Of a stretch of 46,060 nucleotides of DNA, positions 1 through 46,060 are shown in pieces; position 1 is the first letter of the stretch; each line of letters begins with the position of its first letter. The position numbers were made by a program, and so were the translations under genes. The stretch covers positions 2,330-48,389 of the forward strand of contig MFZK01000003.1 of the NCBI GenBank assembly GCA_001789395.1, given 5' to 3'. This stretch comes from Candidatus Roizmanbacteria bacterium RIFCSPHIGHO2_02_FULL_37_13b. GTDB taxonomy: Bacteria; Patescibacteriota; Microgenomatia; UBA1406; HO2-37-13b. Under the pieces are notes generated by a model that saw only the letters and a program-made list of their open reading frames with translations, was not told the DNA's origin and searched no databases.

Positions 1-2
1 TG

Positions 3-740
3 GTAATTAGCATCATTCTAACTCAAGGTGTTCCGATAGCCACTAATGACATAATCATTGACAGTGTCGTCAATTCTTCTCCGGCACAAATTGCTGGTAT
101 AAAACCTGGAGATATAGCCCGCCAGATTATAATCAACGGCAAAATCATTAATTTAACGAATGTTGATCACTTTATATCCGTTGTAAAAAAATATCGTGGT
201 CAACCGATCGAGATTGCGCTGAAACGCAAGGAAACTAATTTGACGGTCCATGTAATTCCACGTGTCAATCCGCCAAAAGAGCAGGGGGCACTTGGTGTAT
301 CTTTAAGTCAATTTGTAATAAAAAAATATACGTGGTATCAAGCGCCATTTTATAGCTTGATAGAATCAGCAAAAATTACCGCAATTATTGTCAGAGAACT
401 CACTAAAACACTCTGGACTCTCGCCCTATTCAGAAAACCCGATGTTGATGTGGCTGGGCCAGTGGGCATCGCCAAACTGACGTCTCAGGCGGTCAAGGTA
501 GGACCAATCGCGGTTTTACAACTCCTTGGAATCTTATCACTAAATCTTGCCGTCATAAATATAATTCCTTTTCCAGCGCTTGATGGTGGTAGAGTCGCAT
601 TTGTAATCTATGAGGCAGTTACACGAAAAAAAGTTCGTCCCAAAATAGAACAAAAATTAAATCTACTTGGATTCGCAATTCTAATTACTCTGATAATTTT
701 GGTAACTGTTCACGATTTACTAAAAATTTTCATAAAATAA
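3..740 (+). CDS. rseP: Site-2 protease / RseP-like M50 metallopeptidase, C-terminal part (5' truncated by window)
   Basis: Frame of the listed ORF 240-740 is open back to base 3 (VISIILTQGVPIATNDIIIDSVVNSSPAQIAGIKPGDIARQI...), a PDZ-like segment; C-terminus has NLAVINIIPFPALDGGRV, the third M50 motif. Confidence 0.88.
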   Translation, partial: VISIILTQGVPIATNDIIIDSVVNSSPAQIAGIKPGDIARQIIINGKIINLTNVDHFISVVKKYRGQPIEIALKRKETNLTVHVIPRVNPPKEQGALGVSLSQFVIKKYTWYQAPFYSLIESAKITAIIVRELTKTLWTLALFRKPDVDVAGPVGIAKLTSQAVKVGPIAVLQLLGILSLNLAVINIIPFPALDGGRVAFVIYEAVTRKKVRPKIEQKLNLLGFAILITLIILVTVHDLLKIFIK

Positions 741-769
741 TTTACCATTCGAAATCATATTATATACAT

Positions 770-1330
770 ATGAATCTTAAATTTGATAATATCACCATTT
801 CTGGAGGTGTAGCGGTCGGAACAACCACTTTGCTTAACAATCTAAAACCCTATTTAGAGCCGTCGGGTTTTAAATTTAGATCCACCGGGCAATTTATCAG
901 AAATTACACCAAGGAAAATATAATGCCTGTGGCGACACTTGTCAGTGATGATTTTGACCGCAATATTGAATCGGAAGTTAAAAAACTTCTTTCAACTGAA
1001 AAAGGTTGGGTCATGGAAGGTTGGTTAGCAGGATTTGTGGCAAGAGAGTTAGATAACTGCTTTCGAATATTACTTATTTGTTCCGAGAATGCCGTCAGAA
1101 TTGATAGGGTAGTCAACCGTGATAAAGTATCTTTTACGCAAGCAAAAAATTATATTGCTCAAAGAGAATCAGAAAATTTTAAGAAATGGAAAAAAATATA
1201 CGGAGACGCTGATTTCTTCAATTATAAATTTTATCACTTAGTCATTGACACTCTCTCTTCAGGTCCACTGGAGACCGTAGGGAAAGTTCTGGATAAGCTC
1301 GCATATAAAATCCCGGCTAAAACTCAATAA
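770..1330 (+). CDS. Cytidylate kinase-like P-loop kinase
   Basis: N-terminal ITISGGVAVGTTTLLNNL resembles the GTTT P-loop of archaeal-type CMP kinases; 186 aa. Confidence 0.65.
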   Translation: MNLKFDNITISGGVAVGTTTLLNNLKPYLEPSGFKFRSTGQFIRNYTKENIMPVATLVSDDFDRNIESEVKKLLSTEKGWVMEGWLAGFVARELDNCFRILLICSENAVRIDRVVNRDKVSFTQAKNYIAQRESENFKKWKKIYGDADFFNYKFYHLVIDTLSSGPLETVGKVLDKLAYKIPAKTQ

Positions 1331-1335
1331 GTTTT

Positions 1336-2787
1336 ATGGTATCACAAAAAAAATATCTTTCTAATAAATTAGCTAATATCTCGAAGTGGTATAACGAAAT
1401 TGTTGAAAAAGCGGGTTTGGCTGAACACGCACCGGTTAAGGGGTGCATGATTATAAAACCATATGGATATGCCTTATGGGAAAATACCCAGAATATACTT
1501 GATGCTTGGTTTAAAAAAGACGGTGTTCAAAATGCCTATTTTCCTATATTTATTCCTTATTCACTGCTTCAAAAAGAAAAAAAACACATTTCGGGTTTTA
1601 GTCCGGAACTAGCTATAGTTACAACTGCAGGAGGTGAAAAATTGGCCCAACCCCTAGTGGTGCGTCCGACATCAGAGACAATTATGTATCAAACCTTCAG
1701 AAACTGGATCTCCTCATATAAAGATCTTCCTCTTAAGATTAATCAGTGGTGTAATGTGGTCCGTTGGGAAAAAAGAACTTATCTTTTCTTGCGTACTAGT
1801 GAATTTCTATGGCAAGAAGGTCATACTGTTCATAAAAATGATGTTGAAGCTAGAGAGATGGTTATGAAGGCATTGATGTGGTACAAAGATTTTTATGAAA
1901 AATATTTAGCGATTTCAGTCTTTGTGGGTGAAAAAAGCGCAAGCGAACGCTTTGCCGGAGCAAAACAAACATTTGCTATCGAGTTAGTAATTCCCACGGG
2001 CAAAGCTCTTCAAGGCGCTACATCTCACAATTTAGGACAAAATTTTAGTAAAAACTTTGATATCACCTATACTGATGAACAAAATACCATACACAATCCT
2101 TTTCAGACTTCATGGGGTATATCTACCCGATCAATCGGTGGGTTAATTCTGTCTCACGGCGATGATAATGGTCTTATCCTACCGCCAAAAATCGCTCCTC
2201 TTCAGGTAATTATCTTTCCGATTTACAAAAATGATGATGTTATAAACCAAACAATTGATTTACAAATTAAAAGAATAAAAACAACCTTAGAAAAAAGCGG
2301 GATCCGTCACAGTATTGACGAGCGTCGTGATAAAACTATAGGGTTTAGAATCAGCGAATCGGAAATTCGTGGCATACCAATTCGGATTGAGATTGGACCA
2401 GCAGAGATTGAAAAAAAAGTAATTATTATTTCGCGCCGAGATACTCTAGAGAAGCAGAAAATATCTCCCGACAATGCCATCGAATTTATAAATGAATCTA
2501 TGGAAAAAATGCAAAATGACCTCCTACGGCGTTCATATGAAAATAAAAATAGACTTACAGCTGAGGTCGAATCGTTTGAAGAGTTTAAAACAATAATGAA
2601 TACAAACCGACAATTTATCCGTGCATTTTGGTGCGAATCCGCCACGTGTGAAGAAAAAATAAAGGAAATAACTAAAGCGTCAACCAGAGTATGTGAACTC
2701 AATGAACTCGAAAAAAAGGGGGACGGACTATGTATCTATTGTAACAACAAAGCTCATCGAAAATGGTTATTTGCCCAATCGTATTAA
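1336..2787 (+). CDS. proS: Proline--tRNA ligase (archaeal/eukaryotic-like type)
   Basis: VRPTSETIMYQTFRNWISSYKDLPLKINQWCNVVRWEKRT, FLWQEGHT, and C-terminal Cys cluster (CESATCEEK...CIYC). Confidence 0.95.
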   Translation: MVSQKKYLSNKLANISKWYNEIVEKAGLAEHAPVKGCMIIKPYGYALWENTQNILDAWFKKDGVQNAYFPIFIPYSLLQKEKKHISGFSPELAIVTTAGGEKLAQPLVVRPTSETIMYQTFRNWISSYKDLPLKINQWCNVVRWEKRTYLFLRTSEFLWQEGHTVHKNDVEAREMVMKALMWYKDFYEKYLAISVFVGEKSASERFAGAKQTFAIELVIPTGKALQGATSHNLGQNFSKNFDITYTDEQNTIHNPFQTSWGISTRSIGGLILSHGDDNGLILPPKIAPLQVIIFPIYKNDDVINQTIDLQIKRIKTTLEKSGIRHSIDERRDKTIGFRISESEIRGIPIRIEIGPAEIEKKVIIISRRDTLEKQKISPDNAIEFINESMEKMQNDLLRRSYENKNRLTAEVESFEEFKTIMNTNRQFIRAFWCESATCEEKIKEITKASTRVCELNELEKKGDGLCIYCNNKAHRKWLFAQSY

Positions 2788-2803
2788 CATCTCTTAGTTT
2801 ATT

Positions 2804-3634
2804 ATGAACACTATTGTCACCCATATTTATCCGGATTTAGATGCTTTAGCGTCTATTTGGTTAATTCATCGTTATTTACCTAATTGGGAAAGAGCTCAAG
2901 TTGTCTTTGTATCTGCCGGGAAGACGTTGAATAATGAGCCACCTGATAGTAAATCTGATGTCTTACATGTTGACACCGGCATGGGAAAATTGGATCATCA
3001 TCAAACTGCAGAACTTACATGCGCGACTAAACGAGTACTTTTAATGTTAATTGATAAAAAATTAATTAATGATAAAAAAAAATATGCCTTAGAGAAATTA
3101 GTAGATGTCGTTTGTGAGTTTGATCATTATCATGAGGCTCTTCTTGATAATGCCGACAGTGATATATATGAGTTTTTATTGGTTAATGTCATAGAAGGTA
3201 CAAAATCCACTGGTCTTAGCAATCCTGAGTTAATTGAATTTGCAGAAAAAGCACTTGACGGAACACTTCAAACATTTTTAAAAAAAATACAGGCTGAAAA
3301 AGAAATTCATTCAGGATTAATTTTTAAATCCTCGTGGGGAAAAACATTAGCTGTAGAGACAGACAATGAAGAAGTTTCCCGCTTAGCTCAAAAAAAAGGA
3401 TACTCAATGGTAATACGTAGAAACAGTAAAGGATATCTCCGTATTAAATTAATTCCAAATGTTAAACTTAAATTAACTGTACTTTATCAAAAAGTGGTCA
3501 AAATAGATCCAAGAGCTACTTGGTTTTTACACGCTTCCGGTCGTATGCTTCTAAACGGTTCTGCCAAAAATCCAGAAGCAATACCAACAACGATTTCACT
3601 CCACGATATTATTTCAATCGTTAAAAAACTATAA
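2804..3634 (+). CDS. DHH-like metal-dependent phosphoesterase/hydrolase family protein
   Basis: N-terminal THIYPDLDALAS, internal HVDTGMGKLDHHQ and CEFDHYHE metal-ligand-like motifs. Confidence 0.5.
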   Translation: MNTIVTHIYPDLDALASIWLIHRYLPNWERAQVVFVSAGKTLNNEPPDSKSDVLHVDTGMGKLDHHQTAELTCATKRVLLMLIDKKLINDKKKYALEKLVDVVCEFDHYHEALLDNADSDIYEFLLVNVIEGTKSTGLSNPELIEFAEKALDGTLQTFLKKIQAEKEIHSGLIFKSSWGKTLAVETDNEEVSRLAQKKGYSMVIRRNSKGYLRIKLIPNVKLKLTVLYQKVVKIDPRATWFLHASGRMLLNGSAKNPEAIPTTISLHDIISIVKKL

Positions 3635-3680
3635 GACTATAATTCTTCTTAACAGCGGTTGTTTTTTTTAAATAAATCTC

Positions 3681-3686
3681 TATAAT
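3681..3686 (+). promoter_or_regulatory. Putative -10 box (TATAAT) for rpsU; strong Shine-Dalgarno (AGGGAGGTGG) follows before the ATG at 3738
   Basis: TATAAT at 3681-3686 and AAGGGAGGTGGCAGTTAATG directly before rpsU. Confidence 0.45.
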
Positions 3687-3737
3687 GAATTTAGTTAAAA
3701 AATTATTCAATAATCTGCAAAAGGGAGGTGGCAGTTA

Positions 3738-3923
3738 ATGATTGTTGTCGAGAAAAAAAAGAATGAAACGATAGATAAATTATTTCGAAAATTTACGAAA
3801 ATGTATCGTGATGAAGATATTATCTTTGATGTAAATCGAAAGATATTCTATAAGAACCCGGCGCTTTTAAAAAAGGATAAGCTTAGAAACCGTCTGCAAA
3901 AGAAAGCAATGCTTAAAAGGTGA
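3738..3923 (+). CDS. rpsU: Ribosomal protein bS21
   Basis: Small basic protein VVEKKKNETIDKLFRKFTKMYRDEDI...NRLQKKAMLKR; strong SD. Confidence 0.75.
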   Translation: MIVVEKKKNETIDKLFRKFTKMYRDEDIIFDVNRKIFYKNPALLKKDKLRNRLQKKAMLKR

Positions 3924-3924
3924 T

Positions 3925-4275
3925 ATGATTACAGTTATTTCAGATCCAAGATACCACATAACAAAAAAAAATATCAAACAGTATTCGTCTACCGTTTTGC
4001 AGTCCTTGGGATTTTCAGACGATGTTGAACTGAATATTATCTTTATCGGGAAAAGAAAAATGAAGACGATCGCATCAAAATTCGTTAACGAAGATACTGC
4101 CCTTCCTGTATTATCATTTCCATATTTAGATGACAAAAACGCTCAAAATAAGCTAATGGGAGAGATATTTATTTGTTACCCACAGGTGCTGCTTTTAGCC
4201 GCAGAGAGAGAAAAAAAAGTCATGACAATGATTGAGAATCTAATAGTGCATGGGATCAATAATTTAGTTAAATAA
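3925..4275 (+). CDS. ybeY: YbeY-like rRNA maturation factor, C-terminally truncated metal motif
   Basis: 116 aa; MGEIFICYPQV followed by a terminal VHGINNLVK; lies between bS21 and dnaX. Confidence 0.65.
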   Translation: MITVISDPRYHITKKNIKQYSSTVLQSLGFSDDVELNIIFIGKRKMKTIASKFVNEDTALPVLSFPYLDDKNAQNKLMGEIFICYPQVLLLAAEREKKVMTMIENLIVHGINNLVK

Positions 4276-4287
4276 TTCTTATTCATT

Positions 4288-5328
4288 ATGTATTACCTTA
4301 TTTATCGCCCTAATACAATTTCCGAAATTGATTTAGAAGTAGTCGCTGATAAAATTGAAGCGATATTAAAGGGCAAATCAATCCCTCATGCTATACTTCT
4401 TACAGGTCCTAAAGGAATTGGAAAGACATCCATTGCTAGAATTCTTGCCAAAGCCATTAATTGCGAAAAAAATAGTTTTGCAAATATATCTACCTCCGTG
4501 GATCCATGCAATCGTTGCTATAACTGTCTTTCCATTGCACAAGGGAGTAATCTTGATGTTTACGAAATAGATGGTGCTTCAAATAGAAAAATTGATGAAA
4601 TGCGTAACTTAATTGATAAGGTCAAATTTTTACCGATAAGAACCCACTTTAAGGTCTATATCATCGACGAAGCGCATATGTTAACTAAGGAAGCATTTAA
4701 TGCTTTACTTAAAACGCTGGAGGAACCTCCCAAACACACAATTTTTATTTTGGCGACAACTGAAGTTGATAAAATGCCAACAACGATCGTATCACGCTGT
4801 ATTCACATCAATTTTCCGCGTGCGAATAATACAAGCATTGTCCATATGCTTAAAAGAATCTTGAAAGGCGAAAAAATTAAAGCGGACGAAGAGATCTTGG
4901 AAACCATTGCCAAAAATAGTGATAATTCTTTTCGTGACGCTACAAAAATATTAGAACAGGCAATTATAGAAAACAAATTAAGTGTAGCAGGGATTCATGA
5001 TATTATTGGTTTTAAATTATTTGATCAAGATTTGTTACTTTTAATATCAAAACAGAATGTGAAAGACCTTTTATCTATTTTAGAGAATTATGATAAAAAT
5101 GGAGGTAGTTTTAAACCCCTGATAGAATATTATTTAGATAGACTTCATAAACTTTTGCTTTTTAAAAAAGGACTTGATAGTGATATTACAACCGATTACA
5201 ATTTGACTATTAGTCAAATTGTAAAATTAATCAGGTTGTTTTCTGAAGCGTATCGTAATTTAAAATATTCACCAATAGAATCGTTACCTTTAGAACTTGC
5301 AATTATTGATTTTTTTTCAGAAAAATAA
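4288..5328 (+). CDS. dnaX: DNA polymerase III subunit gamma/tau (short form)
   Basis: GPKGIGKTSIARILAKAINC, CNRCYNC zinc motif, EIDGASNRKIDEMRNL, YIIDEAHMLTKEAFNALLKTLEEPP. Confidence 0.95.
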   Translation: MYYLIYRPNTISEIDLEVVADKIEAILKGKSIPHAILLTGPKGIGKTSIARILAKAINCEKNSFANISTSVDPCNRCYNCLSIAQGSNLDVYEIDGASNRKIDEMRNLIDKVKFLPIRTHFKVYIIDEAHMLTKEAFNALLKTLEEPPKHTIFILATTEVDKMPTTIVSRCIHINFPRANNTSIVHMLKRILKGEKIKADEEILETIAKNSDNSFRDATKILEQAIIENKLSVAGIHDIIGFKLFDQDLLLLISKQNVKDLLSILENYDKNGGSFKPLIEYYLDRLHKLLLFKKGLDSDITTDYNLTISQIVKLIRLFSEAYRNLKYSPIESLPLELAIIDFFSEK

Positions 5329-5354
5329 TTATTTTTTTAAGGAGGTGAAATAAT

Positions 5355-5615
5355 ATGTTTAATCCTTTCAAAGGACTTGGAGATCTTCATTCAATGCAAC
5401 AACAAGCACAAAAAATGCAACAGGCACTACAACAGGAAGAAGTAATTGTAGAAAAAAATGGCATCCGCGTTGTATTACGAGGTGACCAACAAGTAAAAGA
5501 AATTATGGTCGATGGAGTGTTGGAAAATAGAATTTCCGATGTAATAAATGAGGCGGTTCGAAAAACGCAAGAGTTGGCCGCCAGAAAACTATTAGAAATG
5601 CAACAAACTGGTTAA
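5355..5615 (+). CDS. ybaB: YbaB/EbfC family nucleoid-associated protein
   Basis: MFNPFKGLGDLHSMQQQAQKMQQALQQEEVIVEKNGIRVVLRGDQQVKEI; lies between dnaX and recR; strong SD AAGGAGGTG. Confidence 0.9.
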   Translation: MFNPFKGLGDLHSMQQQAQKMQQALQQEEVIVEKNGIRVVLRGDQQVKEIMVDGVLENRISDVINEAVRKTQELAARKLLEMQQTG

Positions 5616-5632
5616 ATAATTACAATATCTAT

Positions 5633-6565
5633 ATGGTAAAAATTTTTAGTGGTCGAGGCAATCAACAGTTGTCTGATAAAGTAGCGAAGATACTGAAAAC
5701 AAATATTTCAAAAGCTGAAGTAGTCACATTTAAAAATTCTGAGATTCGAGTCAGAATAGAAGAACAAGTAAAAAATGATATTTGTGTAGTCATTCAACCG
5801 ACTGCTAATCCATCCAATGATAATTTGATGGAATTGTTCTTTTTTTGTGATGCCCTACATCGACAAGAAGCAAAACAAGTCATTGGAATCATCCCTTATT
5901 TTGGCTATGCACGACAAGATATTCAACATCGATCTGGTGAATGTATCTCTGCCAATGTCATTATCCGTTTCTTAGAATCGATTGGCTTTAATAAAATATA
6001 TGTTTTTGATCTTCACGATGAAGCAACGGAAGGAGTCTTTTCAATCCCTTTTAAAAATTTGTCAGCTCTGCCTCTTTTAGCAGATAAAATAAAGGAGTAT
6101 TTGAAAATCGAGAATCCTGATGTCAAATTTTTTTCAATCGTCTCACCTGATCAAGGCGGCATTGAACGAGCCAGGCAGTTTGGAACATTTTTTTTTGGTC
6201 ACGACTTTTTCTCTGTCGATGTTATTGAAAAAAAAAGGGATCCGAATATTTTACATCATACTAAGGCACTTAATCTTTATGGTGACGTAAAAGGAAAAAT
6301 TGCTATTTTAGTCGATGATATTATTACTTCCGGTAGAACTCTTATAAATGGAGCAGCGCTCTGCAGCGAAAAAGGCGCTAAAGAAATACTAGTCGCCGTC
6401 GTCCATCATGAATTGTCTCATGAAACAACTGAGAAATTAAATACCTCAGCCATCAGTCGCTTTTTTTCCACCGATACAATACCACTTGATGACGCGCTGA
6501 AATTCGAAAAACTTGAGGAATTATCTGTCGCAGGAATTATCGCTGAGGAAATCAAAACTCTTTAA
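5633..6565 (+). CDS. prs: Ribose-phosphate pyrophosphokinase
   Basis: PYFGYARQD, FDLHDEA, SPDQGGIERA, AILVDDIITSGRTL PRPP-binding loop. Confidence 0.95.
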   Translation: MVKIFSGRGNQQLSDKVAKILKTNISKAEVVTFKNSEIRVRIEEQVKNDICVVIQPTANPSNDNLMELFFFCDALHRQEAKQVIGIIPYFGYARQDIQHRSGECISANVIIRFLESIGFNKIYVFDLHDEATEGVFSIPFKNLSALPLLADKIKEYLKIENPDVKFFSIVSPDQGGIERARQFGTFFFGHDFFSVDVIEKKRDPNILHHTKALNLYGDVKGKIAILVDDIITSGRTLINGAALCSEKGAKEILVAVVHHELSHETTEKLNTSAISRFFSTDTIPLDDALKFEKLEELSVAGIIAEEIKTL

Positions 6566-6571
6566 TTAGCT

Positions 6572-7186
6572 ATGAATTCATTACCGAAGTCACTTCAAAA
6601 AACTATTGATTTTTTTGAGAAACTGCCGGGCATTGGCCCCAAATCTGCTAAAAGATTAGCTTTTTATTTACTCCGACTTCCACAACAGGATCTTGATGAA
6701 GCAGCCAAAAATATATCTATGTTAAAAAATAATTCTTTATATTGTGAAATATGTATGAATTTAACTGAGGAAAAAATATGTGCTATATGTGAGGACGAAA
6801 ATAGGGATCACACAACAGTCGTAATTGTGGAATCGGTTTTAGATCTATTATCAATGGAAGTTGGGAATCAGTATAAGGGAATCTATCATGTCCTGCACGG
6901 TCGAATTGATCCATTAAATTATATAGGCCCGGATGATATTTTTATCGGTAAGTTAATTGAGCGATTGAAAACCAATAAAAAGAAAATCAAAGAACTAATT
7001 TTAGCAACCAATCCTAACATGGAGGGGGAAGCTACCGCTATTTATATTAAAAATAAAATCTTAGAAATGCTGGGTTCAAATATTAAAATCACCCGCTTGG
7101 CTTACGGGCTACCGATTGGCGCCGAACTCGAATATGCTGACTATATGACGCTTTCAAAGGCTCTCGAGGGACGAAGGGAATATTAG
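6572..7186 (+). CDS. recR: Recombination protein RecR
   Basis: LPGIGPKSAKRLAFYLL, CEICMNLTEEKICAIC zinc finger, Toprim, ATNPNMEGEATAIYI. Confidence 0.95.
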   Translation: MNSLPKSLQKTIDFFEKLPGIGPKSAKRLAFYLLRLPQQDLDEAAKNISMLKNNSLYCEICMNLTEEKICAICEDENRDHTTVVIVESVLDLLSMEVGNQYKGIYHVLHGRIDPLNYIGPDDIFIGKLIERLKTNKKKIKELILATNPNMEGEATAIYIKNKILEMLGSNIKITRLAYGLPIGAELEYADYMTLSKALEGRREY

Positions 7187-7198
7187 ATTAAATTAGAG

Positions 7199-8869
7199 TT
7201 AAATCTGAAGTAATTCGACGACAATTAAAGGTTGTCTACCCGTCTTGGAGTTAAAATAACTTTCCATTGTTTTAATCACTTTTCCTTTAACTGTGCTTGA
7301 TGTCAAAATTTCGTCTTTTTTTGGTTTTAATATTTCATCAACTTTTTTTCGAGCATTGTCAAAAATTTGCTGCTCGTTATCTTTAAAAATAAATCCTCGG
7401 GAGATAAATTCAGGCGGTAAAGTCAATTGAAAATTTCTATTCACAATAAGAACTACAACAACAATTCCTTCACGAGCTAGAGTCTTTCTATCTCTCAAAA
7501 CAATATTGCCAATGTCTCCAACGCCATAAGCATCAACAAAAATATTTTTTGTTTCGATGATTTCGCCAGGCTTGGCAACACCATCTTGAAAATTAATTGT
7601 TTGTCCCTCTTTCATAAGAAATACTTGGTTATCCTTATAACCCAGTTGGCGCGCTAATTCAAGATACTGTCTTTGATGTCTGATAGTTCCGCCAATGGGA
7701 GTTAAATATTTTGGTTTTAAAAAAGCGATCATGAATTTCAGATCCTCTTGACTGCCATGTCCCGACGCATGAAGTCTTTCTGCGATATCAGAATAGACAA
7801 CTTGAGCATGCGACATGTAAAGCCTTTCAATTAAATCATAGACTTCTTCTTCTTGTCCGGGAATAGGATCTGATGAAAACACAACCTTATCTCCCGGATC
7901 AATTTTGATGAATTTATTCAGATTGTTAGCTATCTTTGACAGCGCGGAATCATATTGACCTTGGCTTCCTGCAGCAATAATACAAACTTTATTAGCGGTC
8001 ATCCGTGAAACCGCTTTATCCTCCAAAATAAATCGCTCTGGAATAGATAGATAGCCTATCTCCTTGGTAAGTTTTGTATTGGTTACCATTGATCGTCCCA
8101 AAAAACAGATACTTCGATTAAATTTAATCGCTGCCTCGACGCATTGTCTTATTCGAGAAATATTAGAGGAAAAAGTGGTCATGATAAATTTACCCCGTGT
8201 TAACCGCATTTCATCTTCAAAAGTCTTACCGACAATTCTTTCTGACAATGTCAGACCCTCTCGCTCAGACCCGAGACAGTCGGATAATAGACACGTCACG
8301 CCTTCTTCTCCAGCCGCAACAATCTCATAAAAATCAGGTGGCTGACCGTAGGGTGGTGTCAAATCGAGTTTGAAATCAGATCCATGATAAAAATTACCTG
8401 CGGGTGTTTTTATTAAAATATGACACGTATCAGGAATTGAATGAGTCATTTGGATAAAGCGTACCTTGAATGGACCAAAAATGTAGTCACGTCGGTAGCT
8501 TATCACATTAACCTTTAAACTGAAACCATATTCCCTAACTTTCTCTTCTACTAATAGTGATGTCAATTTGGAAGCATAAACCGGTGGACGACCCAATGGT
8601 TCATAATGAAATCTTAGAGCGCTTATATGATCTTCGTGACCATGAGTTAAAAGAATGGCTCGTATTTTATCTTTCTTATCCTGAAGATAGCTGATATCCG
8701 GAATAATGTAGTCGACACCTAATTCTGCTTCCTTAGGAAAACCTATACCGCAATCGACTATTAGAATATCCGTTAAAACATTATCTTTATAAAGTTCATA
8801 CAGATACATATTCTTAGTGACATCAACAATACCACCGAGTGGTACGAAACGAAGTCTATAAGAGTTCAT
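7199..8869 (-). CDS. rnj: Ribonuclease J
   Basis: LLTHGHEDHISALRF metallo-beta-lactamase motif, DCGIGFP, VVFSSDPIPGQE, HASGHGSQEDLK. Confidence 0.95.
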   Translation of the reverse strand: MNSYRLRFVPLGGIVDVTKNMYLYELYKDNVLTDILIVDCGIGFPKEAELGVDYIIPDISYLQDKKDKIRAILLTHGHEDHISALRFHYEPLGRPPVYASKLTSLLVEEKVREYGFSLKVNVISYRRDYIFGPFKVRFIQMTHSIPDTCHILIKTPAGNFYHGSDFKLDLTPPYGQPPDFYEIVAAGEEGVTCLLSDCLGSEREGLTLSERIVGKTFEDEMRLTRGKFIMTTFSSNISRIRQCVEAAIKFNRSICFLGRSMVTNTKLTKEIGYLSIPERFILEDKAVSRMTANKVCIIAAGSQGQYDSALSKIANNLNKFIKIDPGDKVVFSSDPIPGQEEEVYDLIERLYMSHAQVVYSDIAERLHASGHGSQEDLKFMIAFLKPKYLTPIGGTIRHQRQYLELARQLGYKDNQVFLMKEGQTINFQDGVAKPGEIIETKNIFVDAYGVGDIGNIVLRDRKTLAREGIVVVVLIVNRNFQLTLPPEFISRGFIFKDNEQQIFDNARKKVDEILKPKKDEILTSSTVKGKVIKTMESYFNSKTGRQPLIVVELLQI

Positions 8870-8907
8870 AATAAAAGTATATCATGTATTGATATAATTG
8901 TTATCAC

Positions 8908-9219
8908 ATGAAAAGAAAAAGATCAAAACTTGAAAATAAACTGTTTAAAAAACTTGAAGAAGTCATTGATCCCGAGCTTCGAATATCAATCGTTGACTTA
9001 GGATTAGTTTACTCCGTGACTGAAAAAGATGGTCTAGTCGATATAGTGATGACCCTTACAACCATGGGTTGCCCACTATATGAGGTAATTGATCTGGAAA
9101 TAAAGGAAAAGCTAAAAACAATTGCGCAAGTTAAAAAAGTTGAAGTAAATTTGGTTTTCGATCCACCATGGTCAATTGATTTGATGACACCACAAGGCAA
9201 AGCAATGCTTGGAATATAA
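8908..9219 (+). CDS. DUF59 / metal-sulfur cluster assembly factor (SufT/MIP18 family)
   Basis: EEVIDPELRISIVDLGLVYSV...VDIVMTLTTMGCPLYEVI...FDPPWS. Confidence 0.9.
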   Translation: MKRKRSKLENKLFKKLEEVIDPELRISIVDLGLVYSVTEKDGLVDIVMTLTTMGCPLYEVIDLEIKEKLKTIAQVKKVEVNLVFDPPWSIDLMTPQGKAMLGI

Positions 9220-9225
9220 AAAAAT

Positions 9226-9738
9226 ATGAAACAATGGGGAGATGATGATGCCAGCTTTGAGAGAATGGAAAGAGGACAGTCGATGTCACAGAAAAAACCT
9301 CAAAAACCACCACCAAATATTACATCTGTCCAAAAAAAACTTCAGGAATTGAGTCAGGTTAATTCAGACCATATAAATGCAAATCAAATAGAGAATGCAC
9401 TAAAAAAACCGGAAAATTTTACTTCCTTAGATGTAGAAAAGCTGCAAAAACAATACAATACCCAAGATGATCCAAAACTGGAAAAGATCCGCTTAAGACT
9501 ACATTACTTAAGGTTACAGCAGAGTCAAACTCAACAAGCTATCGAGGAAAGACGCCAAATGGAAGCTGAAAGAAAAAAAAGACAGGAGGAAGAAGAGCTG
9601 CAAAAGGAGAAAGAGGAAAAAGAACAATATTTAACAGCAGTAGATACGCCCAGAGGAAAAGAGCGTAGAAGCATATTCTCCGTTAAGAAGAAGCAAACGA
9701 CCAGAGCAGAATTTAAACCGGGGTCGGGTAAGCAATGA
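9226..9738 (+). CDS. Hypothetical Gln/Lys/Glu-rich coiled-coil protein
   Basis: Start follows the DUF59 stop closely; low-complexity charged C-terminal half (EERRQMEAERKKRQEEEELQKEKEEKEQ). Confidence 0.6.
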   Translation: MKQWGDDDASFERMERGQSMSQKKPQKPPPNITSVQKKLQELSQVNSDHINANQIENALKKPENFTSLDVEKLQKQYNTQDDPKLEKIRLRLHYLRLQQSQTQQAIEERRQMEAERKKRQEEEELQKEKEEKEQYLTAVDTPRGKERRSIFSVKKKQTTRAEFKPGSGKQ

Positions 9739-9775
9739 TTATCGGGGTGTAGTTCATCGGGAGCCCGCTAAAATT

Positions 9776-9850
9776 CGGGGATTGGCGCAGCGGTAGCGCG
9801 CACGGTTCGGGACCGTGAGGCCGTCGGTTCAAATCCGACATCCCCGACCA
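9776..9850 (+). tRNA. tRNA-Pro (anticodon CGG), CCA encoded
   Basis: Acceptor CGGGGAT/ATCCCCG; anticodon stem CACGG/CCGTG with loop TTCGGGA; T-arm GTCGG-TTCAAAT-CCGAC; ends in ACCA. Confidence 0.93.
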
Positions 9851-9889
9851 AATCGAATTTAGGCGGGCGGGACCGAGAGGTAGGGATTC

Positions 9890-9909
9890 CCTGCCTGCCG
9901 GCAGGCAGG
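9890..9909. repeat. Perfect 20-bp palindrome CCTGCCTGCCGGCAGGCAGG within a longer imperfect hairpin (about 9883-9916)
   Basis: Sequence equals its own reverse complement; flanks GGGATTC/AATTCCC extend the hairpin. Confidence 0.9.
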
Positions 9910-9982
9910 AATTCCCCCGTCTCCGACCAAATTACTAAATTGGTCTTGACAATTAGACTTTTGTAATCAACAATATACATTT

Positions 9983-10957
9983 ATGGCAAGCATTTATATA
10001 ACAAGAAAAATACCTGAAAGTGGACTTGAGATGATTAAAAAAAAATTTGGAAAGTTTGATATTAATCAAGAAAATCGCGTTTTAACTAAATCAGAACTTA
10101 TAAAGAATGTAAAAAATCGAGATGGTATTTTATGTCTCCTGACCGATTCAATCGATAAAGAAATTATAGATGCGATGGGGAATACCTGCAAAATTATCTC
10201 CAACTATGCTGTTGGTTTCAATAATATTGATGTCGAATATGCCTCTAAAAGAAAAAAAATGGTTACAAACACTCCAGGGGTGTTAACTGACGCGACCTCA
10301 GACTTAGCGATTTCACTTCTTTTTTCCTGTGCACGTCGAATTGTCGAGTCAGATGAATTCACAAGAACAGGTAAATACAAAGGCTGGGATCCTATGCTTC
10401 TTCTTGGTCAAGAAGTCACCGGTAAAACACTAGGCATTATCGGTGCCGGGAGAATAGGTACTGTCGTTGCTCAAAAGTTAGCTCGTGGTTTTAATATGAA
10501 GATTATTTATGATGATAGATCCAATAATTTTGATCTTGAAAAATCAACTAATGCCAAACGTGTCGATTTACCGACTCTTCTTAAAAATAGTGATTTTATT
10601 TCTGTTCATGTTAGTCTTAATAAGGATAATCACGATCTTCTTTCAAAAAAAGAATTCAATATGATGAAAAGAACATGCGTTTTTATAAACACCTCAAGAG
10701 GAGAGGTCGTGGATGAAAAAGCGCTTGTCAACGCATTAAAAGAGAAGAAAATATTTGCGGCCGGATTAGACGTCTATGAAAGTGAACCAAGACTTGCTAA
10801 CGGATTAACCAGACTTGATAATGTCATTATTGTGCCTCACATCGGCAGTGCTACTGTCCGTGCCAGAACACTGATGGCAACTATGGCGGCTCAAAATCTA
10901 ATCGATGGTTTACAAGGAAAAATCCCCAAATATTGTGTTAATAAAGACAGGTTATGA
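9983..10957 (+). CDS. D-2-hydroxyacid dehydrogenase (glyoxylate/hydroxypyruvate reductase, D-glycerate dehydrogenase-like)
   Basis: NYAVGFNNIDV, TPGVLTDATSDLA, GKTLGIIGAGRIGTVVAQKLARGF, NTSRGEVVDEKALVNAL, GLDVYESEP. Confidence 0.9.
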   Translation: MASIYITRKIPESGLEMIKKKFGKFDINQENRVLTKSELIKNVKNRDGILCLLTDSIDKEIIDAMGNTCKIISNYAVGFNNIDVEYASKRKKMVTNTPGVLTDATSDLAISLLFSCARRIVESDEFTRTGKYKGWDPMLLLGQEVTGKTLGIIGAGRIGTVVAQKLARGFNMKIIYDDRSNNFDLEKSTNAKRVDLPTLLKNSDFISVHVSLNKDNHDLLSKKEFNMMKRTCVFINTSRGEVVDEKALVNALKEKKIFAAGLDVYESEPRLANGLTRLDNVIIVPHIGSATVRARTLMATMAAQNLIDGLQGKIPKYCVNKDRL

Positions 10958-12207
10958 TTCATAATTTGAAGGAGTTGATCACTATATCAAACTCAAACGC
11001 AAGACACAATCGTTCTATCCTTCTTGAGATTGTTGACTCGGTTCTTTACTCACTTCAGCCAGACATATTACTCAAAAATGAATTAAAAAAGATAGATCTT
11101 TATCCTTTTAAAAGGATTGCTATTTTTAGTATTGGTAAAGCAGCAAAACAGTTAGCCAATGCGGCCAAAAACGAACTATCAAGAAAACCTGCTATCATCT
11201 GCCTAGCTGACATTGGACATCCCTTACCTACTCAGGTCGGAATAGAAAAAACAGATAAATTGGTTAATGAAGCAAAGAAATTAGGTAAAGATGATCTAGC
11301 TATAGTATTAATATCCGGTGGAGGATCAGCAATGTTTGTTAAACCAATCGAAAGTGTTTCCTTAGAAGATAAAATCAATATCACCAAAAAATTACTACTC
11401 TGCGGAGCGAATATTAATGAAATTAATGTCATTCGTAAGCACTTATCACAGGTAAAGGGTGGTCAATTGGCTCGCATGCTTTATCCTGCTACTGTATTAA
11501 GCTTTGTCATTTCTGATGTCGTGGGTAATGATTTAGGGACGATTGCGTCTGGCCCACTATCACCTGATAAAAGCACATTTTTCGATGCAATAAATATACT
11601 AAAGAAGTATTCAATCAAAGTTCCAATAAAAATAAATGATTACCTGAAACGTGGCTCAATAAGTAAACAATTAGAAACTCCAAAACCTGGTGATATTTTT
11701 TTTAACAACATTTCTATAAAAATTATCGCTGATCACATCATGTCGGCAAATCTTGCCTTAAAAAAAATAAAGGAACTGGGATTACCAGGCGATATATTCG
11801 CGACAAACTTATCAGGTGACTGTAAAGTGACGGCTAAGCAATTTATCAGTGCTAATAAAAAAAGAGGAATAAGCATAGCCACGGGAGAAACTACCGTTGC
11901 CGTTAAGGGAACAGGATATGGAGGAAGAAATCAGGAATTTATTTTATCGGCGTTATTAGATCTTAAACCGGGTCAAGCATTAATTTCGATTGGTACAGAT
12001 GGAATTGATGGTATCTGCCCAGAGCCTATAGCCGGTGCAGTGGGGGATGCCGATATATTGGACAAGGCGAAAAGAAATAAAATCGATATAACGAAATATC
12101 TGAAAAATAATGATTCTTACAACTTCTTTAAAAAAACCAATGGTCTCATCAAAACTGGTCCAACTGATACCAACGTCGGTGATCTGATCCTTCTTTACAA
12201 TGAATAA
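10954..12207 (+). CDS. Glycerate 2-kinase (MOFRL/DUF4147 family)
   Basis: SIGKAAKQLANAA, LISGGGSAMFVKP, LSQVKGGQLARMLYPA, GETTVAVKGTGYGGRNQEFIL; 4-bp ATGA overlap with the upstream dehydrogenase. Confidence 0.9.
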   Translation: MIHNLKELITISNSNARHNRSILLEIVDSVLYSLQPDILLKNELKKIDLYPFKRIAIFSIGKAAKQLANAAKNELSRKPAIICLADIGHPLPTQVGIEKTDKLVNEAKKLGKDDLAIVLISGGGSAMFVKPIESVSLEDKINITKKLLLCGANINEINVIRKHLSQVKGGQLARMLYPATVLSFVISDVVGNDLGTIASGPLSPDKSTFFDAINILKKYSIKVPIKINDYLKRGSISKQLETPKPGDIFFNNISIKIIADHIMSANLALKKIKELGLPGDIFATNLSGDCKVTAKQFISANKKRGISIATGETTVAVKGTGYGGRNQEFILSALLDLKPGQALISIGTDGIDGICPEPIAGAVGDADILDKAKRNKIDITKYLKNNDSYNFFKKTNGLIKTGPTDTNVGDLILLYNE

Positions 12208-12236
12208 TAGTTAATAAAATACAGTAAAATCATTTT

Positions 12237-13637
12237 ATGAAGCTATTTAACACCTTAACAAGAAAAACAGAACAATTCCTACCCTTAAATCCTCCAAAAG
12301 TGACTTTTTATTCTTGCGGACCTACAGTCTACGATTATACTCATATCGGACACTTGCGAACTTTTGTCAATAACGATCTTTTGAAACGTACTCTTGAATA
12401 TGCTGGGTTTGACGTTCATCATGTCATGAACATAACTGACGTTGGCCATTTGACAGGAGATGATGACTCAGGTGTTGACAAGCTGGAAAAAGGAGCAAAA
12501 AAACAGAATAAATCTGTATGGGACATAGTTCAGTTTTTCACCGAACAATTTATTCAATCGATTAAACGATTGAATATCGTACCTCCAAAAGAACTTTGTA
12601 AAGCCACGGATCATATCACGGATATGATAGAACTCATCCAAAAATTAGAAAAGAGAGGAGTAACTTATCAAACCGATGAGGCTATTTATTTTGATACCAG
12701 TAAATTCCTCAATTATGGCAATTTGTCGCATCAGAAAATTGATGAAAAAATTGTTCAAGCAAGAAAAGAAGTCTATTCCGACCCAAATAAGAGAAATCCA
12801 GTTGACTTTGCATTATGGTTCAAGTGTATCGGTCGATTCAAAAAACATGTCATGCGTTGGAAATCTCCATGGGGAGATGGATTTCCTGGATGGCATATCG
12901 AATGTAGTGCTATGAGTATGAAATATCTTGGGGATACTATTGATATCCACGCCGGTGGAATTGATCACATTCCAATTCATCATGAAAATGAAATTGCGCA
13001 ATCTGAAGGAGCGACAGAAAAACCATTCGTAAAATATTGGTTTCATAGCGCATTCTTATTAGTGGATAACGAAAAAATGAGTAAATCAAAAAATAACTTT
13101 TATACAATCGACGATCTCAAAAATAAAGGATACGATCCTATTTCCCTGAGATATCTATTTCTCATGACGCATTATCAAAAACCGCTTAATTTTACATGGG
13201 AGGCCCTAACAGCTGCCCAAAATGGATTAAATACCCTTCGTCAATGGGCCATTTCATTAAGAGACAGCTCAACTCGATCAAATCTATATCTTGAGAAGCT
13301 TGAAAAAACTGTAAATTATCAAAAACAGATAAGCGATGCTATATTTGATAATTCGCAATTTCCTCAAGCACTGGCCGTCCTCTATGAAATGTTAAAGTCG
13401 AATATCCCTCCCGTTGATAAATGGGATATTTTAATGGATTTCAACCACGTTTCAGGTTTAAAACTTGACGATTTCCATAAAGTAATTATTCCACAATCGG
13501 TAACTTTAATAGCGGAAAAACGCAATCAAGCTCGAAAAAGAGGCGACTTTGATACTGCCGATAAATTAAGAGATGAAATTAGCAAATTAGGTTTTACGGT
13601 TGAGGATGTCACATCTGGTTTTATTTTAAAAAAATAA
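12237..13637 (+). CDS. cysS: Cysteine--tRNA ligase
   Basis: SCGPTVYDYTHIGHLRTFVNNDLLKRTL, GWHIECSAMSMKYLGDTIDIHAGGIDHIPIHHENEIAQSE, KMSKSKNNF. Confidence 0.97.
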   Translation: MKLFNTLTRKTEQFLPLNPPKVTFYSCGPTVYDYTHIGHLRTFVNNDLLKRTLEYAGFDVHHVMNITDVGHLTGDDDSGVDKLEKGAKKQNKSVWDIVQFFTEQFIQSIKRLNIVPPKELCKATDHITDMIELIQKLEKRGVTYQTDEAIYFDTSKFLNYGNLSHQKIDEKIVQARKEVYSDPNKRNPVDFALWFKCIGRFKKHVMRWKSPWGDGFPGWHIECSAMSMKYLGDTIDIHAGGIDHIPIHHENEIAQSEGATEKPFVKYWFHSAFLLVDNEKMSKSKNNFYTIDDLKNKGYDPISLRYLFLMTHYQKPLNFTWEALTAAQNGLNTLRQWAISLRDSSTRSNLYLEKLEKTVNYQKQISDAIFDNSQFPQALAVLYEMLKSNIPPVDKWDILMDFNHVSGLKLDDFHKVIIPQSVTLIAEKRNQARKRGDFDTADKLRDEISKLGFTVEDVTSGFILKK

Positions 13638-13683
13638 AGACTTGCAACCAACTGACGAAACCTTGATAATTAATTTATTGATA

Positions 13684-16374
13684 ATGGATAAAACTCTAAA
13701 AATCATCCTTTTATTATCTGTGATAATAATTGGAGTATTAATAGGTTTATTATTTGTATTCAAGGCAAAGGAATATACCAATCTTCATCCATCCTCATCT
13801 CGGGTTCAGCAAGCATTAAATAATCAATCAACATCACAATTCTATAGGGATCTAATTCCTAAAGATACAGTCAATTTAAATAAAACGCCTGGTGTGAAGA
13901 CAGCCCCTGAGTTTAAAATTAATCAATACTCACTTGATACTGCATCAACAAAAATTTCAGATACAGCCAAAATTTTTTCGTTTAAAACAAATTATTCGTT
14001 TAGTGAAATTGATTCTATAGCAAACATGCTTCTTGGGCCAATTATTGCCAAGGAAGAAATTGATAAAAATCAAATTGCTTTTTCCGGACAATTAGGGTAT
14101 CTGACGTTTAACAAAACATCAGGGGCTTTTATATATCAAGGAATAGGAATAAAACTTCCTTTTCCAGTCACATCACAGACGGCTGATTTACGGAAACCGA
14201 TATCTGATTTTTTACGTGATGATTTAAAAATTATTGATAACTTTACAAAAGCAACCAGTTATTATCGACGTGAAGGATCAGAAGGTGTGACTTATGTCGA
14301 GTACCATCATGATTGGGACTTAATTGGAGCTCCAATTATAAGCATCGCTGCTGTACCTGCTATGTCAGAACGGGTCAGTTTCCAAGATTTATCATTGACT
14401 AAATTTCAAGACACCGACCAGAAGGACAACTCAATATATTTCGCATCAGATCAGCCGGGATTTGCACGTCGAGTTGATTTTAACAGCGCCACTGTTGCAT
14501 ATACAAAAGATGGTTATATAATCTCAATTGAATCAAATCTACGATATATACTCAAAGAAGAATCATTAGAAGAGAGAGGATTATCGTTATTTAATTCTGA
14601 AAGTTTAGTCGGTGAATTAAACAATAAAGGGGGTTATTTCAAGCTGGCAATACCCTCTGGAGAAGGCATTATAAATCTAGAAAAAGTCTTTCCTAACAAC
14701 ACTTTATCTGCACAAAAAGCCATCGTTACTGATGTCGTTTTGGCTTATTTAGAAAAAACCGGTGATATTGAACAAAAATATTTGTTTCCCAACTATATCG
14801 TCAGGGGTTATGCCGAGACAGAAACAGGCTACCGGGTCAATTTTGCCGAAAGCATACCGGCAATTGATGATAAAAAACTTTCTCTCAAAAAAAATGGTGT
14901 TAATTATTTTGCAAGTCTAATCGAACTTAAATATCCTATTCTAGCTATGGCTCAAGAAATAGGATTAACACCCACTCTAGTTCCTTCACCAACGCCAATT
15001 ACTCTATACTGTCAGGATGATTCGATTGAATGTAATTATCAAATCTTTAAACCTACACCGACCACTGCTACTTCCATAACACCAAGTGTTACTCTGATTC
15101 CTACATTAACGCCGCAGCCATCAACATATATTCCGACACCGTCTCCATTACCTTCAATTTATGGACCAACTCCTAGACCCTCCCCAACGACAAAAGTATA
15201 TCCATCACCAACTCCTGACACAAAACCATGTTTTTTAACTGACTATAATGGACGACCAATTGCCGATATTCAAACGATATCAATATTTGTTCCTGGATTG
15301 GGAACGGTATATTTTTTCCCCGGCCAAAAAATTGCAGCTGCTTATAAAAGATCTTACCGATCCGTTGTCAACTCTAATATGATTCTAGATTTTCAAAATA
15401 TTGAAAGCAGAGAACTTCAGAAAAGATTCGCTGAGACAATACTTCGTGATCCAAATTTGATTATCTTCGACAATTTTGGTCATCTGGATTTGGTCACGAC
15501 TGCTCTCAAGGCTTTTAACTTTGACATGAGAAAAACATATAATAATCGCGGTCTCTCATCGACAAAAACTCCTGAATATATTGTTCTTCAAAATAGTCTT
15601 GAATCTGCAGTTCGGGTGAAAACTGTCGATTCATCTGTTGTAGGACCACCAATCACAGACTATCCTTCGCTACAGAAAATAGCGCGTTTTGAAACTGGAT
15701 TATCATCTATTCCATTTGGTACCTTATATCAGTCACTAATATTAACAAGACAGGGAGGTGGAAGTTCACTAAATGCATCAAAATTGAGACTGTCTCCAAG
15801 CGATTGTCAACCTGTGACTACAATGTCACCCTCAATATATTTTTATCCTGGAGATGCAACAACAATTAGTTTGATATTTGGTCATAACAACATCTCTTTT
15901 GCCGATCCATTTATTTTAAATCGCTACACCCTAAATGTATCAAAGAATGGATCGTTGGATTTTGATGGCATCAGGAGAAATCGTTTTTACTATGAGTATA
16001 AAAATACTGAATTTAATCAACCAAAACAGGGATGGGTAATAAAAACGGACAAGATTATTGAATTTATTCGCAATGATTTATCACGTCGGATTGGTCTTTC
16101 TGATAATGAAAAAGAGGATTTAATAAAAGATATCAATGCTAACTTTGTCACCGAAAAAGAAAAACTATATACATTCATAGGACTGCTTCCAGATTTCGAT
16201 GTTAACCAAAAATTACCCTTTGAAGTATCACCAAAACCCACTTCTATCCATCGAATACATATTTATCTACGATCTACCAATAATATTGAACCTGTTCAAG
16301 CACCAAAAATAGATAAAATAAATCGTGCCGGATTTGCAGTTGTGGAAGTCGGCGTGTATATGGAACAAAATTAA
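13684..16374 (+). CDS. Large membrane-anchored secreted protein with Pro/Thr/Ser linker
   Basis: Listed ORF starts at TTG 13642; ATG 13684 (MDKTLKIILLLSVIIIGVLIGLLFVF) gives a clean N-terminal TM; linker TPQPSTYIPTPSPLPSIYGPTPRPSPTTK. Confidence 0.75.
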   Translation: MDKTLKIILLLSVIIIGVLIGLLFVFKAKEYTNLHPSSSRVQQALNNQSTSQFYRDLIPKDTVNLNKTPGVKTAPEFKINQYSLDTASTKISDTAKIFSFKTNYSFSEIDSIANMLLGPIIAKEEIDKNQIAFSGQLGYLTFNKTSGAFIYQGIGIKLPFPVTSQTADLRKPISDFLRDDLKIIDNFTKATSYYRREGSEGVTYVEYHHDWDLIGAPIISIAAVPAMSERVSFQDLSLTKFQDTDQKDNSIYFASDQPGFARRVDFNSATVAYTKDGYIISIESNLRYILKEESLEERGLSLFNSESLVGELNNKGGYFKLAIPSGEGIINLEKVFPNNTLSAQKAIVTDVVLAYLEKTGDIEQKYLFPNYIVRGYAETETGYRVNFAESIPAIDDKKLSLKKNGVNYFASLIELKYPILAMAQEIGLTPTLVPSPTPITLYCQDDSIECNYQIFKPTPTTATSITPSVTLIPTLTPQPSTYIPTPSPLPSIYGPTPRPSPTTKVYPSPTPDTKPCFLTDYNGRPIADIQTISIFVPGLGTVYFFPGQKIAAAYKRSYRSVVNSNMILDFQNIESRELQKRFAETILRDPNLIIFDNFGHLDLVTTALKAFNFDMRKTYNNRGLSSTKTPEYIVLQNSLESAVRVKTVDSSVVGPPITDYPSLQKIARFETGLSSIPFGTLYQSLILTRQGGGSSLNASKLRLSPSDCQPVTTMSPSIYFYPGDATTISLIFGHNNISFADPFILNRYTLNVSKNGSLDFDGIRRNRFYYEYKNTEFNQPKQGWVIKTDKIIEFIRNDLSRRIGLSDNEKEDLIKDINANFVTEKEKLYTFIGLLPDFDVNQKLPFEVSPKPTSIHRIHIYLRSTNNIEPVQAPKIDKINRAGFAVVEVGVYMEQN

Positions 16375-16375
16375 T

Positions 16376-17005
16376 ATGAAAACTAATTTCTTAATTGGGC
16401 TGCTTACCGCATCAGTATTAATTTCTTTTGTTGTCATCAGAAATTATATTAACAAACCAGCAAATCTTGTACCAAAAGCCCAATCGACGCAGCAATGCAC
16501 TGATATAGCTAGAAGTAACGGTTATGCTTGTAAAGTAAAATGTGAACAAGAACGGGGACGATTTGTGGAGTGGTGTACGGCCAATATCATCAGCCCCGGT
16601 TGTATAAGGGATGAGATTGAGATTTGTAAAATGGATACGAATGATCCAGAATATCATGCGCGATGCTGTAAACCACTCTATCCATCACCATCTATTTCAT
16701 TGACTCCACCTATAACCGTTCCAATCACTCCAAAAATAACTGATTATTTTGGCCCAACGATCACAGAAGTACCGACTCCTACCATAACATCAGTAGTAAC
16801 CCCTACATCTACACCAATATTGACACCAACTTTAACACCTTCTCTTACACTGACACCAACCCTTACACTAATTCCAACGGTGACAAAAACGCAAGATTTA
16901 ACCCCGACGCTGACACCTCCAATACCTACCAATGTTTGTATTGTGCCAAAACCAAGAATAGTTATTAATTGCCCACCGCCGTGTGAACCGATTTCAACCC
17001 GGTGA
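16376..17005 (+). CDS. Membrane-anchored Cys-rich domain protein with mucin-like PT tail
   Basis: ATG 16376 gives MKTNFLIGLLTASVLISFVVI; Cys-rich QQCTDIARSNGYACKVKCEQERGRFVEWC...GCIRDEIEIC...RCC; then TPTLTPSLTLTPTLT repeats. Confidence 0.75.
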   Translation: MKTNFLIGLLTASVLISFVVIRNYINKPANLVPKAQSTQQCTDIARSNGYACKVKCEQERGRFVEWCTANIISPGCIRDEIEICKMDTNDPEYHARCCKPLYPSPSISLTPPITVPITPKITDYFGPTITEVPTPTITSVVTPTSTPILTPTLTPSLTLTPTLTLIPTVTKTQDLTPTLTPPIPTNVCIVPKPRIVINCPPPCEPISTR

Positions 17006-17011
17006 ATATAA

Positions 17012-17629
17012 ATGAAACCGACAGTTATTTTTAATTCAAGAAAGTATCTTGGCGTGATTTTAATTGTGTTGGCAGTCTTAATTTTCTTGACTCTTAATTG
17101 GTTAGCACGCGGTCCAATTAAATTTGGGAAAAAAGCTGAATTATTAAATTCGTGTCCAATTAAACCTGTAATTAATAATGCCTACTGTGAAGTCGATGAA
17201 GATCAGCCATATTCTCCTTATTCCATTGTCGTAAAAGATAGTAACGGTAAGATCATATCAACAACTGAAACAAAAAATGGTAAATTTGGATCACTGCGAG
17301 TTGACTTTATTGCTAATCCGGGTGAGATCTATCGATGTGAAGCTAAATCAATCGATGAAAGATGTCTCAATAGTACAACAGCATCGATTAATTGTGCTGT
17401 TCCAACTATAATTCCGTCAATCGTCGTGACACAGACACCAACACCGACAGGAACATTTACTCCAACGTCTAGTCCCTCACCTACAGTATTTATATCAATC
17501 ACACCTACTATATCGATCACACCAACAACGACCATAACTGAAATTCCGACGCCGACCATATTTGCTTGTCCGGCAATTTTAAAAGATGTATTGGTAATTG
17601 AACCAATATTAACACCACCTAGTCCCTAA
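17012..17629 (+). CDS. Membrane-anchored protein with PT-rich tail
   Basis: N-terminal TM YLGVILIVLAVLIFLTLNWLA; tail TPTPTGTFTPTSSPSPTVF. Confidence 0.7.
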   Translation: MKPTVIFNSRKYLGVILIVLAVLIFLTLNWLARGPIKFGKKAELLNSCPIKPVINNAYCEVDEDQPYSPYSIVVKDSNGKIISTTETKNGKFGSLRVDFIANPGEIYRCEAKSIDERCLNSTTASINCAVPTIIPSIVVTQTPTPTGTFTPTSSPSPTVFISITPTISITPTTTITEIPTPTIFACPAILKDVLVIEPILTPPSP

Positions 17630-17641
17630 AAAAAGACAACT

Positions 17642-18379
17642 ATGCAAAAAAATAAAAAAATTATGTTAGTTATGACTATTGCATCCGCAGCTTCTATATT
17701 AATGTATGGTTTGCAATCGATTTCTAAGCCAGTAAGAAGAGAGAATAGAGCTGTAGAAAATACAATGCCGACCCTAATTAGTTGTAGCCAGATTGATTGG
17801 TTGTGTAAAATTGCTGGAAGTCGTAATAATGACAATCCAAATTCAATATTTAACAAAATAAAAACGGCAGTCGATAATAAACAATTTAGTTACAAACTTG
17901 TTATATCCAAACCCAGTGGTGATGTTATCGGCGATATAAATAATCCAGAACTCAAATTTAAAGTAAAAAATAATGAAGAATTTACATGTCGAATTGTCGT
18001 CTATGATAAAGATGGAACTAAACTCGACTGTGATTTTTTGTCGGGAGTACAGAAGTGTTTCCCGAAAAATTCCTCACCAACCCCTACAAATGCTCCTACG
18101 CCAACAATCGGTCCAACGACAGAGATGCAAATATCACCACTAGCCACGATTATACCGACTGCAACCATAGCACCAACAAATACCAACCTGAACGTTACAG
18201 AAGTTAATTTGTGCACTAGGGGTGATTTTAATAACGATGGTGCAACTAATGCCAGAGACTTTGCAGCTCTATTAACTCATATTGGAAGCAGTGATACAAC
18301 CTATGATCTTGATGGAGATAGAGCGGCAACTACCTTAGATTTAGTTAAATTAATGAATAACTGCTTTCAATTCAGATAA
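17642..18379 (+). CDS. Membrane-anchored protein with PT linker and C-terminal dockerin-like module
   Basis: C-terminus LCTRGDFNNDGATNARDFAALLTHIGSSDTTYDLDGDRAATTLDLVKLMNN has two EF-hand-like dockerin type I repeats. Confidence 0.75.
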   Translation: MQKNKKIMLVMTIASAASILMYGLQSISKPVRRENRAVENTMPTLISCSQIDWLCKIAGSRNNDNPNSIFNKIKTAVDNKQFSYKLVISKPSGDVIGDINNPELKFKVKNNEEFTCRIVVYDKDGTKLDCDFLSGVQKCFPKNSSPTPTNAPTPTIGPTTEMQISPLATIIPTATIAPTNTNLNVTEVNLCTRGDFNNDGATNARDFAALLTHIGSSDTTYDLDGDRAATTLDLVKLMNNCFQFR

Positions 18380-18387
18380 CGTTAACC

Positions 18388-19749
18388 CTAGACCTTAAGA
18401 GATTGTCTCTTTTTAACTGCAAGCCAATAGGGACTTTGTCTACAGAGAAACGAAATGTCTTTACTATCTCTAAGTAAGGGCTTTAATGCCTCCTCGATAA
18501 AAATTTCATTTTGCGACCCTTTGGCTAAAATTACACTTTCCTCAGGTAAATTGTCTTTTAAATATTCGCCAATCTTTTGAGAGGTTTCAAACCATTTTTT
18601 TTCAGAGACCTTAGATAGATATGGAAGAACGTATAGTTTTGTCAGTTGACCAGTTAAATATACTCTATCAAAGACATTATCAATTTGAAGAGCAACGCTC
18701 TTATGATCTTCTATACTCCTCTTTCCCAATTCTTTCATATCACCAAAAATAAAAATGAACGAGTGATTTGACATTTTTTTTAAGGATTTCAGAAGATCTA
18801 TAAACGTTGATACAGAAGCCTTTGAAGCATTATAACTTGAATCAATAATTATCACGTTATTTTGACCCATCAATATGCTAGCGCGACTTTTAGGTAAAGA
18901 AAATTGCTGTTCAATTAATCTAACAATTTTCTCGTTTTTTATTCCCAGATTTTGAGCTACTAGAATGGCTGCTGCGAATACTTCTTGATAAACATCCGGC
19001 AGAATGAATCCATTTATATTCAAAGACATTGATACTCCGTTTTTAGTATTAAAAGTCATTCTTGTACCAGAGAATGAGACTTTATAACTTTGAAGTCTGA
19101 TATCACAACGAGTTGTCTTTCCAAATCTTATTACTTTTAGAGATTTTCTACCGTAAGCTACTTTTCTTACCGTTTCTTTTACATAATAATTAGCATCGTT
19201 ATATATAACAACACGACAATTTTCATTTTCACTCACTATTTTACATTTTTCTGCTGCTATTAGATTTAATACCTGATTATTTAATTTACCACCTTTTTGA
19301 TTAACATATGGTTCGAATCGTTCGGTATGAACTGGATGAATATTCAATATGACGGCTATATCAGGTTTAACAATAGATAGAAGATAAGACATATTTTTTG
19401 GACTCACCGGACTATCGATACCCATTTCAATAATTAAAACGTCGACGTTTCTTAGACAAAAAATCTTGAATGGGATCAGTATAAGCAATCGAATCCAATC
19501 AAAAAATGAATAGTCAACAATTTTTAAATTCAAGATTCCCAGTGGCACTCCCGTTTGACTATTACCCTCAAATATAGTTTTAGTAAAATATTGGTCTTTT
19601 AAAAGAACATCAACCATATTTCGCACTGACGATTTACCTAAAGATCCAGCTATACCAATAATGTGTTTCGGACGCTTATAAGAAATTGCTAATTTAGCAA
19701 AAAATCGAAGGTACTTTAAGATAAAAGTTGAGACCAATCTTCTTATCAT
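18388..19749 (-). CDS. Mur ligase family protein (MurF-like)
   Basis: GIAGSLGKSSVRNMV P-loop, FEGNSQTGVPLGIL, VLIIEMGID, IIDSSYNASKASVSTFIDLL, FGDMKELG. Confidence 0.85.
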   Translation of the reverse strand: MIRRLVSTFILKYLRFFAKLAISYKRPKHIIGIAGSLGKSSVRNMVDVLLKDQYFTKTIFEGNSQTGVPLGILNLKIVDYSFFDWIRLLILIPFKIFCLRNVDVLIIEMGIDSPVSPKNMSYLLSIVKPDIAVILNIHPVHTERFEPYVNQKGGKLNNQVLNLIAAEKCKIVSENENCRVVIYNDANYYVKETVRKVAYGRKSLKVIRFGKTTRCDIRLQSYKVSFSGTRMTFNTKNGVSMSLNINGFILPDVYQEVFAAAILVAQNLGIKNEKIVRLIEQQFSLPKSRASILMGQNNVIIIDSSYNASKASVSTFIDLLKSLKKMSNHSFIFIFGDMKELGKRSIEDHKSVALQIDNVFDRVYLTGQLTKLYVLPYLSKVSEKKWFETSQKIGEYLKDNLPEESVILAKGSQNEIFIEEALKPLLRDSKDISFLCRQSPYWLAVKKRQSLKV

Positions 19750-19845
19750 GTGTTTTATTATAACAACAAAGAAGTTCCAAGTTTAATATTCTCTTGATTT
19801 TAGCGTGTTTTTTTTGGTAAAATACAGATCGGTTAAGAAAAAGCT

Positions 19846-20130
19846 ATGACACAAAAAAAAGCAGACGCTTATGAGATTGTTTTCATTATGAAAAATAATG
19901 ACTCCAAAGCGCCAGAAACAATTACGAATCTTATTGAAGAGCAAGGTGGCAAAATCGAAAAAAAAGATGCTTGGGGAGTAAAAAGATTCTCTTATCCAAT
20001 CAAAAAAGAAACCCAGGGCACTTACTTCGACTGGTATTTTACATTGCATAAATCTGATTTAAAATCGCTGAGCAAGAAATTAGAGTATAGTGAAGAATTA
20101 TTACGTTTCTTATTGTTAAAAGTTACCTAA
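19846..20130 (+). CDS. rpsF: Ribosomal protein bS6
   Basis: YEIVFIMKNND...GGKIEKKDAWGVKRFSYPIKKETQGTYFDWYF; followed by ssb and rpsR. Confidence 0.9.
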   Translation: MTQKKADAYEIVFIMKNNDSKAPETITNLIEEQGGKIEKKDAWGVKRFSYPIKKETQGTYFDWYFTLHKSDLKSLSKKLEYSEELLRFLLLKVT

Positions 20131-20135
20131 AACAT

Positions 20136-20672
20136 ATGTCATCCCGATCATTAAATCGCGCTATTATTATCGGTAATTTGACTCGAGATCCGGAACTTAA
20201 ATATACTCCATCAGGAACTGCTGTTTGTACTTTTGGTGTCGCCACAAATCGAAATTGGACGACAGCTACCGGAGAGATCAAAGAAGATGTTCAATTTCAC
20301 CGAATAGTCGCTTGGCAAAAATTAGCGGAATTGGCAAGTAAACTATTAGTTAAAGGTAGAAAAGTTTACCTTGAAGGACGAATTACCTATCGCACTTATA
20401 CAGCTAAGGATGGCTTACAACGTACGATCACTGAAATAATTTTGGATGATTTTGTTATTTTTGACAATCGAAGACCAGTTGAGCAAATTGGAGAAGAAGT
20501 TACTTCTAAACCTGAACCGGTTGTTAAGGAATCGAGTACAGAAGTAGAAATCCCAGGAAGCGAAATATTAAGCACTCAATCATCCAAAGATACTATAAAA
20601 ACATCCAAATCAGACAAGAAAGAAGAAAAAACTGAAGATATTGAGCCTGACGATATCGATATTCCTTTCTAA
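20136..20672 (+). CDS. ssb: Single-stranded DNA-binding protein
   Basis: SLNRAIIIGNLTRDPELKYTPSGTAVCTFGVATNRNW, YLEGRITYRTY, acidic tail ending DIDIPF. Confidence 0.95.
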   Translation: MSSRSLNRAIIIGNLTRDPELKYTPSGTAVCTFGVATNRNWTTATGEIKEDVQFHRIVAWQKLAELASKLLVKGRKVYLEGRITYRTYTAKDGLQRTITEIILDDFVIFDNRRPVEQIGEEVTSKPEPVVKESSTEVEIPGSEILSTQSSKDTIKTSKSDKKEEKTEDIEPDDIDIPF

Positions 20673-20682
20673 TTAAATAATT

Positions 20683-20889
20683 ATGACTAAATGTTTTTTT
20701 TGCCAACATAAAGTAGAACCAAGCTTCAAAGATATAGACAACTTGGAAAAATTTATAACACCGCGAAAAAAGATACTAGCTGCGGACAAAAGTGACGTCT
20801 GTGCCAAACATCAAAGAAAATTGGCCAAACAGATTAAATACGCGCGATACTTAAGTTTAATCCCTTACACCTCATATCAGAATATATAA
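20683..20889 (+). CDS. rpsR: Ribosomal protein bS18
   Basis: Position after ssb; CFFCQHKVEPSFKDIDNLEKFITPRKKILAADKSDVCAKHQRKLAKQIKYARYLSLIPYTSY. Confidence 0.92.
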   Translation: MTKCFFCQHKVEPSFKDIDNLEKFITPRKKILAADKSDVCAKHQRKLAKQIKYARYLSLIPYTSYQNI

Positions 20890-20929
20890 CCTCAAGTAAG
20901 TCGAATTCATTCATGTTATAATTTTTATC

Positions 20930-21658
20930 ATGACTGCAAATATTAATATACCGGAAGAAGCTAAATTGCTAGTTAAAGAAGCGGAAAATATAGAAATTGG
21001 TGATCCCCTATACGAAGTTGGTAAAGAAGATATTTTTCAAATTAATATTGCTGAAAAATTAAAAATTAAACCGCAAAATATTTTTCAATACCTAAATAAA
21101 GTCATTGGCGAGAATGTAAAATCAGGTGAACTTCTAGCCTCGAGAAAAGGAGTAATTAAAACTACTAAGGTTTTTTCTCCACGAGAGTCGATTATCAAAG
21201 AAATTAGCCATTTAGATGGTATTATGACATTATCTACTTCGGGAAAAAATGCTTCTAAAAAACATACTACAAAAGCTTTCTTCAAAGGTAAAATTAAAAC
21301 AATTTCAAACCATCAAATTTTAGTAGAAATTAAGAATCCTTTACCTGTAGAAGTTAGAGCTATTCAATGTGATTTTGGCGGTGAAGGAGCGTATTTAACT
21401 GAAAAGAATGACTATTTTACAATTGACGCTCATCAGATCTTTGACAAAGTGGTAATAACGTCAGAATTGAAATCGCATTTAGCCATTAAGTGTGAAGCAA
21501 TAGGTGCGGCGGGTTTTCTTTTTCTTAAAACAAAAATTGATAATGATATTCCTGACGCAACAATTATTGCTGATGATGACTTTAAAAAAATCGTAGAAGA
21601 ACGCAAAAAATATGTACTAGTTTCCAAAAAGGATGGTCTAGCAATTTTCTACGACTAA
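20930..21658 (+). CDS. Hypothetical protein, possible beta-rich/hybrid-motif fold
   Basis: Intact 242-aa ORF with TATAAT 7 nt before the start; N-terminal NIEIGDPLYEV...NVKSGELLASRKGV resembles sandwich-hybrid motifs. Confidence 0.6.
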   Translation: MTANINIPEEAKLLVKEAENIEIGDPLYEVGKEDIFQINIAEKLKIKPQNIFQYLNKVIGENVKSGELLASRKGVIKTTKVFSPRESIIKEISHLDGIMTLSTSGKNASKKHTTKAFFKGKIKTISNHQILVEIKNPLPVEVRAIQCDFGGEGAYLTEKNDYFTIDAHQIFDKVVITSELKSHLAIKCEAIGAAGFLFLKTKIDNDIPDATIIADDDFKKIVEERKKYVLVSKKDGLAIFYD

Positions 21659-21668
21659 AATATATTAA

Positions 21669-22922
21669 ATGAAAAATACAAGATTAAAAAGATTAACAAA
21701 TTTACTTTTTATATTATCCCTAAGCACTCTACTTCTCGGAGTGGGTTTTAGACTGGGACAATTATCAACTAATAATAATTTTGTCACAAGTCACCCATAC
21801 GGACTGATCAATCTTGATAAGGATAAAGAAAAAGCAACGCAACTCGATTTCTCGCTTTTTTGGGATGTTTGGGAAAAAATTTCTGATAAATTTGTCGCGC
21901 GGGATAAAATCAATTACACCAAAATGTATTATGGAGCTATAAAAGGCATGGTTTCTTCACTAGACGATCCTTACACTGTCTTTTTAACACCGGATGAAAA
22001 TAAAATGAGTAAAGACGACCTTGTTGGTTTATTTGAAGGTATAGGAACGCAGTTAGGTTTAAAAAACGGTGAAATTGTCATTATAGCTCCCTTAAAAAAA
22101 TCACCGGCTGAAGCGGCAGGATTAAAGGCAGGGGATATAGTAAAAAAAGTTGATGGTCATTCAGCAGTCAATTGGACATTATATGAAGCTGTCTCAAAAA
22201 TCAGAGGTAAAAGAGGAACGAAAGTATCATTGACTTTATATCGCATAGAAAAAGAATTTACCGTTGATATCATTCGAGAAGAGATCAAAGTACCCTCGGT
22301 TGAAATAGAATTTGAAAAAGATGTTGCCATTCTTCGACTGACCCGGTTTGGTGAAGATACCAATGATTTATGGGATAGCGCGATCAACGAAATTGCATCT
22401 AAGTGGCATTCAGGTCAAATAAGAGCAATGATTTTGGACCTTAGAGATAATCCAGGCGGTTATTTAGATAGTTCGGTATATATCGCTTCTGAATTTATAT
22501 CTGAAGGAAAACTAGTAGTTAAACAAGAATATTATAACGGTCAATCTGAAAATCATTTAGTCAAACATCAAGGCAAACTACTAGATATACCTCTAATAAT
22601 ATTAATTAATAAAGGATCGGCCTCTGCATCAGAAATTGTCGCGGGGACATTGAGGGATCATAAACGAGCCAAGCTCATTGGCGAAACAACCTTTGGTAAA
22701 GGCTCTATTCAAGAAGCAATCGATCTCAAACAAGGAGCTGGACTTCACGTCACTATTGCAAAATGGATTTTACCAAACGGTGACTGGATAAACAGCAAAG
22801 GAGTTACCCCCAATATTAAAGTTGGAAATCCTGATGATGAAAACAATACCATAACTCGAGACACTGATCTTCAGCTTGAGAGAGCCACCTCAGAGGTTGA
22901 AAAACTGAAATTAAATAAGTAA
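21669..22922 (+). CDS. S41 family C-terminal processing peptidase (CtpA-like)
   Basis: N-terminal TM; MVSSLDDPYTVFLTPDE, PDZ, LDLRDNPGGYLDSSVYIASEFI, NKGSASASEIVAGTLRDHKRA, GETTFGKGSIQ. Confidence 0.95.
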   Translation: MKNTRLKRLTNLLFILSLSTLLLGVGFRLGQLSTNNNFVTSHPYGLINLDKDKEKATQLDFSLFWDVWEKISDKFVARDKINYTKMYYGAIKGMVSSLDDPYTVFLTPDENKMSKDDLVGLFEGIGTQLGLKNGEIVIIAPLKKSPAEAAGLKAGDIVKKVDGHSAVNWTLYEAVSKIRGKRGTKVSLTLYRIEKEFTVDIIREEIKVPSVEIEFEKDVAILRLTRFGEDTNDLWDSAINEIASKWHSGQIRAMILDLRDNPGGYLDSSVYIASEFISEGKLVVKQEYYNGQSENHLVKHQGKLLDIPLIILINKGSASASEIVAGTLRDHKRAKLIGETTFGKGSIQEAIDLKQGAGLHVTIAKWILPNGDWINSKGVTPNIKVGNPDDENNTITRDTDLQLERATSEVEKLKLNK

Positions 22923-22934
22923 AATATACTCTCT

Positions 22935-24077
22935 ATGAAAAAACTCATTTTTATATTGATATTTTTACTACTTTTATTGTTTCTTGGTAATCAGGCACAA
23001 AAATTTTCTAGACCAAATTGGCCAAATCTTTTAAATACAAGACCGGAATTGAAAAATGAAAAACAAGCTATTCTCACTGAAGAATCAGCTATAATATCAT
23101 CGATTGATAAATCACTTCCATCGGTCGTCACCATTGGAATTTCAAAAATGACTCAAACAAACAGTTTTTTTGATATAGATCCTCTTGATCCTTTTGGCCC
23201 TTTTAGACAGCAACCCGGAAAGAGTCAAAAAATTGAACAAAATATCGGCTCAGGTTTTATTATTAGTAGTAATGGTTTAATCGTAACCAACAAACATGTA
23301 GTTTCTGATACAGAAGCCACATATAGAGTTTTGACTAATGATAATAAGACATACGAAGTAAAAAAAATTTCTCGAGATCCTTTAAATGATTTAGCTATTT
23401 TGAAAATTGATACCCAAAATCTTAAAGCAATTACGCTTGGCGATTCATCAACGCTTAAACTTGGACAAATGGTGATAGCTATTGGCACACCTCTTGGGGA
23501 ATTTCAAAATACAGTCACTTCAGGTATTATATCAGGTCTCAAACGCGGAATAACAGCTGGTTCTCCTTTTGAGGGTTATGTCGAGCGGTTGGATAATGTT
23601 ATTCAAACAGATGCAGCGATAAATCCTGGTAATTCCGGAGGTCCTTTAATTAATTTACAAGGAGATGCTATCGGCGTCAACACCGCAGTCTCCGGACAAG
23701 GTCAGAATTTAGGATTTGCAATACCGATTGAGGTTGTCAAAAACCTAATAAAAAATTTTAACCAAGCCGGTGGAAGAATTGAACGTCCCTTTTTAGGAAT
23801 TCGTTACCAAATGATAACGCGCCAAAATGCAATTTTAAATGAAGTCCCCGAAGGTGCATATATTTTGGAAGTTGTTGAAAATTCACCAGCGCAAAAAGCC
23901 GGCCTACAAAAAGATGATATTATCACTGAATTTGACGGACAGAAGATAAAGGGGGATGATGATAAAAATCTTCAAAATCTTATTCTCAAGAAAAAAATTG
24001 GAGATAGAATCAATGTCAAAATCTGGCGTGATGGTAAGACTCAAGATAAGACAGTGATTTTGACGGTTTTTGAATAA
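22935..24077 (+). CDS. HtrA/DegP-family trypsin-like serine protease with C-terminal PDZ
   Basis: IGSGFIISSNGLIVTNKHVV, DLAILKID, QTDAAINPGNSGGPL, PDZ AGLQKDDIITEFDGQKI. Confidence 0.95.
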   Translation: MKKLIFILIFLLLLLFLGNQAQKFSRPNWPNLLNTRPELKNEKQAILTEESAIISSIDKSLPSVVTIGISKMTQTNSFFDIDPLDPFGPFRQQPGKSQKIEQNIGSGFIISSNGLIVTNKHVVSDTEATYRVLTNDNKTYEVKKISRDPLNDLAILKIDTQNLKAITLGDSSTLKLGQMVIAIGTPLGEFQNTVTSGIISGLKRGITAGSPFEGYVERLDNVIQTDAAINPGNSGGPLINLQGDAIGVNTAVSGQGQNLGFAIPIEVVKNLIKNFNQAGGRIERPFLGIRYQMITRQNAILNEVPEGAYILEVVENSPAQKAGLQKDDIITEFDGQKIKGDDDKNLQNLILKKKIGDRINVKIWRDGKTQDKTVILTVFE

Positions 24078-24105
24078 GTATCAGCTTTTTTATATATAAT
24101 AAAGT

Positions 24106-24870
24106 ATGCGGAAATTAGTTCTCGGCTTGATTTCTATTCTTCTGATCTTATCATTGCCAAATACATTTGCCCAAGAAAAACCGGCTATTGTATCATTATG
24201 TGAAAAAAGCGCCGATCTTAACCAAGATGGAAGTAAGAATATATTTGATCTCATCTTACTAATCAGGCCTCATAAATATAATCCCGATTTTGATTTAAAT
24301 TGTGACAATGTTATCAATGTTTTTGATCTTCATAGATGGTTGCAACTTCCGGCAAAAAAAATCCCGGTGATGACGCCATCACCCGCATCCGATTCTTATC
24401 TTAATTGGAAAACATATATCAACAACGCTGGATTTTCTTTGAATTATCCTGTTGATTTAGTTATCAGTGAACAGGGATGGGGGACGAATAGGCCCCCGAG
24501 TCAATATACCGACCTAAGAATTCATGACAAACAAGAACCTTTTACCAATCCCCATGTTGATATTAATATTTGGATAAATTCTTCCTTGGATCTGAAGTCG
24601 GAAGCGGAAAAAAACTACAGTAAAAATATTAATCATAGGTATCTACCGGCGAAAGTGACGGAAGAGTTCCACCAGACGACATTTCTAAATCAACTCAGCT
24701 ATGAATATACATTAAAAAATAAGGGTGTAGTTGGAGATATAGAGGAATATCTGGGTTTTGACGGTGAGTATAAATTTATCTGGACCAAATATAATAATAA
24801 TATTTATATCATCGTTCTTACTAAAACTCCCGAAATGATGAAAATTCTCTCCAGCTTTAAATTTAATTAA
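24106..24870 (+). CDS. Secreted protein: signal peptide, dockerin-like repeats, C-terminal PsbP-like domain
   Basis: MRKLVLGLISILLILSLPNTFA; LCEKSADLNQDGSKNIFDLILLIRPHKYNPDFDLNCDNVINVFDLHRWL; NNAGFSLNYPVDL...ILSSFKFN. Confidence 0.7.
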   Translation: MRKLVLGLISILLILSLPNTFAQEKPAIVSLCEKSADLNQDGSKNIFDLILLIRPHKYNPDFDLNCDNVINVFDLHRWLQLPAKKIPVMTPSPASDSYLNWKTYINNAGFSLNYPVDLVISEQGWGTNRPPSQYTDLRIHDKQEPFTNPHVDINIWINSSLDLKSEAEKNYSKNINHRYLPAKVTEEFHQTTFLNQLSYEYTLKNKGVVGDIEEYLGFDGEYKFIWTKYNNNIYIIVLTKTPEMMKILSSFKFN

Positions 24871-25019
24871 TTAAAGAGCAGGAAGTATTTTTTTAAAAAA
24901 TATTCAATAATTGCAATTGGATAATGGGTTCGCATTTTCATTATGTAATAGACAATGAAGCTGAATAAAATTGAATATAAAGTATAAATGATATGCCCAT
25001 ATTTTTTACCGAAAAGCAT
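24867..25019 (-). CDS. Possible small membrane protein (50 aa), absent from the supplied ORF track
   Basis: Manual reverse-strand reading: MLFGKKYGHIIYTLYSILFSFIVYYIMKMRTHYPIAIIEYFLKKYFLLFN*. Confidence 0.3.
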   Translation of the reverse strand: MLFGKKYGHIIYTLYSILFSFIVYYIMKMRTHYPIAIIEYFLKKYFLLFN

Positions 25020-25061
25020 TTTAGAGTACGATAAACAACCCTAACATGATAAAAATGAAAG

Positions 25062-25088
25062 CATTACACACCTCGAAGATGTGTAATG
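25062..25088 (-). terminator. Putative hairpin terminator downstream of the HExxH protein gene
   Basis: 9-bp stem CATTACACA/TGTGTAATG, 9-nt loop; on the minus strand followed by T-rich CTTTCATTTTTATC. Confidence 0.45.
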
Positions 25089-25092
25089 AAAC

Positions 25093-26100
25093 TTAAGGCA
25101 TTGGTTGGAGATTGCCTGCAGAATCAATATCATATGGTACACGTCCTTGTTGCCGATGGTGTTCAACCATAAATTGTGTGAATTCCGGTGCAGTATAATC
25201 AAGTGTAGTTGAGCTATCAAACATGGAATCGGCGATTTGCAAAAAGAAATCTAATTTATATCTATCGTGCTGGCTTACATGTAAAGACTCCTGATATTTA
25301 TCACCTGAAATACTTCCTGAGGCTGCATCTTGTTGCAACTGACCTTGAGAAAGAATGTTAAAACTATAGGTTTGCATTATATACGCTTCTGCTTCGTCCA
25401 GAATAATTGCTCTCTTGTCACTACCTGCTGACTTGGCACGTCGATTGACGTAAATACGCATTGCTATTGAATCACCGTCGACAACGCTCTGTTTTAATTG
25501 CTGATCCTGGTAAGCATGGACTAATTCATGATACGCTACAAGTACAGATAAATTACTTCCAGGCTCGAAATCCGGTCTTAAAACCAATGTTGAATCACTA
25601 GCCTTATATTCCGCGACAATACTTGGATCGGGTTGTTCAGTAATATCAATTGCAAATGCATCCGGATCTGTAATATTAAGCGTAATGTTTTGCGATGCAG
25701 ACTCTCGACCGGCTTCAAAATCCTGACGTCTTTGAGCAGCCTTATTCCTGTTCGGATTTGCTTTATTACGTTCGTATAATTCCAATGGAGCAAGTAACCG
25801 TTGTGTAATTTCCGCAGAATATACTGTGTTGTTGGCTATTTTTTCTTTCAAACCGGCAAGACTTCTATCAAGCTGTTCGATCAATTCTTCAACCCGTACT
25901 TCTTTGTCTTGAAGTAGAGATAGATGTTGTGTTTTATCCTGAACGCCATTTGAGGCTCGATTAACCAAATATGCCGCACCAGCTGCACCACCTAATCCTA
26001 ATACTCCAGTAATTACTACAACCGTTCTAATAACATCCCGTCTAGTCATATTAGTCTCTGAAACCTGACGATTTTTTTGTCTTCTACGTCTTTCTGACAT
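25093..26100 (-). CDS. Predicted exported protein with HExxH metallopeptidase-like motif
   Basis: Twin-Arg-like N-terminus (TRRDVIRTVVVITGVLGLGGAAGAAYL); VLVAYHELVHAYQDQ and downstream ILDEAEAYIMQTYSF. Confidence 0.65.
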   Translation of the reverse strand: MSERRRRQKNRQVSETNMTRRDVIRTVVVITGVLGLGGAAGAAYLVNRASNGVQDKTQHLSLLQDKEVRVEELIEQLDRSLAGLKEKIANNTVYSAEITQRLLAPLELYERNKANPNRNKAAQRRQDFEAGRESASQNITLNITDPDAFAIDITEQPDPSIVAEYKASDSTLVLRPDFEPGSNLSVLVAYHELVHAYQDQQLKQSVVDGDSIAMRIYVNRRAKSAGSDKRAIILDEAEAYIMQTYSFNILSQGQLQQDAASGSISGDKYQESLHVSQHDRYKLDFFLQIADSMFDSSTTLDYTAPEFTQFMVEHHRQQGRVPYDIDSAGNLQPMP

Positions 26101-26165
26101 TACGATATTTTATCATATTATGGGATATTTATTACTACATTTTTTTTATGGTATAATTGACAAGT

Positions 26166-27431
26166 ATGTCAAACAACATCAGAAAGCCACAAACCTTGAA
26201 AGGTTTTCGTGATTTTTTGCCCAATGAGGCGCGAAAGCGTGCTTATGTAATTTCTGTATTTAAAAATATCTTTGAATCATTCGGGTTTGAACCGCTTGAA
26301 ACACCAGCGCTAGAGTACCAAAGTTTACTTCTAGGTAAATATGGGGAAGAAGCTGACAAATTAGTTTATACCTTTGATGATAAGGGTGGACGAGCAGTTG
26401 CGCTTCGCTACGATCAAACAGTCCCGACAGCACGCGTCTTAGCTCAATATCAAATGCAGCTCGGACTACCTTTTAAAAGGTATCAAATCCAACCAGTATG
26501 GAGAGCTGATAAGCCACAAAAAGGTCGTTATCGAGAATTCCTACAGTGTGATCCGGATATCTTTGGATCATCTTCATCGCTTGCTGATACAGAAATTATT
26601 GTCGTTTCATCACAAATTCTTCAACAACTGGGTTTTAAGAAGTTTCAAATACTCGTTAATGACCGTTCTATCCTATTTGCGATCATGAATCGATCGCAAA
26701 TTCCAGAAAATGAACAACTTTCTGTAATTCAAACTCTTGATAAACTGGATAAAAAGAGCAAGACGGAAGTAATTGAAGAACTTAAAAAAAAGCGTCTCAG
26801 TGAAGATAAAATCCAAATGATATTTACCGCTATTGATGAGGCAAACCCGAGCGATAATTTGGAAAAAATCATCAAGTATGCGCTGGCTCTTGGAGTTACG
26901 AAAGAGACAATTATTTTTCGTCCTTACCTGGCTCGAGGTTTAGATTACTATACTGATTCGATCTTTGAATTACTGATAGAAGGCTACGACGTAGGCTCCG
27001 TAGGTGGTGGAGGACGTTATAACAAACTTATCAAACAAATATCCGGGGTTTCTATCCCTGCTGTCGGTATTGCTTTTGGTTTTGATCGAATTGTAGAAGC
27101 TATTGATCAATTTAGTCTTTGGCCTAAAGATATGCAACAAACAACGGTATTAATAACGATTTTCAATCAAGAATTAATATATCAATCAATTAAAGTTGCT
27201 CAAGAACTTCGTAAAGAGAATATAGCACTCGAACTTTATCCCGACGAATCAACCAAACTTGACAAGCAGTTAAAATATGCTGATAGAAAAGGCTTTCAGT
27301 ATGCAATTATCATCGGTCCGGAAGAAAATGATCAAAATAAAATCAAACTCAAAAACATGACAACAGGGAAACAAGAAACACTTAGTGTTGATGAAGTAAT
27401 AAAAAGACTCTATGAAAATCAATCCAAATAA
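26166..27431 (+). CDS. hisS: Histidine--tRNA ligase
   Basis: [73 protein letters not shown] 26166 preferred over upstream TTG 26157. Confidence 0.95.
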
Positions 27432-28098
27432 TGCCATTATTGAAGCCAATGCCGGAGTTGGAGGAGAAGAAGCTAAAATTTGGGCAGCCGATCTTTTAAA
27501 TTCCTACGCTAAATTTGCTCAAAAAAAAGGATTTAAATTAGTATATATTGACTTGAATATAATAAAAGTCGCGGGAATAGATGTTTTCAATTTTTTTAAG
27601 AACGAAACCGGTGTTCATCGAGTACAACGTATTCCCGATACTGAACGTCGTGGTCGTATCCATACATCTACCGCGGTGATTTTAGTGTTGCCGGAAATCC
27701 TTCAATCAGACACTAACATTAATGAAAATGACCTTGAATGGGATTTTCACCGTGCTGGGGGACACGGGGGACAAAACGTAAATAAAGTAGAAACTGCAGT
27801 TCGTCTTCGGCATAAACCTACAGGAATTGTCGTTTCTTGCAGTCAACAGAGGTATCAACAGGCAAATCGCCAGATTGCACTGCAGCTACTTCAAGCAAAA
27901 CTATATCAAAAAGATGTGGAAAAAAGAAAAGGACTGGTCTATTCATATGTTTCAAATGTAGGAACCGGAGAGCGAGCAGAAAAAATCCGAACCTATAATT
28001 TCCCACAAAATAGATTGACTGATCATAGAACAGGAAAAAGTTATTATAATCTAGAAGATGTGATAGAGCAGGGCAGATGGGAAAAAATTATGATATAA
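27412..28098 (+). CDS. prfA: Peptide chain release factor 1-type protein lacking N-terminal domain 1
   Basis: [43 protein letters not shown] (GGQ), [17 protein letters not shown]; 228 aa; overlaps the hisS 3' end. Confidence 0.8.
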
Positions 28099-28107
28099 TT
28101 TAATGTC

Positions 28108-28407
28108 ATGAAAAAAGATATTCACCCTACATATTTTGTGGATACAAAAGTCACCTGTTCCTGCGGTAATACTTTTACAACGGGTTCAACAAAACGAGAA
28201 CTTCGAGTTGAAGTATGTTCCCATTGCCACCCTCTCTATACAGGTGAGAAACGTTTTGTCGACACCTTAGGTCAAGTAGGTAAGTTTCAAAAAAAACAAC
28301 AAATTGCAAAGGATCTTGAAGCAAAACTACCAAAAAAGAAAAAAAGACAAGTGGAAAAACAAGATTACCAACCAAAGACACTTCGTGAACTTTTAGGACA
28401 GATGTGA
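28108..28407 (+). CDS. rpmE: Ribosomal protein bL31 with C-terminal extension
   Basis: [60 protein letters not shown]. Confidence 0.95.
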
Positions 28408-28452
28408 TTAATTACCGTTGAATTAAAGCCTCATTTTAAGTATAATTTTTAG

Positions 28453-30399
<1,947 letters not shown>

Positions 30400-30479
30400 A
30401 ATTGTTACAAATTACATGTGACACGTAACACAAATTTAAAATTTTTAACGTGAAACGTGCTACATGATACAAATTAATC

Positions 30480-30983
30480 ATGAACATATCATCTGGAAAA
30501 AATCCACCTTCAGAAATTAACGTTTATATCGAAATTCCTCAAGGCTCAGCTATTAAATATGAACTCGACAAAAAGTCCGGAATAATATTTGTTGACCGTT
30601 TTAACTACACGGCAATGGTCTATCCATTTAATTACGGATTTATCCCGGGTACTCAAGCGGAGGATGGTGATGCAACAGACGTTTTAGTCATATCGTCATA
30701 TTCTGTTTTTCCAGGAACTGTAATTCCTGGTCGTCCGATAGGCCTTTTGGAAATGGAGGATGAGGCGGGTATAGATACAAAAATCATTGCTGTTCCGACA
30801 GTAAAAGTTGACCCATTCTATCAGACAATAAATGATATAACAGATCTACCCGAAGCTTTAAAAATTAAGATTAAACATTTTTTTGATCATTACAAAGAAA
30901 TAGAACCAGAAAAATGGGTTAAAACAAAACAATTTCTGGGACAAAAAGAAGCCAAACAGGCTATAGCAAATACATTAAAGTAA
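30480..30983 (+). CDS. ppa: Inorganic pyrophosphatase
   Basis: [53 protein letters not shown]. Confidence 0.95.
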
Positions 30984-30993
30984 CTTTTTTTTT

Positions 30994-33537
30994 ATGGATG
31001 AAATTATAGAAAATACACAAGCAGGAATTGCACAAACCGAGATCTCAACTGAAATGAAGCGGGCATATCTTAATTATGCGATGTCGGTCATCGTCGCAAG
31101 AGCTCTGCCCGATGTCAAAGACGGTCTTAAACCAGTGCATAGACGAATTCTATATGCTATGCACAGACTTGGGCTTGGGTTTTCAAGCCGTTTCTCCAAA
31201 TCTGCAAAAGTCGTTGGAGAGGTATTGGGAAAATACCATCCGCATGGAGATGTTCCGGTCTATGATTCGCTAGTCCGTATGGCACAGACCTTTTCAATGC
31301 GATATCCGCTAGTTCGTGGACAAGGTAATTTTGGATCCGTTGATGGGGACCCACCAGCAGCTATGCGTTATACCGAAGTGAAACTGGAAAAGATTGCTGA
31401 TGAAATGTTAACCGATCTTGATAAAGACACTGTTGAGTGGGAGGATAATTTTGATTCAACCTTAAAAGAACCAAAGTATTTAGCCGCAAAGCTACCTAAC
31501 TTGCTCTTGATGGGAGCTGAAGGTATTGCTGTTGGTATGGCTACTAAAATCCCTCCCCACAATTTGTCTGAAATAGTGACAGGCATAATCCGCATAATCG
31601 ACGATACATCCAAAGAGAAAAAGAAGCAAAAAAAAGTTGTGACTGAAATAAATGTTGAAAATCCGAAATTAGGCAAACTCCATGCAACATCGCTAATTTT
31701 TAATACTTCACTTGACTCATTAATGGAAGATATCAAAGGTCCGGATTTCCCGACTGGCGGACTACTGTATGGTCTGGAAGATATACATAACACCTATGCA
31801 ACCGGTAGAGGAAAAATGCTTTGTCGGGCTAAAATTTCAAGTGAGGAAACCAAATCGGGAAGAAACTCAATAGTCGTTAAGGAATTGCCATATCAAGTAA
31901 ATAAGGCTGACTTGGTTGTAAAAATTGCCGACTTAGTCCGTGATAAAAAAGTCGTTGGAATTTCTGACCTTAGAGATGAGTCAGATCGCGATGGAATTAG
32001 ATTAGTCATTGAATTAAAACGTGACGCAGTTTATAAAAAAGTATTAAATAACCTTTACAAGCATACCGAGCTACAAACTACATTCCCAGCAAACATGGTT
32101 GCTTTGGTTGATGGCACACCACAAAGCTTATCATTAAAGGCAATTCTAGAATATTATCTTCGACATCGCGTAGAAGTAATAACTAGAAGATCTCAATTTG
32201 AACTTAAAACGGCCAGAGCTCGTGCTCATATTTTAGAAGGACTTTTAATCGCCCTTGCTCATATAGATGAAGTGGTTGAGATAATAAAAAAATCTAAATC
32301 TGAAGCAGACGCAAAGACAAAATTGATGACACGATTCAAATTGTCCGATATTCAATCACAAGCAATCTTGGACATGCAGCTTAAGAGATTAACTGGTTTG
32401 GAGGTAGAAAAAATCGAATCTGAACTTAAAAAATTAAAAGACCTTATTGCACATCTATTAAGTCTACTAAATGACAACTTTATGATACTTAAAGTCGTCA
32501 AAGATGAACTTTTAGAATTAAGAAACAAGTATGGCGATGAGAGAAAAACCGTAGTTTATAAATATAAACCTGGCGAATTTTCGGATGAGGAGCTAATTGA
32601 AAATAAAGAAGTCATTGTTACATTAACTAAGGAAGGATATATCAAACAAGTACCTAAGGAAACTTATAAAGTACAAAGACGGGGAGGCAAAGGGGTGACG
32701 GGTATCGAAAACAAGGAGGGTGACGATGTCTTCTATATTACAACCGCTATGACTCATGATTCAATGCTTTTTTTTACCAATAAAGGGAAAGTATATCAGA
32801 CCCGGGTCTGGGAAATTCCTCAAGGGACACGTATTGCAAAAGGTAAGGCTCTTGTTAATCTAATTAATATTGCTTCTGAAGAAAAAATAACTTCAATTTT
32901 AAATTATACCCCTTCGGAAGATGCTAAAGATAACAATATAGTTATGTGCACGTCCAAGGGAACAGTAAAAAAAACTCACCTCAGTGATTTTAAAAATATA
33001 CGGGGAAGTGGAATAATTGCGATTAGATTGACGTTAGGTGATGAATTACTTTGGGTAAAAATCACTGATAACAAACATAATATCGTTCTTGCTTCCCACC
33101 AAGGAAAAGCCATCGTCTTCTCAGAAAAAGATGTAAGAGAAACGGGTCGAAACAGTATGGGAGTTAGAGCCATCAATTTAAATAAAAACGATCATGTAAC
33201 TAATATGGACGTATTCCCTCAAAATCAGAAGGATAAAAAAATTATAGTCATTACAGAAAGAGGCATTGGGAAAAAAACCAAAATTGCACTATTTAGATTC
33301 CAAAAACGTGGTGGTAAAGGCGTAAAAATTGCCAATATTGACGAACGGACCGGTCCCATTTCTTTCTCGAGCGTCATAGAAAATGAAGAAAATACTTTAC
33401 TTATCACATCAAGAAAAGGCCAGGTTGTTAAAATTCCCGTCAAAACAATACCAACTCTATCTAGAGAAGCAAAAGGTGTTATATTGATGCGCTTTTCTGA
33501 TAAATTGGATAAAGTGGTATCAGCCACATTTATCTAA
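30994..33537 (+). CDS. gyrA: DNA gyrase subunit A
   Basis: [73 protein letters not shown] GyrA-box-like. Confidence 0.95.
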
Positions 33538-33543
33538 TAATTT

Positions 33544-34413
33544 ATGAAGAGATTTGATGGTAAATCAATAGCCCTAATAATACGATCCCTTCTAAAAAAA
33601 CAAGTTAAGGTTGAAAAATTAATACCTAAACTGGTAGTTTTTTCTGTTAAACCTGACGATGAAGGTTCATCATTCATTGCAACCAAACAAAAAGCTACAC
33701 TCGAATTAGGCGGTCATTTTGAATTGATAACTTATAAAAAAACGCCACGCTTTGAAGATTTCGCGCGAAATATTTACCGAATCACCCATGATGATAAAAC
33801 TACTGGGGTAGTTATTCAAAAACCACTACCTGCAGGACTTGATACATCAACGATTTATGGGTATGTCCCTGATATTAAGGAAATTGAAGGTCATAAGATA
33901 AAAACTACTTATTGTCCACCAATAGCTTTAGCTGTGTTAACTCCATTAAAATATTATTTCATGCAGAACGGTAAATTAAAAGGTCCAGACTTAATTTTTG
34001 ATATGGATCGCGATTTGCGCGAATTAAAAAAAATTATAAAAAAAAGAAAAATAGTGGTAATTGGTCGCGGAGATACGGGTGGCAAACCAATAGGTGAAGT
34101 ATTTACCAAAAACAAAATAAATTTCATCGGTGTTAATAGTCAAACACCAAACCCGGAAAGATTTTATCAGGAAGCAGACATAATTATTTCGGCGGTAGGA
34201 AAAAAGGTCCTAATGCCACAAACATTAAAAAAAGGAATTATATTGATCAGCATAGGACTTCACCGTGAAAGCGATCAATGGAAAGGCGATTACTTAGAGA
34301 ATGAGATAAAGGATATCGCATCATTTTATACACCAACGCCAGGAGGTGTAGGACCGCTTGACATTGCGTATCTTATGTACAACTTGGTCCAAGCTACACG
34401 AAGTCAAAAATAA
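33544..34413 (+). CDS. folD: Methylenetetrahydrofolate dehydrogenase/cyclohydrolase (divergent FolD)
   Basis: SSFIATKQKATLELG, VVIQKPLPAGLDTSTIYGYVPDIKEIEG, GRGDTGGKPIGEVF, FYTPTPGGVGPLDIAYLMYN. Confidence 0.85.
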   Translation: MKRFDGKSIALIIRSLLKKQVKVEKLIPKLVVFSVKPDDEGSSFIATKQKATLELGGHFELITYKKTPRFEDFARNIYRITHDDKTTGVVIQKPLPAGLDTSTIYGYVPDIKEIEGHKIKTTYCPPIALAVLTPLKYYFMQNGKLKGPDLIFDMDRDLRELKKIIKKRKIVVIGRGDTGGKPIGEVFTKNKINFIGVNSQTPNPERFYQEADIIISAVGKKVLMPQTLKKGIILISIGLHRESDQWKGDYLENEIKDIASFYTPTPGGVGPLDIAYLMYNLVQATRSQK

Positions 34414-34415
34414 TA

Positions 34416-36266
34416 TCATCGGTTTTTAAATAGGTTTAAAAAAACTTCTTTTGGTATTTCAATTTTACCGATATTTTTCATTGATTTTTTGCCTTTTTTT
34501 TGTTTATCAAGTAGTTTGTCTTTTCTTGTTCTATCACCACCATAAAGCTTCCCTGTGACATCTTTTCTATAGGGAGCAACTCTTGTTGATGCAATGATTT
34601 TACCTTTAAATTCTGCTTGGATGCGAACTTCATATTGTTGTCGAGGTATAAGATCTTTTAAACGTGAGGTAAGAAATTGTCCTCTAACTTGTGATCTTTG
34701 AGTAACGACATATTCTGAAAATTCTTCAACTGGATCACCATTTATTAGAATCAACAGTTTTCCAGCATCACAAGATTCATATTTCTTAAATGTCCAATCA
34801 AATGATGCAAATCCGGAAGTGACAGTTTTTAATTGATCAAAAAATGTAGCCACAATTTCAGCTAGTGGAATCTCATAATGTAAATAAATATGAATTTTAT
34901 TATCCATAGTGATAAACCGACCTCGTGACTGTTCGCACAGTCGCATCACCGGACCAGTATATTCTTGAGGAGTTACTATGGTAACATCGGTTATTGGCTC
35001 TTCAAATTCATTTTGATTTTTGATTTTTTGTTTGTATTCAACTGTCGGTGGAGTTAAAATAATACTTAAATCAAACTCTCGCTCTAAACGTTCGCGAACT
35101 ACATCTGCATGAAGGAGTCCTAAGAATCCAACTCTAAATCCACTACCCAAAGCCTTACTGTTTATAGTTACAGATGATAATGATGCGTCATTTAGACTTA
35201 GCTTCTCAAGTGAATCTTTGAGCCGAACAAAATCATCACTGTCTGTCGGAAATACACTGGCAAATACCATAGGCTTATTCTTTCTGTATCCGGGTAGAGG
35301 ATCATCTAAGCTCTTCTCACTCTGAATAGTATCACCAACGTGTACTTGATGAATATCTTTTAGTTTTGTAACGATATATCCAATCTCACCGCTTCTAAGA
35401 TCTTCTTTTGATTGAATATTTGGTGTAAAAATACCAACTTCTTCGACCTCGAAATAACAGTTTGTCGCAATCAGTTTCAATTTTTCTCCCTTTTTTATCA
35501 TTCCGTTAAACACCCTGACAAAAGCAATGACACCTCGAAATTGATCAAAATATGAGTCAAATATTAGCGCCCTGACATTGCCGACAGCGTTCAAGCTTGA
35601 AATAGGTGGTGGAATGGTAGTAATTAATACTTTTAAAAGCTCATCAATATTTTGTCCGGTTTTTGCCGATATTTCATATATATCATTTTCATTAATACCC
35701 AAAAATTCACTTAGTTCTTCTTTTGTTTTTTTTACTTGCGCATGTGAGATGTCAATTTTATTTACAACGGGGATAATAGTCAGATTCTGTTCAATGGCTT
35801 TGTAGGTATGAGCGATCGTCTGCGCTTGAATACCTTGGGTTGCATCTACTAATAATATTGCTCCTTCAACGCAAGCCAGTGTCCTCTCAACTTCATAAGA
35901 AAAATCAACATGCCCGGGCGTATCAATCAGATTTAATATATATGATACATAGGATGTGGGATGTGAGACGTGAGAAGCTGGATTTTGAAGTGGGATTTCT
36001 TGATATTTTTGATCATTAGATTTCCCACTTCCTACTTCATTTTCCAACCTCCCACTTCCTACTTCGCACCTCATTTGATACATCATTCTAACCGGTGCTA
36101 GTTTTATCGTAATCCCACGTTCACGAGATATCGGATTTTTATCCAAAAGTTGTTCTACATGCTTGCCTTTCTCAACAACTCCGGTGATCTCTAAGATTCG
36201 ATCAGCCAAGGTCGATTTACCATGGTCAACGTGCGCTATAATTGCGAAATTTCTGATGTTAATCAT
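34416..36266 (-). CDS. lepA: Elongation factor 4 (LepA) with atypical internal insertion
   Basis: MINIRNFAIIAHVDHGKSTLADRILEITG, LNLIDTPGHVDFSYEVERTLACVEGAILLVDATQGIQAQT, C-terminal YGGDRTRKDKLLDKQKKGKKSMKNIGKIEIPKEVF. Confidence 0.97.
   Translation of the reverse strand: MINIRNFAIIAHVDHGKSTLADRILEITGVVEKGKHVEQLLDKNPISRERGITIKLAPVRMMYQMRCEVGSGRLENEVGSGKSNDQKYQEIPLQNPASHVSHPTSYVSYILNLIDTPGHVDFSYEVERTLACVEGAILLVDATQGIQAQTIAHTYKAIEQNLTIIPVVNKIDISHAQVKKTKEELSEFLGINENDIYEISAKTGQNIDELLKVLITTIPPPISSLNAVGNVRALIFDSYFDQFRGVIAFVRVFNGMIKKGEKLKLIATNCYFEVEEVGIFTPNIQSKEDLRSGEIGYIVTKLKDIHQVHVGDTIQSEKSLDDPLPGYRKNKPMVFASVFPTDSDDFVRLKDSLEKLSLNDASLSSVTINSKALGSGFRVGFLGLLHADVVRERLEREFDLSIILTPPTVEYKQKIKNQNEFEEPITDVTIVTPQEYTGPVMRLCEQSRGRFITMDNKIHIYLHYEIPLAEIVATFFDQLKTVTSGFASFDWTFKKYESCDAGKLLILINGDPVEEFSEYVVTQRSQVRGQFLTSRLKDLIPRQQYEVRIQAEFKGKIIASTRVAPYRKDVTGKLYGGDRTRKDKLLDKQKKGKKSMKNIGKIEIPKEVFLNLFKNR
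35943..36083. repeat. Repeat-like insertion in lepA, bounded by 8-bp direct repeats TGATACAT
   Basis: TGATACAT at 35943-35950 and 36076-36083; minus strand contains GAAGTAGGAAGTGGGA twice with a 27-nt period, plus tandem-like CACGTCTCACATCCCACATCC. Confidence 0.7.
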
Positions 36267-38061
36267 ACCGTTTATAAATTGTTACTGAAGGATGATCAAA
36301 TACCGTCCAAGTCTCCTCAGCAGACTCATCAGGAAATTCCATAATCGTCCGACCTAACACGCTAATTTTTGGATAAGATGTAATTTTGGCAACTTGTCTA
36401 AACCCTAATTTACCCGAGATTAATTCTTGATAATATTGATTTAACTTGGGATATTTTTTAGCGAGTTCATTACATCTCGCCGGTTCATAACCGTTAAGTA
36501 TAGAACTCGGGTATTTGAAATTATCTTCAAAACAAGTATGATTATAAATTATTCTTCTCGATGGAATAATTATGTAATTGGCTCTCGCCATATTTTGTTG
36601 AAGACTAGCCTCAAGTGATGGATCCTGATCAAGATCATAGAAATTGAATACCATCATGTCATAATGAATATTTCTTGTGTCATAGAACGAAGAAAGTATT
36701 GGAATATCGATAACATTGGCTGTCTCCGACAGTATAGAGGACTCAGTGGTAATGTTTTGATATATCCATTTTGACGCTGAAAAACGCACATCAGGATTAA
36801 GATAGATCGAAGCGTAACTTATACCTGGGATTATGAGAAGAAATATAAGAATAATCCCACCAAAATTTAACAGCAATTTTGATAGCTTATATTTTTTTGC
36901 CAACAAATATATTTCAACTAACATTATGATCACAATTAAAGTTGTTATCGGAAAAATAGGTGAGATAAATCTTGTCCATTTTGCATATAAAAATGATGTT
37001 GGAATAAAATAGATAAGAAAAAAAAGACGTAACATTATATATTCTTTTTTTCGCCAAGACAGACATATAAAACCAACAATGCACAAGAAATATTGAGAGA
37101 ATCCCAAAGCATATGGAAAAATTTTTATCAACTGAAAGATTATCGGAATAGATAAAAAGAACGAACGAGTATAAAAAACTGGTATAGATCCGTCTCCAAC
37201 GCCAACTTCATATCTAATAGTACTGATAAAAGCATTCCAATTGATAATACTCTGCCAGGAAAAAATGGCGCTAATTATGATTGTTACGGCAATAATTAGG
37301 AAAATACCTGATAATGATGCTATAAGAAATAAAAGTTTACTCAAAAGAACTTTTGTTAATTTCCTATACTTTGATTTCTTATATAACTCTTTTAAAATGA
37401 TAGAAATAATCGGGATAAGTAAAAAACTTATACTTGATACTTTGGTCGCAATAGACAATCCACAAAATATAGCAACCTTAAGTAAATCAAAAGTATTGTG
37501 CTTTTTTTCTATCAAAACTTTTAAACTCAAATATGAGATTAAAGAATAAAAGAGCATCAGCAAGCTTTCAGTAGTGCCAAAATGAGAAAATTGAATACCA
37601 TAAGGTACAAATATAATAATAAGCCAACATGCAACTTTTAGAATGAAGAATTGGTTATCATCTGGCTTAAACCATTTTAGAGATCTATTCAGTAATGTAA
37701 ATATTTTGAATAATACAAAAGCATTTAAAATTGAGGATAAAAATGAAATCATCCTTAATGCAATAATGACTTCATCGAATCTATTAAAATCCATACCTTG
37801 CCGTAACATGTGTATTATTAGAGCAAAAATATACCCAAGATATATATTGAACTGACCATAAGCAAAAAAGTTCGGGTTAAAACATGTCTTTAACCATGAA
37901 ACATGAAGCACAAAACTTGAAACATTACATTTCAGATTCAAGACAGCGTCAGCCATATTTCTTTCATCAGGATGCATCGGGTAGGGAAGTCCCCAATCAA
38001 GACCAACGCTTCTTGAATAAAAAAGGAGAAAAAAAAGGAGCAAAAAAACGATCTTTTTCAT
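36259..38061 (-). CDS. Multi-pass membrane protein, GT39-like glycosyltransferase
   Basis: DWGLPYPMHPDERNMADAV near the N-terminus, many TM segments, FFAYGQFNIYLGY; 8-bp overlap with lepA. Confidence 0.75.
   Translation of the reverse strand: MKKIVFLLLFFLLFYSRSVGLDWGLPYPMHPDERNMADAVLNLKCNVSSFVLHVSWLKTCFNPNFFAYGQFNIYLGYIFALIIHMLRQGMDFNRFDEVIIALRMISFLSSILNAFVLFKIFTLLNRSLKWFKPDDNQFFILKVACWLIIIFVPYGIQFSHFGTTESLLMLFYSLISYLSLKVLIEKKHNTFDLLKVAIFCGLSIATKVSSISFLLIPIISIILKELYKKSKYRKLTKVLLSKLLFLIASLSGIFLIIAVTIIISAIFSWQSIINWNAFISTIRYEVGVGDGSIPVFYTRSFFLSIPIIFQLIKIFPYALGFSQYFLCIVGFICLSWRKKEYIMLRLFFLIYFIPTSFLYAKWTRFISPIFPITTLIVIIMLVEIYLLAKKYKLSKLLLNFGGIILIFLLIIPGISYASIYLNPDVRFSASKWIYQNITTESSILSETANVIDIPILSSFYDTRNIHYDMMVFNFYDLDQDPSLEASLQQNMARANYIIIPSRRIIYNHTCFEDNFKYPSSILNGYEPARCNELAKKYPKLNQYYQELISGKLGFRQVAKITSYPKISVLGRTIMEFPDESAEETWTVFDHPSVTIYKRYD
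37895..37926. repeat. Left arm of an imperfect inverted repeat, inside the GT39-like CDS
   Basis: CATGAAACATGAAGCACAAAACTTGAAACATT matches the reverse complement of 38078-38109 at 28/32 positions (hand-aligned). Confidence 0.8.
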
Positions 38062-38077
38062 TCAATAATTATACAAA

Positions 38078-38109
38078 AATGTTTCATGTTTCATGCTTCA
38101 GGTTTCATG
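38078..38109. repeat. Right arm of the inverted repeat, overlapping the metK stop codon
   Basis: AATGTTTCATGTTTCATGCTTCAGGTTTCATG; metK stop is at 38105-38107. Confidence 0.8.
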
Positions 38110-39211
38110 AAACTATTTTCTCCCATGGAAACTCATCTCTTCCAAAATGTCCATATGCCGCGGTATTGAAATAGATTGGTCGTAGAAGATCGAATTTGTC
38201 GATGATTCCTTTTACAGATGTGTCAAGCAGCTTTGTCATTAAACTATTTATAACTTTAAAAGATTTTTTTGCTGTACCAAATGTCTCTATTTGTTGCATG
38301 ACCGGTTTTCTAGCGCCGATAAAATATGCCAATCTCACTTCACAGCGATCGGCCAATCCGCAAGCAACGATGTTTTTTGCTAAGTATCGAGCTGCATATG
38401 CACCTGAACGATCAACTTTTGTGGGATCCTTTCCAGAGAAACATCCCCCACCGACATGACACATACCGCCGTAGGAATCAACAACAATCTTTCGACCGGT
38501 GACGCCCGAATCCGCTGCCGGGCCGGAGAAATGCCAAACACCGGTTCCATTAAACATAAATTCTTTTAATGTAATTTTATATCCAAATTCATTTAAAACC
38601 GGTTTAACAACATAATTGAAAATATCATTTTTAACCGTGCTTATCGAAACACTTTTCAGATGGGGGACAGCCATGACTATTTGTTCAACGGACACAGGTT
38701 TAAATTTATTATAACCAACAGTCACTTGAGATTTACCATCGGGTCGAAGATAATCAAGCTTTTTATTTATCCGAATCTCATCAACCTTCATCACTAATCT
38801 ATGTGCTATTGAGATTGGTAAAGGCATATAATTTTTAGTGTCTGAACAAGCAAAACCAAACATCATTCCCTGATCTCCTGCTCCTTCATCATCGACGCCA
38901 ACTGCTATTTCCGGTGATTGAGTATGGACTTTAACAGTGATTGGGGAATTAAATGTAAATTTTAATTCCGGGTCAGTATATCCTAATTTTTTTATGACGT
39001 TCTTGGTTATTTTTTTAAAATCTAATTTGGCTTTTGTTTTAAGTTCTCCTACCAATGCTACAAAATCTTTGCCGACCATTGCTTCAACTCCAACATGGGA
39101 GTGTTTATCTACACTTATGGCCGCATCTAAAATCGCATCGCTGATTTGATCACAAATTTTATCAGGATGCCCAGCACAGACAGACTCGGAAGTAAAAGTT
39201 GTTTTGATCAT
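38105..39211 (-). CDS. metK: S-adenosylmethionine synthetase
   Basis: MIKTTFTSESVCAGHPDKICDQISDAILDA, GAGDQGMMFGFAC, GGCFSGKDPTKVDRSGAYAARY; ATG 39211 preferred because the upstream extension reads through the riboswitch. Confidence 0.95.
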   Translation of the reverse strand: MIKTTFTSESVCAGHPDKICDQISDAILDAAISVDKHSHVGVEAMVGKDFVALVGELKTKAKLDFKKITKNVIKKLGYTDPELKFTFNSPITVKVHTQSPEIAVGVDDEGAGDQGMMFGFACSDTKNYMPLPISIAHRLVMKVDEIRINKKLDYLRPDGKSQVTVGYNKFKPVSVEQIVMAVPHLKSVSISTVKNDIFNYVVKPVLNEFGYKITLKEFMFNGTGVWHFSGPAADSGVTGRKIVVDSYGGMCHVGGGCFSGKDPTKVDRSGAYAARYLAKNIVACGLADRCEVRLAYFIGARKPVMQQIETFGTAKKSFKVINSLMTKLLDTSVKGIIDKFDLLRPIYFNTAAYGHFGRDEFPWEKIVS

Positions 39212-39230
39212 ATGTATTGCTTTAATTATT

Positions 39231-39254
39231 AAAAAAACTCCCCGTAGGGAGCTT
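39231..39254 (-). terminator. Intrinsic terminator between riboswitch and metK
   Basis: Minus strand AAGCTCCCTACGGGGAGTTTTTTTA: CTCCC/GGGAG hairpin followed by T7. Confidence 0.75.
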
Positions 39255-39275
39255 GTTTGCTCGGTTTTTCGGCCG

Positions 39276-39386
39276 ACCTTATCATCCCTTGTTCGGGCTA
39301 GTCTTGGCACCATTCCGCTTCACAAACGGATGGTTGTCGGATAGGTCATAACGAGCTAGTTCTCATCCCTATCTCTCTTGATAATA
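39276..39386 (-). promoter_or_regulatory. SAM-I-type riboswitch upstream of metK
   Basis: Minus strand TTATCAAGAGAGATAGGGATGAGAACTAGCTCGTTATGACCTATCCGACAACCATCCGTTTGTGAAGCGGAATGGTGCCAAGACTAGCCCGAACAAGGGATGATAAG matches SAM-I hallmarks: AAGAGAG, AGGGA, ATGACC, GACAACC, GGTGCCAA, GATGATAAG closing P1. Confidence 0.9.
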
Positions 39387-39430
39387 ATACTTTACTAATA
39401 TTAACTAATTTTGATTAATATTTCAATTGT

Positions 39431-40684
39431 TTAAGTACCTTCTCGCCAAGAGGTTAAATATTTCTTTTGTTCCTGGGATAATTTATCAATTGAAATGCCT
39501 TGACTTTTAAGTTTCATTGAAGCAATGGACCGATCTAACTTTTCCGGAAGTTTATACACTTTTGGTTTTAATTTTCCTTTATTCCTCCATAGATATTCAG
39601 CTGCTAATGCTTGCCCAGAAAAACTCATATCCATAACGGATGCCGGATGCCCTTCAGCGGCAGCCAAATTTACTAGTCGTCCTTCTGCTAATAGATATAT
39701 TTTCTTATTTCCTAAATCATATTCTTCAACAAAGGGACGGACCTGACTGACTTTCTTTGAGAGTTTCTTTAAGGCACCTTTATTAATTTCTATATCAAAA
39801 TGTCCGGCTTGTGCCAAAATGACACGATTCTTTGCTTTCATAAAATGTTTCTCCGTAATGACATACTTATTGCCTGTAGTTGTTAACACTATATCAGCAT
39901 TAACGATTGCTTTGATAAGTGGCATGACTAAAAAACCATCCATTTTAGCTTCTAATGCTTTGATGGGATCAATTTCACAGACAACGACATTCGATCCCAT
40001 ACCACGCGCTCGATTAGCGACGCCCCGCCCACACCAACCATAACCACAGATAACAAACGATCGACCGGCTAATAATACGTTGGTAGCACGAATGATACCA
40101 TCAATAGTTGATTGTCCTGTTCCATAGCGATTATCAAAGAGATGTTTAGTTTGATTATCATTTACTGCCAAGACGGGAATTTTAAGTTCACGCGCTTTTG
40201 CCATAGCTTTAAGTCTGATAACTCCTGTGGTCGTCTCTTCACACGATCCAACTACATCCTTGATAAGTTCGGTTCTTTTCTGATGAATAAGAGTAACCAA
40301 ATCACAACCATCATCCATAGTTAAATTTGGTTTGTAATCGGCCGCTTGATTTAAATGTTTGTAATAAGTTTGATTATCTTCACCTTTTATGGCAAATACG
40401 GGAATTTTGTGGTTTTCTACTAGAGCAGAAGCAACAGCATCATTAGTGGATAGAGGATTTGATGCACATAAAACCACTTTAGCGCCTCCTGAAACAAGCG
40501 TGATCATCAAATTGGCTGTCTCGGATGTCACATGTAAACACGCAGCCAATGTAACACCTGACAGAGGTTTACTTATAGAAAATCTGAGTCTTATCAGATT
40601 TAATACCGGCATCTCATTTGATGCCCACTGAATAAGTTTTTGCCCTTCTGGAGCTTTTTGCAGATCTTTGATATCGTATTTCAT
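39431..40684 (-). CDS. ahcY: Adenosylhomocysteinase
   Basis: AACLHVTSETANLMITLVSGGA, MDDGCDLVTLIH, CEETTTGVIRLKAM, NDNQTKHLFDNRYGTGQSTIDGI, GYGWCGRGVANRARGMG, EGHPASVMDMSFSGQALA. Confidence 0.95.
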   Translation of the reverse strand: MKYDIKDLQKAPEGQKLIQWASNEMPVLNLIRLRFSISKPLSGVTLAACLHVTSETANLMITLVSGGAKVVLCASNPLSTNDAVASALVENHKIPVFAIKGEDNQTYYKHLNQAADYKPNLTMDDGCDLVTLIHQKRTELIKDVVGSCEETTTGVIRLKAMAKARELKIPVLAVNDNQTKHLFDNRYGTGQSTIDGIIRATNVLLAGRSFVICGYGWCGRGVANRARGMGSNVVVCEIDPIKALEAKMDGFLVMPLIKAIVNADIVLTTTGNKYVITEKHFMKAKNRVILAQAGHFDIEINKGALKKLSKKVSQVRPFVEEYDLGNKKIYLLAEGRLVNLAAAEGHPASVMDMSFSGQALAAEYLWRNKGKLKPKVYKLPEKLDRSIASMKLKSQGISIDKLSQEQKKYLTSWREGT

Positions 40685-40709
40685 AGATATAATTTAGGTA
40701 ATATGTATT

Positions 40710-41654
40710 CTACATCAAACTCTTGATTTTGTTAACACGATCGCAAAATCGCTTGTCGGTAAATTTATAATTGACTGTACCATATTTTTCTACGCTAAAA
40801 CTGGCTAGAGCATTCCCCCAGATTAGACAATCTTTCATATTCTTTCCTTCAAGAAATGCTGCTAAATAACCCCCCCGAAATGCATCACCTGCACCTGTTG
40901 GATCAACGGGATTTGATATCTTATAACCGGGGACATCAATTGTCAATCGTTTTGATTCATATCTTACTCCCTTATTCCCAAGCGTAGTGATAACCTCGAT
41001 TCCTTGCGAACAGATCTCTTGTATAGACCAATGAGTTACTTTTTTTATCGATGCAATTTCATAATCATTTCCTATTAGAAACCGACAAAATTTTATTCCT
41101 AATTTTAACTTTTCAGGTGAAATCCATGTCAATGTCATTCCTGGATCAAACATATAGGGAATTTTATTGTCAATAAGTTGATCTAGATGGCTTAAAAAAG
41201 CCCGTGGGGCTGTAGCTGATAAGATCATAAAGCATTTGTCATTAAAATTGTCTTTCAGATTAATCTCAGCAGCTTTTGCTAATGCTCCATGATAATAACC
41301 CCAAATCTGATTATCGCCCTTATCAGTAATGACCTTACCGGTTGCGGAAAAAGACTTTTTGTCTTGAATAAGAAAATCTAAATTAATTTTGTGCTTTTTA
41401 AAAAATGATTTAAATGCAAGTCCATCCTTGCCTATAGAAGACAAAATTGATATTTTTTTTGAAGTAAGCAGTCGCGCGCCATAAACAATATTGGTGGCTG
41501 TTCCACCTAATTGTCTTTCTAATCGATCTACTACAAAAGACACATTTATTTGGTGCAGCATTTTGGGATTTAAATATTTGACAAAATATGAAGGAAAATC
41601 CATTATCTCGTCATATGCAACCGATCCACTGACAATCAATTGATCATAAACCAT
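40710..41654 (-). CDS. PfkB-family sugar/nucleoside kinase (adenosine kinase candidate)
   Basis: GGTATNIVYGARLL, FDPGMTL, LIGNDYEIA, NPVDPTGAGDAFRGGYLAAFL. Confidence 0.88.
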   Translation of the reverse strand: MVYDQLIVSGSVAYDEIMDFPSYFVKYLNPKMLHQINVSFVVDRLERQLGGTATNIVYGARLLTSKKISILSSIGKDGLAFKSFFKKHKINLDFLIQDKKSFSATGKVITDKGDNQIWGYYHGALAKAAEINLKDNFNDKCFMILSATAPRAFLSHLDQLIDNKIPYMFDPGMTLTWISPEKLKLGIKFCRFLIGNDYEIASIKKVTHWSIQEICSQGIEVITTLGNKGVRYESKRLTIDVPGYKISNPVDPTGAGDAFRGGYLAAFLEGKNMKDCLIWGNALASFSVEKYGTVNYKFTDKRFCDRVNKIKSLM

Positions 41655-41664
41655 AAATCTTGAA

Positions 41665-42090
41665 TTATATCTTAAAACGATATTTCTTACCGAATTTTTT
41701 ACCGTTTTTTAACGTAGCCGAGACTTTTAAGGTGACATTTTTCACATTGTTATCATAGCGATATACACCGGAAGATGCAGTCCCGAATACCAATTCACGC
41801 GATAGGCTATACTTTCCCTCAGTATTGATAGTCCCCATTGCACCCTGCGGGCCACTGGCAGAGTCATAACTTAGACTATAAGTTAAAGAATTAGCAGTAT
41901 TAAGATTCTTAAAATATATTATGAGAGCATGTCTGTCTCTCCTTAACTTAGGCGCTATTGCGATTGTTGCAACGAGTACTTTATTGATTTTAGTTGTTTT
42001 TTTTGCTTGTGGTAATATTTTTTTTGCAGCAGATACAGAAGACACACATAGCCAAAATAAAATTACTATTATGATCGAATATTTAGCCAT
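41665..42090 (-). CDS. Hypothetical secreted protein
   Basis: Signal peptide MAKYSIIIVILFWLCVSSVSA; small beta-rich-looking domain, KKFGKKYRFKI C-terminus. Confidence 0.6.
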   Translation of the reverse strand: MAKYSIIIVILFWLCVSSVSAAKKILPQAKKTTKINKVLVATIAIAPKLRRDRHALIIYFKNLNTANSLTYSLSYDSASGPQGAMGTINTEGKYSLSRELVFGTASSGVYRYDNNVKNVTLKVSATLKNGKKFGKKYRFKI

Positions 42091-42160
42091 ATTAAACTAG
42101 TTTAACAAATAAATAGTTCGTTGTAAAATTATTCAACAATTGTTAAACTTAAATGAAATA

Positions 42161-42793
42161 ATGAAAAGAATAATTCTAATTTTAGCTGTAGCCATAAGTA
42201 GTGCAATTTTTGTTTTTGTTCTATGGAAATCTCAAAAAAGTCCAAAGACAATATCTCCTATTACGCAAGAAAAACCCTTATCAGTTGAAGCAAATAAACA
42301 AGAAACAGAAGCACAATACGATGATCAATCTGGTTTTAGTTTTAATTATCCATCCGATCTTAAATTAGACTCAATACCAAGTGAAAATGAAAACCAATAT
42401 GCTCATATTATTTTAAAGTCCAATGATAAAGAAGGGTCAACCGAAATTGTCATAGAAGATACTAAAGAATCTAGTATTCATGATTGGGCAAAAAAAAATA
42501 AAGTAGTACTCGATAATGCAACGTCTGTTTCTTTCGCAAATATCAAGGGCCAACAACTAACTGATAAAAATCAGTTTATGACGATAGGAATTGATCAGGG
42601 AATTATATTTAAAATTATTTCACAGTTGGGGAATGAATCCGATTACTGGAAAGCAGTCCATGGCGATATCATTTCAACTTTCAAATTTAAGGAGTCTTCA
42701 TTAGAAACTCCAGTTAACAGTAATACAGAGTCACAAAATCCCTCTCAATCTGACGATGTTGAATTTACAGAAGAAGAAGACTTGTCAGATTGA
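42161..42793 (+). CDS. Membrane-anchored secreted protein with PsbP-like domain
   Basis: ATG 42161 gives MKRIILILAVAISSAIFVFVLW; DDQSGFSFNYPSDLKLDS...DIISTFKFKE; acidic tail. Confidence 0.65.
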   Translation: MKRIILILAVAISSAIFVFVLWKSQKSPKTISPITQEKPLSVEANKQETEAQYDDQSGFSFNYPSDLKLDSIPSENENQYAHIILKSNDKEGSTEIVIEDTKESSIHDWAKKNKVVLDNATSVSFANIKGQQLTDKNQFMTIGIDQGIIFKIISQLGNESDYWKAVHGDIISTFKFKESSLETPVNSNTESQNPSQSDDVEFTEEEDLSD

Positions 42794-42813
42794 CATAATA
42801 TCACATTTATCTC

Positions 42814-43704
42814 ATGAAAATACTAATTACAGGAAGTGACGGTCTAGTTGGATCACATTTAGTCAATTATTTAACTGACCAACATCGTGATTATAATCTA
42901 TTAACACCTGATCTTAATAATTTCAATCTTTTAAATCCACAGTCTGTTACCAATTTTATAGGTATAAATAAGCCGGAACTAATTATACATTTTGCCGCCT
43001 ATACGGACGTTAGCAAAGCTCAAGAAGAAATAACTAATGAGAATGGCTTTGTTTGGAAAATTAACGTCACGGGCGTGCAGCAAATTGTAAAGATCTGTAA
43101 AAGTGAGAATATTCCACTAATTCATATATCCACGGATATGGTCTTTTCGGGAAGTAGTAATGACCCAGGCCCTTACGACGAAAATCACCCGTCAGAGAAT
43201 CAAGAGGATAAGTTATGTTGGTATGGATGGACCAAGAAAAAGGCTGAAGATATAATTACTTCATCATTGACGAACTTTACTATTTTACGCATTTCAAATC
43301 CCGTTCGACACACGTATACTTTAAAACCTGATTATATAAAGAAAATATTAGAAACGTTAAAAAAAAACAAAGAAATCTCCCTTTTTACTGATCAATATTT
43401 GACGCTCACATTTATAGATGACGTATCGAGCGCAATTGAAAGGTTAATCAATAAACCACATTCCGGATTTATACATATCTCAAGTTCAAATTTATTTACT
43501 CCATATGATTTAGGTATATATTTAAAATCAAGATCAAAACTTCCTGAAGGAAAAGTATTAAAATCATCATTAGATAGTTACGTTAATGAAACTGGTCGTA
43601 AGACTCGTTATCTTAAATTTGGAGGACTCAAAGTGACGAAGTCAGGTCAATTTTTAGATATGCATTTCCCTTCATGGCAACGAATTATTGACAATATAAC
43701 TTGA
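42814..43704 (+). CDS. RmlD-like NAD(P)-dependent sugar reductase/epimerase
   Basis: MKILITGSDGLVGSHLVNYL, HFAAYTDVSKAQEE, HISTDMVFSGSS, YGWTKKKAE. Confidence 0.88.
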   Translation: MKILITGSDGLVGSHLVNYLTDQHRDYNLLTPDLNNFNLLNPQSVTNFIGINKPELIIHFAAYTDVSKAQEEITNENGFVWKINVTGVQQIVKICKSENIPLIHISTDMVFSGSSNDPGPYDENHPSENQEDKLCWYGWTKKKAEDIITSSLTNFTILRISNPVRHTYTLKPDYIKKILETLKKNKEISLFTDQYLTLTFIDDVSSAIERLINKPHSGFIHISSSNLFTPYDLGIYLKSRSKLPEGKVLKSSLDSYVNETGRKTRYLKFGGLKVTKSGQFLDMHFPSWQRIIDNIT

Positions 43705-43711
43705 TAAGAAA

Positions 43712-44719
43712 TTAACTACTCCATCCATTAGGATATTTTTTATACCACTTGATTAATGAATCTATAGTATCATCCAAAGATCTTTTATGTGACCATTTCA
43801 AGAGGTCTTTAGCTTTTTTTGTTGAGGCGATCATTTTGGCATATTCACCTTGTCTTGGTGCAGTTTTTCTCAATTCAAACTCAGCTCCTGTTAACTCTTT
43901 TACTTTTGAAACTATTTCTAAAACCGAGTATCCTCTCCCTGTACCTAGATTTATTATTTCGCTTTTACCGCCATGTTCCAAGTGTTCTAAACTTGCGATA
44001 TGGGCTTCATTGAGATCAACGACATTTACGTAGTCCCGGATAGGTGATCGATCCGGTGTATCAACTTCCGGACAAGTCAAATAGAATGGTGCGATTTTAA
44101 GCGTTCCTCGTACAACATTTTGAATTAAATGAACTGAAGGCTTTTTTGAATCTCCAATTTCACCATCATCAAGCGCACCTGCAACATTAAAATATCGTAA
44201 GATCACATATTTTATGCCCAATAACTTCCCGAACCAGCTGATCATTTTTTCCGTCATTAATTTAGATTCTCCATAGGGATTTAATGGTTCGGTAGAATGA
44301 TTTTCATCAATGGGGATATGTGTGGAATCACCATAGACTGCACACGTTGAAGAGAAAATTATTTTATTAATGCCGAAATTTATCATCGATTGCAACAAGT
44401 TCAGAGAACCATAACAATTGTTATAGAAGTATTTTTGAGGTTGATGCATAGATTCATCGACTGATGCAGACGCAGCATAATGAATAACAGCTGAGATATT
44501 TTTTTCGATCTTAAAAAGTGGCGTTAAATCGGAAGTCAGATCCTTTGAATAAAAACGCAATTTATCATCTCCAAATTCTTTTATCATTTTTTCCAACGGC
44601 TGTCTAAAGCCGGTTGAGAAATTATCAATAGCAACTACCTCAAAACCTTTTTTTAAAAAAAGATAAGTTGATATTGAACCGATATAACCACCCGCGCCGG
44701 TTATTATGATTTTCTTCAT
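43712..44719 (-). CDS. galE: UDP-glucose 4-epimerase
   Basis: IITGAGGYIGSISTYLFLKKG, HYAASASVDESM, SSTCAVYGDSTHIPIDE, NPYGESKLMTEKMI, LRYFNVAGALDDGEIGD. Confidence 0.93.
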   Translation of the reverse strand: MKKIIITGAGGYIGSISTYLFLKKGFEVVAIDNFSTGFRQPLEKMIKEFGDDKLRFYSKDLTSDLTPLFKIEKNISAVIHYAASASVDESMHQPQKYFYNNCYGSLNLLQSMINFGINKIIFSSTCAVYGDSTHIPIDENHSTEPLNPYGESKLMTEKMISWFGKLLGIKYVILRYFNVAGALDDGEIGDSKKPSVHLIQNVVRGTLKIAPFYLTCPEVDTPDRSPIRDYVNVVDLNEAHIASLEHLEHGGKSEIINLGTGRGYSVLEIVSKVKELTGAEFELRKTAPRQGEYAKMIASTKKAKDLLKWSHKRSLDDTIDSLIKWYKKYPNGWSS

Positions 44720-46060
44720 GTTTTTATTATAAATATCAGAGGAACTCCATCCCGCTCTATTTTTTTTATTATTTTACCTTTATAAAAGGTTTGCAAATTC
44801 CATCTAGAAAACGTAAAAACATAATCAGCGTCACGAATATTTTCTGTAGATTTCATATTTGGTTTAAAATAATATGTTGAAGATATGCTATTACCCTCTA
44901 GCTTAATAGTATACAATTTTTTTTGATCATTAATATTTTTATTAAACCACTCAGTGGCTTCTTTATATGCCTTGCCCCAGTAATCAGTTTCATACTGTCC
45001 ATATGCGCCTTTCAAGCCTCCGACCAGCTCGTTGTAATAAATATACTGATATGGGTGTAATTTTATCATCTCGACAATTGTTAACACGGAATTTATGGCA
45101 ATAAACACCATTAATACCAAGGAGACTATTTTTATCCGATAATTAAAAATGGTTTTAATTCCATATGAAGCGATAATTATTATCGGAATTGCTAAAAAAA
45201 TAAAATGTCGCCAACCATCGTAAAGAACAGGTCTAAAAATTATTTGCAAAAGAAAGGGTACTACTAATAGCAAGACAAAAAATACGGCAATCAAACGTCT
45301 GTTATTTGTAATTTTCCGATGTAAGATTGTGGTCATACAAGTTATCAAACCAATAATTGTTAAAAAAATAATTCCGAGAGGAATTGTGATTATCATTGAT
45401 TTAATCAAATAATACCAAGGCAACTCAGGAGCCAGGATATTTTTCCCTTCGAAAAGCACTGCTCCATTAAATGGAAAACTGCGACTTGAACGAAACGCAT
45501 CAATTAAACCAATAATTGGTTTTCCCATTAAATAAAAATTGGTTAAATGCATAAATACTATAACCATTAAAATCATCATCAATGCTTTTGTTATAAATTT
45601 TTTAACTGGTAATTTATTCATATTATTTTCCACAAACATTATTATTAGACTAACAAAAAAAAGATATGCCAATATTTGACGTTGGTTTATTGATAAAGCC
45701 AGAATGAAACATAGTAACGCCGTCTTAAGAGCAGTTCTCTTGCTCCTTAAGTAAAATATAAAATACGCGCTAAAGCAGACAACGAAGAGTGCCGTTTGAA
45801 TGTCTCCTGCATTATCAAAAACATCTCCATAGAAACGAGGCGCAAGAAAAAGCAGGATCATGGAAATAAAAGAGTATATTCTACCTATGTGTCTATTAAC
45901 TACATAAGCAACCAAAATAAATATTGGGATAGAATATAAGGCTTTAATCAAATGAATCATTTCAAAACTTGCATTTTTAAGAAACTGCAATAGGAAAATC
46001 GTCATAATATCTATTAAGATGCCTTTGGATTGTATGTGAGCATTATATTGATCAATTGGG
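44716..46060 (-). CDS. Multi-pass membrane protein, probable GT39-like glycosyltransferase (5' truncated by window)
   Basis: Frame remains open upstream of the listed Met 46005 (PIDQYNAHIQSKGILIDI-M...); many TM segments; stop overlaps the galE start (ATGA). Confidence 0.7.
   Translation of the reverse strand, partial: PIDQYNAHIQSKGILIDIMTIFLLQFLKNASFEMIHLIKALYSIPIFILVAYVVNRHIGRIYSFISMILLFLAPRFYGDVFDNAGDIQTALFVVCFSAYFIFYLRSKRTALKTALLCFILALSINQRQILAYLFFVSLIIMFVENNMNKLPVKKFITKALMMILMVIVFMHLTNFYLMGKPIIGLIDAFRSSRSFPFNGAVLFEGKNILAPELPWYYLIKSMIITIPLGIIFLTIIGLITCMTTILHRKITNNRRLIAVFFVLLLVVPFLLQIIFRPVLYDGWRHFIFLAIPIIIIASYGIKTIFNYRIKIVSLVLMVFIAINSVLTIVEMIKLHPYQYIYYNELVGGLKGAYGQYETDYWGKAYKEATEWFNKNINDQKKLYTIKLEGNSISSTYYFKPNMKSTENIRDADYVFTFSRWNLQTFYKGKIIKKIERDGVPLIFIIKT

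Follow-up and report, generated by a model that had tools for sequence, protein, structure and literature searches.

Among SAM-clan riboswitches, SAM-I combines a helix P4 with the pseudoknot PK-1. SAM-I/IV has an unbroken P2, a P4 and a second pseudoknot, PK-2, formed by loop L3 with the 3′ flank, and lacks PK-1, and SAM-IV has PK-1, PK-2 and P5 and lacks P4 (PMC6890682). The P2 kink of the canonical SAM-I aptamer contains a 3-nt bulge (PMC3651934), 13 residues lie within 5 Å of SAM and constitute the pocket list used here (PMC6890682), and U7 contacts the sulfur of the ligand (PMC3764141). The SAM-Chlorobi motif (RF01724) resembles the element described below in that it, too, occurs before metK and ahcY genes (PMC2864571). 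SAM switches of Patescibacteria/CPR are not described in the riboswitch passages of PMC11665869, PMC10409787 and PMC4508563, and a literature search that left out most subscription journals, and thus does not prove absence, returned no paper joining "SAM-I riboswitch" and "candidate phyla radiation".

The window (the whole 46,060-nt stretch of DNA analyzed here) contains the genes for a PfkB-family kinase, AhcY and MetK, which are consecutive in the genome:

38105–39211, minus strand: metK, S-adenosylmethionine synthetase, 368 aa (Pfam PF00438, PF02772, PF02773).
39431–40684, minus strand: ahcY, S-adenosylhomocysteine hydrolase (Pfam PF05221, PF00670), upstream neighbor, outside the switch.
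40710–41654, minus strand: PfkB-family kinase (Pfam PF00294), upstream neighbor.

The kinase upstream of ahcY is possibly an adenosine kinase, a substrate assignment that we infer. Similarity of metK probably places the genome in the CPR class Microgenomatia; among named relatives, a Daviesbacteria bacterium is closest (63% identity).

Scanned with Rfam at default settings, the window yielded a single tRNA and no riboswitch, because the element ahead of metK scores under the gathering score of its family. When the leader was scanned permissively with cmscan, RF00162 (SAM-I) was matched at 39387–39276 on the minus strand over the whole model (1–108 of 108) with 30.9 bits (E = 2.5e-5), below the cut-off of 44.4 bits, which is a detection threshold and not a structural feature. 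Of the cmscan check proposed in the initial annotation, the family match therefore stood, and Rfam's own cut-off was missed. A clade model, R1, was built from an alignment (A1) of 27 other Microgenomatia (CPR) SAM-I-type aptamers, with the window excluded; 24 of these immediately precede metK, in L010 a small ORF intervenes between aptamer and metK, and L006 and L007 are not metK leaders. With 70.1 bits (E = 4.3e-19), the element was the sole match of R1 in the window. Given the full-length RF00162 match and this R1 score, the SAM-I segments noticed beforehand on the minus strand (39386–39276) are real, and the positions assigned to them were accurate to within one base. The RNA ahead of metK is very probably a SAM-I-type riboswitch, a candidate with SAM as its putative ligand; it represents a new, divergent addition to an established riboswitch class and is an ordinary kind of switch. 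To the full reading, in which a SAM-I riboswitch switches metK off at high SAM, we assign a probability of roughly 0.87; the ligand, the OFF direction and the exact antiterminator are the parts that we infer. The aptamer is composed as follows:

39276–39387, minus strand: SAM-I-type aptamer with P1, P2a/P2b, P3, a short P4 and PK-1 (RF00162, 30.9 bits; R1, 70.1 bits).
39380–39387, minus strand: 5′ strand of P1, UUAUUAUC (fold; register according to the RF00162 and R1 alignments).
39340–39373, minus strand: P2, with P2a GAUAGG/CCUAUC, P2b GAG/CUC and loop AACUAG (sequence, R1 alignment, fold).
39356–39359, minus strand: 5′ strand of PK-1, CUAG in the P2 loop, pairing with CUAG of J3/4 at 39301–39298 (fixed-position test).
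39306–39338, minus strand: P3, with pocket residues C44, A45, A46 and C47 plus U57, G58 and C59 (R1 alignment, residue comparison).
39286–39297, minus strand: short P4, CCC (39297–39295) with GGG (39288–39286) (fold, A1, R1 alignment).

P1, claimed earlier as TTATC…GATAA, is formed by UUAUC (39384–39380) and GAUAA (39283–39279); an alternative register, in which UUAUUAUC pairs with GAUGAUAA at 39286–39279, is possible. A four-way junction of P1, P2, P3 and P4 is present in both the fold and the R1 alignment. With SAM-I (S box), the element shares P1, P2a/P2b, P3, P4, PK-1, the full pocket, the terminator platform and the SAM/methionine gene context. Apart from its score (30.9 versus the cut-off of 44.4), it differs in an A·C at position 43–59, in the putative P2 kink-turn, where the tandem G·A/A·G typical of SAM-I is present as GA/GA and is accompanied by a 5-nt bulge (GUUAU) and an extra U opposite, and in PK-1, which is preserved with the altered sequence CUAG/CUAG. 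P4 comprises 2–3 pairs, flanked by A64–U85 instead of the common U–A.

The A·C replaces the highly conserved pair G43–C59, of which C59 itself is kept; this is a conserved, not a defining, position and, apart from C59, it is outside the pocket list. Among the 27 aligned relatives, the pair is A·C in five and A–U in one, indicating that A·C is tolerated in the clade. All 13 pocket residues (6–8, 11–12, 44–47, 57–59 and 87) are identical to those of SAM-I, and U7 and U88 are also unchanged. The altered 43–59 pair, together with ahcY immediately upstream, might be taken to indicate a SAM-I-like aptamer with a different ligand preference, for example, for SAH. This is very unlikely, however, because the listed pocket residues, U7 and U88 are all conserved, the A·C pair recurs in SAM-I-type relatives, and the switch is located after ahcY and before metK. 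SAM is considered the more probable ligand.

The core is also shared with SAM-I/IV (RF01725), which is frequent ahead of metK in this class, whereas in the window element P2 is broken and PK-1 is present; in a search with RF01725, the window element was not among the matches at E ≤ 0.001. SAM-IV (RF00634) is alike in core and PK-1, but the window element carries P4, and no PK-2 was supported. A PK-2 candidate spotted by eye, GUUUG of L3 with CAAAC downstream of P1, was rejected as a chance match (p = 0.27 for Watson–Crick pairs, 0.67 when G–U was allowed); across the class, PK-2 gave a modest overall signal. A SAM-I/IV or SAM-IV identity for the window element was rejected on its broken P2 and on the presence of PK-1 and P4, and RF01724 was not among the leader matches listed up to E = 10.

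Genes for metK were gathered from the order (31 of 83 genomes) and the class (157 of 373), and their leaders were examined without an RNA model. A descriptor of the core plus stems was found in 79 of 139 metK leaders; it fitted none of the 139 antisense strands and, among 695 first-order shuffles, only 8. In A1, the SAM-I structure paired 91.9% of the cells (78.9% when shuffled, 32–40% when slid), and 110 cells were doubly changed, compared with 34; the number of further pair types in A1 was uninformative, as it was reached by 289 of 500 shuffles. PK-1 was paired in 98% of the A1 cells, with both sides changed in three of its four pairs. When tested at fixed positions in 59 sequences, PK-1 was fully paired in 32 (permuted, 7.7 ± 2.2, maximum 18 in 5000), fell to 0–1 full matches when slid, and occurred in 12 pair types, one of which, CUAG/CUAG, was found in 7 of the 59. 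Helices and pseudoknot covary strongly across Microgenomatia relatives; conserved pairing among homologs, the absence of which the initial annotation had named as evidence against a riboswitch, is clearly present. This bears also on whether the locus is a decayed, non-functional remnant, as its low Rfam score, A·C mismatch and changed kink might suggest. With PK-1 and the 64–85 pair maintained through compensatory change, the same departures seen again in other genomes and a high R1 score, decay is extremely improbable. Between ahcY and metK, the element is accompanied by the following features:

39398–39426, minus strand: candidate sigma-70 promoter, TTGAAA-N17-TAATAT, between the ahcY stop and the aptamer (consensus scan, 9 of 12 matches).
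39272–39308, minus strand: candidate anti-aptamer helix, GCC-AA-GACU (39308–39300) with GGUC-GGC (39278–39272) (predicted fold).
39249–39262, minus strand: candidate antiterminator hairpin, GAGC-AAACAA-GCUC, overlapping the 5′ arm of the terminator (predicted fold).
39231–39254, minus strand: intrinsic terminator, CUCCC/GGGAG core (8 pairs counted), then T7 (terminator scan).

The CTCCC/GGGAG-T7 terminator that had been claimed to follow the aptamer is present, with CUCCC-UACG-GGGAG and T7 spanning 39251–39231 on the minus strand; two terminator-like sites were found, compared with 0.3 in shuffles. Promoter-like sites numbered three, compared with 1.0 expected in shuffles, and the promoter match is weak on its own; the candidate would start transcription just before P1 and make metK its own unit. 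The metK ATG at 39211 is situated 20 nt past the T run and outside the aptamer, and this start, proposed earlier, agrees with the MetK N-termini of relatives. Because it does, a start at 39313 would translate the aptamer, and the warning that such an extension wrongly translates riboswitch RNA was justified.

When the leader was folded at growing length, the probability of P1 dropped to 0.11–0.24 in transcripts ending before completion of the terminator. The anti-aptamer helix, the pairing of which excludes PK-1 and part of P3, reached predicted pair probabilities of 0.32–0.61 in transcripts ending at 39270–39264 and 39246–39242, and the antiterminator hairpin 0.66–0.78 in those ending at 39246–39242. 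In longer transcripts with a complete terminator, the terminator dominates. At equilibrium, the full-length leader prefers the terminator irrespective of whether P1 is imposed or not, and switching must therefore be kinetic. SAM would bind in the P1–P3 pocket and stabilize P1 and PK-1, so that formation of the CUCCC/GGGAG terminator would be unhindered and transcription would end before metK. At low SAM, GCC-AA-GACU of J3/4 would pair with GGUC-GGC just 3′ of P1, GAGC would pair with GCUC of the terminator 5′ arm, and RNA polymerase would read through to metK. In these predicted folds, a plausible antiterminator accompanies the terminator, and the layout is predicted to be that of the usual SAM-I OFF switch acting by transcription termination.

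A leader with a real aptamer could, instead, act chiefly on translation or mRNA stability, the terminator being minor or constitutive. The P1-independent equilibrium fold would be in line with this, as would the situation in the class, where a simple test found no terminator in 50 of 89 parsed metK aptamers, and these 50 are located near the start codon (median 23.5 nt). However, the window contains a clear T7 terminator, as do 39 of the 89, mutually exclusive folds sequestering the terminator 5′ arm are predicted, and the aptamer does not include the metK start. Control of this kind is considered unlikely, and termination is the preferred reading.

Across 373 Microgenomatia genomes, R1 yielded 125 matches, and 114 genomes have one. 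Of the 125, 81 precede metK in the same orientation at a distance of ≤600 nt, and none lies near metK on the opposite strand. RF00162 exceeded its cut-off in only 29 of the 373 genomes, versus 114 with R1, which means that Rfam-based surveys of the CPR strongly undercount SAM-clan switches; RF01725 exceeded its cut-off in 26. The curated model overlooks most of the SAM-I-type switches, which are widespread in Microgenomatia, and this major CPR class is indicated to use SAM-clan riboswitches widely on metK. R1 matches not associated with metK precede genes with MetE, MTHFR and Cys/Met-enzyme domains, that is, a typical SAM regulon, and this gene context argues for SAM as the ligand. SAM-I elements with high scores, the majority of them followed by terminators, were also observed before short ORFs of ∼90–120 aa (L233, L234, L235, L241, L245, L251 and L260), several of them in genomes where no metK was found.

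The metK leaders of the class match SAM-I and SAM-I/IV, and one weakly matches SAM-IV. The leaders L022, L037, L045 and L029 scored above the RF01725 cut-off, hence orthologous genes carry differing SAM-clan architectures. In 10 of the 27 aligned relatives, the P4 position is just 3–5 nt long, that is, helix P4 is missing. Because some P4-less relatives also match RF01725, a portion of the ten may belong to a SAM-IV-like type and not constitute a new form. It is conceivable, at somewhat less than even odds, that the Microgenomatia metK leaders constitute a natural series at orthologous genes, from SAM-I with P4 via P4-less forms with PK-1 to SAM-I/IV-like ones, including very compact P4-less switches with P1 abutting the metK start codon, and that the window represents a P4-bearing member with a remodeled P2 kink. 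The class offers a system for studying the interconversion of SAM-I, SAM-I/IV and SAM-IV. A 2024 perspective proposes, in its riboswitch passages, such RNAs as control tools for Patescibacteria (PMC11665869), and native Patescibacteria riboswitches would be natural parts for them.

SAM-I-type aptamers before metK that lack P4 and bear PK-1 were L005, L044, L018, L020, L033, L035, L171, L200, L214 and L229; in two of these, L005 and L044, only 3–4 nt separate the P1 core from the metK start codon downstream. In L033, L179 and L200, the P3 loop may pair with the metK start codon region (by-eye or longest-match pairings), and these candidate pairings suggest that it may directly occlude the start codon.

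Single-family searches were run in the host genome, which measures 1.16 Mb and is 93.5% complete. Two methionine synthase families, PF01717 (MetE catalytic domain) and PF02574 (MetH/BHMT), had no match in it; therefore, scavenging is the probable source of methionine, which leaves the synthesis of SAM as the step to regulate and supports what the initial annotation had supposed. Within the order, no more than 31 of 83 genomes have a metK by PF00438, and the supply of SAM is therefore uneven even among close relatives. FMN riboswitches above the cut-off were also encountered in the order (L025:2628–2752 and L035:538–661). The host genome contains a second SAM-I riboswitch, which, at 48.7 bits, is above the RF00162 cut-off. 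It (L003:6736–6844) has its own terminator and precedes a gene (6906–8246) encoding a protein in which a weak guanylate-kinase-like N-terminus is fused to a histidine phosphatase domain, and the same pairing of SAM-I with such a gene repeats in another family (L243).
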